Shown here: positions 1 to 64,000 of the stretch, one piece after another
Position numbering within the stretch: the stretch's first letter is position 1
Layout of the letters: the number at the start of each line of letters is the position of its first letter
Assembly (NCBI RefSeq): GCF_009761675.1
Contig: NZ_QUZH01000003.1
Span: forward strand, 124,001 to 188,000
DNA: 64,000 nucleotides
Direction of reading: 5' to 3'
DNA from: Bhargavaea sp. CC-171006
Lineage (GTDB): Bacteria; Bacillota; Bacilli; Bacillales_A; Planococcaceae
Translations under genes and position numbers: made by a program
The notes under the pieces: generated by a model
What the model was told of the DNA's origin: nothing
Database searches by the model: none
What the model saw: the letters and a program-made list of their open reading frames with translations, nothing else

Positions 1-18
1 TGCTTTAATTTTCGCCAT
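1..18 (-). CDS. 5' end of an unidentified gene (partial)
   Basis: Six codons reading MAKIKA are visible before the window ends. They are preceded by a good ribosome binding site (GGAAGGAAGGTGG on the minus strand) about eight bases upstream of the ATG. The gene follows the extradiol dioxygenase at 102-1085 in the same direction with no obvious terminator between them, so it is probably the next gene of the aromatic-degradation operon. Too little is present to name a family. Confidence 0.5.
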
Positions 19-101
19 CTGTTCGTCCACCTTCCTTCCATTATGTAAATGGAAGATTCCTTAAAAAAGTTCACACTCTTTTAAAGGGATCTTTCCATTC
101 A

Positions 102-1085
102 TTATTTGGCTATTATGACTTCCGGGAGTGTCACCGGAGTGCCCTGGGTCCACCACGATTCAGGGAACGCCGTTCCGATCCACGTATCTCCGTAACCAGG
201 TGTGTCTTTCATTTCCCAGATGACCGGCTCAAACGTCGGGTCCGTAATCAGGTATCCGGCATCACCGAACAGTTCAATCCGGTTGCCGCCGGGCTCGTGC
301 ACATACATGCAGAACGCCTGGCTGATCCCGTGTTTGTTTGGAGGCACTTCGATATGGTAATCGTTGTCTTTCAGCAGGTCGCTGATGTCGAACAGATTTT
401 GAGGAATACCGTACCAGTAGCACAGGTGATGAAGTTTTCCCGGAACCTGGTTCGGCTCCTGCATAAAGGCGATTTCATGGACCAGGTTGGAGACGCTCAT
501 CCAGCTGCCGAGGGGCGTTCCCTGATCCTGGATCTGCTCTCTCAGCCTGAAGCCGAGGGCATCGAGCATAAAGTCCGTGTTTTTCGCCGTATCGGACGTC
601 ATCAGGTTGATATGGTCCAGGCGGCGCACGGGAACACCGCGATCCGGGCGTTTGACGTTACGGTTCAGGAGGCGGCTCTTTTCTCCGTCCTGCTGCTTGT
701 AGTAGTCGACCTCGAACATCAACTCCATGTTGTGTCCATCAGGCGTGGTGAACTGATACGCCGGGCCATGCCCGACATCCCCGTCGATCCAGCCCTTGCC
801 CAGGCCCGTTGCCTCGACCGCTTGGACACGGCGTTCGAGTGCTTTTGGCGTGTGCGTGCGCCATCCGACATGCCCCAGGCCGGCATCCTTGGATTCGGTG
901 ATCTTCAGTGTGTTTTGGTACGAATCCTCATAAGCTTTGAGGTAGACCGATTGCCCCTCACGGGCGGTAACGCTCATCCCCAAAAATCGAGTGAAAAATT
1001 CGACGGTCTCCTGCGGCTTCGGTGACAGCAGTTCCACATGCGCCAGTTGTGCGACATCGAAAACCGGTTCTTTGAATTGAGTCAT
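102..1085 (-). CDS. Type I extradiol ring-cleavage dioxygenase, catechol 2,3-dioxygenase-like
   Basis: This is a two-domain vicinal-oxygen-chelate dioxygenase of 327 aa. Family members open a catechol ring next to the two hydroxyls using non-haem Fe(II). The extradiol signature lies at residues about 250-271 (N-x-H, seven residues, M-Y-x-x-E-P-x-G, then E). Likely metal ligands are His158 (RLDHIN), His219 or 220 (KLHHLC) and Glu271 (NRIELF); His203, His252 and Tyr261 fit the catalytic residues. The start follows AGGGGG. Its operon partners are the flavin reductase and the oxygenase just upstream. The length equals that I recall for PheB catechol 2,3-dioxygenase of Geobacillus, and the phenol-type regulator nearby favours catechol. 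Homoprotocatechuate (HpaD-type) remains an alternative. Confidence 0.85.
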
Positions 1086-1132
1086 TACTAATCCCCCTAA
1101 GGATTTTTATTTGATGGACAGCTCGAGTCCCG

Positions 1133-1612
1133 TCAGATCACAGCACCCGTTTTTTCCAGAGATTGATATTGGCCTTTGTAGAAGAGCAGCGGATCCGAGC
1201 AGTCTTCGAGCTTCAGGTCGACCACTTTGCCGATAAACAGCGTATGGTCTCCCTCAACATGCTCATTGACGACGTCACAGACGATTTGAACCGAGCAGTC
1301 CTTGATGACCGGCAGATCGGACAGCCATTCAAATTCGACGTGGTGCTTTTCCTTGATCTGTCCGGCAAAGATCATCGAGAGATCCTTCTGGTCATTGGAT
1401 AGGATGTTCACCGCGTACTTCCGGCTCTTCCGGATTTTATCCAGCATGCTGGCATTTTCACCGATTGAAATCACGATCAGCTTCGGATCCAGTGAGACGG
1501 ACATAAAGGCATTTGCTGTCATCCCGTGTACGTCTCCGTCCACTTCTGTAGTAATGACATTGACACCCGTGGCAAAATTCCCCATGGCATTTCTGAACTG
1601 ACGATCATCCAT
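1133..1612 (-). CDS. Flavin reductase component of a two-component aromatic monooxygenase (HpaC/PheA2 type)
   Basis: A 159-aa protein of the flavin-reductase-like split-barrel family. It would reduce FAD or FMN with NADH and pass the reduced flavin to the oxygenase encoded immediately upstream (1658-3172). The N-terminal part carries the family-typical stretch MSVSLDPKLIVISIGENAS, which in relatives contacts the flavin. An AGGAGG ribosome binding site precedes the ATG. It lies between oxygenase and dioxygenase genes with short gaps (45-47 bp), so the three genes are probably co-transcribed. Size and context match PheA2 of Geobacillus (about 161 aa, from memory). HpaC of the 4-hydroxyphenylacetate system is the main alternative name. 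Confidence 0.85.
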   Translation of the reverse strand: MDDRQFRNAMGNFATGVNVITTEVDGDVHGMTANAFMSVSLDPKLIVISIGENASMLDKIRKSRKYAVNILSNDQKDLSMIFAGQIKEKHHVEFEWLSDLPVIKDCSVQIVCDVVNEHVEGDHTLFIGKVVDLKLEDCSDPLLFYKGQYQSLEKTGAVI

Positions 1613-1657
1613 TGGAAACCCTCCTTTTGAGATTCCTGACCTTACGATCAGTCCGAC

Positions 1658-3172
1658 TTATTGTTTAACCAGTGCTTCCACTTCGGACGGGTTGACCCAT
1701 GTTTCATTCGTCCAGCCATGCAGGTCATAGTCGCCCATCGCTGTTTCGGCAAAGGACTTGAACGAGTCTGCAGCCCCTACAGCTTCCGCATGCTTCAGCG
1801 CTTCGAGGCGGATATTCTCGGTGTTGCCCGCATAGTTGATTTCATAGAGTTCATGTCGTCCGCCAAATTCGGAACCGATGGAATCCCAGACCATCTTCAG
1901 CAGCTTGATCTTGTCTTCCGCTTCGATCCCGGTGCCGCGATAGTACTTGTCGATATACGGCCGGAGCTCAGGATTCAGAAGATCGCTTGCGCTGGACGGG
2001 AGTTGGATCAGGCCGCCTGCGACCACTTGCTCGAAGATGTTCTTCACTCGTACCCATGTGTTTGGTGCGAGGACGCGATAGGCATTTGCGTAGAATCCGT
2101 TCGGAACTTTTAGGCCGTTCATGCCCTGGTCCGGCTCGCTTGCCATGGCGGTCGTCAGTCCCCAGATCATGTTTCTGAGGGCGATGACTTCCCCGACATT
2201 CACCTGAACGCCCCTGAATTGGTGGGTCCCCGCTGCCTCTGTCGCCTTCAGAAGCAGTCCGGCCATGAAGTCCAGCTTGACAGCCAGGCGGGTCGCGCCA
2301 TGGAACGAGAATCGGTTCACAAACTTGGTTCCCGCGACAAAATTGTTTGATACTTCCACGTTTTGATAGGCCAGAACATCTTCCCACGGGATGAAGACAT
2401 TATCCAAAACGATCACGGCATCATTTTCATCAAACCGGCTGGAAAGCGGATAATCGAACGGCTTTCCGTTGGTTGTTGCATTCAGCTCAAACGATTGGCG
2501 GCTGATCATCTTTACGCCTGGCGCGTTCATCGCTACAAAGAAGATGAGAGCGTGGCTCTGGTCACCGCCTCCGAGGTCTTTCGGACCGTAATTGGCGACG
2601 AAGTTATAATTCGTAAGAGGAGCAGCCGTCCCGACCATCTTGGCACCGCTTACAATGATTCCGTCATCTTTTTCTTTCACCACACGGACAAAGACGTCTT
2701 TGTTTTCATGCAGTGGTTTTGAGCGGTCGACTTGCGGGTTAATGACGGTATGGTTGACGAATGAGACATCTTTCGAGACTTTTTGGTACCAGGCACGGGC
2801 GTTGTCTTCGAATCCTTTGTAGAATTCGGCGTATCCGTTCAGGTGGCCGATGAATGAAGCTTTATAATCAGGTGTTCGTCCCATGAATCCGTAGTTCAGC
2901 TTTGACCATTCTGCAATGGCATCCCGCTGCTCGATGAGATCCTGAGAGCTGGTCGGTGTCACAAAGAATTTATGTGTTTTGTCTCCAAATTCGTTGGTTG
3001 TGACGAGTTTCTTGCTTAGTTCCTTGTCGTGGAGGGCGTCATACATTCTGGCATAGGAGCGGGCTGCGTTACGGAAGGCCGGATGGGTGGTCACATCGTC
3101 AACTTTTTCACCGTTCAAGTAGACTGCTCTTCCATCTCTGAGGCTTTCTAAGTATTCGTTGCCTGTTAACAT
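1658..3172 (-). CDS. Oxygenase component of phenol / 4-hydroxyphenylacetate 3-monooxygenase (HpaB/PheA1 family)
   Basis: This 504-aa FAD-dependent oxygenase belongs to the HpaB family, related in fold to acyl-CoA dehydrogenases. It uses reduced flavin from its reductase partner to hydroxylate a phenolic substrate ortho to the hydroxyl. The ATG at 3172 is chosen because GGAGG lies eight bases upstream; the longer frame starts from TTG inside that site. Length equals the 504 aa I recall for Geobacillus phenol hydroxylase PheA1. With a catechol-type dioxygenase next door and a phenol-like sensor upstream, phenol to catechol is the most economical reading, but 4-hydroxyphenylacetate cannot be excluded from sequence alone. 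It is the first gene of its transcription unit, with a cre-like site in its promoter region. Confidence 0.88.
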   Translation of the reverse strand: MLTGNEYLESLRDGRAVYLNGEKVDDVTTHPAFRNAARSYARMYDALHDKELSKKLVTTNEFGDKTHKFFVTPTSSQDLIEQRDAIAEWSKLNYGFMGRTPDYKASFIGHLNGYAEFYKGFEDNARAWYQKVSKDVSFVNHTVINPQVDRSKPLHENKDVFVRVVKEKDDGIIVSGAKMVGTAAPLTNYNFVANYGPKDLGGGDQSHALIFFVAMNAPGVKMISRQSFELNATTNGKPFDYPLSSRFDENDAVIVLDNVFIPWEDVLAYQNVEVSNNFVAGTKFVNRFSFHGATRLAVKLDFMAGLLLKATEAAGTHQFRGVQVNVGEVIALRNMIWGLTTAMASEPDQGMNGLKVPNGFYANAYRVLAPNTWVRVKNIFEQVVAGGLIQLPSSASDLLNPELRPYIDKYYRGTGIEAEDKIKLLKMVWDSIGSEFGGRHELYEINYAGNTENIRLEALKHAEAVGAADSFKSFAETAMGDYDLHGWTNETWVNPSEVEALVKQ

Positions 3173-3234
3173 TTCTTCATCCTCCAATGCTATTATTCTC
3201 TGACTATTCCTTCATCTTTCAACATCAGTCTATT

Positions 3235-3248
3235 TGAAAACGCTTTCC
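3235..3248. promoter_or_regulatory. cre-like CcpA site upstream of the monooxygenase operon
   Basis: TGAAAACGCTTTCC matches 13 of 14 positions of the cre consensus TGWAARCGYTWNCW. It lies about 65 bp upstream of the oxygenase start, within the spacer of a weak minus-strand promoter (TTGTTG, 17 bp, TAGACT). This fits catabolite repression of an aromatic-degradation operon; binding is inferred. Confidence 0.6.
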
Positions 3249-3322
3249 CCAACAATGACCGCAACTGCTCAAACATCATGAGTTTTTAGACATCAGCTGT
3301 CAGTCTTGATGGACCCATCAAA

Positions 3323-3360
3323 AAAACTTCCGTTCCCCTGCATAGGTGAACGGAAGTTTT
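3323..3360 (-). terminator. Rho-independent terminator of the aromatic regulator gene
   Basis: The arms AAAACTTCCGTTC and GAACGGAAGTTTT form a 13-bp stem with a 12-nt loop, and a U run follows on the minus strand. It sits directly after the stop codon of the regulator gene and separates it from the monooxygenase operon. Confidence 0.85.
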
Positions 3361-5250
3361 TCAATAGCTCTCCAATTTAATCTTGCCGATAGATACCAGC
3401 ACCTGTATGGATAACAAAAGTTTGTATGCTGTTTCAGGATTCCGCAACTCCCGATCGAGAAGCTTCTCTATTTTCCCGATCCTGTACCTGAGTCCGCTTA
3501 AAGATAAGGCAAGGTCTGAAGATGTCTGTTCCAGATTCCCGCCATTTTGCAAATACACATACAACGTTTTGATCAGATCCAATTTCTTGTCATCATTCAG
3601 ATCTTCGCTGAGGGGGAGCAGTGTGTGAACGGCTATTTTTTCAATATCCTTCTGGTTATTCGGATTGATCAGTGGACCGATGATCCCTAACGATTCAAAC
3701 TCCTGTATAGAATGATATCCCGTTGTCATTCTCAGCGCTGTAAGTGCTTCTTCATAGCTGGCCTTTACTTTTTCAATTTCATCAGAACACATGCTGATTC
3801 CCGCCCTGACGGATGAGGAAGGATAATGTTTTCTCAGATAACTCAAGTAGCTTTCACATGTGCCCCTGATCCCATGCTTCTCAATTTCTTCTTTCAGGAA
3901 CAGCAATACGAGATGGCCTGCCTGTTGCCCGATCAAACTATGAATACCGCAATTCTTAAAGAAGACTGATGTGCTGTTCATTACTTCCTCCAGGACAGCC
4001 AGTTCCTTTTTGTAATCCGGTTCATCATGTTCAAATTGAATAGCCACAATATAGTAGGGCTGAAATAAATCGACCCCGACAAAGTGACTTCTCCTTACAA
4101 TCTCTTCCTTTGTAAATTCATTGTTTAAAACACGCTCCAAAAACCTTCCCTTTAACCTTTCCTGAGCTGCAGTCTCCGTTTGCCTGTTCAGGATATACAA
4201 TGCACAAACCGAAGATATCCGTTCAATGACCATCTGTAATGACGCTGAATCGTCGTTTTCACATTCCCGGCAAACAAAAGAACAATATCCGATGGTTTGC
4301 CCCTGTAAGACGACCGGGGTGGTAATCCTGATATGATCGTGCATTTCAATAATCTTCGTCCGCCGGAACGTCTTCTTCATTGTTGCTTTGCATTTCACAA
4401 ACGATTTGAATGACTGGTTCAGCCTGTCCGATTGTCCGTCCGGTATCCCGCCGGATGCAATCGGCTGCAAATCCGCATCTTCAATCAAGATCGCCGTCTT
4501 GGTCAAGCGATAAACGAAATCCATGATGGATTCCAGATCCTTTCCGTCCAGAATCTCCTCTGTCAATTTATTATAAATATCGGATACGCTTTTTAGGCGA
4601 TTTCGTTCCTCGAGCAGTTTTTCATAGGTTAACTCCAACTCCTTGACGATGGGTTCTTCATTGTAAAACTTCAGTTCATCATTCATATCTTCCGTCCAAT
4701 AATCACTTGTCCTTCCGACAAATCTGCAGACACTGTCGCCTTTCCCTCTGCAGGCTACTTCTTTGATCAATACGGTCTGATTGCTGATTTCGCTCAGAAA
4801 ACCGCTGACATAACCGACCAATGAATGGCAGACCGGCGCATCGGCAGTCCCGAAATGACTGACGTGCTCCTCCGCTTCATAAGAAAACTCCCAAGTCCCT
4901 TCCAGATACACGGAGTACTTATCGTTGCGCTTTTTTACCGCCAAATGGGTGATCATCGGAATGACATGCCCCTGCAGTCGATGAAAAACAGTTCCTTTCT
5001 GGATGATTTCCTCGATTGGAGCACCTTTGTATTTGGCTAATATGGCCTTGGCATCCTTTCGGCCCAGATCAGAACCGTATCGGATCAAAAAACCTTTCAC
5101 TCTGTCCTTTCCGATGTTTGAATACAGGTCCTTTCTCAAAATCCCGAAAGAAGAGGTCGGAACCAAAACGGCTCTGCTGCCCTCTGAATAGATCAGTCCA
5201 TTATGTCCAATGCTGATATCCCGCTCTAACTCTGGATTTGTAATTTCCAA
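3361..5250 (-). CDS. Phenol-sensor-like transcriptional activator (XylR_N + V4R domains with PucR-type output)
   Basis: A 629-aa regulator (from TTG at 5250). Residues about 10-110 resemble the XylR N-terminal sensor and 130-180 a V4R domain. The zinc quartet of the MopR/DmpR sensors is present with identical spacing (Cys141, Glu164, Cys167, Cys175), as are the two residues that contact phenol there (His90 in FHRLQG, Trp120). A helical linker, a GAF-like/PucR-like middle and a PucR-type HTH_30 end (SLSGLRYRIGKIEKLL) follow, instead of the AAA+/Fis sigma-54 module of DmpR. TTG at 5250 is preferred because AGGAGTGAT precedes it; the longer frame from 5310 would begin inside a perfect cre site. 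It is transcribed toward the monooxygenase operon and is its likely activator. Confidence 0.85.
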   Translation of the reverse strand: MEITNPELERDISIGHNGLIYSEGSRAVLVPTSSFGILRKDLYSNIGKDRVKGFLIRYGSDLGRKDAKAILAKYKGAPIEEIIQKGTVFHRLQGHVIPMITHLAVKKRNDKYSVYLEGTWEFSYEAEEHVSHFGTADAPVCHSLVGYVSGFLSEISNQTVLIKEVACRGKGDSVCRFVGRTSDYWTEDMNDELKFYNEEPIVKELELTYEKLLEERNRLKSVSDIYNKLTEEILDGKDLESIMDFVYRLTKTAILIEDADLQPIASGGIPDGQSDRLNQSFKSFVKCKATMKKTFRRTKIIEMHDHIRITTPVVLQGQTIGYCSFVCRECENDDSASLQMVIERISSVCALYILNRQTETAAQERLKGRFLERVLNNEFTKEEIVRRSHFVGVDLFQPYYIVAIQFEHDEPDYKKELAVLEEVMNSTSVFFKNCGIHSLIGQQAGHLVLLFLKEEIEKHGIRGTCESYLSYLRKHYPSSSVRAGISMCSDEIEKVKASYEEALTALRMTTGYHSIQEFESLGIIGPLINPNNQKDIEKIAVHTLLPLSEDLNDDKKLDLIKTLYVYLQNGGNLEQTSSDLALSLSGLRYRIGKIEKLLDRELRNPETAYKLLLSIQVLVSIGKIKLESY

Positions 5251-5295
5251 GTAGCTATCACTCCTATGACCACTGGTGATTAGGACGGTGTTCAC

Positions 5296-5309
5296 TGTAA
5301 ACGCTTGCA
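5296..5309. promoter_or_regulatory. cre site (CcpA) in the leader of the aromatic regulator
   Basis: TGTAAACGCTTGCA matches all 14 positions of the cre consensus TGWAARCGYTWNCW. It lies downstream of the promoter at 5332-5360 and upstream of the TTG start, a position where bound CcpA typically acts as a roadblock. Confidence 0.75.
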
Positions 5310-5331
5310 ATTATACTGATTCAATATTTAC

Positions 5332-5360
5332 ATATTAGTGAATTATCAAATATCAGTCAA
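5332..5360 (-). promoter_or_regulatory. Sigma-A-type promoter of the aromatic regulator
   Basis: On the minus strand TTGACT and TAATAT are separated by 17 bp. The expected start point lies about 70 bp before the TTG start codon, with the cre site between them. Confidence 0.65.
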
Positions 5361-5461
5361 TCGAACTAAAGGACCCTTGCCAAAAACAGGCGAAACGATC
5401 TCATCCAGACGCTTCGATCAGGGTTCGCTTTCACCATCCCCTCTTCCATAAAAATGAAAAA

Positions 5462-5486
5462 GAGAAGGCGGTTATTGCGCCTTCTC
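5462..5486 (-). terminator. Terminator, second after the RsbR-like gene
   Basis: GAGAAGGCG and CGCCTTCTC form a 9-bp stem with a 7-nt loop. On the minus strand it is followed by TTTTTCATTTTT. It lies about 130 bp past the RsbR-like stop and backs up the hairpin at 5529-5558. Otherwise the 5361-5613 gap shows nothing else I recognise. Confidence 0.75.
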
Positions 5487-5528
5487 CATTTCCCTCTCAC
5501 CCATCCACAGAGATCTTTATCATAATAA

Positions 5529-5558
5529 GACGCCCCGACTGAGTTTAGTCGGGACGTC
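5529..5558 (-). terminator. Terminator after the RsbR-like gene
   Basis: GACGCCCCGACT and AGTCGGGACGTC form a 12-position stem with one mismatch and a 6-nt loop, followed on the minus strand by TTATTAT. It is the first hairpin downstream of the gene at 5614-6531. Confidence 0.65.
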
Positions 5559-5613
5559 CCTTAGTTGTTGATAGGTCATAATCGTGAAACTTTACCTGCA
5601 AAAACTCTGAGTA

Positions 5614-6531
5614 CTAAACACCATTCGGGTTTAAGGACAGAGCATTTTCCAATGTTGAATAGGTTGGGATATTCTCAAACGAAAGCCCCAGATGAATGGC
5701 TGTTTGAGCAATCTCAGGTCTGATTCCGCATAGGATTGTTTTAACGCCCAATAGCGTTAATGCCTCGGACATTTGGAAGATTTGCTGGGCCACCATTGTA
5801 TCGATCGTTACGACTCCGGATAAGTCGATATAAAGGCTTTCAAGCCGTTTTTCATTACTTTGCCTTAACGCATTTTCGAGTATGAAATTGGCACGTTCAC
5901 TATCAATATCGCCAATAAGCGGCAGCAATCCGATATTTTTTGTAATCGTGATGACAGGTGAACTCAACTTCTTTATAAGCTCCCGGTGAGCGTTTAACTT
6001 CTTCATTGCGTGTCGGTCATACTCATCGAAAAACCATACAGTAACCTGATCCATCGTGTCTATAATCAGCTTTTCCCACGCCTCTTTATCCTCTGGCGAA
6101 TACTGATTTTCGTGCGAAGCCCCAAATTCTTCGATTAACTTTAGATATTGATTTCGTGTTCTATAAAATTCACCCAGTATCAGAGTCGAGGAAGTCTCCA
6201 GATGTTTTTGATCAGAAGCGACCATAACGATCCAGTCTTCCAACTCTTTTAAAAACTTTTCTTCTGCGATAAAAACGCTAAAGAAAATATGATGGAACTT
6301 ATTGTTTTGATTTTTAAGGAATGTAAGTTCTTTAGGGTCATTCGTAGTATAGACGCCTCCTGATGAGGCTTTATCCAATCCCTCGTACCATTCCTCTGTT
6401 AATTCCGTGGCTTTACAAATGAGAAAATCATAAAGCTGCTGATACTTCGTCAATTTCCCCCGTCCTCCATCCAAGTATTTAGTTTGATCATATTTTGGAA
6501 ATTCAATTTTTCGTACTGTCAGCATCGGCAT
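5614..6531 (-). CDS. RsbR-family stressosome-like sensor (N-terminal RsbRD region, C-terminal STAS domain)
   Basis: A 305-aa protein. The first roughly 180 residues are helical and resemble the RsbRD-type sensory region; residues about 190-300 form a STAS domain. The conserved loop DLSGVVTIDT carries the threonine position that RsbT phosphorylates in RsbR proteins. Family members sit in the stressosome and control sigma-B through RsbT. None of the other rsb genes is adjacent, so this is an orphan paralogue like B. subtilis RsbRB/RC/RD, not the rsbR of a sigB operon. No clear ribosome binding site was found for the chosen ATG; the second Met, two codons later, is also possible. Confidence 0.8.
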   Translation of the reverse strand: MPMLTVRKIEFPKYDQTKYLDGGRGKLTKYQQLYDFLICKATELTEEWYEGLDKASSGGVYTTNDPKELTFLKNQNNKFHHIFFSVFIAEEKFLKELEDWIVMVASDQKHLETSSTLILGEFYRTRNQYLKLIEEFGASHENQYSPEDKEAWEKLIIDTMDQVTVWFFDEYDRHAMKKLNAHRELIKKLSSPVITITKNIGLLPLIGDIDSERANFILENALRQSNEKRLESLYIDLSGVVTIDTMVAQQIFQMSEALTLLGVKTILCGIRPEIAQTAIHLGLSFENIPTYSTLENALSLNPNGV

Positions 6532-6614
6532 TCCAAAAAATCATATCACAAAAAGGCACATATGCCTTCTCCTCTATCCGTCAGAATTATCACGAGTTTT
6601 GTGCAACATAAAAA

Positions 6615-6637
6615 AGCTCGGAGCCTCTCTCCAAGCT
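6615..6637 (-). terminator. Terminator of the GNAT gene
   Basis: AGCTCGGAG and CTCCAAGCT form a 9-bp stem with one mismatch and a 5-nt loop, followed by TTTTTT on the minus strand. It abuts the stop codon of the acetyltransferase at 6638. Confidence 0.8.
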
Positions 6638-7189
6638 TTAATTCCATTCTCTTTTTAAAAGTGATAAAGAATAGTGGTCATAGTATTTTCCTCTATAGAG
6701 GTGCTTGTCTCTATAAATGCCTTCATTTTTAAAATTTAGGCCCAATAACAATTTCCATGATCGTTGGTTTTCTACTGCAACATATGCATTAATACGGTTT
6801 AGCTTCATGTTGTCAAAACCGCTCCCGATAGCAGCGGTCAATGCCTCTTTCATATATCCCCGGCCCCAAAATTCAGGAGATAAGTCATAACCGATCTCAG
6901 CTATATGATTGGTCCGGTCCCATAAATGAAAGCCGCATGTCCCGATCCGTTCGCCGGTTTCCTTCTTAACCAAGACCCATCTGTTGTACCCGGCATTTTC
7001 CGGGTCGGAGTAGAAATCCACCAGCTCGGCTGCTTCTTCTCTGCTTGTGAAATTCTCTTCATCGTAAAGATACTCACAAACTTTGTCATCACTGAAATGT
7101 TCATAAAGAAATTCTGTATCTTCTTCGCTTACATTTCTCAAGAACAGCCGTTCCGACCCCAAATCGGGAAAGAGTAATGGCTTACTCAT
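6638..7189 (-). CDS. GNAT-family N-acetyltransferase (RimJ/RimL-like)
   Basis: A 183-aa protein of the RimJ/RimL-type GNAT fold that would transfer an acetyl group from acetyl-CoA to an amine. The start SERLFLRNVSEEDTEFLYEH and the core NHIAEIGYDLSPEFWGRGYM, including the Gly-rich GRGYMKEA segment that binds the CoA pyrophosphate, are typical. A following LNRINAYVAVENQRSWKLL motif is the usual C-terminal half. AGGAG precedes the start. It is monocistronic with its own terminator. The acceptor, whether a ribosomal protein N-terminus or a small molecule, cannot be told. Confidence 0.8.
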   Translation of the reverse strand: MSKPLLFPDLGSERLFLRNVSEEDTEFLYEHFSDDKVCEYLYDEENFTSREEAAELVDFYSDPENAGYNRWVLVKKETGERIGTCGFHLWDRTNHIAEIGYDLSPEFWGRGYMKEALTAAIGSGFDNMKLNRINAYVAVENQRSWKLLLGLNFKNEGIYRDKHLYRGKYYDHYSLSLLKREWN

Positions 7190-7231
7190 GGTTCATCTCC
7201 TAAAGGACTACTTGTGCGTGAGATCGGATCC

Positions 7232-7546
7232 TCACGCCTTTTCTTCTTCCTTATCCTTTTCATCCATGCGCTCCAGAATCTCTCCGTAGCCGCCGGAGCC
7301 GTAGTCGAAGCAGCGCCGGACGCGGGAGATGGTGGCGGTGGAGGCGCCGGTTTCGTTTTTGATGTTTTCGTATGTGTAGCCCATTTTCAGCATCCGCGCC
7401 ACGTTCAGCCGCTGTGAGAGCGACTGGACCTCACTGATCGTCGCGAGGTCATCGAAGAAGCGGTAGCATTCGTCCAGGTCACGCAGTTCGAGGATCGCTT
7501 CGAACAGCGCGTCGGTCTGCGGGCCGCGCAGTTTTTCGAGTGCCAT
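7232..7546 (-). CDS. yerC: TrpR-like helix-turn-helix protein YerC
   Basis: A 104-aa protein of the YerC/YecD family, related to the Trp repressor DNA-binding domain. Residues about 38-85 (EVQSLSQRLNVARMLKMGYTYENIKNETGASTATISRVRRC, in pieces) contain the HTH; the repressor function of this family is not established as far as I know. AAGGAGGTG precedes the start. It follows yerB and yerA in the same direction, as in B. subtilis, where the next genes lead to pcrB-pcrA; here the GNAT gene follows instead, marking a synteny break. Confidence 0.88.
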   Translation of the reverse strand: MALEKLRGPQTDALFEAILELRDLDECYRFFDDLATISEVQSLSQRLNVARMLKMGYTYENIKNETGASTATISRVRRCFDYGSGGYGEILERMDEKDKEEEKA

Positions 7547-7586
7547 GTCGGCACCTCCTTTATCTGTTCAATCAGTTCATACGGAT

Positions 7587-8603
7587 TTAAGGGTGTTGGG
7601 TCAACGTATCGGAAATGTCCGGTACAAGATGTATCCACGTCTTTCCCGGTGCGAGGGCAAACGGTTGGTCGCCAGCCATCACTGTCGGAATTCCGTCCCG
7701 GAGTTCCCAGGATGCCTGATAGACAAGTCCGCTCCTGAGAACAGCGGCCTTTCCGCCTGCCGCAAGATCAAGGGAACGGCGTCCCTTGTCGTCGATGACC
7801 CTGTGAGGGACTTCAAGAATCAGGACATTTGCCAGATGCACCGGCTGATTTTCCGCGGCATCCACGGTCTCTTCCCCTCCGGAAAATCTTGTATACGAGG
7901 CAGTAAGAGGATCATAGACATATCGGCTGTTGAAATTCGGGAAGCGGCCGTATGTGATGTCAGCCTCAAGAGACTCTTCGCCTCCGGCCGGTGGTTCCGG
8001 ATCAAATCGCCAGCCAGGATCTTTCGGGTTGTCCATCCGGATGCCGCTGTCCATGGCTCCCTCAAATACCGCATCACCCGTAATATACGAATTATGAGGG
8101 GCTTTCCGGTCTTTGGAACGCAGGAATAAAGTTCCCTCGTACCGGATGCCGTTCAGATGATCCACGGCTCCGGAATCCAGAAGCTCTTTCGCCTCCGGGC
8201 TATGGCCGTGGGCGATGAATAATGCGCCGTGCCCGGCGGCCAGATCTATGAAATAGTCGCGGGCACTTCTGATCGGCCCCATTTTCTCGGGAATCTCCGA
8301 CTGGTAGAGAGCGAGCAGCCTCGTGACCTCGTATTCCGCAAGCATTTCATAGATGACATCGGCCTCCGCCAATCCGGACTGTGGCCGTGCGTCCGGATGA
8401 TTGTTCAGCGTTGCGAGGACAGGCCGCATGTCCGGCTCTGCCTCCAGTTCAAGACCTGTATATGGTGCGGTGTAAGTGACTTCCGCAATCGCTTCTTCCG
8501 GCTTCTCTTCATTGTCGGATTCCGGCTTACCAACTTCGCCTTCCGAACATCCTGCAAGCAGGACCGCGGCGGCAGCCGCCGCGATCCAATTTCTTTTTTT
8601 CAA
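7587..8603 (-). CDS. yerB: DUF3048-domain lipoprotein YerB
   Basis: A 338-aa exported lipoprotein. The signal peptide (KKR, then an alanine-rich stretch) ends in the lipobox LLAGC with Cys19 as the lipidated residue. A short acidic linker precedes the DUF3048 domain, recognisable by RPVLATLNNHPDARPQSG, MGPIRSARDYFIDLA and NSYITG. The start is TTG with AGGGGG eight bases upstream. Family members are membrane-anchored proteins of uncertain function. It sits between yerA and yerC as in B. subtilis. Confidence 0.88.
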   Translation of the reverse strand: MKKRNWIAAAAAAVLLAGCSEGEVGKPESDNEEKPEEAIAEVTYTAPYTGLELEAEPDMRPVLATLNNHPDARPQSGLAEADVIYEMLAEYEVTRLLALYQSEIPEKMGPIRSARDYFIDLAAGHGALFIAHGHSPEAKELLDSGAVDHLNGIRYEGTLFLRSKDRKAPHNSYITGDAVFEGAMDSGIRMDNPKDPGWRFDPEPPAGGEESLEADITYGRFPNFNSRYVYDPLTASYTRFSGGEETVDAAENQPVHLANVLILEVPHRVIDDKGRRSLDLAAGGKAAVLRSGLVYQASWELRDGIPTVMAGDQPFALAPGKTWIHLVPDISDTLTQHP

Positions 8604-8657
8604 AGTCTGTTCCCCCTATGCTTGAACTCGGTCATCTATGTATATGCGGACCTTGTC

Positions 8658-10388
8658 CTATCGCATGAGTGCGGGGAACATGACTTTGCCGTTCATGACA
8701 TCGTAAATGCCTTTTTGCGTGATACGCACATACGGAAGATGGGTAGCCTGGAGGAACAGGAGCGTGTAAACCGCATCACCGTGTTTGTAGCCGCGCGCCT
8801 TCAGTTCCTCTTTGAGTTTCTTTTCCTGGGCGATCAGCTGTTCCATCGGGGCTTCCGACAGCACGCCACCGAGCGTAAGCGGCAATTCAGCGATGACTTT
8901 GCCGTTTTCCGTCAGCGCCATCCCTCCGCCGATTTCCTTCAGGCGGTCAAATGCGAGTTTCATGTCGGCCATGTTCTTGCCGATCATGATGATGTCGCCC
9001 GTGTTGGAGTAGGAAGAGGCAAAGCCGAGAACATCGTCCGCGAAGCCTTTGATGAGCGTGTTCACCCGCCAATTTCCTTCACGGTCGATCAGGATGAGGA
9101 AACTCTGATTCTGCCCGGAAGGCAGTTTCTGATCGGACGGGTCGACATCGACGCTGTACGGCTTCGTGATGACGTCGTTCACCATCTGAACCCCGAACGG
9201 GAACGAGAATTGGAAGTCGTTTTCATCCAGCTCATACGGCGGGTTGTATGGTTCAAGCCACGACCAGTCGATTTCCGGGAATTCATAAGCGTCTTCCCCG
9301 TCCCGCTTCATCCAGACACCTTTTGACAGGACATCCGTCGGCACGGGATTTTCCGGGCTTTCCAGGAAGTTAAGGTTCGCATATCTCCCGGTTGCGATCA
9401 GGCCGTGCAGGTTCTCCATATCGTAATAGCGCGCAATATTGTATGTCGCCATCGCATAAGCATCTTCCGGTCTGACCCCGGCATCGAGTGCGGCACGGAT
9501 GCACTTGTCCATGACACCGTCTTCGTGGAACGACGGCGTCGAGCCGTCGGTCGTCATCATGAGATGATCGAAGATGTCGAGGTTCTTCTCGAGGATTCCC
9601 TTCAGCATGTCCGGAAGGTCCGGCCGGATCGATGAATAGCGGAGCGTCACGGCGTAGCCCTGCAGGATGCGCCTTTCCACTTCTTCCGCCGTCATCGCCT
9701 CATGGTCGCCGTCCGCACCGAGCAGGCGAAGCCGAGCGAGCGTCCGCTCGGAAGCACCGGGAAGATGCGCTTCGATTTTCATGCCGGCCTGCTTGGCGTT
9801 CTGGATCCAATAAAGCATCTGGTCATCGCCCGCAAGAAGCCGCGGCCAGGCGGTGAGCTCGCCGCCCATCAGTACGTCGGGGCGCGCCATCCATTCACCG
9901 ACCGCCTGTGTCGTGTACAGTTCCTCTTCGCGGTCCATCTGTGTCTGCGAATCAAACCGTGACCACCAGTAAAACGAAAACGGCAAGGCCTTGAGCTGGT
10001 CAAGGATTGCAAACGCTTTCCAATTCTCCATCGTCAAAAACAGCACGCTGTTGTCCGAGATGAAGGTCGTCGTCCCCCGCCGGGATGCATAATCCGCGAA
10101 AGAGAGGGGATTATATAGCTGATATGGATGCACATGCGGCTCGATATAGCCCGGCACGATTACTTTGCCGGAGGCATCGACCACTTCTGTGCCTTCCATG
10201 TTTTTCGGCATGTCCGAACCCGCATAGACGATGCGGTCACCGGAGATCCAGATGTTGCCCGAGATCCATTTTTTCATGATCCCGTGCAGGTATGTAGCAT
10301 TCGTGATCAGGAGATCCGGTGCACGCCTGCCGTCGATGACCGCGGTGTGGTTTCGGAGTTCCCTGATTTTCCATGGTGCTTGAGCCAT
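8658..10388 (-). CDS. yerA: YerA, adenine deaminase-like amidohydrolase
   Basis: A 576-aa metal-dependent amidohydrolase close to adenine deaminase (adenine to hypoxanthine and ammonia). The metal-binding E-P-H-V-H motif follows VIVPGYI at about residues 75-82. The C-terminal region (DMKLAFDRLKEIGGGMAL) and ALSEAP-like sequence are typical of the Ade family. AGGGGG precedes the start. The gene next to the purine operon fits a salvage role: adenine taken up by a permease could enter the hypoxanthine pool. B. subtilis YerA is annotated only as putative, so activity on adenine is an inference. Confidence 0.82.
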   Translation of the reverse strand: MAQAPWKIRELRNHTAVIDGRRAPDLLITNATYLHGIMKKWISGNIWISGDRIVYAGSDMPKNMEGTEVVDASGKVIVPGYIEPHVHPYQLYNPLSFADYASRRGTTTFISDNSVLFLTMENWKAFAILDQLKALPFSFYWWSRFDSQTQMDREEELYTTQAVGEWMARPDVLMGGELTAWPRLLAGDDQMLYWIQNAKQAGMKIEAHLPGASERTLARLRLLGADGDHEAMTAEEVERRILQGYAVTLRYSSIRPDLPDMLKGILEKNLDIFDHLMMTTDGSTPSFHEDGVMDKCIRAALDAGVRPEDAYAMATYNIARYYDMENLHGLIATGRYANLNFLESPENPVPTDVLSKGVWMKRDGEDAYEFPEIDWSWLEPYNPPYELDENDFQFSFPFGVQMVNDVITKPYSVDVDPSDQKLPSGQNQSFLILIDREGNWRVNTLIKGFADDVLGFASSYSNTGDIIMIGKNMADMKLAFDRLKEIGGGMALTENGKVIAELPLTLGGVLSEAPMEQLIAQEKKLKEELKARGYKHGDAVYTLLFLQATHLPYVRITQKGIYDVMNGKVMFPALMR

Positions 10389-10492
10389 CGTCGCTGCCCC
10401 CTGACTGTCTATCTGTTACTTTATCTTATCACAGTGTGAAAGTGAAAAAAAGACACACGGCCGAAACCGGGTGTTCGGAAGGAGAAATTAAT

Positions 10493-10960
10493 ATGAATCC
10501 AAATGATCAAACGATTAACATCGGTACGAAAAGTGCCTATCTGCGAATCAGCTCGGGCCTTGCGATGCTTGCCTGGGGCACCTCGCGCATGGTCCGGGAT
10601 CCGCGCAGCATGGCCGGCCCGATCCTTGTCCTGTCCGGCGCCTGCAAGACGGCGGAAGGCATCGTCCGCTACTGCCCGTTGAAGGAAATGATGAACGGCG
10701 GCATGGACGCCATGATGAAGCCCGAAGTCAGCGGCGGCACGCTGCCATCCGTATCCTCTTCCGGAAACGCAAACGGTTCCGGTGGATCCGGCGGTGCCGA
10801 TGAGCAGATTCAGGCGTTCATGTACGGAGGCTTTGACGGGGCCGGGTCGGAACAAAATGTTCCATCCGGACAGAATGAATCCGCTTACAAAAACAACGGC
10901 GGTTCCAGCCAGTCGGGATCTGGACAAGGCCAGAAAAAAGACCCGATGCAGTCCATCTGA
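10493..10960 (+). CDS. DUF2892-type small membrane protein with Gly/Ser-rich tail
   Basis: A 155-aa protein on the opposite strand to its neighbours. Residues 1-70 resemble the YgaP-type DUF2892 region: a basic start, two hydrophobic helices (LRISSGLAMLAWG, MAGPILVLSGACKTAEGI) and the CPL end. From about residue 85 the chain is Gly/Ser/Asn/Gln-rich and probably disordered. The ATG at 10493 follows GGAAGGAGAAATTAAT. It diverges from yerA and converges on purD. No function is known to me. Confidence 0.7.
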   Translation: MNPNDQTINIGTKSAYLRISSGLAMLAWGTSRMVRDPRSMAGPILVLSGACKTAEGIVRYCPLKEMMNGGMDAMMKPEVSGGTLPSVSSSGNANGSGGSGGADEQIQAFMYGGFDGAGSEQNVPSGQNESAYKNNGGSSQSGSGQGQKKDPMQSI

Positions 10961-10968
10961 CACTCCGC

Positions 10969-10991
10969 GGACGGGTAGCCGTCCGTTTTTT
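10969..10991 (+). terminator. Terminator of the DUF2892 gene
   Basis: GGACGG-GTAG-CCGTCC forms a tight 6-bp hairpin followed by GTTTTTTC, nine bases past the stop codon. Confidence 0.85.
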
Positions 10992-11122
10992 CTATTTTCT
11001 CCCGTCAGCTCCATTCTATCGTATTTTTCTGAATGTTGTAAGTGGAGAAATGAATTCAAGCAGGGTTTTATCCACTTAACGGCATAGGATATCTCACTGC
11101 GGAGGGCGACTGCCGCCCCTGG

Positions 11123-11266
11123 TTTCGTCATTCACCGCTTCGGTTTCGTCATTCCTAGCTTCAGTTTCGTCATTCGGCAGCTTAATTTCGTCATTCGCCC
11201 GATTCCAGGGCACGAATGACGAAATTCCCCGCTTCAATGACGAGATTGGACTCGCGAATGACGAAA
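11123..11266. repeat. 21-bp-period repeat array A, two opposed halves
   Basis: Four copies of TTTCGTCATTC start at 11123, 11144, 11165 and 11186. After a short junction, three copies of the reverse complement GAATGACGAAA (one variant, CAATGACGAGA) start at 11214, 11235 and 11256. Spacing is exactly 21 bp in both halves and the 10-bp spacers vary. The 10961-11400 gap holds this array between the terminators of two converging genes and otherwise nothing coding. Related arrays lie at 14374 and 33252. Confidence 0.9.
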
Positions 11267-11292
11267 TCAGGTGCCAACCGGCCAGGATTATC

Positions 11293-11345
11293 AAAAGGAA
11301 CCGTCACGACGTCCAGAAACTGGATCATCGCGGCGGTTCCTTTTA
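11293..11345 (-). terminator. Probable terminator of the purine operon
   Basis: AAAAGGAACCG and CGGTTCCTTTT are outer arms enclosing an inner hairpin (CCAG-TTT-CTGG). The minus-strand arm ends in CCTTTTG. It lies 56 bp past the purD stop. Confidence 0.65.
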
Positions 11346-11400
11346 TGCTTCCCGAATGCAATAGGCTTTTGGGTGGCCTCTTCACGGGACGGCTTCTTTC

Positions 11401-12660
11401 TTATTTTATCGCGCGCTTCCCGATGTCGGATCGGTAGAAGAATCCGTTCCATTCCATCGAGTCAAGCGCGGCGTATGCTTTTTTGCTTGCTTCTTTGAGG
11501 CTCTCGCCTTCCGCGGAGACGAGGATGACTCGGCCGCCGTTTCCGGCAAAGCGATCGCCTTCCGCTTTGGTGCCTGCATGGAAGACATCGAGCCCCGCTT
11601 CTTCAAGTGATTCGAGCCTTGGCAGAAGCGTCCCTTTCTGTACATCCCCGGGGTAGCCGTCCGCGGCGATGACGACGCCGAGGCGGGCACCTTGTTCCCA
11701 AACGGGTTCAATTGGATTGCCGTCCAGCAGGCCGACCAGGAATTCCGCAAGATCGGATTTCAGCTGCGGCAGGACGACCTGGGTTTCGGGGTCGCCAAAG
11801 CGGGCATTGAATTCGATCGTTTTCGGGCCATCTCCGGTCAGGATCAGGCCGGCGTAGAGGATGCCGGTGAACGGCGTGCCTTCCGCGTCCATCGCGCGGA
11901 CGGTCGCTTCGACGATCTGCTCGTGGGCAGCTCGGACCACTTCTTCCGGAAGATGGGGAACCGGAGAATAAGCGCCCATGCCGCCGGTGTTCGGACCCTC
12001 ATCATTGTCGAACGCGCGCTTATGGTCCTGGGACATCGGCATGGGGAAGATCTTGCCACCATGGACGAACGACATGTAGCTAAACTCTTCCCCGTCGAGG
12101 AATTCCTCGATGACGACACGAGCGGACGAGTCGCCGAACTTCCGGCCGCCGATCATGTCGTCTACCGCTCCGAGCGCTTCATCCAGAGTCATCGCGACGA
12201 CGACACCCTTCCCTGCCGCAAGGCCGTCCGCCTTGATGACGATCGGCGTGCCTTGCTCACGGATATATGCCTTGGCCTGTTCCGCGTCGGTGAACGTCTC
12301 ATACTTGGCGGTGGGGATGCTGTACTTCTTCATGAGTTCTTTAGCAAATGCCTTCGAGCCTTCCAGTTGGGCCGCTGCTTTGTCCGGTCCGAAGACGCGG
12401 AGGCCTTCCGCCTGGAAATGGTCGACGATACCGCCGGCAAGCGGCTGCTCGGGACCGACGAATGTCAGGCCGATGTTGTTTGCTTTCGCGAAGTCGGCGA
12501 GCTTGCCGAATTCCATAACGCCTAGCGGGACGACTTCGGCGTCATCCCGCATGCCGTCATTGCCCGGGGCGACGTAGACTTTACTGACGGATGGGGACTT
12601 GGCGAACTGGCGGACGAGCGCGTGCTCGCGGCCGCCGCTACCGATGACGAGTACATCCAT
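11401..12660 (-). CDS. purD: Phosphoribosylamine-glycine ligase (GAR synthetase)
   Basis: A 419-aa ATP-grasp enzyme that makes glycinamide ribonucleotide from phosphoribosylamine, glycine and ATP, step 2 of de novo purine synthesis. The N-terminal MDVLVIGSGGREHAL motif, the ATP-grasp segments VIKADGLAAGKGVVVA and NDEGPNTGGMGAYSPVP, and the metal site EFNARFGDPETQ are all intact. GGAGTG precedes the ATG. It is the last gene of the operon, 89 bp after purH, with a hairpin in the gap. Confidence 0.97.
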   Translation of the reverse strand: MDVLVIGSGGREHALVRQFAKSPSVSKVYVAPGNDGMRDDAEVVPLGVMEFGKLADFAKANNIGLTFVGPEQPLAGGIVDHFQAEGLRVFGPDKAAAQLEGSKAFAKELMKKYSIPTAKYETFTDAEQAKAYIREQGTPIVIKADGLAAGKGVVVAMTLDEALGAVDDMIGGRKFGDSSARVVIEEFLDGEEFSYMSFVHGGKIFPMPMSQDHKRAFDNDEGPNTGGMGAYSPVPHLPEEVVRAAHEQIVEATVRAMDAEGTPFTGILYAGLILTGDGPKTIEFNARFGDPETQVVLPQLKSDLAEFLVGLLDGNPIEPVWEQGARLGVVIAADGYPGDVQKGTLLPRLESLEEAGLDVFHAGTKAEGDRFAGNGGRVILVSAEGESLKEASKKAYAALDSMEWNGFFYRSDIGKRAIK

Positions 12661-12678
12661 TTGGGTTCACTCCTTATG

Positions 12679-12709
12679 AAAACAACCTGCACATCCGGCA
12701 GGTTGTTTT
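12679..12709 (-). other. Symmetrical hairpin between purH and purD
   Basis: AAAACAACCTGC and GCAGGTTGTTTT form a 12-bp perfect stem with a 7-nt loop. It ends about 20 bases before the purD start and could act as a partial terminator or RNA-processing or stability element. The U run after the stem is short, so full termination is unlikely. Confidence 0.5.
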
Positions 12710-12749
12710 CTTTGTTGGTGGTGTTTGCTTCACATTCAGCAACAATCAA

Positions 12750-14285
<1,536 letters not shown>

Positions 14286-14313
14286 GGTTGGAGCCTCCTT
14301 ATGTAAATCAGAA

Positions 14314-14336
14314 CGCCGGCTTATTGGGTGCCGGCG
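14314..14336. other. Short hairpin upstream of purH
   Basis: CGCCGGC and GCCGGCG form a 7-bp GC-only stem with a 9-nt loop, about 30 bp before the purH start and inside the purN-purH gap. No U run follows on the minus strand, so it is not a clear terminator. Confidence 0.4.
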
Positions 14337-14373
14337 GCTGTTGTAAGATCTTTTGATTCAGAAACGAGAGCGG

Positions 14374-14478
14374 TTCGTCACTTTCGGATGGTGATTCGTC
14401 ACTTTCAGGCGGGCATTCGTCACTTTCACAGGCCCATTCGTCACTTTCGGGCGCTGATTCGTCACTTTCGCCAAGAAC
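14374..14478. repeat. 21-bp-period repeat array B between purN and purH
   Basis: Five copies of TTCGTCACTTTC start at 14374, 14395, 14416, 14437 and 14458, each exactly 21 bp apart with variable 9-bp spacers. The core resembles that of arrays A and C with an extra base (CGTCACTTTC against CGTCATTC). All copies point the same way. The array lies just past the purN stop, inside the purine operon. Confidence 0.9.
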
Positions 14479-14487
14479 ACGCTGAAA

Positions 14488-15075
14488 TTATTCCGTGACC
14501 GCGCTCTCCGCCAACACTTTCCGCAGGGCTTCCTTATACAAATCGTGTTCCACCGCGTGGATCGCAGCCTCTGTTTTCTCGCGGTCCCCCGCCACAACGG
14601 GGACTTCCCGCTGGAGAATCGCCGGGCCGGTGTCCATGCCCTCGTCGACATAGTGGACGGTGACGCCGGTCACTTCCACGCCGGCGTCCATCGCCTGGCC
14701 GATCGCGTCCTTGCCCGGAAATGCCGGGAGGAGCGACGGGTGGATGTTCACGATGCGGTTTGGATAGGCATCAAGCAGCGTCGGGCCGATCAGCCGCATG
14801 TACCCCGCAAGGGCGATCCAGTCGACGCCCTCTTCTTGAAGCCTTCCGAGGACGGTGTGCTCGTAGGCGGCTTTGTCCGGGTAGGCTTTCGGATTAAAGG
14901 CGACGGACGGGATTCGGAAACGCTCCGCCCGCTCCATCACTTTCGCAAGCGGCTTGTCGGTGACGAGAAGCACGATTTCCGCTTCCAGTTCGCCGTCTGC
15001 CGCCGCCTGGGCGATCGCTTCGAAGTTCGAACCGCTTCCGGATGCGAAAACGGCAATGCGAGGTTTCCGGCTCAT
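14488..15075 (-). CDS. purN: Phosphoribosylglycinamide formyltransferase
   Basis: A 195-aa 10-formyl-THF-dependent enzyme that formylates GAR to FGAR, step 3. The N-terminal loop [13 protein letters not shown] binds the substrate phosphate. The catalytic set is present: Asn and His in [12 protein letters not shown] and the Asp of [11 protein letters not shown]. It overlaps purM by the ATGA of the stop/start junction, pointing to translational coupling. The 3' side is followed by repeat array B. Confidence 0.97.
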
Positions 15076-16142
15076 GCTTCCGGACCTCCCGCAAGCGTGC
15101 CGTCATGCTCGCCGTTAAAGCGGACACCAACGCCTGCCACGACACGGCCGATGACCGATGCCTTTTCGCCGTGGGCTTCCGCGATGCGGATTGCTTCTGC
15201 CGCTTCGGATTCAGGAAGGGCGACGATAAATCCGATGCCCATATTGAAGACAGAGTACAGGTCGCGGTCGGCAAGCTCGCCTTTTTCCTTCACCATGCGG
15301 AATACAGGGAGCACTTCCCACGAGCCGAGGTCGATTTCCGCGGCAAGGCCTTCCGGCAGCATGCGCGGGACGTTTTCGTAGAAGCCGCCGCCCGTCACAT
15401 GCGCCATTCCGTGGACGTCCAGGCTGCGTGCCATCTCCAGCACCGGCTTGGCGTAGATTTTTGTAGGCGTGAGCAGTGCTTCCGCCGATTTCCCCAGCTC
15501 CTCATAGCCCGGAACCGGTTCATCCGCCTTGACTCCAACTTGTTCAAAGACAATCTTCCGGACAAGTGAGTAACCGTTCGAATGGATGCCGCTGGACGCG
15601 ATGCCGACGAGGACATCACCTTCAGCGACCTTCTCGCCGGTCACAATGTCCTTCTTCTCGGCAGCGCCGACCGCGAATCCTGCGAGGTCGTATTCATCTT
15701 CCTCATAGAGTCCGGGCATCTCCGCCGTCTCGCCGCCGATCAGTGCCGCACCGGCCTGGACGCAGCCGTCGGCGACGCCTTTGACGATGGCTTCGACACG
15801 TGCCGGCACGGCCTTGCCGAGCGCGACATAGTCGAGGAAATAAAGCGGCTCCGCGCCATGTGCGACGATGTCGTTCACGCACATGGCGACGCAGTCGACA
15901 CCGATCGTGTCATGCTTGTCCGCCATGAAGGCGACTTTCAGCTTCGTGCCGACGCCGTCCGTCCCCGAGACGAGGACCGGCTGGCTGTAGCCGAGCTCGG
16001 ACAGGTCGAACATCCCGCCGAATCCGCCGAACGCACCCATAACACCCTTCCGCTCCGTGCGGGCGACATGGGATTTCATCCGTTCGACCGATTCATATCC
16101 GGCTTCGATGTTTACGCCGGCCTGTTCATATGCTTTTGACAT
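15072..16142 (-). CDS. purM: Phosphoribosylformylglycinamidine cyclo-ligase (AIR synthetase)
   Basis: A 356-aa AIR synthetase closing the imidazole ring of FGAM with ATP, step 5. It has the glycine-rich and ATP-site motifs [45 protein letters not shown] and [20 protein letters not shown] expected of the family, and I see no altered catalytic residue. It follows purF by 15 bp and overlaps purN. Confidence 0.97.
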
Positions 16143-16157
16143 GCCAGTGGCCTCCTC

Positions 16158-17579
16158 TTAAACGAGTTCCTTTTCATGCGGCAGTTTCGTGTCCGCGAAA
16201 ATGTTCGTCGGGTAATTTCCGGTAAAGCATCCGAGGCAGTGGCCCCGGTTCGGGTCTTCATCGTTCCGGCCGACCGCCTCGACCAGTCCTTTCGCCGACA
16301 GGAACTGGAGCGAGTCCGCTCCAATCAGTTCACAGATCTCCTCCGTCGTGCGCCCTGTGGCGATCAGTTCGGAGTCGGTGCTGATGTCGACGCCGTAGAA
16401 GCACGGGGCGATCAGCGGCGGAGCGCTGATGACGACGTGGATTTCCTTCGCGCCTGCATCACGCAACATTTTGACGATTTTCTTGGAGGTGGTGCCGCGG
16501 ACAATCGAGTCGTCGACCATGACGACCCGCTTGCCTTCGACCACCTGGCGGACCGGGGACAGCTTCATCTTGACGCCGCGCTCCCGCAGTTCCTGGGACG
16601 GCTGGATGAATGTCCGGCCGACATACCGGTTCTTGATCAGCCCCATCTCGTACGGGATGCCGCTTTCCTCTGCAAATCCGATTGCGGCGGAAATGCTGGA
16701 GTCCGGCACGCCTGTGACGACGTCCGCATCGATCTTGACTTCCTGGGCCAGCCGCTTGCCGAGGCGCTTCCTGGCCATGTGGATGTTGATGCCGTCGATG
16801 TCGGAATCAGGACGGGAGAAATAGATGTATTCCATCGAGCAGATGGCACGGTTTGCCTTTGGCGCGAACCGGTCGCTCCGAATACCCTTGTCATCGATGA
16901 TGACCAGTTCACCCGGTTCGACTGAACGCACGGTCTCCGCACCGATCAGGTCGAACGCCGATGTCTCGGAGGCGACCACCCACGTCTCCCCGCCGATGCA
17001 GCCGAGTGACAGCGGACGCATGCCGTTCGGGTCCTGTGCCACGTAGAGCGCATCTTCGGTCAGGAGGACGAAGGCGAAAGCGCCCTGCAGCTGGGCAAGT
17101 GCTTTCTTGAGCCGTTCGTTCTGCGGATAGCTGATGTTCTTTTTGATGAGGTGTGCAAGCACTTCCGTGTCGGATGTCGACTGGAAGATGCTGCCCTGAC
17201 GCTCAAGATGGCGCTTCAGCTCGGAGGCATTCGTGACGTTGCCGTTGTGGGCAATGGCAAGACTGCCTGTTGTCGAGCGGAAAACGAGGGGCTGGACATT
17301 CTCGATGCCTCGCCCGCCATCCGTCGTGTAGCGGACATGCCCGATCGCCGCATGGCCCGGCAACTTATTCAGCCGGTCACCATGGAACACGTCGTTGACG
17401 AGCCCCTCCCCTTTTTCAATGAGCAGATGATCGTCATGCACCGTGCAGATTCCGGCCGCTTCCTGCCCCCTGTGCTGGAGGGCATGAAGGCCGTAGTACG
17501 CCATCTGGGCCGCATTTTCGTGGCCCCAGATGCCGAACACGCCACATTCTTCATTTAGCCCTCTGAGTTCACTAAGCAC
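16158..17579 (-). CDS. purF: Glutamine amidophosphoribosyltransferase
   Basis: A 473-aa enzyme for the committed step of purine synthesis (PRPP plus glutamine to phosphoribosylamine). The 11-residue propeptide [11 protein letters not shown] precedes Cys12, which becomes the N-terminal nucleophile. Cys residues expected for the Bacillus-type 4Fe-4S cluster are present (AICSMEY, CLGC region). The PRPP loop [16 protein letters not shown] is intact. Small departures from the usual family sequence occur, such as [10 protein letters not shown] where GHVRYATAGG is common; their effect is unknown. The start overlaps the end of purL by 25 bp. Confidence 0.96.
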
Positions 17580-19786
17580 GGGATCGCCCCTTTCCAGGCG
17601 GATTCAAGCATGGAAACATCCTGACTGATCAGCGGATTGCCGTCAGCGTCACGGATGACCAGGCGGTCCGTTTGAGTAATTTCACCGATCTTCCGGGCAT
17701 CGGAAGCCAGCTCTTCAAAGCGGGCCGCGTGCTCCGGGCTGACCGTCACGATAAAGCGGGACTGTGTTTCACTGAAGAGCGCGGTGACCGCAGAACCTTC
17801 AAGCTTCACATCAGCGCCAAGCCCGGTGCCGAACACCTTCTCGGCAAGCGCCACTGCAACGCCGCCTTCCGCAACGTCATGCGCGGAGCGGACGACGCCT
17901 TCACGGATGGCCGCAAGGAGCGCTTCCTGGCGGGAGGCTTCCACATCAAGGTCAATTGCCGGAGCCTTGCCGGAGATCTTGCCGCCGTTCAGCATTTTCT
18001 GCAGCTCGGATCCGCCGAATTCGGTCTTGGTCTCGCCAATCAGGTAAACGAAGTCCCCTTCGGCTTTCGCTTCCTGGGTCGTCGTATGTGCAAGGTTCTC
18101 CACAAGGCCGACCATGCCGATCGTCGGTGTCGGGTAGACCGGCTTTCCGCCGCGCTCGTTATAGAGCGAGACGTTACCGCTGATGACCGGGGCGTCAAGT
18201 GCGAGGCAGGCCGCGCTGATGCCGTCCGCTGACTTTTCAAGCTGCCAGAAGATCTCCGGATTATCCGGGCTGCCGAAGTTCAGGCAGTCCGTGATGGCAA
18301 GCGGCTTGCCGCCCGAGCAGACGATGTTCCGCGCCGCTTCCGCGACCGCGATCTTTCCGCCTGTTTCAGGGTCGAGATAAATGTAGCGGGAGTTGCAGTC
18401 GGCAGTGATCGCCAAGCCCTTCTCGGTACCGCGTACACGCACGACGGCTGCGTCAGATCCCGGGGCAACTACCGTGTTGGTGCGGGCCTGATGGTCGAAC
18501 TGGCTGTACACCCATTCCTTCGAAGCGATCGTCGGCTGCTTCAGCAGGGACACGAGTGTATCCGAGAAATCTTCCACTTCCGGCTCCTGCTGCTCCATCT
18601 CCTGGAACTCACGGAAGTATTCCGGCTCACGGGACGGCTTGTTGTAGACAGGCGCGTCCTCGGCAAGCGCATCTGCAGAGACTTCAGCGACAACTTCGCC
18701 CTTGTGGAGCAGGCGGAGCATTTTGTCATCCGTGACGTGGCCGATCGAGACCGCTTCAAGATCGTATTTGGCGAAGAGGTCGATGACTTCCTGCTCACGG
18801 CCTTTCTGCACGACGATCAGCATCCGCTCCTGGGATTCGGAAAGCATCATTTCGTATGCGGTCATGTCCTCATCACGCTGAGGGACAAGGTCCAGGTTCA
18901 TCTCGATGCCGAAACCTGCCTTCGAAGCCATTTCTGCGGAAGAAGAGGTCAGGCCCGCTGCACCCATGTCCTGGATGCCGATCAGGGCGTCAGACTTCAC
19001 GAGTTCAAGGCATGCATCCATAAGCAGCTTTTCCGTGAACGGGTCGCCCGCCTGTACCGGAGCACGTTCCTTGCCCGGGTCATCCGAAATTTCTTCTGAT
19101 GAAGAGGTCGCGCCGTGGATGCCGTCGCGCCCGGTCTTCGCCCCGACATACATGACGGTGTTGCCCACGCCAGCAGCTAAGCCGCGCTGGATGTCTTCGT
19201 GATTGAGGAGACCGATTGCCATTGCGTTGACAAGCGGTTTGCCCGCGTACGAAGGGTCGAACTGGATTTCGCCAGCGACAGTCGGGATGCCGATCGTGTT
19301 GCCGTAGCCGGCGATTCCTGCGACGGCTTCCTCGAACAGCCAGCGGTCGCGGTCGTTGTCGAGTTCCCCGAAACGGAGCGAGTTCACGGCCGCGATCGGC
19401 TGTGCACCCATCGAGAAGACGTCACGCAGAACGCCGCCGACGCCTGTCGCCGCGCCTTCATACGGCTCGATTGCCGACGGGCTGTTGTGAGACTCCATCT
19501 TGAAGACGACGGCCTGGTTGTCGCCGATGTCGACGATACCCGCGCCTTCCCCGGGTCCCATGAGAACCTGCGGGCCTTCGGTCGGGAACTTGCGGAGGAC
19601 AGGCTTGGAGCTTTTGTACGAGCAGTGCTCCGACCACATGCTGGAGAACAGGCCGGTTTCCGTATAGTTCGGCAGGCGGCCGAGAAGCTTGACTGCCATT
19701 TCGAACTCTTCCGTCGTCATGCCCATCTGTGCGTAGATCTTCTCATCGCGGATCTGTTCCGCTGTCGGCTCAAGCTTGGTTAGCAT
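17555..19786 (-). CDS. purL: FGAM synthase large subunit PurL, with an altered active-site motif
   Basis: A 743-aa small-type PurL, which with PurS and PurQ converts FGAR to FGAM, step 4. The ATG at 19786 is chosen because GGAGGG lies five bases upstream; the ATG at 19804 overlaps that site. The frame is complete and most motifs are recognisable ([43 protein letters not shown]). However the near-invariant ESHNHPS reads ESHNSPS, with Ser102 for the second His. TVGGEV reads TVAGEI and GATFASEE reads GATSSSEE, relative to B. subtilis as I recall it. His100 is retained. Function may be impaired; see PurQ. Confidence 0.93.
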
Positions 19787-20456
19787 GGGATTCCCTCCAC
19801 TCATTCACGATCGATTTAAATACATTCAGTCCGTCTTCGGAGCCCAGGATGGACTCGGCCGCTCGCTCCGGATGGGGCATCATGCCGAGGACATTGCCCT
19901 TTTCGCTGACGAGGCCCGCGATGTCTCCAACGGATCCGTCCGGATTGCCGTCAGAGTAAACAAAGACGATCTGGTTGTTTTCTTTGAGTTGGACATAGGT
20001 CTCTTCATCGCAGTAGAAGTTGCCTTCGCCGTGGGCGATCGGGATGTTGAGTTCCTCGCCCTCGGTGTACTCGCTTGTGAATGGCGTACGGTTGTTGACG
20101 ACCTGGACTTTGACTGTGCGGCAGATGAACTTCTGGTCACGGTTCTTGAGGAATGCGCCCGGCAGAAGGCCCGCTTCCGTCAGAATCTGGAAGCCATTGC
20201 CCACGCCGAGGACGGGCTTTCCTTCTTCCGCAGCCCGGATGATTGCTTCCATGACGGGTGTCGTGCGCGCAAGGGCTCCGGCCCGCACGGCGTCGCCGTA
20301 GGAAGCGCCGCCCGGTAGGAGGATGGCGTCGTAGCCGGACAGGTCCGTTTCATGGTGATGGACGTATTCCGCTTCTTCTCCAAGGACATCTTTTACGGCA
20401 TGGTAGAGGTCAAGATCGCAGCTGGATCCCGGAAACTGGATGACGGCGAATTTCAT
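19770..20456 (-). CDS. purQ: FGAM synthase glutaminase subunit PurQ, lacking the catalytic cysteine
   Basis: A 228-aa class I glutamine amidotransferase that normally hydrolyses glutamine and channels ammonia to PurL. The fold is intact and the His/Glu pair is present (MMPHPERA), as is [12 protein letters not shown]. The nucleophile elbow VLGVCNGFQIL, however, reads [11 protein letters not shown]: codon 86 (bases 20199-20201) is GGC instead of TGC. The oxyanion-region motif GGFSYGDYLRCGAIA also reads [15 protein letters not shown]. Such a protein should be unable to use glutamine, although PurL can use free ammonia in some systems. A one-base sequencing error at 20201 could explain the Cys change but not the other substitutions. 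It overlaps purS by ATGA and purL by 17 bp. Confidence 0.95.
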
Positions 20457-20707
20457 GCCTCTTCAACCTCCAACACTTCGTACCGGTAGTCTTCGACGTT
20501 TGTGTTCACGAAGAGCTTTTCACACATTTCCCTGACGGCCGTGTCGAGATCTTGCCCCGTGTCTTCGATGGTCAGTTCGATGTATTTGCCGATGCGGACA
20601 TCTTTGACGTTGTCATGGCCTTTGGCATGGAGGACGTTGATGGCTGCAGTCCCCTGGGGATCGATTACACTTTCACGGAGCGTCACGTACACATTTGCTT
20701 TTTTCAT
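20453..20707 (-). CDS. purS: FGAM synthase structural subunit PurS
   Basis: An 84-aa small subunit that bridges PurL and PurQ in the FGAM synthase complex. The conserved [12 protein letters not shown] start, [12 protein letters not shown] core and [12 protein letters not shown] end are all present, and length matches the family. GGAGG lies nine bases upstream of the ATG. It directly follows the gap where purC would be expected and overlaps purQ by four bases. Confidence 0.95.
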
Positions 20708-20754
20708 TTTGGTTGGCCTCCCAATTGGTGAGTGTGTGGTGGTTTAGATGAAGT

Positions 20755-20880
20755 GCGGAGATACTCCGCTCCGGGCTCTTCGCTTTCCGCGGGCGGGCGC
20801 CAAGCCTCCTCGGCGTTCCGCCTGCGGGGTCTCGGCTGTCCCGCTTTTCCCGCAGGAGTCTTCGAGCCCTGCGCTGCGTT
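20755..20880. repeat. Palindromic intergenic repeat in the position of purC
   Basis: The segment starts with a hairpin (GCGGAG-ATA-CTCCGC style, 20755-20769). It continues with GC-rich pieces CTTTCCGCGGGCGGGCG, GCCTCCTCGGCG, TGCGGGGTCTCGGCTGTCCC and CCCGCAGGAGTCTTCGAGCCC, whose outer arms GGGCTC and GAGCCC pair. I recognise this pattern from memory as a repeat found between genes in many Bacillales genomes, function unknown. It fills the purB-purS gap; no purC fragment is visible in 20708-20927. Confidence 0.7.
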
Positions 20881-20927
20881 TAATCAATTTCAAGAAAATG
20901 TATTGCCGTCCATCGGGTTACTCCCTG

Positions 20928-22226
20928 TCAGTCATTCAGTCCGCAACGTTCGAAGATATCGTCGATGCGCTGGAGGTGGTGGTTGTAGTCGAAGGCATCG
21001 TCGAGTTCTTCTTTGGTCATTTTTTCGGAGATGACCGGGTCGGATTCGACGAGTCCGCGGAACGGGACCTGTTCTTCCCAGGCCTGCATCGCGAGCGGCT
21101 GTACGGTGTCGTAGGCCGCTTCGCGCGCCATGCCCTTGTCGATGAGCGACAGGAGGACGCGCTGGGAATAGATGAGTCCGAGTGTGCGGTCCATGTTGCG
21201 CTTCATGTTTTCCGGGAAGACGGTGAGGTTCTTCACGATGTTGCCGAAGCGGTTCAGCATGTAGTTCAGCGTAATCGTCGCATCCGGGATGATGACGCGC
21301 TCCGCGCTGGAGTGCGAGATGTCGCGCTCATGCCAGAGGGCTACGTTCTCAAAAGCGGTGACCATGTAGCCGCGCATCAGGCGGGACAGCCCGGTCATGT
21401 TTTCTGAGCCGATCGGGTTGCGCTTGTGCGGCATCGCGGAAGAGCCTTTCTGGCCTTTCGCGAAGAATTCCTCGACTTCGCGCGTCTCCGACTTCTGGAG
21501 TCCGCGGATCTCGACCGCAAATTTCTCGATCGATGTCGCGATCAGCGCGAGCGTCGAGATGTACTGGGCGTGGCGGTCACGCTGCAGGGTCTGCGTGGAG
21601 ACCGGTGCCGCTGCGAGACCGAGGTGCTCGCATACATATTCCTCAACGAACGGCGGGATGTTGGCGAATGTACCGACTGCGCCGGACATCTTGCCCGTCT
21701 CGATTACGGCAGCTGCCGCTTCGAAACGCTCAAGGTTCCGTTTCATCTCTTCGTACCAGAGGGCCATTTTCAGGCCGAATGTCGTTGGTTCCGCGTGCAC
21801 GCCGTGCGTGCGGCCCATCATGACGGTGAATTTATGCTCTTTCGCCTTGACGGCGAGGATATCAATGAAGTTGTGAAGGTCTTTCCGGATGATCTCGTTC
21901 GCCTGCTTGATGCGGTACGAAAGCGCTGTGTCGACGACGTCGGTCGAAGTCAGGCCGTAGTGGACCCATTTGCGCTCTTCCCCGAGTGTTTCGGATACCG
22001 CGCGGGTGAACGCGACGACATCGTGACGGGTCTCGTTTTCGATCTCTTCGATGCGAGCCACATCAAACGAGGCGTTCTCCCTGAGCTTCTTCACGTCTTC
22101 CTTCGGGATGTCTCCGAGTTCCGCCCATGCCTCGCAGGCGAGGATTTCGACTTCCAGCCATGCATTGTATTTGTTTTCTTCTGTCCAGACATTGCCCATC
22201 TCGGGGCGAGTATAGCGTTCGATCAT
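20928..22226 (-). CDS. purB: Adenylosuccinate lyase
   Basis: A 432-aa lyase that releases fumarate from SAICAR and from adenylosuccinate. The fumarase/aspartase-family signature [11 protein letters not shown] is intact, as are [12 protein letters not shown] and [13 protein letters not shown], which carry the catalytic His residues. It follows purK by 16 bp. Downstream, where B. subtilis has purC, there is only a 220-bp gap with a repeat. PurB remains needed for AMP synthesis from IMP, so its conservation does not show that the de novo pathway works. Confidence 0.97.
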
Positions 22227-22242
22227 TCAGGTAATTCCTCCA

Positions 22243-23361
22243 TTAGTTCCAGATTCCGCTTTCGTCAATCCGTCGAAGTGTGTCTTCATTGTCTTCTGCA
22301 AGAATGGTCACATGGCCCATCTTGCGGTTGTGCTTGGCCTCGGCCTTGCCGTAAAGGTGGATGGACCAGTCCGCCTGGTCCGGGATTGCATCGAGAACCG
22401 GTGCGACGTGCTGGCCGAGCAGGTTCACCATCACCGCCTGGCGGTGAAGCTCCGGCGTGCGGAGCGGCCAGCCGCAGATGGCCCGGATGTGCTGGCCAAA
22501 CTGCGAAATCGTGCATGCCTCGATCGAATAGTGGCCCGAGTTGTGCGGGCGCGGCGCGAGTTCGTTGATGAGGATGCTGCCGTCATCCAGCACGAACATC
22601 TCAACGGCCAGCGTCCCGATCAGATCCAGGTGATCTGCGATCTGTCCGGCTGCCGTGATGGCGGCTTCGGCCGTCCGGTCACCAATCCGTGCCGGGACGA
22701 TCGTCTCGTGCAGGATATGGTTTTTGTGGATATTCTCCTGGACCGGCAGGCAGCGGGATTCCCCGTTCGTGCCGCGCTGGATGATGACCGAGATTTCCAT
22801 TTTGAATGGGATGAACTTCTCGGCCACGCATGCGGAATGGACGAACAGTTCTTCCGCTTCGGTAAGCTCGGACGCCTCTTTCAGGATGACCTGCCCCTTG
22901 CCGTCGTAACCGCCCCGTGCGGTCTTCACGACGCACGGGAAGCCGATCTCCCCGATGCGTTCCTTGAGCTCCGCGAAAGTCTGTGCTTCCACATAAGGCG
23001 CGACCGGTGCCCCCGCTTCGCGGATCGCCGCTTTTTCCGCGATCCGGTCCTGGGTGATGCGGATGATTTCCGCGCCCTGCGGCACGTACGCCTTCTCGGT
23101 CAGGCGCTTGAGCCCTTCGTAGTCGATATTCTCAAATTCAAAGGTGATGACGTCGCTCACTTCCGCCAGGCGGTCGAGTGCTCCTTCGTCGTCATACGGC
23201 GCGACAATTTTCACGTCGGCCACCTGGCCGGTCGGGGAGTCTTCCGCCGGGTCGAGCACCGCGATGCGGAAACCCGCCTCCTTGGCGGAAAGGGCCATCA
23301 TCCGTCCCAGCTGTCCGCCGCCGATGATTCCGATTGTCTGTCCGGGAAGAATCGTGGTCAT
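22243..23361 (-). CDS. purK: N5-carboxyaminoimidazole ribonucleotide synthase
   Basis: A 372-aa ATP-grasp enzyme making N5-CAIR from AIR, bicarbonate and ATP. The N-terminal [17 protein letters not shown] loop, the grasp segment [15 protein letters not shown] and [19 protein letters not shown] are all present. It overlaps purE by the ATGA junction. No altered catalytic residue was seen. Confidence 0.97.
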
Positions 23362-23846
23362 ACGAGATCACCTGTGCTTTCAATGGATTGTTCTGCGAGC
23401 CGGCTGCGACGCTCCTGAATGCGTCCACGGAGCGCTTCGTCATGCACTGCGAGCATCTGAGCCGCAAACAGGCCGGCGTTCGTTGCGCCGGAGTCGCCGA
23501 TCGCCATCGTGGCGACCGGGACGCCGCCCGGCATCTGGACGATCGAGAGAAGCGAGTCCATGCCGCTCAGCGCGTGCGATTTGACCGGCACGCCGATGAC
23601 CGGGACAAGCGTTTTCGCCGCGACCATTCCAGGCAGGTGGGCGGCGCCCCCCGCTCCCGCGATGATCACTTCGATGCCGCGCTCCTGTGCCTGTTCGGCA
23701 TAGGAGAACATCTCATCCGGCGTACGGTGCGCGGAGACGACCTTCTTCTCGTATCCGACTTCCAGTTCATCCAGGATGTCGCATGCTTTCTTCATCGTCT
23801 CCCAGTCGCTTTTGCTTCCCATGATGACACCCACTTTCACGTCCAT
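23358..23846 (-). CDS. purE: N5-CAIR mutase, class I PurE
   Basis: A 162-aa mutase converting N5-CAIR to CAIR. It has the class I set [20 protein letters not shown] and [14 protein letters not shown] with the catalytic His. GGAAGGAG precedes the ATG. It is the first gene of the operon, behind a guanine-class riboswitch with a terminator and a PurBox-controlled promoter. Its product CAIR is the substrate of SAICAR synthetase (PurC), whose gene is missing from the operon. Confidence 0.97.
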
Positions 23847-23888
23847 TGCAATCGCTCCTTCCGGCAGTTTGCCGCCAATAAATAAAAG

Positions 23889-23937
23889 CCCCGAATAGAC
23901 TGCTTCCTATTAATAGGAGGAAAGCAGTCGATCCGGG
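23889..23937 (-). terminator. Expression-platform terminator of the purE riboswitch
   Basis: On the minus strand CCCGGAT-CGACTGCTTTCCT pairs with AGGAAGCAGTC-TATTCGGG, followed by GCTTTTATTT. It lies between the aptamer and the purE ribosome binding site, as expected for guanine-dependent premature termination. Confidence 0.85.
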
Positions 23938-24025
23938 ACCTGAACATGTTCAGATAAGACGGTTGCGTCACGATGGTTTCCATGCTTCGCACACCTTCCG
24001 TTCCGAGTCCTGTAATCCGCTTTCC

Positions 24026-24092
24026 CGCATAGTCCCGGCATTACGGTGCCGGGCTAGAGACTCCGAGGCCGATTCCTCGGGATATATGGGGA
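24026..24092 (-). ncRNA. Purine (guanine-class) riboswitch aptamer of the pur operon
   Basis: The minus strand reads CATATATCCCGAGG..., J2/3 GTCTCTA, P3 GCCCGGCACCGTAATGCCGGG and closes with ACTATG pairing to CATA. The base equivalent to position 74 is C, which specifies guanine or hypoxanthine over adenine. The aptamer lies between the promoter at 24111-24139 and the terminator at 23889-23937. With these elements and the PurBoxes, the 23847-24272 gap is largely explained. Confidence 0.92.
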
Positions 24093-24110
24093 ATGTTCTT
24101 TACGTGTTTC

Positions 24111-24139
24111 ATTTTAACAGCGGTTTTTCATGAAGTCAA
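24111..24139 (-). promoter_or_regulatory. Sigma-A promoter of the purine operon
   Basis: On the minus strand TTGACT and TAAAAT are separated by exactly 17 bp, placing transcription start about 15-20 bp upstream of the aptamer. Confidence 0.8.
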
Positions 24140-24143
24140 CGCA

Positions 24144-24188
24144 ATAACCGAACAATAAATTTTATTCCCACACAAATCGTTCGTATTT
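24144..24188. promoter_or_regulatory. PurBox pair (PurR operator) upstream of purE
   Basis: ATAACCGAACAAT at 24144-24156 matches the PurBox consensus AWWWCCGAACWWT at every position. A weaker inverted partner, ATCGTTCGTATTT, lies at 24176-24188. The pair begins a few bases upstream of the -35 hexamer. The two cores are 27 bp apart, similar to the pair before pbuG (26 bp). Confidence 0.75.
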
Positions 24189-24240
24189 ATCCCCAATCTG
24201 CATGAAAGCGCTATCCATCTTACACAATCTTCTGAGCATA

Positions 24241-24269
24241 AAAAATCCCGGTGCCGAAACACCGGGATC
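24241..24269 (-). terminator. Terminator of yebE-yebG
   Basis: ATCCCGGTG and CACCGGGAT form a 9-bp stem with a 6-nt loop, followed by TTTTT on the minus strand, three bases past the yebG stop. Confidence 0.88.
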
Positions 24270-24272
24270 TGT

Positions 24273-24464
24273 TTATGATTCTTCCATTCGGACGCCCTTG
24301 AAACGGATGCGCTGGCGGACGGGAACGGGCTCACCGTTCCGCTCCTCAAAGACCGGCTCTTCCTTTCGGCCTGCGGCCATGTAGCCTTCCTTTTGCATGC
24401 GTTCCAGGCATTGTTCGATCGTCTCGCCTTCCTGCACTTCATACCAGACCGTCTTTTTGCTCAT
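24273..24464 (-). CDS. yebG: NETI-motif protein YebG
   Basis: A 63-aa protein homologous to B. subtilis YebG. The start [33 protein letters not shown] (in pieces) is the conserved core. It overlaps yebE by ATGA and lies between yebE and purE exactly as in B. subtilis. Function unknown. Confidence 0.85.
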
Positions 24465-24988
24465 TTGAACAGCTTCCCTTTCCGTACCTGTTTCACCCAG
24501 AAGCCGCCGTGGATGTTTCGGGCTTCATACGTGATGATGAACGCTTTCGGATCGAGTTCCTTGATCAGCATGTACAGCTTCAGCTCATAGCGCTTCGGCG
24601 TCAGAATCTGCATCGCATGTCGTGCTCCGTCGCGTCCGTTCGCTTCCCAGTCGGTGATGCCGTAGCCTTTCTCCCGGATCGCCCGGACCATCTTGCGCTC
24701 AATGTCTTCCGTAATGACATTGACCATGACATAGCCGAGGGCGAGCTTTTCTTCAATGATGGAACCGATGATGACGCCAAGCCCAAAGCCCAGTGCATAA
24801 GCGATCAGGTTCTCTATTTCGTTCAGATTATCCAGAACCAGGCCAAGTCCGACCACGTAAATGACCATCTCGATCACGCTAAGCCCGGCAGCCGCATAGC
24901 GGTAGCCCTTCATCGTCAGTATGAGCCGGATGGTATAAAATGTTACATAAACGACGTTGATCGCAAAGATGATCAGCACCATCGTCAT
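24461..24988 (-). CDS. yebE: DUF2179-type membrane protein YebE (UPF0316)
   Basis: A 175-aa membrane protein. Three hydrophobic helices lie in residues about 1-85, followed by a soluble DUF2179 domain ([25 protein letters not shown] region). The ATG at 24988 has AAGG at suitable distance; the ATG at 24997 lies in the ribosome binding site. It is coupled to yebG. Function is not known to me. Confidence 0.85.
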
Positions 24989-25071
24989 ATGAATCATCCT
25001 TTCTCGCTATGTACAGATGCCACTCATCTTATCGGAACTGTCCCGCATGGACAAGGGCACAGATAAAAAAA

Positions 25072-25100
25072 CGCTCCTCCGCCGGCTGACGGAAGGAGCG
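25072..25100 (-). terminator. Terminator of pbuG
   Basis: CGCTCC/GGAGCG outer arms with an inner TCCGCC/GACGGA-type pairing, followed by TTTTTTT on the minus strand (25064-25070). It lies ten bases past the pbuG stop. Confidence 0.85.
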
Positions 25101-25109
25101 GCTTATTCA

Positions 25110-26450
25110 TCATCTACCCTGTACAAACACGAAATACGCAACAAAAATCAGCAACAGGCCGTACATGATCGGATGGATCTCCTTACGGCGGCCCGCCAGG
25201 ATCATCGTAATCGGGTAGAAGATGAACCCGACGGCGATCCCCGTTGCGATCGAATAACCAAGCGGCATCATGATGACCGTGAGAAATGCCGGAACGGCGA
25301 TTTCAAACCGGTTCCACTCAATATGGCCGAGTGCCGACACCATCAGCACACCGACGATGATGAGTGCAGGCGCCGTGACAGCCGATGTGATGACTGACAG
25401 AAGCGGATAGAACAGCAGCGAGACGAGGAACAGGACACCGGTGACAACGGCCGCGAACCCGGTCCGGGCACCGGCCGCAACTCCCGCGGTCGACTCGACA
25501 TAGGAGGTCGTCGTCGATGTTCCGAAAATCGCACCGGTTACCGTTGCAAGAGAATCCGCAAGAAGAGCCTTGCCGGCGCGCGGCAGCTTGTCGCCCTTCA
25601 TGAGTCCGGCCTTCTGTGCGACGGCAATCAGAGTGCCTGCCGTATCAAAGAAGTCGACGAACAGGAATGTCAGGACGACGACAAGGAACTGGATGGTCAT
25701 GAGTGATGCAGGATCGTTCATGAGCGGCTGGAACGCAGCACCGAATGTCGGGCTCACATCCGGGATGGATCCGACAACACCATCAGGGAGCGGAACAACC
25801 TTGAAAATCATGCCGACAACCGCAGTGATCAGCATCCCGAAGAAGATGGCACCTTTCACATTCAGCACCATGAGGCCGACTGTCAGTACCAGGCCGAATA
25901 TGGCGAGCAGTGTTGTCGGCTGCGACAAGTCGCCAATACCGGTAAGTGTCGCGTCATTGTTTGCGATAATGCCTGCATTCTGGAAACCAAGGAAGGCGAT
26001 AAAGAGTCCGATTCCCGCCCCGACCGCAAACTTCAGCTGCGCCGGAATGGCATTGATGATCATCTCACGTAGTCCCGTCAGTGACAGGATGATGAAAATG
26101 ATTCCTGAGAACAGGACACCGGTGAGCGCTGTCTGCCAAGGAATGCCGTACGTGAGGATGACGGTATAGGCGAAGAACGCATTCAGCCCCATCCCCGGTG
26201 CCAGGCCGATCGGATATTTGGCGATGAGCCCCATAAAGAGAGAACCGACGGCTGCCGCGAGCGCGGTAGCGACGAAGACCGCTCCCGCATCCATGCGCAT
26301 GTCCGCCGGAAGGTCCGGAACGGACTCAAGCGACAGCGTAAGCGGGTTGACGACAAGGATGTACGCCATGGACAGGAACGTCGTCAGGCCGCCGATGATT
26401 TCGCGGCGGTAGTTCGTGCCGAGCTCATCGAAATTGAAAAAGTTTTTCAT
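25110..26450 (-). CDS. pbuG: Hypoxanthine/guanine permease (NCS2/AzgA type)
   Basis: A 446-aa purine permease with about 12-14 membrane segments, starting MKNFFNFDELGTNYRREIIGGLTTF and with the family motifs PGMGLNAFFAYTV and DFFDTAGTLIAVA. The ATG at 26450 is chosen because GGAGG lies five bases upstream; the longer frame begins inside the riboswitch terminator. A guanine-class riboswitch, a promoter and a PurBox pair precede it, so it should be repressed when guanine is plentiful. It would be the main purine source if the de novo pathway is broken. Confidence 0.93.
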   Translation of the reverse strand: MKNFFNFDELGTNYRREIIGGLTTFLSMAYILVVNPLTLSLESVPDLPADMRMDAGAVFVATALAAAVGSLFMGLIAKYPIGLAPGMGLNAFFAYTVILTYGIPWQTALTGVLFSGIIFIILSLTGLREMIINAIPAQLKFAVGAGIGLFIAFLGFQNAGIIANNDATLTGIGDLSQPTTLLAIFGLVLTVGLMVLNVKGAIFFGMLITAVVGMIFKVVPLPDGVVGSIPDVSPTFGAAFQPLMNDPASLMTIQFLVVVLTFLFVDFFDTAGTLIAVAQKAGLMKGDKLPRAGKALLADSLATVTGAIFGTSTTTSYVESTAGVAAGARTGFAAVVTGVLFLVSLLFYPLLSVITSAVTAPALIIVGVLMVSALGHIEWNRFEIAVPAFLTVIMMPLGYSIATGIAVGFIFYPITMILAGRRKEIHPIMYGLLLIFVAYFVFVQGR

Positions 26451-26482
26451 GAGTGCCTCCATTTTTTCCGCCTTGCCGAAAA

Positions 26483-26516
26483 TAGGAAAAGGGCATGCAA
26501 CAATCTGTCGCATGCC
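26483..26516 (-). terminator. Expression-platform terminator of the pbuG riboswitch
   Basis: GGGCATGC and GCATGCCC form an 8-bp perfect stem followed by TTTTCCTATTTT on the minus strand, about 35 bp before the pbuG start. Confidence 0.88.
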
Positions 26517-26568
26517 CTACCGGAAAGGAGGCGCACCAAATGCAGAAAATGCAAATAAGCACGCCCCC

Positions 26569-26637
26569 GATCGTAGTCGAGCCATTTACGGCGGCTCGGT
26601 AGAAACTTCCGGACCCTATCTCCGGTATTATACGACG
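26569..26637 (-). ncRNA. Purine (guanine-class) riboswitch aptamer of pbuG
   Basis: The minus strand reads CGTATAATACCGGAG..., J2/3 AAGTTTCTACC, P3 GAGCCGCCGTAAATGGCTC and closes with GACTACG. Cytosine at the position equivalent to 74 indicates a guanine/hypoxanthine ligand. Promoter and terminator flank it on the expected sides. Confidence 0.95.
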
Positions 26638-26664
26638 GGTGAAATTATGTTTGATGATAAAGAG

Positions 26665-26693
26665 AGTATAGCGGAATAATGATAAAAGCGCAA
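26665..26693 (-). promoter_or_regulatory. Sigma-A promoter of pbuG
   Basis: TTGCGC and TATACT lie 17 bp apart on the minus strand, just upstream of the aptamer. Confidence 0.7.
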
Positions 26694-26696
26694 TAG

Positions 26697-26738
26697 AAAA
26701 CGAACATTACCCAATATTGACAGGGCAATGTTCGTTTT
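26697..26738. promoter_or_regulatory. PurBox-like inverted pair upstream of pbuG (possibly also the guaA terminator)
   Basis: AAAACGAACATT and its exact inverse AATGTTCGTTTT are separated by 18 bp, ending a few bases before the pbuG -35 box. Each half matches the PurBox consensus except one C. The geometry parallels the purE operator. The same dyad, followed by a T run on either strand, could also terminate guaA transcripts. Confidence 0.65.
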
Positions 26739-26756
26739 TTGGTAACTCTTTCATGT

Positions 26757-26870
26757 AGCTGCGCGGGCCAGCCCCTCGGGGTCATAAGTCAGCCGGCTTC
26801 GCGAGGCAGGCCTCGCAGCACCGTCTGCCTTATGCCTGTCGGGGCTGATCGGCCCGCTCCGCTTTTGTTT
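26757..26870. repeat. Structured repeat element, copy 1 of a tandem pair
   Basis: Outer stem of 7 + 6 bp (GCGGGCC...AGCCCC with GGGGCT, a GATC bulge, GGCCCGC). Then TCGGGGT, a 6-bp stem CATAAG/CTTATG and an inner GCGAGGC-AG-GCCTCGC hairpin, and CCTGTC. It ends CTCCGCTTTTGTT. Copy 2 at 26876-26989 has the same architecture with compensating base changes. Confidence 0.85.
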
Positions 26871-26875
26871 CATCC

Positions 26876-26986
26876 AGCTCCGGGCGGCAGAGGCTCGGGG
26901 TCACAAGCCGTTCTTCTCTGCGAGGCAGGCCTCGCGCCGCAGATCGTCTTGTGCCTGTCGCCTCTGGCAGCCGCCCTCCGCTTTTG

Positions 26987-26989
<3 letters not shown>
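26876..26989. repeat. Structured repeat element, copy 2, reaching the guaA stop codon
   Basis: Same plan as copy 1: outer stem GGGCGGC...AGAGGC with GCCTCT, a GGCA bulge, GCCGCCC; then TCGGGGT, CACAAG/CTTGTG, the shared AGGCAGGCCTCGC core and CCTGTC, ending CTCCGCTTTTGTT. The last bases include the guaA stop codon. Together the two copies fill most of the gap between the pbuG regulatory region and guaA. Confidence 0.85.
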
Positions 26990-28540
<1,551 letters not shown>

Positions 28541-28573
28541 GTGTATTCCACCTTTTCCTGTCGGACCGGGTCA

Positions 28574-28607
28574 AAATAAAAACGCGCAGAAAAAGCTTCC
28601 GCGCGTT
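28574..28607 (-). terminator. Second hairpin-terminator in the guaA leader
   Basis: AACGCGCAGAA and TTCCGCGCGTT-type arms pair around an AAAGC loop, followed by TTTTTATTTTG on the minus strand, about 35 bp before the guaA start. Confidence 0.75.
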
Positions 28608-28620
28608 CTCATCTCCATCC

Positions 28621-28659
28621 AAAAAGCGGATGCCCCGTGCACGCACGTATAGCATCCGC
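28621..28659 (-). terminator. First terminator of the guaA riboswitch
   Basis: GCGGATGC and GCATCCGC form an 8-bp perfect stem followed by TTTTTGG on the minus strand. Its 5' arm directly follows the aptamer P1, the normal layout for a ligand-controlled terminator. Confidence 0.85.
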
Positions 28660-28730
28660 CTTCATAGACAGGCCATTTACGGCGGCCTGGTAGAGACATC
28701 CGGACCATATTTCCGGACTTATATGAGGGC
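28659..28730 (-). ncRNA. Purine (guanine-class) riboswitch aptamer of guaA
   Basis: The minus strand reads CTCATATAAGTCCGG..., J2/3 TGTCTCTACC, P3 AGGCCGCCGTAAATGGCCT and closes with GTCTATG. The position 74 equivalent is C. Two terminator hairpins follow before guaA. Confidence 0.93.
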
Positions 28731-28755
28731 GACCCGGTCTATCCGATTTTTAGTC

Positions 28756-28784
28756 AGTTTACCCTTTGCCGCCCCGAAAATCAA
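28756..28784 (-). promoter_or_regulatory. Probable promoter of the guaA leader
   Basis: TTGATT and TAAACT are 17 bp apart on the minus strand. The -35 box overlaps the yebA stop codon, so guaA can be transcribed independently of the yeaC-yeaD-yebA genes. Confidence 0.6.
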
Positions 28785-30958
28785 CCGATGGTCCTGTTGA
28801 TTAAATTTTCCCAACTTTCCCGTACAGCCCTTTCCTCCCGGATTGCGTCACGGCCGCCGTAAACGATCGCTTCGTACGCCTCGGTCAGCCTCATCATGTC
28901 GGTTCCGCCAAAGTGCGCATCCACTTCTCGCGCATAAGCAGACAGCGTCTTGCCGTCCTCCTTCGGAAGGCCGTAGCGCCGGAGCCTGCCGAGCAGCCTG
29001 GCATATGCCCGCTCAAAGCCTTCCCTGTCGAGGCTCCGCTTCCGGAATCTCGCCACCATCACCCTTGGCAGCCACTTGTCCCGCAGAAGGAAAGCGGCAA
29101 TTGCTGCCGCCGCGAGCAGGGCGAGCACGGTGTAGATCGCGCGGCTGTTTTCCGAGATCAGGTCTCCGAGGGATTTCCAGAATCCATCACCTTTTGCTGC
29201 AGCCGGTTCTTCTTCCTCTTCGGGCTCCTCCGGCTTGGCCGACTCTTCCATCTCCTGCGTTTCCTGTTCGGTCATTTCATCCAGATCGAGGTCGTAGTCG
29301 ATGCCGCCTGCGCCGTCAAAGCCGATTGTCGGTTCGAACGGCATCCAGCCGACACCTGGCATGTACGCTTCCACCCACGAGTGGGCGTTGTTGTTCGTCA
29401 CTTCAAACTGGCGGCCGGCATCACTGCGGCCGATTTCCTCACCTTCATTAAAGCCCTTGACCCAGCGGGCCGGAACGCCTGCCGAGCGGAGAAGGACGAC
29501 CATTGAAGTCGAGAAGTGGTCACAATAGCCGCGCTTCGATTCAAACAGGAAATGGTCGGTGAAGTCCTCCCCGGTTCCCGGAGAAGCCACGTTTGCCTGG
29601 TCATACACGAAGCCGTTCTGCCTGAAGTACTGCTCGACCGCCCTCGCCTTCCCGTAAAGCGTCTCTTCCCTGCCCGTGATTTCAAGCGCCAGGTCATGGA
29701 CGCGCTGCGGCAGGCCGTCCGGCAACTGCAGGTACTGGTCGAATTCCCCTTGAGGAAGCGTGTCCGGTGCCGTATTCCGGAGAGCGGTCAGGCTGTATGC
29801 CGGCTCATCATAAGTGACGATGTACGCATCAAGTACGGCAGGCGCATTGTTCACAAACGGGATGACCTTTCCGGTTCCGGCTTCCTGAAGAAACTCGGTC
29901 CCTTCAGGTCCGGACGATGAAATGGCCCCGTACGGCCGGACGATGAATTCAAAGTCCAGCTGCATCGACAGGTTTGCCGTATCTTCACCGCGGGTCGTCC
30001 CGGCAAGAAGCGGCTCGTCGATCGGACGTCCCTCCCCTACCGGAAGCAGTTCCTGCTCTTCGGAGGAATGGATCCAGCCGCGCGACGTGTAGGTGTCTTT
30101 CGTCTCGACTTTCCAGTACTGGCCCCGCTGCGCCGTCGCCTCAAATACAACGGTATTGTCTCCGACAAACGGCCCGCCGAGCATCGAATCGTCCTCGCCA
30201 TAACCGATCTTGCCGGCATCGCGGCCGAGTCTGTCGCCCGCCCCTTCGGCAAACGACTTGATGAACGGTACCGGATCAGGCCAGGCCGGCTCGGACTTCG
30301 GCAGGAATTGGCTTACTGCCCCGGCTGCCGTGACCAACACAAGCAGCGGGATCGTCATCAGGAGGAACGCCGGCAGACCCGGACGCTTTTTCTGCCTGTC
30401 CGCCAGCTTCGCGAGGAACGTGAGGCCGAGCAGCAGGAAACCGACGACGAGGATACGGATGATTGCCTCATCCGCACTGTACGGGCTGAATGTGTCCAGC
30501 ACCGTGATGAAGACTACCGTCATTCCGTAGAAAATGAGGACCGACATCTTCAGATTGATCCAGTATTGGATCAGATAGGAAGCCATCCAGAGCAGCGCGA
30601 GAAACAGCACCGTCCGGAACGGGTCAGTGATTCTGCCGAGCTCTCCCGTAACGAGAAGCCCTGCGTTCTGGAGAAGGTCTCCCATGAAAAACATCACGGA
30701 CGAGACAGGAGTCAAAGGTCCGTCCATATGGGCATGGGCGACGAACCAGACGGCATAGACCACCTTCACAGGCCCCGAGATCCACCAGGGCACACCGAAA
30801 AGCGGAAAAGCGAAGCAGAGTCCGACGAAGATCACAAAGAGCGCGAGGTGCCCCGCCCCGGTCAGTTCGATGATCGGCAGAAGCCACTCCCTGATGAGGA
30901 GGACCACCAGAACATAGATCAGGCCAAGAAACAAGCGGTCGACCGATTTCTGGTTCAT
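28781..30958 (-). CDS. yebA: Transglutaminase-like membrane protein YebA
   Basis: A 725-aa membrane protein. Six or so hydrophobic helices lie in residues 1-200 and a further one near 600. A large extracellular transglutaminase-core domain carries the catalytic Cys (SKRGYCDHFSTSM) and His (NNNAHSWVEAYMPGVGWMPFEPT). A short cytoplasmic DUF4129-like tail follows. Its start overlaps the yeaD stop by four bases. With a MoxR ATPase and a DUF58 protein it forms a common three-gene module thought to act on cell-surface or exported proteins; the substrate is unknown. Confidence 0.9.
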   Translation of the reverse strand: MNQKSVDRLFLGLIYVLVVLLIREWLLPIIELTGAGHLALFVIFVGLCFAFPLFGVPWWISGPVKVVYAVWFVAHAHMDGPLTPVSSVMFFMGDLLQNAGLLVTGELGRITDPFRTVLFLALLWMASYLIQYWINLKMSVLIFYGMTVVFITVLDTFSPYSADEAIIRILVVGFLLLGLTFLAKLADRQKKRPGLPAFLLMTIPLLVLVTAAGAVSQFLPKSEPAWPDPVPFIKSFAEGAGDRLGRDAGKIGYGEDDSMLGGPFVGDNTVVFEATAQRGQYWKVETKDTYTSRGWIHSSEEQELLPVGEGRPIDEPLLAGTTRGEDTANLSMQLDFEFIVRPYGAISSSGPEGTEFLQEAGTGKVIPFVNNAPAVLDAYIVTYDEPAYSLTALRNTAPDTLPQGEFDQYLQLPDGLPQRVHDLALEITGREETLYGKARAVEQYFRQNGFVYDQANVASPGTGEDFTDHFLFESKRGYCDHFSTSMVVLLRSAGVPARWVKGFNEGEEIGRSDAGRQFEVTNNNAHSWVEAYMPGVGWMPFEPTIGFDGAGGIDYDLDLDEMTEQETQEMEESAKPEEPEEEEEPAAAKGDGFWKSLGDLISENSRAIYTVLALLAAAAIAAFLLRDKWLPRVMVARFRKRSLDREGFERAYARLLGRLRRYGLPKEDGKTLSAYAREVDAHFGGTDMMRLTEAYEAIVYGGRDAIREERAVRESWENLINRTIG

Positions 30959-32154
30959 CTGCGCACACCTCCCCTTTCCGGATCCCCGAATTCCCGTTCC
31001 GTGACAAACCGGACGTCAAATCCGGCGGCAATGGCTGTGCGCGCAGTTTCAAGCGCAGCGCGTCCCGGGTGCTCACCTTTTCCGATGACGGAAAAGAGGA
31101 TGCCGCCCGATGCCTGCCGGGCTTCCCGCAGAAACGCGGTCACCCAAGCCTCCGTAAGCGGACCCGTGATGACCGTCATCGTGCGGGCCGCTGCAAGAGC
31201 GCGGCTGCCCGCCGGCGGAAAGTGTCCGCCTTCAGTTGAAGGGCTGAACCGCGCCAGATGCAGCATCGCCGACCTCAGGCTTTCCGGTCCTTCCACACGG
31301 GGGATGGCCACGCCCGACTCGCCGAGACTCAGGAAGCCCGCGGCCGAGCGTGTTTCGACGGATTTTTTCAGGATGGACGCCGCAAATCCGACCTGCTCTT
31401 CAAATTGTGGTGAGGGCGAGCCGTCCAGGACGAGTAGAAGGTCTTGTGCCCGCCTGTCTTCAAGCTCTTTGGAATGAAGCTCCCCCGTCCTTGCGAACGC
31501 AGGCCAATGAATCCTCGACAGCCGGTCCCCCGGCTGGTAGTCGCGGATTCCGGTTGCGACTGATGATTCCTTCACGGAAGCGAAGGTGGCCGCCGCACTG
31601 CCCCGCTCTTCGGAAGCATCTGACGGCACCTCCCGCATGTCGGTCACCTTCGGCAGCACGGTGATGGTCTGGCGGAGCGGAATGAACCTGCGCTTGCGCA
31701 TCCAGCCGAAAAAGTCCGCCGTCTCAATCTCGATCCCTTCCAGCACATGCTCACCGCGCTTTAGCGGTTCTGTCTGATAAACCCATTCCTTCCTTCTGCG
31801 AAACCCCCATATAAACAAAGTCGACGGCATCGGAATCTGCGTTGCACTTCCGGCAACTTCATTGACGGAGACATAGAGAAGCGGGAACATGAACCGCCGC
31901 CCGAGGCGCACAGCCGATTGAAGGGAACCGCCGTAAGCAATCTCCCTGCGGCTCACCTCCCGCTCTGCGGTAACAGCCCGCAGCGGATAGATGTACAGGA
32001 AAATCCCGTAGAGAGCAAACGGCAACACCATATAAAACACTGTCCAGCTGACAACACCGCCCTGGAACTGGGCATAGGCAAATGCTCCCCCCAGGACGGT
32101 TGCGATTCCGATGAGGCGGAGAAGCGGCCCCGCCTTGCGGAGAAATGCCTTCAT
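30955..32154 (-). CDS. yeaD: DUF58-domain protein YeaD
   Basis: A 399-aa protein with two N-terminal membrane helices (about 12-50) and a C-terminal DUF58 domain related to von Willebrand type A folds. The hallmark is YQPGDRLSRIHWPAFARTGEL followed by ELEDRRAQDLLLVLDGS. It overlaps both yeaC and yebA by four bases, indicating translational coupling of the module. Confidence 0.9.
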   Translation of the reverse strand: MKAFLRKAGPLLRLIGIATVLGGAFAYAQFQGGVVSWTVFYMVLPFALYGIFLYIYPLRAVTAEREVSRREIAYGGSLQSAVRLGRRFMFPLLYVSVNEVAGSATQIPMPSTLFIWGFRRRKEWVYQTEPLKRGEHVLEGIEIETADFFGWMRKRRFIPLRQTITVLPKVTDMREVPSDASEERGSAAATFASVKESSVATGIRDYQPGDRLSRIHWPAFARTGELHSKELEDRRAQDLLLVLDGSPSPQFEEQVGFAASILKKSVETRSAAGFLSLGESGVAIPRVEGPESLRSAMLHLARFSPSTEGGHFPPAGSRALAAARTMTVITGPLTEAWVTAFLREARQASGGILFSVIGKGEHPGRAALETARTAIAAGFDVRFVTEREFGDPERGGVRR

Positions 32155-33101
32155 CGCGCGCCGGCTCTCCTGACCGGGACCTTCGTTCTCGTAACGATTC
32201 GCTCCACCAATTCTTCCGCATCGATACCCTCATAACGGACCTCCGGCTGAAGGATCATCCTGTGGCTGAACACATACGGGGCGAGGTGCTGGATATCATC
32301 CGGCAATACATAATCACGGCCTTTGAGGAAAGCAAGCGCACGCCCCGCACGCATGAGCGCAATCGATCCGCGCGGGCTGACGCCGAGCCGGATATCCGGG
32401 CTTTTCCGGGTGTTTTCGGAAAGATCGACGATATAGCCTTTAACGGTGTCATCCACCGCCACCTCAGCCGCCCGGATGCGGATGTCGCGCAGTTCTTCAA
32501 GTGAGATGACAGGCTCGATCCGGTTGATCGGCGGCTGCTTTTCCGCGCGTCTCAGCACTTCCACTTCGTCCTCGCGGCCTGGATATCCCATCTTCACTTT
32601 CAGGAGGAACCGGTCAAGCTGTGCCTCCGGAAGCGGATATGTGCCTTCATGCTCGATCGGGTTCTGCGTTGCCATGACGAAAAACGGATCAGGAAGTGCC
32701 AGTGTGCGTCCATCAACAGTCACGGAAGCTTCTTCCATCCCTTCCAGAAGGGCTGACTGCGTTTTTGGGGACGTCCGGTTGATCTCATCGGCAAGGACGA
32801 TGTTCCCCATGATCGGACCCGGACGGAACTGAAACTCCATCTCTTTCGGATTGTAGATCGAGACGCCGATCACGTCGGACGGCAACAGGTCCGGGGTAAA
32901 CTGGATGCGCTTGAAATCGGCCCCGACGGACCGTGCCAGCGCCCGCACCATCATCGTTTTCCCGACACCCGGCACATCCTCCAGAAGCACATGTCCACCT
33001 GCGAGAAGGGCGACCACGCTCAGTTCCGCCACCTCTCGTTTCCCGATCATTACTTGTTCGATATTTTCAATGACTTTAAGCAGTTTTCGGTGTTCCTCCA
33101 C
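32151..33101 (-). CDS. yeaC: MoxR-family AAA+ ATPase YeaC
   Basis: A 316-aa AAA+ protein of the MoxR branch, members of which act as chaperone-like assembly factors. Walker A is EDVPGVGKTMMV (about residues 38-49), Walker B is VLADEINRTSPKTQ, with sensor 1 in FFVMATQNPIEHEGTYPLPEAQLDRFLLK. It is the first gene of the yeaC-yeaD-yebA unit. Confidence 0.93.
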   Translation of the reverse strand: MEEHRKLLKVIENIEQVMIGKREVAELSVVALLAGGHVLLEDVPGVGKTMMVRALARSVGADFKRIQFTPDLLPSDVIGVSIYNPKEMEFQFRPGPIMGNIVLADEINRTSPKTQSALLEGMEEASVTVDGRTLALPDPFFVMATQNPIEHEGTYPLPEAQLDRFLLKVKMGYPGREDEVEVLRRAEKQPPINRIEPVISLEELRDIRIRAAEVAVDDTVKGYIVDLSENTRKSPDIRLGVSPRGSIALMRAGRALAFLKGRDYVLPDDIQHLAPYVFSHRMILQPEVRYEGIDAEELVERIVTRTKVPVRRAGAR

Positions 33102-33251
33102 TATCGGGTTCCCCCTGTCTGTATCCGGTTTCCCGGCCGTCTGCTGGAAATTATATAGTCTGTTTTCAGTTTAGTTGATGGCCGGTCATGGGTCAATCTG
33201 AGGAGGTTCAAAAGGAGGATGATAGGGTGACAAGTGGTGTGTCGGGTCGAT

Positions 33252-33356
33252 TGACGAAACTGGAACGCCGAATGACGAGATTGGGAGCATGAATGACGAA
33301 ACCGGACTCCCGAATGACGAGACCGGGAGCCCCAATGACGAGACCGGCGCTCAGGA
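33252..33356. repeat. 21-bp-period repeat array C
   Basis: Five copies of a TGACGA core (fuller form AATGACGAGACCGG) start at 33252, 33273, 33294, 33315 and 33336, exactly 21 bp apart. The 8-10 bases after each core vary. It fills most of the 33102-33421 gap together with the nadE terminator; nothing coding is seen there. Confidence 0.9.
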
Positions 33357-33383
33357 CTCCCCGCTCTTCCTGTAGATCGAATA

Positions 33384-33411
33384 AACCCGCCGGCACTCAG
33401 CCCGGCGGGTT
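33384..33411 (-). terminator. Terminator of pncB-nadE
   Basis: AACCCGCCGG and CCGGCGGGTT form a 10-bp stem with an 8-nt loop, with TTTATTC after it on the minus strand, eleven bases past the nadE stop. Confidence 0.8.
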
Positions 33412-33421
33412 CCTATCGAAT

Positions 33422-34249
33422 TCAGTTTCTCCAGAAATCGTCATATACCGTAATCGGCAAATGACGCTTGTGACGGGAGTTCATGTAGTAGTTTTCCAGT
33501 TTCGCCTGGGCTTCCGGAGAAATCTTCTTGCCTTCCAGGTAGTCGTCGATGTCATCGTAGGTGAGACCGAGGGCGACTTCGTCCGGAATCGCCGGGCGGT
33601 CCTCCTCGAGATCGGCGGTCGGAACCTTTAGGTAAAGATGCTCCGGGCATCCAAGCTCCTTCAGCAAAGCCCGGCCCTGTCGCTTGTTCAGGCGGAAAAG
33701 CGGAACAATGTCAGCCGCTCCGTCCCCGAACTTCGTATAGAAGCCGGTGATCGCCTCAGCTCCATGGTCGGTGCCGATGACAACCGCTTTTTTCATTGCG
33801 GCGACGGCAAACTGGGCCTTCATCCGTTCACGCGCTTTCTCATTCCCCTTCACGTAGTCGGAAAGGGGGACGCCCGCTTCAGCCAATGCTGCCGCACTTG
33901 CGTCTACGGCAGGCTTGATGTTGATCCGGTATGACTCGGACGGGGAAATGAACGCCATCGCGTCATCGACGTCCTTTTCGTCAAACTGTTCGCCGTATGG
34001 AAGGCGGATCGCATGAAATTTGTAGCGGTCCGTGCTTTCCTCCTCGTTCAGCTCGTCCACAGCCATCTGGGCAAGCTTGCCGGCGAGCGTAGAGTCCTGC
34101 CCGCCCGAGATTCCGAGCACAAAGCCTTCCAGAAACGGATGGGCACGCGCATAGTCTTTCATGAAATCAACAGACAGGCGGATCTCCTGCCGCGGGTCAA
34201 TCTCGGGTTTCACTTTCAGTTCTCGGATAATCTCTTCCTGCAGTGTCAT
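33422..34249 (-). CDS. nadE: Ammonia-dependent NAD synthetase
   Basis: A 275-aa NAD synthetase converting deamido-NAD, ATP and ammonia to NAD. The PP-loop is [16 protein letters not shown] (about residues 46-61), followed by [16 protein letters not shown] and [23 protein letters not shown]. No glutaminase domain is present, as in B. subtilis NadE. It lies 32 bp after pncB, forming a two-gene nicotinate salvage operon. Confidence 0.96.
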
Positions 34250-34281
34250 GTTGCTTCTTCCTCCTTTATTTCAGGCAGGGG

Positions 34282-35769
34282 TCAGCCTTCCGCTCCGTTT
34301 GTCTGGAATTCGCGGATCCGATCCTGGACTTCGTGGATATTCCGCATCTTGTTGTCCCAGCACTTCTGGCTGAGGTCCACCGGGTATTCCTCCGGGTTGA
34401 GCGAGCGCTTGTACTCATCCCACAGCAGTCCGAGCTGGCCACGGGCAAAGGCCACAATTTCCGGAAGCTGCGGGAGATCATAGACGATTTCCCCTTCACG
34501 GACAACATGTTGATGAAGGTTCACCGCTTCGAAGTTCGTCACGAACTTTGAAATGAATGTGTGGACCGGATGGAACATCTTGATGCGATCTTCCTCTTCC
34601 GGGTTCTCGTCCCACATCGTGATGTAATCGCCTTCCGCCTTGCCGTTTTCCCGGTCTATGATCCGGTAAACTTTCTTGAGGCCAGGCGTCGTCACCTTTT
34701 CGGCAGTCGAGGAGATCTTGATGCGATCCTCCAGAACGCCTTCCTCGTTCTCGATTGCGACGAGCTTGTACACCGCACCGAGTGCAGGCTGGTCGTAAGC
34801 GGTGATCAGCTTTGTGCCGATGCCCCACTGGTCAACCTTCGCCCCCTGCATTTGCAGGTTCATGATGGTGTATTCATCGAGGTCATTCGAGACGATGATC
34901 TTAACATCCTGGAAGCCTGCCTCGTCCAGCATGCGGCGGGATTCCTTCGACAGGTAGGCGATGTCGCCGCTGTCGAGGCGGATTCCGATAAAGTTGATCT
35001 TGTCGCCAAGTTCCTTGGCCACACGGATCGCTGTCGGGACCCCGATCTTGAGTGTGTCGTACGTATCCACGAGGAACACACAGTCCCTGTGCCTGCGTGC
35101 ATATGCGTGAAACGCTTCATATTCGCTCTCGTAGGCCTGCACCATCGAATGGGCATGCGTCCCCGCGACAGGAATGCCGAACAGTTTCCCGGCGCGGACA
35201 TTGCTCGTCGCCTCTACACCGCCGATCACGGCAGCACGGGCACCCCAGATCGCTGCGTCCATCTCCTGGGCACGGCGCGAGCCGAACTCCATGACGACAT
35301 CATTTTTTACGACCTGCTTGATGCGGCTCGCTTTTGTAGCGATCAGCGTCTGGTAGTTCACGATATTCAGCAGTGCGGTCTCGACCAGCTGGGCCTGGAT
35401 CAGCGGTGCCTCAACACGGATGATCGGCTCATTGCCGAAAACAAGCTCCCCTTCGACCATCGAGTACACATCCCCCGTGAACCTCAGGTCTGCCAGATAC
35501 GACAGGAAATCATCCTTGTAGCCGGCATTGTCCCGAAGATAGGCCAGATCGCTTTCCGTGAAGCGGAACCCCTTCAAGTATTCCAATACCCGTTCCAGCC
35601 CGGCAAACACCGCGTAACCGTTGCCGAACGGCAGCTTGCGGAAATACAGATCGAATATCGCCCGCCGCTCATGGACACCGTCCGCCCAGTACGTCTCGGC
35701 CATATTGATCTGATACAAGTCGGTATGGAGCATCAGACTGTCGTCTGCGTAATTCGTAGACACAAGCAT
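34282..35769 (-). CDS. pncB: Nicotinate phosphoribosyltransferase
   Basis: A 495-aa enzyme making nicotinate mononucleotide from nicotinate and PRPP, the entry step of NAD salvage. SLMLHTDLYQINMAETYW and EFGSRRAQEMDAAIWGARAA are family-typical, and GTHAHSMVQAY carries the phosphorylatable His. The start is uncertain: ATG at 35769 (used), GTG at 35781 and GTG at 35763 share a GGAAGAAGGG region. The first is preferred by similarity to B. subtilis MLEYGYKDDSL. Confidence 0.95.
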   Translation of the reverse strand: MLVSTNYADDSLMLHTDLYQINMAETYWADGVHERRAIFDLYFRKLPFGNGYAVFAGLERVLEYLKGFRFTESDLAYLRDNAGYKDDFLSYLADLRFTGDVYSMVEGELVFGNEPIIRVEAPLIQAQLVETALLNIVNYQTLIATKASRIKQVVKNDVVMEFGSRRAQEMDAAIWGARAAVIGGVEATSNVRAGKLFGIPVAGTHAHSMVQAYESEYEAFHAYARRHRDCVFLVDTYDTLKIGVPTAIRVAKELGDKINFIGIRLDSGDIAYLSKESRRMLDEAGFQDVKIIVSNDLDEYTIMNLQMQGAKVDQWGIGTKLITAYDQPALGAVYKLVAIENEEGVLEDRIKISSTAEKVTTPGLKKVYRIIDRENGKAEGDYITMWDENPEEEDRIKMFHPVHTFISKFVTNFEAVNLHQHVVREGEIVYDLPQLPEIVAFARGQLGLLWDEYKRSLNPEEYPVDLSQKCWDNKMRNIHEVQDRIREFQTNGAEG

Positions 35770-35902
35770 CCCTTCTTCCACGTTCAGAATTTACACTAAC
35801 TATACATTAACATGAATATACCCTGCCACAACCCGGTGCAACCACGGGCGTTTTGTGGCATTTGACCGGTGATTTTAGGTAATGGCAAACAAAATAAGAA
35901 GA

Positions 35903-35926
35903 GGAGCCTCCGTTGGTGAAGGCTCC
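35903..35926 (-). terminator. Probable terminator of the Cys-rich protein gene
   Basis: GGAGCCT and AGGCTCC form a 7-bp stem followed on the minus strand by TCTTCTTATTTTG, about 27 bp past the stop codon. Confidence 0.6.
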
Positions 35927-35952
35927 GGAACGTTCAGTACAGTTTTCCAGGG

Positions 35953-36546
35953 TTATGCACATTCAGGAAGAATGTGCACGATCAGATAGGTTGCGGTCAC
36001 TTTTTCTTCTGTCTCAAACAGCCGTGCAAGGAATGCAAGTGAAATGGTGTTTCCGTTGCAGAAATCCGGGAGGACATCGCTGTTTTCGCAAAGCGTCTGG
36101 TTGACACATGTGGTGCCTGTCAGCGTGAACGGAAGCCGCACGGTTGCTTCACAGCCACCTGCCCCATCATTAAAGTGCGTATCAAGAGAAAAGGAGAGGT
36201 ACCAATTGATGTGTCCGGTTGCCCTTACAGACGAATTCTCATATTTATCGGGCTGTGCGTCCGGGAATGTGTTGTTCGCAGCAACAGAGTTGACCGTGCA
36301 ACAGTTCAGGTGAAAGGCATCGTTCCGCACATTCGGGGAGAGCGGGAGGCTCTGCACAAGGGAGTTATTCGGCAATTCAAGTGTGGCCTGATCAAGGACG
36401 AAACGGTCCTGATTCATATCGTTGAACTGTTCCTGCAGGCTTTGCAGCACATTCATCTCCACATTATCTTCTATGGCACCGGCAATCACTTCAGACAAGG
36501 GTCCGCGTATTTTGCTTGCTGCCGACTTTGTTTGACGTTGACACAT
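35953..36546 (-). CDS. Cysteine-containing protein of unknown function
   Basis: A 197-aa protein I do not recognise. The ATG at 36546 follows GGGAGGTGA six bases upstream. It has no signal peptide or membrane helix. The N-terminal about 60 residues are predicted helical (GPLSEVIAGAIEDNVEMNVLQSLQEQ region). The C-terminal part is beta-like and holds eight Cys (CC near residue 80, then C in GGCEA, TTCVN, TLCEN, DFCNG, PECA). The even Cys count and Asn/Thr-rich strands suggest a secreted-like or spore-coat-type structural protein, but that is a guess. It is monocistronic. Confidence 0.7.
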   Translation of the reverse strand: MCQRQTKSAASKIRGPLSEVIAGAIEDNVEMNVLQSLQEQFNDMNQDRFVLDQATLELPNNSLVQSLPLSPNVRNDAFHLNCCTVNSVAANNTFPDAQPDKYENSSVRATGHINWYLSFSLDTHFNDGAGGCEATVRLPFTLTGTTCVNQTLCENSDVLPDFCNGNTISLAFLARLFETEEKVTATYLIVHILPECA

Positions 36547-36679
36547 TTTTCTCACCTCCCTGCCCTTTTCTCACAAGGTCTTTCACCTTGCTCTATCAAT
36601 GTATTCGGATAGGGAGTCCCGGCTCGGGCAAATCTGCCGGTGGCCTGCAGTGTTATCGCCCGCTTTATGCATGCGAAAA

Positions 36680-36706
36680 GCCGCACGGCGTCAATCGCCG
36701 TGCGGC
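36680..36706 (-). terminator. Terminator of the small acidic protein gene
   Basis: GCCGCACGGCG and CGCCGTGCGGC form an 11-bp perfect stem with a 5-nt loop and TTTTC on the minus strand. Confidence 0.82.
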
Positions 36707-36746
36707 CCATGGGAGTTTCCCCTCTATTTCGGGAACCGGAATGGGT

Positions 36747-36926
36747 TTATTTCCTGTCCCGGTCCCGCTTGGTGCTTTGCTCAGCCTGCTCGACCTGTCC
36801 CTCCGGACTCTGGTCGGGCTCGAGATCCGGCATTTCGTGGTTCGGCATGCCGGTAAAGTCGTTTTTGTCGTCCGATTGGAGTGCCTGTCCCTCCGCCTTG
36901 CCGGCGCGGTCCTTTTTTTCGTTCAT
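36747..36926 (-). CDS. Small acidic hydrophilic protein
   Basis: A 59-aa protein beginning MNEKKDRAGKAEGQALQSDD. The ATG at 36926 is chosen because GGAAGGAG lies eight bases upstream; the longer frame is unsupported. More than half of the residues are charged or Gln/Asn, with no hydrophobic segment, so it is probably disordered. It has its own terminator. No family was recognised. Confidence 0.65.
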   Translation of the reverse strand: MNEKKDRAGKAEGQALQSDDKNDFTGMPNHEMPDLEPDQSPEGQVEQAEQSTKRDRDRK

Positions 36927-37013
36927 GGAAATCGCTCCTTCCGCTGATCTCTCATTTTGAGTGTACCCGCAAGTGCATGAAGGCAATCAGACATGAACCG
37001 TGCCATTAGAAAA

Positions 37014-37038
37014 GCCCACCCGGCAATGCCGGATGGGC
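37014..37038 (-). terminator. Terminator of the FMN reductase gene
   Basis: GCCCACCCGGC and GCCGGATGGGC pair with one mismatch around AAT and are followed by TTTTC on the minus strand, six bases past the stop. Confidence 0.78.
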
Positions 37039-37044
37039 GTACGA

Positions 37045-37611
37045 TCAGTTTGCGGCTGCAGCCGCTTTTTCCTTCTCATAGAACTTGATGAAGTTGTCGA
37101 CGACGATGTCGAGGAACGCGAGGGTCGCTTCATCGGTGAGATTGCCCGCATCGTCCAGTTTCTCATGGACTGCCCCGATGTACACTTCGTTCTGGGGCAG
37201 GATTGCCGGAGCGAGGTTCGGGTTCGACAGGATCTCACGCAGATGCTGCTGGGCACGGACAGAGCCGAGCGCCCCCATCGATGCACCGACGATGAATGTC
37301 GGCTTATTGTTCAGAACGAGTTCACCTCGGCTCATCCAGTCGATGGCATTTTTCAGCTGGCCAGGGATGGAGAAGTTGTATTCCGGTACGGCAAAGAGGA
37401 CCGCGTCGGAATCAGCGACATCTTTCTTGAAGTCGAGAACGTCTTCAGACGGATTGTTTTCGGCATCTATCGAAAACGGTTCAAGGGCATTGATGAAGAC
37501 AGGTGTGATTTCCAATCGGTCCGCATAGCGGCTGCGCATGGACTCGACGACTTTCAGGTTATAGGACGTGGAGCTGGTGCTCCCGATGATTGCTTTGACT
37601 TTGATGGTCAT
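37045..37611 (-). CDS. NADPH-dependent FMN reductase (flavodoxin-like fold)
   Basis: A 188-aa flavodoxin-fold reductase similar to azoreductases and chromate/quinone reductases such as YhdA. The FMN phosphate loop is IIGSTSSTSYN (residues about 8-18), and VPEYNFSIPGQLKNAIDWMSR is the typical second flavin-binding segment. AAGGAG precedes the start. Substrate (quinone, azo dye or flavin) cannot be told. It diverges from the SAM riboswitch of metI. Confidence 0.85.
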   Translation of the reverse strand: MTIKVKAIIGSTSSTSYNLKVVESMRSRYADRLEITPVFINALEPFSIDAENNPSEDVLDFKKDVADSDAVLFAVPEYNFSIPGQLKNAIDWMSRGELVLNNKPTFIVGASMGALGSVRAQQHLREILSNPNLAPAILPQNEVYIGAVHEKLDDAGNLTDEATLAFLDIVVDNFIKFYEKEKAAAAAN

Positions 37612-37762
37612 GGATGAAACACTCCTTCAGTATATCTGTATTACCGGAATTATGGTCTCCGGCTTATCCTCAGTTATCTTACACGATTCAATGTGTTTCA
37701 TCCCTCTTCTTGCTCACAAGCACACGGGCAACACTTTCAATCTTTCTTTTTTCAAAAAGGGC

Positions 37763-37791
37763 TTGCCGCCTGACGCAAACGGTGATACAGT
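37763..37791 (+). promoter_or_regulatory. Promoter of the metI leader
   Basis: TTGCCG and TACAGT are separated by 17 bp, about 35 bp upstream of the SAM-I aptamer. The 37612-38025 gap is accounted for by this promoter, the riboswitch and its terminator. Confidence 0.55.
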
Positions 37792-37830
37792 GAGAGCAAT
37801 AAGATTTTTCAAACAATTGAATCAGCAATT

Positions 37831-37934
37831 CTTATCCAGAGAGACGGAGGGACTGGCCCTGCGATGTCTCAGCAACCTGCCTTAAGGCAAAGGTGCTACT
37901 TCCAGCGGATCCTGACAAGGTTCCGGAAGATAAG
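37831..37934 (+). ncRNA. SAM-I (S-box) riboswitch upstream of metI
   Basis: P1 arms CTTATC and GATAAG enclose the conserved AGAGAGACGGAGGGACTGGCCC, AGCAACCTGCC, AAGGTGCTACTTCCAGC segments (given in pieces) of the S-box. A terminator follows at 37955-37986. Confidence 0.96.
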
Positions 37935-37954
37935 AAGACCATCTGTGCATCCAC

Positions 37955-37986
37955 AGAGCCCTCTTCTTATTTGGAGGGCTCTTTTC
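37955..37986 (+). terminator. SAM-dependent terminator before metI
   Basis: AGAGCCCTC and GAGGGCTCT form a 9-bp perfect stem followed by TTTTCTTTT, 40 bp before the metI start. Confidence 0.9.
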
Positions 37987-38025
37987 TTTTCCCTCCCATC
38001 CCATCAACGAAAGGGTGCCCGCCTT

Positions 38026-39153
38026 ATGACCACAAGAAAAACCGCCACTCTCCTGGCACAGTTGGGTAACCGGACAGACCCCCTCACCGGGGCCGTGAAT
38101 CCGCCGATCCACCTGTCCACCGCCTACGCGCATACCGGGCTCGGACAATCGACCGGCTTTGATTACTCCCGTACGAAGAATCCGACCCGAGCAATTCTCG
38201 AAGAAGGGTTTGCCGAACTGGAAGCAGGCGATGCGGCATTTGCCTGCAGCTCCGGCATGGCTGCGATCGGTCTCGTGCTGTCCCTTTTCCGACCGGGAGA
38301 GGGCATCATCGCGCCGGAGGACCTTTACGGAGGGACTTACCGGCTCCTGGAACATTACCGGAAGCAGTACGGTGTCCCGGTCGATTATCTGACCTTCAGC
38401 GATCCAGATGAAGTCGAGCGTGCCATCACGGATACGACCAAAGCACTTTTCATCGAATCTCCCACAAACCCGCTGATGCAGGAAATCGATATTGAAGCGT
38501 ACGGCGAAATCGCGAAAAGGCATGGCCTCCTGCTGATTGCCGACAACACGTTTTATACACCGATCCTCCAGCAGCCGATTACACTCGGTGTGGATATCGT
38601 CATCCACAGCGCCACCAAATATATCGGCGGACACAATGATGTACTCGCGGGGCTCGTCGTGGCAAAAGGAAAAACCCTCTGCGAACAGCTTGCCGCCCAG
38701 CATAACGCGGAAGGTGCGGTTCTCTCGCCGTTCGACTCATGGCTCGTCATCCGGGGGCTGAAGACACTTCCGCTCCGCATGAAGCAGCACGAAGCAAATG
38801 CAAAGGAGATTGCCGCCTACCTCAAAACAGAACCTGCGGTGTCGCATGTCCTGTATCCCGGCAAGGGCGGGATGCTTTCGTTCCGCACCACGGACCCCGG
38901 CATCGTCGCCCCGCTGCTGGAGGCACTGCAGCTGGTCGCATTCGCGGAAAGCCTCGGAGGTGTCGAAAGCTTTATCACCTACCCTTCCACGCAGACCCAC
39001 GCGGACATCCCGCTTGAAGAGCGGAATCGCCGCGGCATCGATCACACGCTCCTCCGGCTGTCTGTCGGGATCGAGGATGCAGAAGACCTGATTGATGACC
39101 TGAAACAAGCCTTCCGGCTGGCTCTCGAAAAAGCAGGACAGCCATCCGTCTGA
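38026..39153 (+). CDS. metI: Cystathionine gamma-synthase / O-acetylhomoserine thiolyase MetI
   Basis: A 375-aa PLP enzyme of the Cys/Met metabolism family, which adds cysteine (or sulfide) to O-acetylhomoserine. The PLP lysine is Lys198 in SATKYIGGHNDVLAG, and STGFDYSRTKNPTR, FIESPTNPLMQE and ESLGGVESFITYPSTQTH match B. subtilis MetI closely. The ATG at 38026 has AAAGGGTG upstream. In B. subtilis metC (cystathionine beta-lyase) follows; here two MetE-like genes follow instead. Confidence 0.94.
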   Translation: MTTRKTATLLAQLGNRTDPLTGAVNPPIHLSTAYAHTGLGQSTGFDYSRTKNPTRAILEEGFAELEAGDAAFACSSGMAAIGLVLSLFRPGEGIIAPEDLYGGTYRLLEHYRKQYGVPVDYLTFSDPDEVERAITDTTKALFIESPTNPLMQEIDIEAYGEIAKRHGLLLIADNTFYTPILQQPITLGVDIVIHSATKYIGGHNDVLAGLVVAKGKTLCEQLAAQHNAEGAVLSPFDSWLVIRGLKTLPLRMKQHEANAKEIAAYLKTEPAVSHVLYPGKGGMLSFRTTDPGIVAPLLEALQLVAFAESLGGVESFITYPSTQTHADIPLEERNRRGIDHTLLRLSVGIEDAEDLIDDLKQAFRLALEKAGQPSV

Positions 39154-39179
39154 CCAAAAAAACGAAAAGAGGTATCGCC

Positions 39180-40313
39180 ATGACCGCCAATCTACCGGAA
39201 ACAAAATCTGTCCGCACACCATTCAAGGCCGACCACGTAGGCAGCTTCCTGCGTCCCGAGCGCCTGAAAAAAGCCCGTGAACAGTTCAAGGAAGGTTCAA
39301 TCACTCATGAAGAACTGACCCGTGTGGAAGATGAAGAAATTACAAAGCTCGTCAGTGCACAACTTGAAAACGGGCTCACCGCTGTCACGGACGGGGAATT
39401 CCGCCGGACCTGGTGGCATATGGACTTTCTTCTCGGTCTGGACGGCATCGAGTATACCGAAACCGGCGAAGGCATCCCGTTTAACGGCATCAAGACGAAG
39501 GCCCACGGTTACAAAGTGACCGGCAGGATCGGCTATTCCGGTAATCATCCTTTCCTGGACCACTTCCGCAAACTCCAGGAAATCGCAGGCGAAGGCGTCA
39601 AAGTGAAATATACGATCCCGAGCCCGAACATGCTCTTTTTCCACAGCGGAATCGAAACCGGCCTTTATCAGAACGGCGAGGACTTCTATAAAGACCTCAT
39701 TCCGGCTTACCGTGCATTCATCAAAGACCTGTATGATGCCGGATGCCGCTACCTTCAGCTGGACGACACGGCATGGTCGCTGTTCTTTTCCGAAGAAAGC
39801 CGCGCGCTTGCACGCGCCTTCGGTTCCGACCCGGACCGGCTCGTCCACAAGTTTGCCGAAGCGATCAATGGAGCCATCGAAGGCCGTCCGGATGACCTGC
39901 TGGTGACGATGCACATCTGCCGGGGGAATTTCCGTTCCTCCTATGCATCCAGCGGCAGCTACGAAGGCGCGTCCGAAGTGATCTTCAGCAAACTGAACGT
40001 CGATGGCCTTTTCCTCGAGTTCGATGACGAACGTTCAGGAGGATTCGAGCCGCTCCGCTTCGTCAACCGTCCGGACCTGACGATCGTGCTCGGCCTCGTC
40101 ACTTCGAAGTTTCCCGAACTTGAAGACGAAGAGCAGGTGAAAGCCAGGATCCGCGAGGCGGCCACCTACGTGCCTCTTCAGCAGCTCGCCCTCAGCCCGC
40201 AGTGCGGATTCGCCTCGACTGAGGAAGGCAATATTCTTACCGAAGAAGAGCAATGGGCGAAAGTCCGCCATATCGCCAAGATTGCGGAAGAAGTCTGGGG
40301 ACCGAAGGCCTGA
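39180..40313 (+). CDS. MetE C-terminal-domain protein, YxjG/YxjH type (copy 1)
   Basis: A 377-aa protein corresponding to the catalytic half of cobalamin-independent methionine synthase. Zinc-ligand candidates are conserved: His and Cys in TMHICRGNF and Cys in LSPQCGFAST. RADHVGS-type (KADHVGSFLRPERL) and DGEFRRTWWHMDFL motifs match YxjG/YxjH. It lacks the N-terminal half of MetE, so the methyl donor may not be methyltetrahydrofolate-triglutamate. It is 26 bp after metI and under the same S-box. Confidence 0.92.
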   Translation: MTANLPETKSVRTPFKADHVGSFLRPERLKKAREQFKEGSITHEELTRVEDEEITKLVSAQLENGLTAVTDGEFRRTWWHMDFLLGLDGIEYTETGEGIPFNGIKTKAHGYKVTGRIGYSGNHPFLDHFRKLQEIAGEGVKVKYTIPSPNMLFFHSGIETGLYQNGEDFYKDLIPAYRAFIKDLYDAGCRYLQLDDTAWSLFFSEESRALARAFGSDPDRLVHKFAEAINGAIEGRPDDLLVTMHICRGNFRSSYASSGSYEGASEVIFSKLNVDGLFLEFDDERSGGFEPLRFVNRPDLTIVLGLVTSKFPELEDEEQVKARIREAATYVPLQQLALSPQCGFASTEEGNILTEEEQWAKVRHIAKIAEEVWGPKA

Positions 40314-40354
40314 CCCACCCGACCGGGAATAACAAATAGAAAGAAGGAATCATG

Positions 40355-41494
40355 ATGACAACATCCATCAACGAACAGAAAAAAATCCGCGCTCCATTCC
40401 GTGCCGACCATGTCGGCAGCTTCCTCCGCCCTGCGGCTCTAAAGGAAGCCCGTACAAAGTTCCAGCAGGGAGAGATCACCCTCGATGAGCTGACGCGTGT
40501 CGAAGACGAAGAGATCCGCCGGCTCGTCAAAGCCCAGAAAGCGAACGGCCTCCGAGGCGTCACGGACGGGGAATTCCGCCGAAGCTGGTGGCATCTGGAC
40601 TTTCTCGCAGGACTTGACGGCATCGAATTTCACGAGACGCCGAACGGCACCCGGAAATTCAATGGCGTAAACGTTCGTCCGGTCGGTGTCAAAGTGACCG
40701 GAAAGATCGGCTACAGCGGCGATCACCCGTTTATCGGCCACTTCAAGAAACTGAAGGAAATTGCCGGTGAAGATACAACCGTGAAGTTCACGATTCCAAG
40801 TCCGAACCTTGTCTTCGGCCGCGCAGCACTCGATACTGACGTCTACGAAAAGAAAGAAGATGTCTTTCGGGACGTGATTCCTGCTTATCACGCGCTGATC
40901 CGTGATCTGTACAGTGCAGGCTGCCGCTATCTTCAGATCGACGACACAGCCTGGACGTCTTTCTTCACGGAAGAAGAACGCGACCGGCTGAGGGCGGAAG
41001 GTTCCGACCCTGACCAGCTGATCCATCAGTTCGCCGATGCCATCAATGGGGCCATCGCGGATCGCCCAGACGACCTGCTGGTCACGATGCATATCTGCCG
41101 AGGCAACTTCCGTTCGACGTTCTTCACAAGCGGAAGCTATGAGGATGCGGGCAAGATCATCTTTGGAGGCCTGGACGTGGACGGTCTGTTCCTCGAGTTT
41201 GACGATGAGCGTTCCGGAGGATTCGAACCGCTTCGCCATGTCAATCGCCCGGACCTCACCGTTGTTCTCGGACTGGTCACGTCCAAGCGTCCGGAACTGG
41301 AAGACGAAGAAGCCATCAAGGCCCGCATCCGGGAAGCGTCCGAATATCTGCCGCTTGAGCAGCTTGCGCTCAGCCCCCAGTGCGGGTTCGCATCGACGGA
41401 AGAAGGCAATAACCTGACGGAAGACGAGCAATGGGCGAAAATCCGCCATGTCGTGAAAATTGCGGAAGACGTCTGGGGCAAAGACAACAACTGA
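40355..41494 (+). CDS. MetE C-terminal-domain protein, YxjG/YxjH type (copy 2)
   Basis: A 379-aa paralogue of the preceding gene, by eye about two thirds identical and collinear over the full length, so a tandem duplication. The zinc ligands (MHICRGNF, LSPQCGFAST) and [14 protein letters not shown] start are conserved. The second of two adjacent ATGs (40355) is preferred for spacing from GAAGGA. It is 41 bp after copy 1 and ends the metI unit; the next S-box begins 37 bp later. Confidence 0.92.
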   Translation: MTTSINEQKKIRAPFRADHVGSFLRPAALKEARTKFQQGEITLDELTRVEDEEIRRLVKAQKANGLRGVTDGEFRRSWWHLDFLAGLDGIEFHETPNGTRKFNGVNVRPVGVKVTGKIGYSGDHPFIGHFKKLKEIAGEDTTVKFTIPSPNLVFGRAALDTDVYEKKEDVFRDVIPAYHALIRDLYSAGCRYLQIDDTAWTSFFTEEERDRLRAEGSDPDQLIHQFADAINGAIADRPDDLLVTMHICRGNFRSTFFTSGSYEDAGKIIFGGLDVDGLFLEFDDERSGGFEPLRHVNRPDLTVVLGLVTSKRPELEDEEAIKARIREASEYLPLEQLALSPQCGFASTEEGNNLTEDEQWAKIRHVVKIAEDVWGKDNN

Positions 41495-41530
41495 TCGTTC
41501 GCTGAACATAGGCACCACCAATAGATGACA

Positions 41531-41643
41531 CTCTTATGAAGAGCGGCTGAGGGACCGGCCCGTTGAAGCCCGGCAACCGTGCGGAGAAACCACTCCGGGC
41601 AAGGTGCCAATTCCGGAGGCATGATTTCGCCTGAACATGAGAG
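41531..41643 (+). ncRNA. SAM-I (S-box) riboswitch upstream of an MFS transporter
   Basis: P1 arms CTCTTATG and CATGAGAG enclose GAGCGGCTGAGGGACCGGCCC, GCCCGGCAACC and AAGGTGCCAATTCC (in pieces), the S-box core. I see no convincing separate promoter, so it may be transcribed by read-through from the metI unit. Confidence 0.95.
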
Positions 41644-41657
41644 CGATGGGAATGAGG

Positions 41658-41684
41658 AGCCCCGCGCTTTGCGGGGCTTTTGCC
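41658..41684 (+). terminator. SAM-dependent terminator before the MFS gene
   Basis: AGCCCCGC and GCGGGGCT form an 8-bp perfect stem with a 5-nt loop, followed by TTTTG, about 40 bp before the start codon. Confidence 0.9.
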
Positions 41685-41722
41685 ATTTGCTCCAACCCAA
41701 TTAAATGGACGGAGTGAGCGAC

Positions 41723-43177
41723 ATGATCAAATCTGGAAACTGGAAGCAGTACCATACCATCTGGACCATGCTGTTTCTCGGATGGTTCGTTTCGTATATC
41801 GACCGGACGGCCACCGGCCCGCTCATCACCTACATGATCGAGCACGAGGTCGCCTTTTTTGCCGGCGTGGACAATCCCCATGCGATCGGCGGCCTGATCG
41901 GCAGCCTGTTCTTTGCGGGATTCATGCTGATGCAGTTCCCCGGCGGATATCTCGGTGACCGGTTCGGCTACCGCGCCATCATCGTCCTGAGTATTTTCTG
42001 GGCCGGCATTGCGACGCTGCTCACAGGCATCGCGGGCGGGCTCATCACCTTCATCCTCCTGCGTGTGCTGCTCGGACTTGGGGAAGGCGTCTTTTATTCC
42101 AATGACCGTTCCTACATCTCCTTCCACTCCCCGCCAAACAAAATCGGGCTGGGAATGGGAGTTGCGCTCACCGGGGTCTCGGTCGGATTGACCGTTGCGA
42201 CACTCGGGGTCCCGCTTCTGCTCAGCTGGGCGGAACCTCATTTTGGCGAACATGCATGGCGGGTCCCGTTTTTCGTCCTCGGGGGCATCACGCTATTATC
42301 AGCAGTGCTGATCACGATTTACCTTAAACCGAAGCAGCTTCCCGCCAACCTGGATCCTCACTCACCAGCCGTCAAGGCGGAATACCGCAAAGCGCTCCCC
42401 CCTCTATTCGGCTATAGCGCTATTTTCCTGGCAATCGTGATGGGCATTTACCTGCTCGCCACCAATTTTGGGGTCTCCGATGTCGGCATCGCCGTTCTCC
42501 TGACCGCACTCTGCCCGATCCTGATCGTGTACGTCTACCGGCGCCGGAAAGATGAAATCGGACCCATACTGAAAAACCGGAACCTGCTCCTCATGTACGT
42601 GTTCTTTATCCCAGTCATGTGGCACCTCTGGTTCTACGGGTTCTGGGCGGTATCAATTGTCAGGGACTTCGGAGGTAACGCCCTCGTCACCGCTGCGCTG
42701 ATTGCATCATTTAACGGACTGGCCGGCATCATCGGTTTCCCGCTGGGTGGCATGATTTCGGACCGGGCAGCATCCCGGCCGAATGGCCGCCGGAATGTGC
42801 TTGCGGTTCAGACCGGCATTGTCGCAGTCCTGACGTTTGCCTTCGCCGGATATGTGATGGCCGGTTACAGCAACCCGGTTGTCCTATCCCTGCTGCTGTT
42901 CACTTCAGGGCTCTTCTTCTTTGCTCTCCAGCCTGTGGCCCACGCACTTGCATCGGAACATGCGCCGGAAGCACAGCGCGGCTCCATGTTCGGCATGCTG
43001 AACCTGGTCGCCGAAATTGGCGCGATCCTTTCGCCTGTTGTTTCCGGAGCTCTCCGGGATGCTTCGGGGAACTGGGGCGTCCCGCTTCTTTTGGACGGCA
43101 CCCTGTTGGCAGCCGCTTTCCTGTGTGCCATTGCGGTGACGGCCAAGAGCCGGAAAGCCGTCCCGTCGGCGGCCTGA
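41723..43177 (+). CDS. MFS transporter under SAM riboswitch control
   Basis: A 484-aa major facilitator protein with about 12 membrane helices. The first helix is TMLFLGWFVSYIDRTATGPL; the loop 2-3 motif is GYLGDRFGYRAI. The ATG at 41723 has GGAGTG nine bases upstream; the ATG at 41705 lacks a binding site. Sequence resembles the sugar-phosphate/organic-anion-cation symporter branch rather than drug exporters. Because a SAM-I riboswitch controls it, it probably imports a methionine precursor, methionine-like compound or sulfur compound, or exports a by-product. The substrate is unknown. Confidence 0.88.
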   Translation: MIKSGNWKQYHTIWTMLFLGWFVSYIDRTATGPLITYMIEHEVAFFAGVDNPHAIGGLIGSLFFAGFMLMQFPGGYLGDRFGYRAIIVLSIFWAGIATLLTGIAGGLITFILLRVLLGLGEGVFYSNDRSYISFHSPPNKIGLGMGVALTGVSVGLTVATLGVPLLLSWAEPHFGEHAWRVPFFVLGGITLLSAVLITIYLKPKQLPANLDPHSPAVKAEYRKALPPLFGYSAIFLAIVMGIYLLATNFGVSDVGIAVLLTALCPILIVYVYRRRKDEIGPILKNRNLLLMYVFFIPVMWHLWFYGFWAVSIVRDFGGNALVTAALIASFNGLAGIIGFPLGGMISDRAASRPNGRRNVLAVQTGIVAVLTFAFAGYVMAGYSNPVVLSLLLFTSGLFFFALQPVAHALASEHAPEAQRGSMFGMLNLVAEIGAILSPVVSGALRDASGNWGVPLLLDGTLLAAAFLCAIAVTAKSRKAVPSAA

Positions 43178-43209
43178 CCTTAGCCAAAGCACTTACTCTA
43201 CAATACCTA

Positions 43210-43238
43210 TTGACTTTATAGGCTATTTTATATAAAGT
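43210..43238 (+). promoter_or_regulatory. Promoter of the third S-box leader
   Basis: TTGACT and TAAAGT are 17 bp apart in an A/T-rich stretch, about 22 bp before the aptamer. The 43178-43528 gap holds only this promoter, the riboswitch and its terminator. Confidence 0.6.
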
Positions 43239-43260
43239 GTTTTCGGACAACAATATTTGC

Positions 43261-43360
43261 CTCATCGAGAGAAGCGGAGGGACTGGCCCGAAGATGCTTC
43301 AGCAACCACTGCCAAGGGCAGAAAGGTGCTAACTCCAGACCGGCACAGCCGGGAAGATGA
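43261..43360 (+). ncRNA. SAM-I (S-box) riboswitch upstream of the acyl-CoA-dehydrogenase/ABC operon
   Basis: P1 arms CTCATC and GATGAG enclose GAGAGAAGCGGAGGGACTGG, CAGCAACC and AAAGGTGCTAACTCC, the S-box core. A terminator follows at 43387-43419. Confidence 0.96.
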
Positions 43361-43386
43361 GGGATTCCGGCCTTTTTTAAACCGGT

Positions 43387-43419
43387 CCCTTCTTCCTGCG
43401 GGATGAAGGGCTTTCGTTT
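43387..43419 (+). terminator. SAM-dependent terminator
   Basis: CCCTTC and GAAGGG arms close a hairpin followed by CTTTCGTTTTT, about 110 bp before the next gene. Confidence 0.75.
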
Positions 43420-43528
43420 TTCATGATTTTCTCCGTCTCGGCGGAGAAAACTTTTTCGCACAAAAAACCGACTAAACCACTATATTATAAACAGTTTAGA
43501 ATTCGGTGATCAGCAGGAGGGCAAAAAG

Positions 43529-44704
43529 ATGGAACTATTCATCAGGACGGAACTGCAGAAAGAATGGGTGGCAAAGTTAAACTCAATCGGCATGGTGTTC
43601 GCGGAAGACGCACAGGAACGGGATGAGGCAGGGACTTATCCGGCAATTCAGATCCGGGCATTGGCCGATTCCGGTTACACGGCGCTTGCCGTCCCGAACG
43701 CTCTTGGAGGGGTCGGGGCAGGCGTCCATGACATGGTCCTCTTCCAGGAGACCCTTGCCAAGTACGACGAAAACGTTGCCCTTTCCATCGGATGGAACCT
43801 TGGCGTCGCCGGCGGCATATTCGAACAGCAAAGCTGGAACGAAGAAATGCTCCGCTTTTTAGCAGGCGAGCTGCTGGGAGGCGCTCTCGTCAATCGGGCG
43901 GTAAGTGAGGCCGCTACAGGCAGCCCTTCGCGCGGAGGCCGTCCGGGGACGGTTGCCGTCAGGGATGGCGATTCATACGTCATCAGCGGACGGAAATCAT
44001 TCACGACCGGCTCCCCCGCCCTCACGTATTTCCTCACATCCGCATGGGTCGAGGAAGAGGAACGGATTGGATTCTTCCTTCTCCACAAAGACCTTGAAGG
44101 GCTCTCGATCGACGAAACCTGGGATGTCGTCTCCATGCGCGGCACCGGGAGCCATGACCTCGTTCTGGAAGGCGTCCGGGTGGACGATGGCGCACTGGTT
44201 GAATTGCCGGTGAGAAGTGCCGGCGGACCGAAGTTTGACGGATGGCTTCTCCATTTGCCCGCCACCTACCTCGGCATCGCACAGGCGGCCAGGGATTATG
44301 CAGTGGAGTTTGCCGGCAGGCATGCGCCGAACAGCGTGAAAGGGCCGATCAGCCAACTGCCCAATGTGCGCCAGCTGATCGGGGAGATTGACCTGGAACT
44401 GTCGCAGGCCCGTCATGTGCTGTACAGTGTCGCAGATGCACATGATGATCCGGAGCGCCGTCCGCACCTCGGCAATGAGGTTCCAGTTGCAAAAACGATC
44501 GTCACGAATGCCGCCATTTCGATCGTCGATAAGGCGATGCGGGTCGTCGGCGCAAAAAGCCTGCAGCGCTCGAATCCGCTCCAGCGCTACTATCGCAATG
44601 TCCGGGCGGGCCTCCACAATCCGCCTGCCGACGACATGACCATCCGGGCACTTGCGGAAGATGCCCTGGGCAGCGGACAAAATGAGTCATCAGTCAGTAA
44701 ATAA
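43529..44704 (+). CDS. Acyl-CoA dehydrogenase-family flavoprotein, SfnB/DszC-like, probable sulfur acquisition enzyme
   Basis: A 391-aa protein with the three-part acyl-CoA dehydrogenase fold: N-terminal helices (ALAVPNALGGVGAGVHD), central beta domain (VISGRKSFTTGSPALTYFL) and C-terminal helices. The usual catalytic Glu context is not evident, consistent with flavin monooxygenase-like relatives (SfnB, DszC) that use reduced flavin on organosulfur compounds. AGGAGG lies upstream. It leads an operon with an amino-acid-type ABC importer behind a SAM-I riboswitch, so it likely releases sulfur or processes an imported thioether. The exact substrate is unknown. Confidence 0.8.
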   Translation: MELFIRTELQKEWVAKLNSIGMVFAEDAQERDEAGTYPAIQIRALADSGYTALAVPNALGGVGAGVHDMVLFQETLAKYDENVALSIGWNLGVAGGIFEQQSWNEEMLRFLAGELLGGALVNRAVSEAATGSPSRGGRPGTVAVRDGDSYVISGRKSFTTGSPALTYFLTSAWVEEEERIGFFLLHKDLEGLSIDETWDVVSMRGTGSHDLVLEGVRVDDGALVELPVRSAGGPKFDGWLLHLPATYLGIAQAARDYAVEFAGRHAPNSVKGPISQLPNVRQLIGEIDLELSQARHVLYSVADAHDDPERRPHLGNEVPVAKTIVTNAAISIVDKAMRVVGAKSLQRSNPLQRYYRNVRAGLHNPPADDMTIRALAEDALGSGQNESSVSK

Positions 44705-44774
44705 GTATCAACGAATTAATCGATTGCATCGCGCCTTCAGAGGCGGACAACGACAAACACAGGGGGAAATGAAA

Positions 44775-45626
44775 ATGATGATCAGTAAAGGATTGAAAAT
44801 GGCAGTATTGGGTACGGCTGCAGCACTGGTGCTGACGGCATGCGGTTCAGGGGAAGCAGCGGATGGTGATGAAGGCGTCCGTAAAGTGAAGATTGCCTAC
44901 GACCAGCAGTCAAAACCGATCTCCTGGCTTGATGAAAACGGCGAGGCGACAGGCTATGACGTGGAAGTGATGAAACTCGTCGACGAACTGCTGCCGGAAT
45001 ACGAATTCGAATTCGTCGGCACGACGAGTGATGACCTCCTGATCGGTGTCGAGCAGGGCAAATTCCAGGCCGGCGTGAAAAACGCCTTCTGGACGGAAGA
45101 ACGCACGAAGAAGTTCACTTATCCGGAAGAGTTCCTCGGTCTGAGCAGCGCCGGACTCGTCCTCCGGAAAGAAGACGAAAAGATCAAGTCCCTGGAAGAC
45201 TTCGCTTCAGCCGGCTACTCACTGGCGCCGATTGCGGCCAACAACGCCCAGTACACGGTCATTGAAGAATACAACACGGCAAATCCGGAAAATCCGGTGC
45301 AGCTGGAAGCAGGCGACTCCTTCACGGTGGACGTGGTCCAGTGGGTCAATGAAGGCCGCGTCGACGGAGGCGTCATGATTGAAGGCCCGTTTGAAAAGCA
45401 GGTCACCGTAGAAGATGGTCCCTATCATCACCTGAAGGATGAAGTCGTGTACAACGAATTTGCAGTCATCAAAACGTGGCCGCTGTTTAATAAAAACGAG
45501 CAGGAACTTGCAGATGCGTATGATGAAGCCATCAAGAAACTTGCGGAAGAGAAAAAACGTGAAGAACTCAGCGAGAAATTCTACGGCCGCAACCTGTTCG
45601 AAGTGCTCGAAGAAGTCGAACGCTAA
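44775..45626 (+). CDS. ABC transporter substrate-binding lipoprotein (polar amino acid/sulfur compound type)
   Basis: A 283-aa extracellular solute-binding protein of family 3. The signal peptide ends in LTAC with Cys23 lipidated. The domain motif ISWLDENGEATGYDVEVMKLVDELLP is characteristic. The ATG at 44775 has better spacing to GGGGG than those at 44769 or 44778. With the following permeases and ATPase it resembles cystine/sulfur-compound importers such as TcyJKLMN or YxeM. It is downstream of the S-box operon leader. Confidence 0.88.
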   Translation: MMISKGLKMAVLGTAAALVLTACGSGEAADGDEGVRKVKIAYDQQSKPISWLDENGEATGYDVEVMKLVDELLPEYEFEFVGTTSDDLLIGVEQGKFQAGVKNAFWTEERTKKFTYPEEFLGLSSAGLVLRKEDEKIKSLEDFASAGYSLAPIAANNAQYTVIEEYNTANPENPVQLEAGDSFTVDVVQWVNEGRVDGGVMIEGPFEKQVTVEDGPYHHLKDEVVYNEFAVIKTWPLFNKNEQELADAYDEAIKKLAEEKKREELSEKFYGRNLFEVLEEVER

Positions 45627-45661
45627 ACCGGACATGGAACCTTTGAAGATGGAGTGGAACG

Positions 45662-46369
45662 ATGGAAAAGTATTTTGATGCTTCTTATATCTGGAACTCG
45701 ATTCCCGCGCTCCTGCCTTTTCTCAAGGTAACGTTCCTGGTTGCCGGGTTGTCGATTGTGTTCGGCACGCTCGCAGGATTGCTGCTCGCGTCGATGAAGC
45801 TTGGAAGGAACCGGGCGGCGAAAGCCTTTGCGGAAGGCTACACGACGATCATGAGATGTACGCCTTCAATCGTCCTCCTGTTCCTCGTCTACTACGGCGT
45901 GCCATTCCTTGCCGGCCAGTTCGGTCTGTATCTGCATGATCTCCATACCGCCGTATTTGTCGTGATCACATTTACGCTTCAGTTTGCGGCGATCATGTCC
46001 GAGGTGATCCGTTCGGCGTATCTGTCGGTCGGACGCGGACAGCTTGAGGCCGCCGTCAGCGTCGGCCTCACTCCCATGCAGGCTTACCGGCGGATCATGT
46101 TTCCGCAGGCCTTTGTCGTCGCCCTGCCAAACTTCGCGAACGGCCTTCTCGCCCTTCTGCAGGAAGGCGCGCTCGCTTACACGATTGGCCTGATTGACAT
46201 CGTCGGCAAGGCGAACCTGATCATTGCCGCCAACTATAACGCCCATGCGCTTGAGGTTTTCATCGCCCTTGCCCTCATCTACTGGGCTCTGTCGATCTTC
46301 ATCGAACAGTTTTTCGGGCTGCTGGAGCGCCTGTTCAGCAAGGGCAAACGATCCATCAAAACTACGTAA
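45662..46369 (+). CDS. Amino-acid-type ABC transporter permease 1
   Basis: A 235-aa HisM/GlnP-type permease with about five membrane helices. The EAA loop EAAVSVGLTPMQAYRRIMFPQAFVVALPN contacts the ATPase. It is paired with a second permease 12 bp downstream, so the transporter is heterodimeric. Confidence 0.93.
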   Translation: MEKYFDASYIWNSIPALLPFLKVTFLVAGLSIVFGTLAGLLLASMKLGRNRAAKAFAEGYTTIMRCTPSIVLLFLVYYGVPFLAGQFGLYLHDLHTAVFVVITFTLQFAAIMSEVIRSAYLSVGRGQLEAAVSVGLTPMQAYRRIMFPQAFVVALPNFANGLLALLQEGALAYTIGLIDIVGKANLIIAANYNAHALEVFIALALIYWALSIFIEQFFGLLERLFSKGKRSIKTT

Positions 46370-46381
46370 GGAGGAGCCCCC

Positions 46382-47095
46382 GTGCAGCAAGGACTCAATA
46401 TTGAATTCATGATCGACACTTTCTTTGTCGCCCTGTCCGGCGTGCCCATCACGCTTGCGGTGACTGCCGTGGCGCTCCTCATCGCCATCCCGGCGGGCTT
46501 TCTCCTCGCCCTGTCGCGGGTCAATGAGATTCCCGTCATCCGCCAGATCACCAGGGTCTATGTATCATTTGTCAGGGGAACACCGATCATCGTGCAGATT
46601 TTCATCACTTATGCGAGCGTCCCCCTCCTCCTGACTGCCTTTTTCGAGAAGTATGGCATCCGGACAAATGTCTACGACGTCCATCCGATCTGGTACGCCT
46701 TTATCGTCTTCTCCTTCAGCACAACGGCGATCCTTTCCGAAGTGTTCCGCTCCTCGCTCGGCACGGTCGACCGGGGACAGCTGGAGGCCGCCCAGTCGGT
46801 CGGCCTGACTTCGTTCCAGGCATTCCGCCGGATCATCATTCCGCAGGCACTGGTCTCGGCGCTGCCGAACCTTGCCACGGCGACGGTCAACCTGATCAAG
46901 GCGACCTCCCTCGGCTATGCGATGAGCCTGCAGGAGATCACGCTGAAGGCGAAAGTCGCGGCAAATGCCGGATACAATTATATCGAGGCTTATATCGATA
47001 TCTTCCTCGTTTATCTGATTCTTTGCAGCCTCGTTGAATTCGCATTCAAATGGTATGAACGGCGGGCTTCCCGCTACAAAGTTCAGCCTGTCTGA
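46382..47095 (+). CDS. Amino-acid-type ABC transporter permease 2
   Basis: A 237-aa permease of the same family. It starts with GTG behind AAGGAGGAG. Its EAA loop is [29 protein letters not shown], close to that of permease 1. It is followed after 17 bp by the ATPase gene. Confidence 0.93.
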
Positions 47096-47112
47096 CGGAA
47101 GGAGTTTCGATC

Positions 47113-47868
47113 ATGCTTGAAATCACCGGTATCCATAAATCATTCGGTCCTCTGGAGATCCTGAAAGGGGTGGATCTTGAAGTCGGGAAAGGCGATGTCG
47201 TCGTCATCCTCGGTCCGAGCGGTTCCGGAAAGACGACGCTCCTCCGCTGCATCAACTTTCTCGAGCGTGCGGATGCAGGCACGGCCGAGATCAGCGGCAT
47301 GCACGTAGATCTCAAATCCGCCTCGAAAAAGGAAGTCCATGCCGTCCGTCAGAAAACGGCTTTCGTCTTCCAGAACTATAATCTGTTCAACAATAAGACA
47401 GCGCTCGAGAACGTGGCGGAAGGTCTTGTCACCGGGCGCAAAGTCCCGAAAAAGGAAGCACTGGAGACGGCCGGTAAGGCTCTGGATAAAGTCGGTCTGG
47501 CCGACAAGTACGACGCCTACCCGTCCCAGCTTTCCGGCGGCCAGCAGCAGCGCGTCGGAATCGCCCGTGCGGTGGCACTGAATCCGGAAATCATCCTGTT
47601 CGACGAACCGACCTCCGCGCTCGACCCGGAACTGGTCGGTGAAGTGCTGGGCGTCATGCGCCAGATCGCGGCAGAAGGGACCACGATGCTCGTCGTCACA
47701 CATGAGATGCAGTTTGCGCGGGACGTGGCGAACAAAGTGATCTTCATGGACGGCGGGGTCGTCGTGGAATCCGGCACCCCCGATGAAATCTTCGGCCGCC
47801 CGAAAGAAGAACGCACCAAACAGTTCCTCCGCCGGGTCCTTCCCGAGGAATATAACTACTCGATCTGA
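47113..47868 (+). CDS. Amino-acid-type ABC transporter ATP-binding protein
   Basis: A 251-aa ATPase of the GlnQ/TcyN type. Walker A is GPSGSGKTT (residues 34-42), the signature LSGGQQQRV lies near 139 and Walker [14 protein letters not shown] near 160. It energises the importer encoded by the two permeases and binding protein, and ends the S-box operon. Confidence 0.95.
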
Positions 47869-47879
47869 TTGATTCCACG

Positions 47880-47911
47880 CACCCTCTCCATCCGCGGAGA
47901 GGGTGTTTTTT
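47880..47911 (+). terminator. Terminator of the sulfur ABC operon
   Basis: CACCCTCTCC and GGAGAGGGTG form a 10-bp perfect stem with a 6-nt loop followed by TTTTTTCT. Confidence 0.92.
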
Positions 47912-48005
47912 CTTTGCACGGTCAGGAATTATTTCACCCTCACAGATTTTTTCAATAATTTCTTCACTCTGCACATAACCTCTAATGATGAGGAGGGGTG
48001 ATCAT

Positions 48006-50051
48006 ATGGATGAGCACAATCATGAGAAGAATAGCAAAGACGAACAGTTGGAAGCATTCCGCGTTGATGACAAGGATAAGGCACTCACGACCAATCAGGG
48101 ACTGAAAATGTCGGAAGATGAATTCTCCCTGAAAGCAGGCGTCCGGGGACCGACCCTGATGGAGGATTTTCATTTCCGGGAGAAACTGACGCATTTTGAC
48201 CACGAACGGATTCCGGAACGGGTGGTACACGCACGCGGCTTTGCCGTCCATGGTGAGTTTCAGCTCTACAGAAGCATGAAAAAGTACACAAGCGCGAAAT
48301 TCCTGCAGGACACCTCGAAAAAGACTCCTGTATTTGTCCGCTTTTCCACCGTCAACGGATCACGGGGATCCGCCGACACTGTCCGCGATGCACGGGGATT
48401 TGCGACTAAATTCTATACCGAAGAAGGTAACTACGACCTGGTTGCAAATAACATTCCCGTTTTCTTCATTCAGGATGGCATTAAGTTCCCGGATGTCGTG
48501 CATGCCTTTAAACCTGAGCCTGACAATGATATCCCGCAAGCCTCCACTGCCCACGACACGTTCTGGGATTTCGTCGCGAATAACCAGGAATCCGCCCATA
48601 TGATCATGTGGATCATGTCCGACCGGGCCATTCCTCGGAGCTTCCGCATGATGGAAGGCTTCGGCGTCCATACCTTCCGTCTGGTCAATGATGAGGGGAA
48701 AGCCCATTTTGTGAAATTCCACTGGAAACCTGGATTGGGGACCCACTCCCTCGTCTGGGATGAGGCCCACAAACTGGCGGGCATCGATCCGGATTATCAC
48801 CGAAATGATATATGGAATGCCATTGAAAAAGGATTTTATCCGGAATACGAACTAGGCGTCCAGATTCTTGCCGAAGAAGACGAGTTCAATCTCGGGTTCG
48901 ACATCCTGGATGCCACCAAGCTATGGCCTGAAGAGGACATTCCGGTCATCCCTGTCGGCAAGATGATCCTGAACCGGAATGTGGACAATTTCTTTGCCGA
49001 GACGGAACAGGTTGCGTTTCATGTGGGCAACGTTGTGCCGGGAATCGACTTCACCAATGATCCGCTGTTGCAGGGACGCCTATTTTCATATACGGATACT
49101 CAACTGATCCGCCTGGGCGGTCCGAACTTCCATGAGATCCCGATCAACCGGCCGGTTGTGCAGTTCCATAACAACCAGCGGGAAGGCTACCACCGCCAGA
49201 CGATCAATCTCGGGAAGGTGAGCTATCACAGGAACTCCCTTGCCGGGAACACTCCTGCGCCAGTTCCCCCTGAAGAAGGCGGCTATGCAACCTATCAGGA
49301 AAAAGTGGAAGGCCGCAAAGTCCGTGCACGCAGCGAGAGCTTCGAAGACCACTTTTCTCAGGCCACGCTTTTCTGGAACAGCATGACCAACCATGAAAAA
49401 GCACATATCATCGAGGCGTTCAGTTTTGAACTGGGGAAAGTGAAAAGCGAGTCGGTCAAGCAGCAGGTGGTGGATATGTTCGCCAATGTGAGCGTTGAAT
49501 TGGCGACCGCCTTTGCAGTGAACATCGGGGCAAAGCCACCTCAAGAGGGCGGCTCGGGTGTAACCAAATCCTCCCCTGCCCTCAGCCAGGAAAACACTCC
49601 AAAGACAGCAGAAACGCGTAAAGTCGCCATCATACTTACGGAAGGATTTAACGGTCCGGAAGTGAAGTATGTACTGAAGAGGCTGAGCTCCGAAGGCATT
49701 ATGCCCGAGATCATCAGTGAAACGATCGGGACTGTGCAGGGCACGAACGGCGTAACGGTAAAAGCGCAGCACACCTTCCTGACTGCCAAGTCGGTGTTAT
49801 TCGATGCTGTCTACATGATCAGGGGAAGCCGCAAGAATAAGAAGTTCAACAAAGATGCCGCTTACTTTATCGATGAGGCATTTTCACACTACAAGCCGAT
49901 CGGCGCCACCGGTGAAGGAATCGAGTGGCTGAAAGTCAATCATCTTGACGGAAAGCCCGGAGTCATCACGGGAACGGACATCGCGGCATTCACGGAAGAA
50001 TTTGTGGAGGCCATTGCTAAACACCGATTCTGGGAGCGAGTTTTGGTTTAA
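48006..50051 (+). CDS. katE: Large-subunit (clade 2) catalase with C-terminal DJ-1-like domain
   Basis: A 681-aa haem catalase. The catalytic His75 ([12 protein letters not shown]) and Asn ([10 protein letters not shown], about 149) are present, and Tyr362 in RLFSYTDTQ is the proximal haem ligand. Residues about 538-680 form the DJ-1/PfpI-like extension typical of large catalases. The ATG at 48006 follows AGGAGGGGTG; the upstream ATGs overlap that site. In B. subtilis the equivalent katE is a sigma-B stress gene; I found no clear sigma-B promoter here. Confidence 0.94.
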
Positions 50052-50074
50052 GTCAATCGGAATCGTCATAAACG

Positions 50075-50113
50075 ACACCCCGTCCGCCAGATTCAGCGAA
50101 CGGGGTGTTTTTG
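50075..50113. terminator. Convergent terminator between katE and the DinB-like gene
   Basis: ACACCCCGT and ACGGGGTGT form a 9-bp perfect stem with a 16-nt loop, followed by TTTTTG on the plus strand. It overlaps the last codons of the convergent DinB-like gene. Confidence 0.75.
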
Positions 50114-50605
50114 TGCATCCCTCAGAAAGTCATCGACCTGTTTTTGATGATGGTGATCATGATAGATAAAATCTCCAATGATGTAGATCAGCGTATAAGG
50201 AGAGCCGGTATGAGGGCAACGGGTTTCCCCATTTGACGGCACAGGTCTGACCAGCACCTCTTGGGGCAGCTGCAGCAGTCGGGAAACCAGCCGGTTCCGA
50301 GCGTCCCGGGCTTCCAGGATCAGCTCTTCGGGCATGATGGTCCGTGCATAGTCTGCAGCCCTGCGGTTAAAGGTCCCGAACTCCGGGAACTCCATCCCCT
50401 CTCCCTCCAGCACGTCCGGGATTACACTGCTGTTCAAATGTTCGTCCCATTTCAGAATGTGCGCGATGATTTCCCCAGGCGACCACTTGCCTTCCGCGAT
50501 CGGCTTCATCAGTACTAGGGAATCAATAGTTTTGATCTTCTCCAGCCAGTTGGAATAGGCCCCGAATTCATGGATGATTTTCCTTGTTTCTTTACCGTGT
50601 TCCAT
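50093..50605 (-). CDS. DinB/YfiT-like four-helix metalloprotein
   Basis: A 170-aa protein of the DinB fold. Putative metal ligands are His in GEIIAHILKWDEH and the HDHHHQKQ motif near the C-terminus, the usual three-His arrangement. Relatives include thiol-transferases (bacillithiol-dependent) and proteins of unknown role; no substrate can be assigned. It converges on katE. Confidence 0.8.
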   Translation of the reverse strand: MEHGKETRKIIHEFGAYSNWLEKIKTIDSLVLMKPIAEGKWSPGEIIAHILKWDEHLNSSVIPDVLEGEGMEFPEFGTFNRRAADYARTIMPEELILEARDARNRLVSRLLQLPQEVLVRPVPSNGETRCPHTGSPYTLIYIIGDFIYHDHHHQKQVDDFLRDAQKHPVR

Positions 50606-50735
50606 CTCCCATCCCCTTTCCCATGACAGACTTCATTCTCACAAAATCATTCGCCAACACGCACCGCTTCCCCTTCAATCGCCCCGGCACCGGCCGAAAA
50701 CCGGAATAGACTGTGGTTGATAGGAGGTGAAAATC

Positions 50736-50951
50736 ATGACTCAGTACAAAGAGTGCATCAACCTGTTCCTGGGTGCAATCCTGGCGGGCTATGCCCTGCT
50801 CGGGCTCTTCCTGATCGTACCGGCTGTTCTCGGGGGATTAGGCCCACTCCTGACCCTGCTTGTGATCATCTTGGTGGTCCTGATCGTCCTGTTCGCGCTG
50901 GCGATCATCTTCAAGGCGCTGGCCAAACTGTTTAAGTTCGGTAAATACTGA
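50736..50951 (+). CDS. Small hydrophobic membrane protein
   Basis: A 71-aa protein with one or two long hydrophobic helices (residues about 9-57, rich in Leu/Val/Ile/Gly) and a basic amphipathic tail KALAKLFKFGKY. The ATG at 50736 follows AGGAGGTG. It has its own terminator. No family was recognised; it could be a toxin-like or membrane-modulating peptide, but no antisense RNA or partner is visible. Confidence 0.7.
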   Translation: MTQYKECINLFLGAILAGYALLGLFLIVPAVLGGLGPLLTLLVIILVVLIVLFALAIIFKALAKLFKFGKY

Positions 50952-50961
50952 CCGATCAAGG

Positions 50962-50989
50962 CGGCTGTCCCTCCGGGGCAGCCGTTTTT
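50962..50989 (+). terminator. Terminator of the small membrane protein gene
   Basis: CGGCTG and CAGCCG, extended by TCCC/GGGG, form a stem followed by TTTTTC. Confidence 0.88.
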
Positions 50990-51053
50990 CATTTATCGCT
51001 CTACTTCTGCGTCATGTATAATGAAGCCAAGTTACTTTTGAGGGTGTGGATGT

Positions 51054-52082
51054 ATGGATGATCGCAGTAATCGGCGGGACGGGCATCCGGACCGGGATGA
51101 GGAACGTAAACTTCTGCAAGATGAACAGGCTCCGATTCAGGAAAATGAGTATACGGATGATTACATAGAAGACGACATTTGGGAGCCCGACGAATGGGTC
51201 GTCTGGGATGCAATCGCGGAAGGCGATGTCCTCGATGAAGAGGAATTCGAAGAAGACCACTTGTTCGAAGAAGAAGCGGATGATGAACCTCCGGAGGCGC
51301 CGGAAGATCCGGAAGACGAGGAGATCCGCCGGCTCGTCCTCGAGGCCCAACGCGAGGCTTTGCTGAAGGAACAGACGGAAGCAGCTCCGCCCCGCAGGTT
51401 CTCGTTTGGCACGAAGGCGATGATCTGGATCATCTCGCTCATGATGGTCGTCAGCACATTCGCCTTCGTCCTGGAGCTGTTCCCGCTGTCGGCGCTCGAC
51501 TTCCTGCGCACATCTTCACAGCTGTCCCAGCAGGAGACCGTGCAGGCACAGAAGGAATCCGTCGTCTCCGTTGTCACACCGGACGGTTCCGGGACCGGCT
51601 TCGTCATTTCCGGGGACGGGACGATCCTGACCAACCATCACGTCATCGAAGGCTACGACCGGGTATCGGTCGTCCTCTCGGATGACCGCCGATTCATGGC
51701 CGACGTGACGGAGTCTTATCCGGAATCCGATATGGCCGTTCTGGAGGCAGAGGATGAATCCGGGCTTCCTTCCCTGGAGATGGCTGACGCCTACCGCCTG
51801 CAGGAAGGGGATCCTGTCACCTTCATCGGCAACCCGCTCAGCTTCCGCGGAGTGGCGAACAAAGGCAATGTGATCGGTCCGCTCCGGGTGAGCGGCCTTG
51901 AGGAGCCGGTCATCATGATGGAGGCGCCCGTCTACCGCGGGAACAGCGGCAGCCCCGTCCTTGACTCGGACGGTCTGGTCGTAGGCATTGTCTTTGCGAC
52001 ACTCAATCATGAAGAGGAAGGCACCGTCGGTCTGTTTGTCCCTATAGACGAGCTTTACCGCCAGCGTCAAGAAAACAAATAA
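51054..52082 (+). CDS. Membrane-anchored HtrA-like serine protease without PDZ domain
   Basis: A 342-aa protease. Residues 1-90 are very acidic and cytoplasmic; a helix at about 121-143 anchors it, and the trypsin-like domain is outside. The triad is His196 (TNHHVI), Asp226 (SDMAVL) and Ser298 (RGNSGSPV). It ends right after the protease fold: HtrA proteins of B. subtilis are longer and carry a PDZ domain. Possibly it handles damaged surface proteins; a YyxA-type housekeeping role is not shown. It is monocistronic. Confidence 0.85.
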   Translation: MDDRSNRRDGHPDRDEERKLLQDEQAPIQENEYTDDYIEDDIWEPDEWVVWDAIAEGDVLDEEEFEEDHLFEEEADDEPPEAPEDPEDEEIRRLVLEAQREALLKEQTEAAPPRRFSFGTKAMIWIISLMMVVSTFAFVLELFPLSALDFLRTSSQLSQQETVQAQKESVVSVVTPDGSGTGFVISGDGTILTNHHVIEGYDRVSVVLSDDRRFMADVTESYPESDMAVLEAEDESGLPSLEMADAYRLQEGDPVTFIGNPLSFRGVANKGNVIGPLRVSGLEEPVIMMEAPVYRGNSGSPVLDSDGLVVGIVFATLNHEEEGTVGLFVPIDELYRQRQENK

Positions 52083-52086
52083 AAGA

Positions 52087-52120
52087 CCGCAGCAGCCCCG
52101 AAGGGCAGCTGCGGTTTTTT
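52087..52120. terminator. Convergent terminator between protease and symporter genes
   Basis: CCGCAGC and GCTGCGG outer arms with inner GCCC/GGGC pairing, followed by TTTTTTG on the plus strand, five bases past the protease stop. Confidence 0.85.
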
Positions 52121-52127
52121 GCTCTGA

Positions 52128-53381
52128 TCAGGCTGTTTCCGTATCCGTCGGGACAGCTTCCCCGTCCGGTTCGCCGAGCACGCCTTCAGACTGGGAAACG
52201 ACAACCGCGCAGGCCGCATCACCAGTGATGTTGACGGCTGTGCGCACCATGTCGAGCAGGCGGTCGACCCCGAGAACGAGTGCAATCCCTTCAACCGGAA
52301 GGCCGACGGAAGTCAGGACCATCGCCAGCATGATGAGGCCGGCACCCGGGACGGCTGCAGTTCCGATACTTGCAAGGACCGCGGTCAGGACAACAATCAC
52401 CAGTTGCCCCATCGACAGTTCAATTCCGAACGCCTGGGCAATAAAGACAACCGCCGCTCCCTGCATGATTGCCGTACCGTCCATGTTGATCGTGGCCCCG
52501 AGCGACTGGGTAAAGGAGCTGATCGACTCCGGCACCTTCAGCCTATCCTGTGCCATCTTCATGGAAACCGGCAGCGTGGCAGCGGAACTTGCCGTACTGA
52601 AAGCGACGACTTGCGCCGGGAAGAAGTTCTTGAAGAACCAGATCGGGTTCCGCTTGCCGATCAGGGAGACAGCACCCCCGTATACAACCAGGGAGTGGAT
52701 CAGAAGTGCGCCGAGGACGACGCCCATGTACATCCCCATCGCGCGGATGGCATCGAACCCTTGGCTTCCTACCGCTGAAGCGATCAGGCCGAATGCTCCG
52801 TAAGGCGCAAACTTCATGACAAAAGTGATGAGGTACATGATCAGATCATTTGCCTGCTCAAGCACTTCTTTGACACGTTCAACCTTCTTGCCGAGCATGG
52901 CGATTCCAAAACCGATCAATGCAGCAAAGAAGATGATCTGGAGCATGTTTCCTTCCGCCATGGCGGTAACCGGGTTGGTCGGAATAATACCGAGAAGCGT
53001 ATCCATGACAGGCGGTGCTTCCGTGGCTTCATAGGTGATGCCTGCCGTATCGAAGTCACCCGCAGCACCAGGTTTCAGGACCAGCGCAAGGGCCAGGGCG
53101 ATGACAATTGCCACAGCAGTCGTAATCAGGAAAAAGCCGAGCGTCTTTCCGCCGATCCGGCCCAGTTTTTTTGGATCCCCGATTCCGACGGTTCCGAGTA
53201 CGATCGAGACGAAAACGACAGGAACGACAAGCATCTTCATGAGATTCAAGAAAATGGTCCCGAGCGGGCCGAACAAATACGTATCAACCGGACCAAATAC
53301 ATTCGGAGCGAACAAGTTCAGCGCAAGACCGACGATGACACCGGCAATCAGGGCAATGATGATGTTCCGGGCCAACTTCAT
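52128..53381 (-). CDS. Dicarboxylate/amino acid:cation symporter (DAACS family)
   Basis: A 417-aa transporter with about eight helices and two re-entrant loops. The Ser-rich hairpin FSTASSAATLPVS and the substrate motif NMDGTAIMQG are both present, as in GltT/GltP and DctP. It would co-transport Na+ or H+ with glutamate, aspartate or C4-dicarboxylates. AAGGAGG precedes the start. A perfect cre site about 50 bp upstream suggests CcpA control. Confidence 0.92.
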   Translation of the reverse strand: MKLARNIIIALIAGVIVGLALNLFAPNVFGPVDTYLFGPLGTIFLNLMKMLVVPVVFVSIVLGTVGIGDPKKLGRIGGKTLGFFLITTAVAIVIALALALVLKPGAAGDFDTAGITYEATEAPPVMDTLLGIIPTNPVTAMAEGNMLQIIFFAALIGFGIAMLGKKVERVKEVLEQANDLIMYLITFVMKFAPYGAFGLIASAVGSQGFDAIRAMGMYMGVVLGALLIHSLVVYGGAVSLIGKRNPIWFFKNFFPAQVVAFSTASSAATLPVSMKMAQDRLKVPESISSFTQSLGATINMDGTAIMQGAAVVFIAQAFGIELSMGQLVIVVLTAVLASIGTAAVPGAGLIMLAMVLTSVGLPVEGIALVLGVDRLLDMVRTAVNITGDAACAVVVSQSEGVLGEPDGEAVPTDTETA

Positions 53382-53427
53382 AATTAATCCCTCCTTGTTC
53401 TACTTTATTCGGTATTCAGAATAAGTA

Positions 53428-53441
53428 TGAAAGCGCTTTCT
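53428..53441. promoter_or_regulatory. cre site upstream of the DAACS symporter
   Basis: TGAAAGCGCTTTCT fits all 14 positions of TGWAARCGYTWNCW and is nearly palindromic. It lies 47 bp upstream of the symporter start codon. Confidence 0.72.
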
Positions 53442-53497
53442 GTAATGTTATCTTTAAATTCTGATATTGTCAAATGGTGATGGTTGGAGAACGAAAA

Positions 53498-53522
53498 ACA
53501 GGCCCGCTCAAGACGGACCTGC
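53498..53522 (-). terminator. Terminator overlapping the MFS exporter stop codon
   Basis: CAGGTCCG and CGGGCCTG pair with one mismatch, followed by TTTTTCG on the minus strand; the stop codon lies in the loop. Confidence 0.75.
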
Positions 53523-54680
53523 AGCTAATATCTTCGGTTTCTTCCAGAAATAAGACAAGATCACTCCCGCGGCAAGCGTCGCGGTGGCAAAGTAAAACGG
53601 GTAGTCCAGCCGGATATCGAACAGGATCCCTCCGATGACCGGTCCGAAAACGTTGCCCAGACTTGTGAACATCGAGTTCATGCCGCCGGCAAAGCCCTGC
53701 TCATTCCCTGCCACTTTCGACAGATAGGTGGTGACCGCAGGCCGTACAAGATCGAAGCCGACAAATACAGTCATCGTCACAAGCAGAATCATAACGTACG
53801 AGCTCACCAGCGTGACACAGTAGACAAGTACCGCGGAAACAATCAGGCACCAGCGGATCAGGCGGATTTCGCCAAGCCATTTGTTCAGCCGGTCAAACAG
53901 AAACACCTGTGCGACCGCTCCTACGATGCCGCCGCCTGTGACCATAATCGCGATATCCTTCGGCGTGAAGCCGTATTTACGGTCGGTATAAAGCGCAAAA
54001 AGCGACTCGAATGCCGCCAGCCCGAATGACAAAATGAAAATAATGATGAACGCAATGAAAAAAACGGGCGCAAAGATTTTTCTGATGCCTGTCGTCCCCG
54101 GCACCATCTCCTCCGCTTCCGTCTTCTGCCGCACGGGTTCGCGGAGCGCAATCATTGAAAAAAGCGCAGCGATGAATGCCAGTCCGAACGCAGCAAAAAA
54201 CGGCACACGCGTACCGATTTCGGCCAGGAAACCACCGAAGCCGGGACCGACGATAAATCCGGTCGAAATGGCCGCGGACATATACCCGAGCGCCTTGGGC
54301 CGTTCTTCTATCGTCGTGATATCCGCGATAAATGCCGTGACGGCCGGCATGATGAATGCCGCACTGACGCCGCCGAGAAGACGCGAGACAAACAACATCG
54401 TAATGGACTGCGCAAGCCCGAACAGAAGCTCGGACAAACTGAACAAAATCAGGCCGATGACGATCATCCGCTTGCGTCCGTATTTATCCGTCCATTTCCC
54501 GGCTATCGGTGACACGATCAGCTGGGTCAGCGCAAATGCCGCGACAAGATTGGCAGCGGCGGAACCGCTCAGGCCCAGCTCATTGATCAGGGCGGGAAGG
54601 ACCGGGATGACCAGTCCGATGCCCATAAAGGCGATGAACAGGTTGATGAGAACCGTCGTGAGCATGATGTTTTTCTTCAT
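53508..54680 (-). CDS. MFS multidrug-type exporter
   Basis: A 390-aa 12-helix MFS protein resembling NorA/Bmr/TetA(L)-like drug:H+ antiporters. Motif A is GKWTDKYGRKRMIVIGL and motif C-like GPGFGGFLAEIG. The ATG at 54680 (MKKNIMLTTVLINLF) has AGGGG upstream; the longer frame is not supported. Substrates cannot be predicted. Confidence 0.88.
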   Translation of the reverse strand: MKKNIMLTTVLINLFIAFMGIGLVIPVLPALINELGLSGSAAANLVAAFALTQLIVSPIAGKWTDKYGRKRMIVIGLILFSLSELLFGLAQSITMLFVSRLLGGVSAAFIMPAVTAFIADITTIEERPKALGYMSAAISTGFIVGPGFGGFLAEIGTRVPFFAAFGLAFIAALFSMIALREPVRQKTEAEEMVPGTTGIRKIFAPVFFIAFIIIFILSFGLAAFESLFALYTDRKYGFTPKDIAIMVTGGGIVGAVAQVFLFDRLNKWLGEIRLIRWCLIVSAVLVYCVTLVSSYVMILLVTMTVFVGFDLVRPAVTTYLSKVAGNEQGFAGGMNSMFTSLGNVFGPVIGGILFDIRLDYPFYFATATLAAGVILSYFWKKPKILAAGPS

Positions 54681-54827
54681 GAAGTTTACCCCTTTGATTC
54701 CGGTTCTTCCTATCATAGCCGTACATCACAGGACTCTGCCACTTTGGCGGCGTACTTTGAAAAAGTCTGACACATCAGCCCTATTGCCTTCGCTTCGCAC
54801 CGCTCCTCTTTTTCTTTTGTTACCTTC

Positions 54828-55505
54828 TCAAGAGAGTTCCCATCTGCTCCATGGTTCCGTATTGGGCGGCAGATTCGTGAAGAACAGCGGCTCCTTTTTT
54901 ACCGGGTGGGTAAAGGCAAGTGATTTTGCCCAAAGTGCGATCTGTTGCCCCGGGCGGTTGACGGAAGCGCCGTACTTCTGATCGCCATAAAGCGGGCATC
55001 CGACTGATGTTAGCTGGACGCGGATCTGATGGGGGCGCCCGGTCTCAAGGCGCACGGAGACAAGCGTCAGTTCTCCATTCCTTCCGAGGACTTCGTAGTC
55101 CAGGACCGCTTTCTTTGCATCTCTCACGCCCGGTCTCACAACAGAGACTTTGTTTTCCTTCTTGTCTTTCAGAAGGTGATGCTCAAGCCTTCCCTTCTCC
55201 TTCGGCGGAACGCCTCTGACCACTGCGATGTACTCACGGTCCATGTCACGTCGGCGCAGCGCATCCGACAGGCGGGAGGCTGCCTTTGAAGTTTTCGCGA
55301 AGACGATGGCGCCACCGACAGGCCGGTCCAGCCGGTGGACGAGGCCAAGGTAGACATTGCCCGGCTTGTTGTCTCGCTCCTTGATCATCTCCTTTAGTGC
55401 CGTAAGCAGGTCCATGTCACCGGTCCGGTCTTCCTGGACAGGCATGTTCACCGGCTTTTCGACGACCAGCAGGTGATTGTCTTCAAAAAGTATGGGGATA
55501 TTCAT
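54828..55505 (-). CDS. RluA-family pseudouridine synthase
   Basis: A 225-aa enzyme of the RluA family. The catalytic Asp lies in VHRLDRPVGG (about residue 58), and RLETGRPHQIRVQLTSVGCPLYGDQKYG is the conserved C-terminal signature. No S4 domain is present, as in YhcT-like members. The second ATG (55505) is better spaced from AAGGAG. The RNA target (rRNA or tRNA) is not predictable here. Confidence 0.9.
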   Translation of the reverse strand: MNIPILFEDNHLLVVEKPVNMPVQEDRTGDMDLLTALKEMIKERDNKPGNVYLGLVHRLDRPVGGAIVFAKTSKAASRLSDALRRRDMDREYIAVVRGVPPKEKGRLEHHLLKDKKENKVSVVRPGVRDAKKAVLDYEVLGRNGELTLVSVRLETGRPHQIRVQLTSVGCPLYGDQKYGASVNRPGQQIALWAKSLAFTHPVKKEPLFFTNLPPNTEPWSRWELS

Positions 55506-55541
55506 CGTCATTCTCCTTTTAATTCAATATGACAGACGCGA

Positions 55542-55898
55542 TCAGAAGTCCTCCAGCACTTTTTTCAGCACCTCTGCCTGATTGTGCTTTTCATCCTTCG
55601 CACCGTAAAGCAGCGTCACGTTGCCATCATTTTCATCAATCATTTTGTTCGGTCTTTCCAGCTCTTTTTTCTGTATGCCACTCGTCAGTTCGGCCAAATA
55701 CCGTCTCCTGAATTCACCGAACCGCTCCTTTTCATGGCCATACCATTTTCGGAGTTCGTCCGAAGGCGCGACTTCCTTCATCCAAAGATCAAGTTTCGCT
55801 TTCTCCCGGGAAACGCGTGGCCAAACCCGGTCGACGAGGATCCTGGTTCCGTCATCTTCCTGTGCTTCTTCATAGATTCGCTTCATGAGTATAGGCAC
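55542..55898 (-). CDS. DUF488 (YeaO-type) family protein
   Basis: A 118-aa protein with the family signature TRILVDRVWPRVSREKAKLD and WYGHEKERFGEFRRRYLAEL. The GTG at 55898 is preferred because AGGAGG lies nine bases upstream; the ATG at 55886 is an alternative. Function unknown. Confidence 0.82.
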   Translation of the reverse strand: MPILMKRIYEEAQEDDGTRILVDRVWPRVSREKAKLDLWMKEVAPSDELRKWYGHEKERFGEFRRRYLAELTSGIQKKELERPNKMIDENDGNVTLLYGAKDEKHNQAEVLKKVLEDF

Positions 55899-56068
55899 AC
55901 AGTCCAACCTCCTGTCTTGCACGCAACTCTTTGAAATAATTTTAGTTCAAACACTTCGTATTCATTTTAACAGAGGTCTCGTGCGTGCTGTCTGTTATAC
56001 TGGACGCAGTTCCCGCCATCCAGTCCCATCCGGATGGCGGCCACCTCAGATCAAGGAAGGTACAGACC

Positions 56069-56917
56069 ATGAGCTCACTACTTAGCCGCATCGAACAAAA
56101 TCTCGCGAGCCTGTCCGGCGCCGAACGGGCCATCGGCGAATATATCCTGAAGCACCCTGAACTGATCCCGAATATGACGACCCGGGACCTGTCCAAAAAC
56201 AGCGGCGTCAGTGAATCGAGCGTTGTCCGCTTCTGCAAATCGATTGGCATCGGCAGCTTTAAGTCTTTCAAACTGGAACTCGTCAAAGATCTGACGCTGA
56301 CCGGGATGAATCTGACGGATTTCGATATTCTTCATCACCAGGACTCCCCATATGACCTATTCCAGAAAGTCACCCAAGTCAACAAATCGGCTATCGAGGC
56401 CATCCCCTCCTCCCTCGACCGCAAAGAGTTCGAAAAGGCTGTAAGCATCCTCAAAGACGCGGATCGGCTCCTGTTCTACGGTGTGGGCGGTTCGGCAACA
56501 GCCGCAACGGATGCTTACTATAAGTTCACGAAACTCGGGTATGCCTGTCAGAGCCATCAAGACTTCCACTTCATGCTGTCGGCGATTCCCTACCTGGACG
56601 GGCGCTCCGTGTTTTTCGCGATCAGCAACTCCGGAAAAACCAAAGACGTTCTGGAGCTTGCACGTTTTGCAAAATCCAAGGGGGCCACGGTCATCGCCGT
56701 CACCAACCTGGATAAATCCCCTCTTTACAGGGAAGCGGATGTCCGGCTGTGCACGCCGGTCGTGGAACAGGACCACCGGATCGGCAGCATTCCCTCAAGG
56801 ATGACCCAATTGACCATCATCGACGCCCTCTACCTCAGTGTTTTCCACGCAAAAGGAGAATCCGTCATCGAGCAATATCATGAGGCCCGGAACGAAGTCA
56901 TCCGCCTCAGAAGATAA
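56069..56917 (+). CDS. murR: RpiR/MurR-family transcriptional regulator of MurNAc utilisation
   Basis: A 282-aa regulator. Residues 1-75 form the RpiR HTH (SLSGAERAIGEYILKHPEL, TTRDLSKNSGVSESSVVRFCK); residues about 110-270 form a SIS domain (FYGVGGSATAATDAYYKF, ISNSGKTKDVLELARFAKSKGA), which in MurR binds MurNAc-6-phosphate. The ATG at 56069 has AAGGAAGG upstream and an extended -10 (TGTTATACT, 55993-56001). It stands directly before murQ-murP-mupG but ends in a terminator, so it is a separate unit. The name rests on context. Confidence 0.85.
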   Translation: MSSLLSRIEQNLASLSGAERAIGEYILKHPELIPNMTTRDLSKNSGVSESSVVRFCKSIGIGSFKSFKLELVKDLTLTGMNLTDFDILHHQDSPYDLFQKVTQVNKSAIEAIPSSLDRKEFEKAVSILKDADRLLFYGVGGSATAATDAYYKFTKLGYACQSHQDFHFMLSAIPYLDGRSVFFAISNSGKTKDVLELARFAKSKGATVIAVTNLDKSPLYREADVRLCTPVVEQDHRIGSIPSRMTQLTIIDALYLSVFHAKGESVIEQYHEARNEVIRLRR

Positions 56918-56967
56918 TCCCCGGCAAGGAAATGGCCAATAGGCCTTTCCAGCCAGGGATTTTTTTC
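56917..56967 (+). terminator. Terminator of the murR-like gene
   Basis: A long imperfect stem (ATCCC..GGC..GGAAA.GGCC with GGCC.TTTCC..GCC..GGGAT) around AAT is followed by TTTTTTTCG. Confidence 0.8.
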
Positions 56968-56974
56968 GACAAGG

Positions 56975-57023
56975 GAAGAAAAAATATTCTTCATATTGAC
57001 ATTTAATTTCTTTTTAATAGAAT
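56975..57023 (+). promoter_or_regulatory. Promoter and candidate MurR operator of murQ-murP-mupG
   Basis: TTGACA (56996-57001) and TAGAAT (57018-57023) are 16 bp apart, placing the start point near 57030. An inverted repeat GAAGAA-6-TTCTTC (56975-56992) abuts the -35 box and is a plausible operator for the adjacent RpiR-type regulator. Confidence 0.6.
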
Positions 57024-57062
57024 GAATCCATGAAACATAATTTCATAACAGTAGGTGAAGAC

Positions 57063-57950
57063 ATGCTGGAAAAACTCACGACAGAGGCAAGAAACCCGAA
57101 GAGCATGAACATCGATACGCTTCCGGTCAGGGAGCGCCTGCTGCTCATGGTCGAAGAAGATGCCGGTATTCCCGAAGCCATCCGAAAAGAGATCGGTCCG
57201 ATTGAAAACGCTGTCAACTATGTGATTCAAGCTTTCCAGAGAGGCGGCCGCCTGATTTATGCCGGTGCCGGGACGAGCGGGCGGCTTGGCATTCTCGATG
57301 CGTCCGAATGCCCGCCGACATTCGGTGTCGACCCGGAGATGGTCCGCGGACTGATTGCAGGTGGAGAAAAGGCGATCACCACCGCAATCGAGGGGGCTGA
57401 AGACGATGCAGAACAGGGAGCCGAAGACATCGCTTCCCTGTCTGTCGGCCCGGATGATGTCGTCGTCGGGATTGCCGCAAGCGGCCGGACGCCGTATGTC
57501 ATCGGTGTGCTGAACCGGGCGAAGGAGTTGGGGGCGAAAACCGTCGCCCTCAGCAACAACAAAGACTCTGAGATCGGGCACGTTGCCGACGTGGCCATCG
57601 AAGTCGTGACCGGCCCCGAAGTCATCACGGGCTCGACCCGCCTGAAAGCCGGCACCGCGCAGAAGCTGGTGCTGAACATGATTTCCACCATTGCAATGAC
57701 GGGAATCGGAAAAGTGTACGGCAACCTGATGGTCGATGTGCAGCCAACAAATGAAAAGCTGGTCAAACGCGCCAAGCATATCATCATGGAGGCGGCAGGC
57801 GTAGACTTTGAAACAGCGGAGGATGCTTATGAAAAAGCGGGCGAACAGGTTAAGCCTGCCATCGTCATGCTGCTGCTCGGCTGCTCATTTGATGAAGCGA
57901 ATGCGCGCTTAAAAGAAGCGAAGGGGTTTATCAGAGAAACTCAGAGATGA
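57063..57950 (+). CDS. murQ: N-acetylmuramic acid 6-phosphate etherase
   Basis: A 295-aa SIS-domain etherase that cleaves the lactyl ether of MurNAc-6-phosphate to GlcNAc-6-phosphate and lactate. The signature GAGTSGRLGILDASECPPTFG holds one catalytic Glu and EGAEDDAEQGAED the other. The start at 57063 has AGGTG six bases upstream and fits the family N-terminus; ATG 57030 coincides with the predicted transcription start. First gene of the recycling operon. Confidence 0.95.
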   Translation: MLEKLTTEARNPKSMNIDTLPVRERLLLMVEEDAGIPEAIRKEIGPIENAVNYVIQAFQRGGRLIYAGAGTSGRLGILDASECPPTFGVDPEMVRGLIAGGEKAITTAIEGAEDDAEQGAEDIASLSVGPDDVVVGIAASGRTPYVIGVLNRAKELGAKTVALSNNKDSEIGHVADVAIEVVTGPEVITGSTRLKAGTAQKLVLNMISTIAMTGIGKVYGNLMVDVQPTNEKLVKRAKHIIMEAAGVDFETAEDAYEKAGEQVKPAIVMLLLGCSFDEANARLKEAKGFIRETQR

Positions 57951-57965
57951 TCTGGAGGGGAAATG

Positions 57966-59330
57966 ATGAAAAAAGAGGAAAAGCTCGCAAGGGAGATCCT
58001 GGACCATATCGGCGGCGGGGACAACATCCGTTCCTTCACCCACTGCATGACCCGTGTCCGGCTGGATCTGAAAGATGACAGCAAGGCCGATATCCAGGCG
58101 CTGAAAAATATCGATGGGGTCATGGGCGTCATAGAGGACGAAACGCTTCAGGTCGTCGTCGGGCCGGGCACCGTGAACAAAGTGTCCGACCAGATCTCAA
58201 AGATGACCGGCATGCGGATGGGGGAAGCCGTCGACGCCAATGAAGATGATGCGGTCAGCCTGAAAAAGGCGGAGCTGAAAAAGAAAAACAACACGCCGGT
58301 GAAAAACCTACTCAGGAAAATCGGGAGCATCTTCATCCCGCTCATTCCGGGGCTGGTCGCATCCGGGATCCTCAACGGGGTCGCAGGATTCGCCAAAAAC
58401 GCCGGAGTCGATCCGACACTCACATGGATCCAAATCTTCACCCTTCTCGGCAGCAGCATCTTCGCCTATCTGGCGATTGTCGTCGGCTGGAACACAGCAA
58501 AAGAGTTCGGGGGAACGCCGGTCCTCGGTGCCATCGCCGGGATCATCACCATCCACCCCGGCCTTGCTGACATCGTCCTGTTCGGCGAAAACTTGCTTCC
58601 CGGCCGCGGCGGTCTGTTCGGTGCCATGTTCGCGGCCTGGCTGATGGTCGTCTTTGAACGCTTCTACAGAAGATTCGTCCCGAATGCCGTGGACATCATC
58701 ATCACGCCGCTCTTCACTGTCCTGACGGTCGGACTGCTGACGATCGTTGCGGTCATGCCGGCAGCGGGCGTCCTGTCTGACGGTATCACAACCGGCATCC
58801 ATGCGGTCCTCGAAGTCGGCGGCCCTGTTGCGGGCGGGCTTCTCGCCGGATTCTTCCTGCCGCTCGTCATGCTGGGGCTCCACCACGGACTGACTCCGAT
58901 CCATATGGAGCTGATCAACTCTGTTGGTGCGACGTCCCTCCTCCCGATCCTTGCGATGGCGGGTGCAGGACAGGTCGGCGCATCGATCGCCATCTTCGTC
59001 AAATCCAGGAACCAGCGCCTGAAGAACGTCATCAAGGGCGGCCTCCCGGTAGGCTTCCTCGGGATCGGGGAACCGCTGCTGTACGGGGTGACCCTCCCGC
59101 TCGGACGGCCGTTTATCACCGCCTGTCTGGGCGGGGCCGTCGGCGGTGCCTACCAGGCGATCATGCATACGGCGGCCGGTGGCATCGGGGTATCGGGAAT
59201 TTCCCTGATCCCGCTGATTGCAGATAATAAATACCTGATGTATTTCATCGGGCTCGTCATCACCTATACAGCCGGATTCATCTTCACGTATTTCTTCGGC
59301 TTCAAAAAGGAAATGGACGAAAACTTCTGA
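57966..59330 (+). CDS. murP: PTS system MurNAc-type EIIBC component
   Basis: A 454-aa PTS permease. The EIIB domain (about 1-90) has the phosphorylatable Cys in SFTHCMTRVRLDLKDD; the EIIC domain follows with about ten helices and GIGEPLLYGVTLPLGRPF. No EIIA is fused, as in MurP. It should take up MurNAc or MurNAc-GlcNAc and phosphorylate it. The second ATG (57966) is better spaced from GGAGG. Confidence 0.9.
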   Translation: MKKEEKLAREILDHIGGGDNIRSFTHCMTRVRLDLKDDSKADIQALKNIDGVMGVIEDETLQVVVGPGTVNKVSDQISKMTGMRMGEAVDANEDDAVSLKKAELKKKNNTPVKNLLRKIGSIFIPLIPGLVASGILNGVAGFAKNAGVDPTLTWIQIFTLLGSSIFAYLAIVVGWNTAKEFGGTPVLGAIAGIITIHPGLADIVLFGENLLPGRGGLFGAMFAAWLMVVFERFYRRFVPNAVDIIITPLFTVLTVGLLTIVAVMPAAGVLSDGITTGIHAVLEVGGPVAGGLLAGFFLPLVMLGLHHGLTPIHMELINSVGATSLLPILAMAGAGQVGASIAIFVKSRNQRLKNVIKGGLPVGFLGIGEPLLYGVTLPLGRPFITACLGGAVGGAYQAIMHTAAGGIGVSGISLIPLIADNKYLMYFIGLVITYTAGFIFTYFFGFKKEMDENF

Positions 59331-59418
59331 CTCAAGTGGGCAGGAGGAGAAAGACCGCTGGCTGTGTGGCGGGCTTCTCCCCTGCTTTTCTGCATCCATC
59401 AAAGAAAGGAAGCTGACC

Positions 59419-60498
59419 ATGCTTGGAATTTCCGTTTACCTGAATCAAGCGTCTGACGAAAGCTTGGAAGCCTATATCCGGAAGATGAGGACCGCCGGTT
59501 TCCGCGGCATCTTCACTTCTCTCCATATCCCCGAGGATGACCCGGGACAATACGCCGGCCGACTCCGGTCACTCGGCACACTTGCATCGAACTATAAAAT
59601 GGAGCTGACGGCGGACATCTCCCCTGCTTCACTCGGCCATCTCGGCCTGACATTCAAGACGGCGGACCGCCTGCTGGACTGGGGGGTCACCGGACTCCGT
59701 GTGGACTACGGAATCAGTGAGGAAGAAACGGCCGCCCTGTCACACCGGATGACGGTCGCCCTGAACGCCAGCACACTCACGGAAGAAAGCATCGGCCGGC
59801 TGAAACAGTGCGGTCTTCGGCTTTCCGCAACCGAAGCGTGGCATAATTTCTACCCGAGGCCAGAGACCGGACTCGGAATGGACGATTTCACTGAGCGGAA
59901 CCAATGGCTTCGGAGTGAAGGCCTGAAAGTCATGGCGTTCGTCCCCGGAGACGGCGAACGGCGCGGCCCTCTATACAAAGGGCTTCCGACACTTGAGGAG
60001 CACAGGGAGCGCACTTCCTTCTCCGCGTATTTGGACCTGCTGAACAGCGGATGCGTGGACCACATCTATATCGGGGACCCCTCCATGAGTGAACGCTCGC
60101 TTGAGCAGTTCAGCAGCCATTCGGAAGGTGTCTTCCTCCTCGATGCCGTGCCGGCTTTTCCTGAAGCGTCTGCCTTCCTGCCCGGAACAAGCCATACGAA
60201 CCGGCCGGATGCGGCACGTGACGTGATCCGCTCCGCTGAGTCCCGGATGTACGGCAATGCGGGCGACCGCCCGGTCAGGCCCGCCAATGCGGCGGACCGG
60301 CCCTTCGGCTCAGTGACCGTCGACAATTCCCTGTACGGCCGCTACCAGGGGGAACTTCAGATCACCAAGCGGGATCTGCACGCAGATGACAAAGTGAACG
60401 TCATCGGGCGGGTGATCGGAGACGACCTGCCGGTTCTCCGCCACATCAAAGGCGGTGAGGCATTCCGCATCCGAATGGAAGGCGGACCGCATGCCTGA
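59419..60498 (+). CDS. mupG: 6-phospho-N-acetylmuramidase MupG (DUF871)
   Basis: A 359-aa DUF871 protein: an N-terminal TIM-barrel (MLGISVYLNQASDESLEAYI, SLGTLASNYKMELTADISP, LRVDYGISEE, LNASTLTEE) and a small C-terminal beta domain. In Staphylococcus aureus MupG hydrolyses MurNAc-6-phosphate-GlcNAc delivered by MurP. The gene grouping with murQ and murP supports the same role. No AmiE/NagZ genes (the B. subtilis extracellular route) are present nearby. Confidence 0.9.
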   Translation: MLGISVYLNQASDESLEAYIRKMRTAGFRGIFTSLHIPEDDPGQYAGRLRSLGTLASNYKMELTADISPASLGHLGLTFKTADRLLDWGVTGLRVDYGISEEETAALSHRMTVALNASTLTEESIGRLKQCGLRLSATEAWHNFYPRPETGLGMDDFTERNQWLRSEGLKVMAFVPGDGERRGPLYKGLPTLEEHRERTSFSAYLDLLNSGCVDHIYIGDPSMSERSLEQFSSHSEGVFLLDAVPAFPEASAFLPGTSHTNRPDAARDVIRSAESRMYGNAGDRPVRPANAADRPFGSVTVDNSLYGRYQGELQITKRDLHADDKVNVIGRVIGDDLPVLRHIKGGEAFRIRMEGGPHA

Positions 60499-60506
60499 GG
60501 AGAGTC

Positions 60507-60515
60507 TGCTATACT
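60507..60515 (+). promoter_or_regulatory. Extended -10 promoter candidate of the TetM-like gene
   Basis: TGCTATACT provides a TG motif plus a good -10 hexamer 30 bp before the start codon. No terminator separates the gene from mupG, so read-through is also possible. Confidence 0.45.
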
Positions 60516-60544
60516 ATTGAGCAGAATCCGGCCAGGAAGAAGGA

Positions 60545-62479
60545 ATGGATATGTTCAAGACAATCGGGATCCTCGCCCATGTGGATGCCGGAAAAACAAC
60601 ATTTTCCGAGCAGTTGCTTTATCATACGGAAGCGATCCGGACCCGCGGGCGGGTCGACCACAAGGATGCCTTCCTCGACAGCCATGCCATCGAGAAAAAC
60701 CGGGGCATCACCGTATTCGCCGACCAGGCGGTGTTCCGCTATAACGGGACCGAATATACACTGATCGATACTCCCGGGCACGTCGACTTCTCACCTGAGA
60801 TGGAGCGGGCCATCCGGGTGATGGACGCGGCGATTCTTGTGATCAGTGCAGCGGACGGTGTGGAAGGACACACCGAGACGGTCTGGGACCTGCTCCGGAA
60901 GCACCGCGTCCCGACCTTTCTCTTCATCAACAAGACCGACCGGGAAGGGGCGGACCGTGAGGCAGCCCTGACCGGGATCCGGCAATCCCTGTCTGAAGAT
61001 GTGATCCTCTTGGATGACGGGCTTGCCCCTGATGTGATCGAGTGGGTGGCGGAGCGCGATGAAGCCCTTCTCGAGCGTTATCTCGAGGATGGCTTCGATG
61101 AGGAAGTGTGGATCGATGCCATGCGCCGCATGACGGAATCAGGGCGTATTTTCCCCGCCGGCAGCGGTTCGGCTCTTAAGGACGTCGGCGTCACCGAATT
61201 CTTCGCATGGCTGGACCGGCTTTCCGGCTGGGACCGGGCAGAGCCGGGCAGACCATTTGCAGCCCGGGTATACAAGATCCGTCATGATGAGGGCGGCCAG
61301 CGCATCACCTTCCTGAAGATGACCGGAGGCCGCCTGTCGGTCCGGGATGAAATACGGATTGCGGGTGAACCCCGGAAAGTCACACAGATCCGGAAATACA
61401 GCGGGCACAAGTACACCGTCCAGGACACGGCGAACCCGGGCGAACTGGTGGCAGTCATGGGGCTTTCCGGCATCGAGGCCGGCGAGCCGCTCGGGGCTGA
61501 AACAGGACGGGCCTCCTTCTCCCTCACCCCTTCTCTGTCGGCCGCAGTCCAATTTGGCGACTCGATTCATCCGAAAGATATGCTGGCACATTTCATGCAG
61601 CTGGATGCGGAAGACCCCTCACTCGCCGTCACATGGGAAGAGCATGCCCGGGAGATTCGTGTGCATGTCATGGGTATGATCCAGTTGGAAGTACTGAAAG
61701 AAGTCGTGTCTGACCGCTTCGGCCAAATGGTCACATTCGGAGAACCGTCAATCCTCTATAAGGAAACGGTCCGCTCCGCCGTCAGGGGTTACGGACATTT
61801 TGAGCCCCTCCGCCATTACGCGGAAGTGCATCTGGACATGGCACCAGCTGAACGTGGATCGGGCATTACATTCAAAAGCAACTGCCATCCGAACGAACTG
61901 GCTCCCGGATACCAGAACCTCGTTGGCCAGGTTCTTACAGAAAAGCCGCACCGCGGCCTGCTCACAGGGTCACCGCTCACGGATATGGACATCACACTAA
62001 TCACTGGCCGGGCGCACAACGAGCACACATCCGGCGGAGACTTCAGGGAAGCTGCCCTCCGAGCGCTCCGGCAGGGTCTTGAAAAGGCGGATAACGTCCT
62101 GCTTGAACCGGTGTATGATGTCAAAATTAAAGTGGCGACCGATCTGATGGGCCGCGTCCTGAACGATATCCAAAAAGCGCACGGGCAGTTCGGGGATCCA
62201 AAAGCCGAGGGAGACACCGTCCGAATCACCGCGCGTGTCCCTGTCGCCACATTTATGGGTTATCCGGCTGAATTCGCTTCCTTCACCAACGGCAAAGGTG
62301 CCATTTCCCTTCGTCCCGGCGGCTATGAAGTGTGCCACAATCCCGAAGAAGTGACAGAACGGACCGGATATGACAAAAATGCCGATCCCGACTATTCCTC
62401 GGCATCGATCTTCTGCGCCAAGGGCAAGGGCTATTCCGTCCCCTGGCATGAAGCGGAAGCGGCGATGCACCTTTTGTAG
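60545..62479 (+). CDS. TetM-like translational GTPase, EF-G paralogue
   Basis: A 644-aa GTPase related to ribosomal protection proteins. G1 AHVDAGKTT, G3 DTPGHVDF and G4 NKTD are present, followed by domains II to V of the EF-G type. The loop that in TetM carries the Ser-Pro-Val tip essential for dislodging tetracycline is replaced by HNEHTSGGDFR (near residues 490-500), so tetracycline protection is doubtful. TetM homologues of this kind are common chromosomal genes in Firmicutes. Start could be ATG 60545 or 60551. Confidence 0.85.
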   Translation: MDMFKTIGILAHVDAGKTTFSEQLLYHTEAIRTRGRVDHKDAFLDSHAIEKNRGITVFADQAVFRYNGTEYTLIDTPGHVDFSPEMERAIRVMDAAILVISAADGVEGHTETVWDLLRKHRVPTFLFINKTDREGADREAALTGIRQSLSEDVILLDDGLAPDVIEWVAERDEALLERYLEDGFDEEVWIDAMRRMTESGRIFPAGSGSALKDVGVTEFFAWLDRLSGWDRAEPGRPFAARVYKIRHDEGGQRITFLKMTGGRLSVRDEIRIAGEPRKVTQIRKYSGHKYTVQDTANPGELVAVMGLSGIEAGEPLGAETGRASFSLTPSLSAAVQFGDSIHPKDMLAHFMQLDAEDPSLAVTWEEHAREIRVHVMGMIQLEVLKEVVSDRFGQMVTFGEPSILYKETVRSAVRGYGHFEPLRHYAEVHLDMAPAERGSGITFKSNCHPNELAPGYQNLVGQVLTEKPHRGLLTGSPLTDMDITLITGRAHNEHTSGGDFREAALRALRQGLEKADNVLLEPVYDVKIKVATDLMGRVLNDIQKAHGQFGDPKAEGDTVRITARVPVATFMGYPAEFASFTNGKGAISLRPGGYEVCHNPEEVTERTGYDKNADPDYSSASIFCAKGKGYSVPWHEAEAAMHLL

Positions 62480-62496
62480 TTGATCCTTACCCCTAA

Positions 62497-62530
62497 TAAG
62501 CCGCCCGGCAGACTGTTCTGCCGGGCGGCT
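62497..62530. terminator. Convergent terminator after the TetM-like gene
   Basis: AAGCCGCCCGGCAG and CTGCCGGGCGGCTT form a 14-bp perfect stem with a 6-nt loop and T runs possible on both strands. Confidence 0.9.
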
Positions 62531-62541
62531 TTCATGGTTTT

Positions 62542-63255
62542 TTACTTGTCAAAACCCAATGTCTTTTTCACTTTATTTACCGCTTCTTTCAGCAGCTTGT
62601 CCTGAACGACCGTCTTATCCGGGTCCCACTGGCTGCCCTCCGGCAGCTCGAACTGAAATGCCTCACAGTACGGAGCGGGCCGGTCCATCATGTACTCCAC
62701 GATCTCATTTTTGATGAAGTCGCGGGCTTCCTGAGGCGTCCGTTTGCCCGTGACCACCTCATGCATCATGTTCATGGAGAGCGTATTTGCGCCTTCATTG
62801 TCACAGTGGACCGACACTTCGCCCTTTGTCCGGTCGACCACGAGGCTGCCCTCCAGCTCTCCGATCAGGCCGACCTTATCAGCCGGCACATGATAGTCGA
62901 TCGTCTGCTCCAGGCAATCGACATGCGGCTCCGGGAAGTCATGCGGGATCTCTTCCTTGAAGACGACCGTCCGTTTCCATGGACCGTTGTTGTACCAGGT
63001 GAGCCGGTTGACAGTGGCCTCGTTCGGCTGGCCGTAGAACTTCACCATTGTCTCCGCAGAAGCCTTCGGAGTAGCCGGCCAGACCGAGATGATTTCCTTC
63101 ACAAGCTGTTCGTCCACCCGTTCGTCCGCCGCAAGCGGCTCACTTTTCTTCGATGCATGAAGCTTCGCGTTCGCCGCCATGGCGGTTGCGGCCAGCTTCA
63201 GCCGGTCCTTGCCGGGCACATCCTTGGCAAATGGCTGCCTCTGACGTTCTGTCAT
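62542..63255 (-). CDS. Protein of unknown function
   Basis: A 237-aa soluble protein I do not recognise. It has no signal peptide or membrane segment. Residues 1-60 are basic/acidic and helical; a central region includes YGQPNEATVNRLTWYNNGPWKRTVVFKEE and VHCDNEGANTLSMNMMHEVVTGKRTPQEARDF. The start has GGGAGGGGACAG upstream. It converges on the TetM-like gene and shares its terminator. No functional prediction. Confidence 0.75.
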   Translation of the reverse strand: MTERQRQPFAKDVPGKDRLKLAATAMAANAKLHASKKSEPLAADERVDEQLVKEIISVWPATPKASAETMVKFYGQPNEATVNRLTWYNNGPWKRTVVFKEEIPHDFPEPHVDCLEQTIDYHVPADKVGLIGELEGSLVVDRTKGEVSVHCDNEGANTLSMNMMHEVVTGKRTPQEARDFIKNEIVEYMMDRPAPYCEAFQFELPEGSQWDPDKTVVQDKLLKEAVNKVKKTLGFDK

Positions 63256-63332
63256 GTCTGTCCCCTCCCAAAAATCAATCTAACCTACTCATTGCCGGTT
63301 CACGGAAGAATAAACATTCACTCCTGAATAAC

Positions 63333-63374
63333 AAAAAAGACCTTCCAGGCCCAATGAGGGCACTGAAAGATCTT
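63333..63374 (-). terminator. Terminator of gltS
   Basis: AAGATCTTTCAGTGCCC and GGGCCTGGAAGGTCTT form a long imperfect stem with TTTTTTG on the minus strand, about 20 bp past the stop codon. Confidence 0.82.
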
Positions 63375-63392
63375 GTAAACATGATTAAATCA

Positions 63393-64000
63393 TCAAGGCG
63401 CGAACATATTGATGGTCGTGATGATGATCGGTGCACCGAACAGGACGTCCTGCAGGAAACCGCCGACGATCGGTACGACCAGGAACGCCGTGCGGGACGG
63501 GCCAAACTTGTTGACCGTTGCACCCATGTTCGCCATGGCGTTCGGCGTTGCGCCGAGACCGTGGCCGAGCATACCGGAAATCATGACGGCTGCATCGTAG
63601 TCCTTTCCGAGGAAGCGGAAGACAATGAAGACCGCAAACAAAATGATGAAGGCCACCTGAACGAGCACAATGCCGATCAGCGGAAGCGCCAGTCCGACGA
63701 CTTCCCAGATCTTGATGCTCATCAGCGCCATCGACAGGAAGATTGCCAAGGAGATGTCACCGATCAGGTTGATCTCTTTCATGTTGACAGTGCCAGGGAG
63801 CGTACGGTCCACAAGGTTCCGGACGATAACTGCAACGAACATCGCTCCGATATAGGCCGGTAGTACAAAGCCGGTTGCCTCAGAGAAAATTTCCCCGATG
63901 TACGTCCCGCCTGCCATCGAAAGGGTGATCAGAGCAATCTGAATCATGAACGAGCGCTCAGTGACCGGCTTTTCTGCCTCTTCAACATACTCTTCTACTT
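63393..64000 (-). CDS. gltS: Sodium/glutamate symporter GltS (partial, C-terminal half)
   Basis: At least 202 residues of a GltS-type symporter, open to the window edge: the frame continues upstream of the internal Met at 63947 (…EEYVEEAEKPVTERSF) with no stop. Helices and the family motifs GHGLGATPNAMANM and FLQDVLFGAPIIITT are visible. GltS imports glutamate with sodium. About 200 N-terminal residues are outside the window. Confidence 0.85.
   Translation of the reverse strand, partial: VEEYVEEAEKPVTERSFMIQIALITLSMAGGTYIGEIFSEATGFVLPAYIGAMFVAVIVRNLVDRTLPGTVNMKEINLIGDISLAIFLSMALMSIKIWEVVGLALPLIGIVLVQVAFIILFAVFIVFRFLGKDYDAAVMISGMLGHGLGATPNAMANMGATVNKFGPSRTAFLVVPIVGGFLQDVLFGAPIIITTINMFAP

Follow-up and report, generated by a model that had tools for sequence, protein, structure and literature searches.

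A PheR-like regulator with a DmpR-type sensor and a PucR-type output beside a predicted phenol operon in Bhargavaea

How a sensor of the DmpR/MopR type would act when it is carried by a PucR-type output, and which compound it would report to the operon beside it, are the questions raised by a regulator gene of Bhargavaea sp. CC-171006. The gene lies at 3361–5250 of the window, by which we mean the whole stretch of 64,000 nucleotides that was analysed; this and every other feature of the window located below is on the minus strand. Read from a TTG at 5250, the pheR-like product has 629 amino acids, and the ORF listing has its frame open up to a further TTG at 5310, which sits within a cre match (see below). 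On the sequence, TTG 5250 appears the likelier start. Since it is preceded by AGGAG (5261–5265) and is kept in both Bhargavaea cecembensis (locus L023) and Oceanobacillus (L024), the span of 3361–5250 given in a preliminary description of this DNA stands. Residue numbers used here count from the TTG at 5310, and are those of that description plus 20.

Four Pfam domains, all over their cut-offs, make up the protein: XylR_N (residues 37–122; 4945–5202; 8.6e-15), V4R (residues 140–200; 4711–4893; 5.8e-13), GGDEF_2 of the PucR/CdaR type (residues 400–528; 3727–4113; 2.4e-14) and HTH_30, the C-terminal helix-turn-helix of PucR (residues 579–636; 3403–3576; 2.4e-13). The regulator gave no Pfam match for an AAA+ sigma-54 interaction domain. 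It therefore has the XylR_N-V4R sensor of the XylR/DmpR class without the AAA+ domain, the HTH_30 together with GGDEF_2 of the PucR/CdaR class, and the full chain of the PheR-like Bacillota class. This is the DmpR/MopR-type sensor on a PucR-type output that had been described previously, and that earlier reading of the sequence proved right in every detail examined. By sequence search the closest solved structures are MopR (6e-29), PoxR (1e-25) and CapR/DmpR (6e-24), with matches covering the N-terminal part of the regulator only; a model of AdeR matches residues 371–637 with a score far under its cut-off. The segment between V4R and GGDEF_2 (residues ~240–395) is perhaps GAF-like. AlphaFold2, run on the regulator with its L023 and L024 relatives, returned a mean pLDDT of 42.7 and the model was set aside.

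Within the sensor, residues C161, E184, C187 and C195 (4726–4830) align with C155, E178, C181 and C189 of MopR, the zinc ligands of that protein, and the steps of 23, 3 and 8 residues are the same in both proteins, as had been claimed. His110 (4981–4983; His90 of the preliminary numbering) aligns with MopR His106 and Trp140 (4891–4893; formerly Trp120) with MopR Trp134; 30 steps separate the pair in the regulator against 28 in MopR, so the two-residue insertion noted between them is real. Every one of 112 full-length Bacillota family proteins retains Trp and the zinc quartet, and 111 of them retain His. The median frequency of the top residue over the 166 sensor columns of these family members is 0.40 and just 11 columns reach 99%, these six residues being among the 11; their conservation is not a product of chance. 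In the sole exception (L130, 7956–9788) Lys replaces the His that anchors the hydroxyl, and neither a hydroxylase-type nor a ring-cleavage gene lies within 7 kb of this gene. The XylR of pWW0, included as a control, has Tyr where the family has His.

A screen of 261 genomes from the order detected XylR_N in 61 (in 59 with a match over the cut-off), representing 11 of 19 genera; XylR_N was also detected in 7 of 398 genomes drawn evenly from the phylum, and in none of 14 control genomes. Three of eight Bhargavaea genomes harbour it, with 1, 3 and 5 copies; the window's genome is among these three and has one. The 112 distinct full-length proteins comprise 101 from 111 regions of the order, the window's regulator (L002), L024–L027, L174–L176 and L178–L180, with L023 merged with L101. 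Seven of the 111 regions hold another type of ORF instead of a family protein and two hold partial ones, and the weak matches G125 C88 and C210 were left out of the region set. Excluded from the 112 were duplicate small loci (L001, L003–L022 and L031–L062), ORFs below 560 amino acids, which are genes at contig ends or split (L019, L126, L146 and L177) and region-clipped copies (L066 and L068), and three proteobacterial controls (L028–L030).

Comparison with the end of the window's protein assigns a PucR-type end to each of the 112, a count outside which fall the outputs of the four cut or split Bacillota copies; an AAA+ probe taken from MobR matched none of the 112 and only the three proteobacterial controls. 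Pfam analysis of 17 proteins, the window's included, listed all four domains in each, with two of the matches under the curated cut-off (GGDEF_2 in L178 and V4R in L070). A tree of 36 fused PucR ends, from which near-copies had been thinned, and 10 stand-alone ends is compatible with one change, but at a support of 69, so that a single origin of the sensor-PucR fusion is no more than possible. Two family members are longer, at 790 and 812 amino acids (L178, 6381–8753; L180, 1358–3796), and in both Pfam places a GAF domain after V4R and ahead of GGDEF_2. ORFs at 6379–8192 of L146 and 7059–8156 of L126 are split or broken family copies in G634 and G407.

The regulator adjoins a hydroxylase-dioxygenase operon, in agreement with the preliminary description. 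Downstream of it are encoded an HpaB-family flavin-dependent oxygenase, likely a phenol hydroxylase (1658–3172; ORF from 3187, with the ATG at 3172 following GGAGG); its flavin reductase partner (1133–1612); and a catechol 2,3-dioxygenase (C23O; 102–1085), with 338.2 bits against the TIGR03211 cut-off of 320.2. The operon extends past the window with genes for acetaldehyde dehydrogenase, 4-hydroxy-2-oxovalerate aldolase, a hydratase/decarboxylase pair, a tautomerase and a semialdehyde dehydrogenase, and its DmpF/DmpG-type end enzymes score above their curated cut-offs. Judged by these predicted products the operon is a catechol meta-pathway, a gene set that, by the established biochemistry of this route, converts phenol or alkylphenols to central metabolites. 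Similar neighbours are common in the family: within 7 kb, a hydroxylase-type gene (HpaB, PheA1 or acyl-CoA-dehydrogenase-like) is found near 95 of the 112 genes, a ring-cleavage dioxygenase near 98 and both near 89. Eight have neither, including L174 with a C23O 7.02 kb away. In 20 control regions, 17 kb stretches at hand-picked positions with one from each of 20 genomes, a hydroxylase-type gene occurred once and a ring-cleavage gene not at all.

The preliminary description had predicted phenol rather than 4-hydroxyphenylacetate as the inducer. Phenol or an alkylphenol is indeed the likely inducer, because the operon encodes a catechol meta-pathway and a separate HpaB-1 equivalog (548.3 against a cut-off of 480.2) sits elsewhere in the genome, at C6:211 kb. 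The part of the claim that made His and Trp the selectors was not supported: these residues anchor the phenolic hydroxyl and therefore cannot separate phenol from 4-hydroxyphenylacetate, and most of the other pocket residues are changed. The HpaB label of the oxygenase would suggest that 4-hydroxyphenylacetate is what the regulator senses; its nearest relatives in the PDB are 4-hydroxyphenylacetate 3-monooxygenases, with a chlorophenol monooxygenase close behind, and the semialdehyde dehydrogenase, although under cut-off with the HpaE and 2-hydroxymuconic models alike, has a slightly better score with the former. However, the oxygenase is under both HpaB cut-offs, the dioxygenase passes the catechol model and falls short of HpaD (189.9 against 321.4), and no HpaD over its cut-off was found in the window's genome; together with the HpaB-1 equivalog placed elsewhere, this makes 4-hydroxyphenylacetate a very unlikely ligand.

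A further alternative keeps the same wiring and makes phenol a poor inducer, the natural ligand being another phenolic such as a cresol, a xylenol or a plant phenol; where the ligand is an alkylphenol it overlaps with the explanation that we prefer. Beyond His and Trp, 11 further residues of the MopR pocket are listed in PMC10715001, and the regulator differs at nine of them, keeping V116 and Y167; the position of MopR Phe132 is Gly in the regulator and in 97 of the 112 family proteins. With only two of 11 matching, the regulator may bind a larger compound or one of another kind. His and Trp are near-invariant across the family and the pocket walls vary, partly with the type of neighbouring cluster: one wall pattern occurs in nine of 11 loci with a Priestia-type oxygenase and C23O, and seven patterns occur across the seven loci of the window's oxygenase type, although kinship alone could give this association. 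The five family copies of genome G400 have five different pockets. Against another phenolic stand the catechol meta-pathway of the operon and the closeness of its oxygenase to that of a phenol-type locus, and we regard this alternative as possible while leaning towards phenol or a small alkylphenol. It is also conceivable that the true input is the perhaps GAF-like segment of residues ~240–395, with the sensor surviving as no more than a structural relic, a suggestion to which the GAF matches in the two longer relatives lend something; set against the retention of His, Trp and the zinc quartet in a sensor that is otherwise so variable, we consider it most improbable.

The regulator gene precedes the operon and a terminator-like hairpin lies between them (3320–3357; −23.4 kcal/mol and z −5.4 by RNA folding), an arrangement that points to the regulator being a transcription unit separate from the operon. 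Upstream of the regulator is a sigma-A-like promoter, TTGACT-N17-TAATAT (5332–5360), with both hexamers unchanged in L023, and a match without mismatch to the cre (CcpA) consensus, TTGCAAGCGTTTACA (5296–5310), that is mismatch-free also in L023 and L024. A sigma-70 scan returned four promoters against a mean of 4.2 in shuffled sequence, which is chance level, and the hairpin at 3320–3357 does not figure in its list; the promoter and terminator assignments are based on the comparison of the window with L023 and L024 and on the computed fold.

For the operon, a three-way comparison of the window, L023 and L024 gave a candidate promoter, TTGTTG-N17-TAGACT (3227–3255), and a candidate operator, TGTCTAAA-N11-TTTGAGCA (3266–3292). 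Common to the three is TGTYTAAA-N11-half-site-N10-TTGTTK-N17-(−10), with the N11, N10 and N17 spacings identical. The repeat is an exact palindrome in L023 (TGTCTAAA-N11-TTTAGACA), has one mismatch in L024 and three mismatches of 8 in the window. Pairwise, the half-sites agree at 12–13 of 16 positions, the N11 spacer at 3–5 of 11, the upstream flank at 9–13 of 27–32 and the downstream flank at 9–17 of 31. An exact 8/8 repeat turns up in 4.7% of shuffles of the L023 region and the inverted repeat by itself is therefore weak; moreover, the element was chosen from the same three sequences that show its conservation, and is therefore a lead and not a test. In four further loci that share the window's type of oxygenase (L087, L090, L092 and L095) the palindrome is not clear by eye; these have a TCATTGTT box followed, by eye, by a −10 after 17 bases. 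The TCATTGTT string is at the −35 in six of the seven loci of this oxygenase type, is absent from L024, and was found in none of the listed loci of other types (14 of 26 PheA1-type and 14 of 21 Priestia-type).

A cre-like site with one or two mismatches to the consensus lies in the spacer of the candidate operon promoter (3234–3249). At up to two mismatches, cre matches number 110 on the plus strand and 153 on the minus strand of the window, with six free of mismatches; as two-mismatch matches are this common, the operon site counts for its place and conservation only. CcpA is encoded in the genome, and control of phenol use by CcpA through both cre-like sites is probable. A sigma-54 promoter for the operon was considered and rejected: no −24/−12 site with up to two mismatches was found in 2535–10891, and the whole window has 24 such matches against 27 expected. 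Sigma-54 itself is encoded in the genome. Both the cre and the −24/−12 matches were counted against the consensus sequences of these sites.

The domains and key residues, the operon, the repeat and the matches to cre are what the sequence shows; we propose that the protein is probably a PheR-like one-component activator of the phenol operon, acting through the N11 repeat on a sigma-A promoter, with repression by CcpA. Phenol or a small alkylphenol would bind to the XylR_N-V4R sensor, which is dimeric in MopR and presumably here too; His110 and Trp140 would hold the hydroxyl of the ligand, and zinc the fold of the sensor. The signal would pass via the linker and the perhaps GAF-like segment to the GGDEF_2-HTH_30 part, which would bind the inverted repeat at 3266–3292, just upstream of the weak −35, and so recruit ordinary sigma-A polymerase to the operon; phenol would then be converted to catechol and on to central metabolites. 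On better carbon sources CcpA would act at the cre sites to repress the regulator as well as the operon. The regulator might instead be a repressor that is released by its ligand. The candidate site is upstream of a poor −35, however, which we infer to be the usual position for an activator, and a repressor seems unlikely here.

A regulator of this kind is already known, and the novelty implied by the preliminary description was too high. Omokoko et al. 2008 (PMC2590616) describe PheR, a protein of 642 amino acids in the phe operon of Geobacillus stearothermophilus, as the first Gram-positive regulator of phenol metabolism, adjoining a two-component phenol hydroxylase and C23O, with 'a variant regulatory mode' and a sub-domain architecture that sets it apart from DmpR and XylR; the text consulted does not name the PucR part of PheR and contains no demonstration of phenol-dependent activation by it. 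PheR (the paper's record DQ146476) was compared through a Parageobacillus plasmid relative of equal length and gene order. The four Pfam domains of the window's regulator are all present in this relative of 642 amino acids, which comes from a locus with the phe gene order and is 34% identical to that regulator. In Geobacillus/Parageobacillus, however, the gene is inside the operon, whereas in the window it precedes the operon with the hairpin between, and the oxygenase there is of a different type from the window's HpaB-family enzyme.

In PMC8696081, 'pucR' is drawn in both the plasmid and chromosomal phenol loci of Parageobacillus thermoglucosidasius and is glossed as a purine catabolism regulatory protein. 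The gene order of genome G194, as far as examined, fits the chromosomal PtPL phenol locus shown there, and we infer that G194 is P. thermoglucosidasius or a near species. Its regulator shares the four domains and is 41% identical to the window's, with 76% identity for the oxygenase and 67% for the reductase but only 30% for the C23O; the regulator is at the opposite end of the locus. MopR, PoxR and DmpR (CapR) have in common with the window's regulator the sensor domain, the zinc quartet, His and Trp; they differ in having AAA+ in place of the PucR-type output and in being sigma-54 systems, whereas the window's operon has no sigma-54 site nearby, and MopR differs also in the pocket residues given above. 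Proteins of the CdaR/PucR type, such as AdeR, share GGDEF_2 and HTH_30, but only the window's regulator has the DmpR-type sensor in front. Among open-licence papers in PMC, none was found that joins a XylR_N/V4R sensor with PucR by name; the family is sizeable in the order and little of it was found in print.

More widely, phenolic sensing in the order may run through one large DmpR-sensor/PucR family working with sigma-A and CcpA, a reading to which we give even chances. A genome would hold up to five copies that have diverged in their pocket walls, each matched to its own ring-hydroxylase/ring-cleavage cluster, and the sensor would have been rewired a single time, either away from sigma-54 control or towards it, before radiating as a repertoire of phenolic sensors. 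Phenol sensors serve as biosensor parts, and MopR, DmpR and PoxR act through sigma-54; a phenolic sensor on an ordinary promoter, if this is what the regulator proves to be, would be easier to transfer among hosts. The census of 112 proteins, with the hydroxyl-anchoring residues all but fixed and the walls variable, is a natural series for the study of pocket specificity, and gives these proteins a testable role in place of the misleading label of purine catabolism regulator.

Proteins with a STAS domain were met on two occasions. In seven regions of the order, ORFs of ~337–379 amino acids have a weak XylR_N match (L166, 7965–8978; L173, 7302–8441; L171, 7926–8975; also L167, L168, L170 and L172). 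The three of these that were scanned all end in a STAS domain and are presumably similar to stressosome proteins of the RsbR type; an aromatic-type sensor on a STAS output is possible for them. Directly upstream of the window's regulator, 5614–6531 encodes a protein of 305 amino acids with a C-terminal STAS domain, for which the best NCBIfam match is the YtvA family, under its cut-off.
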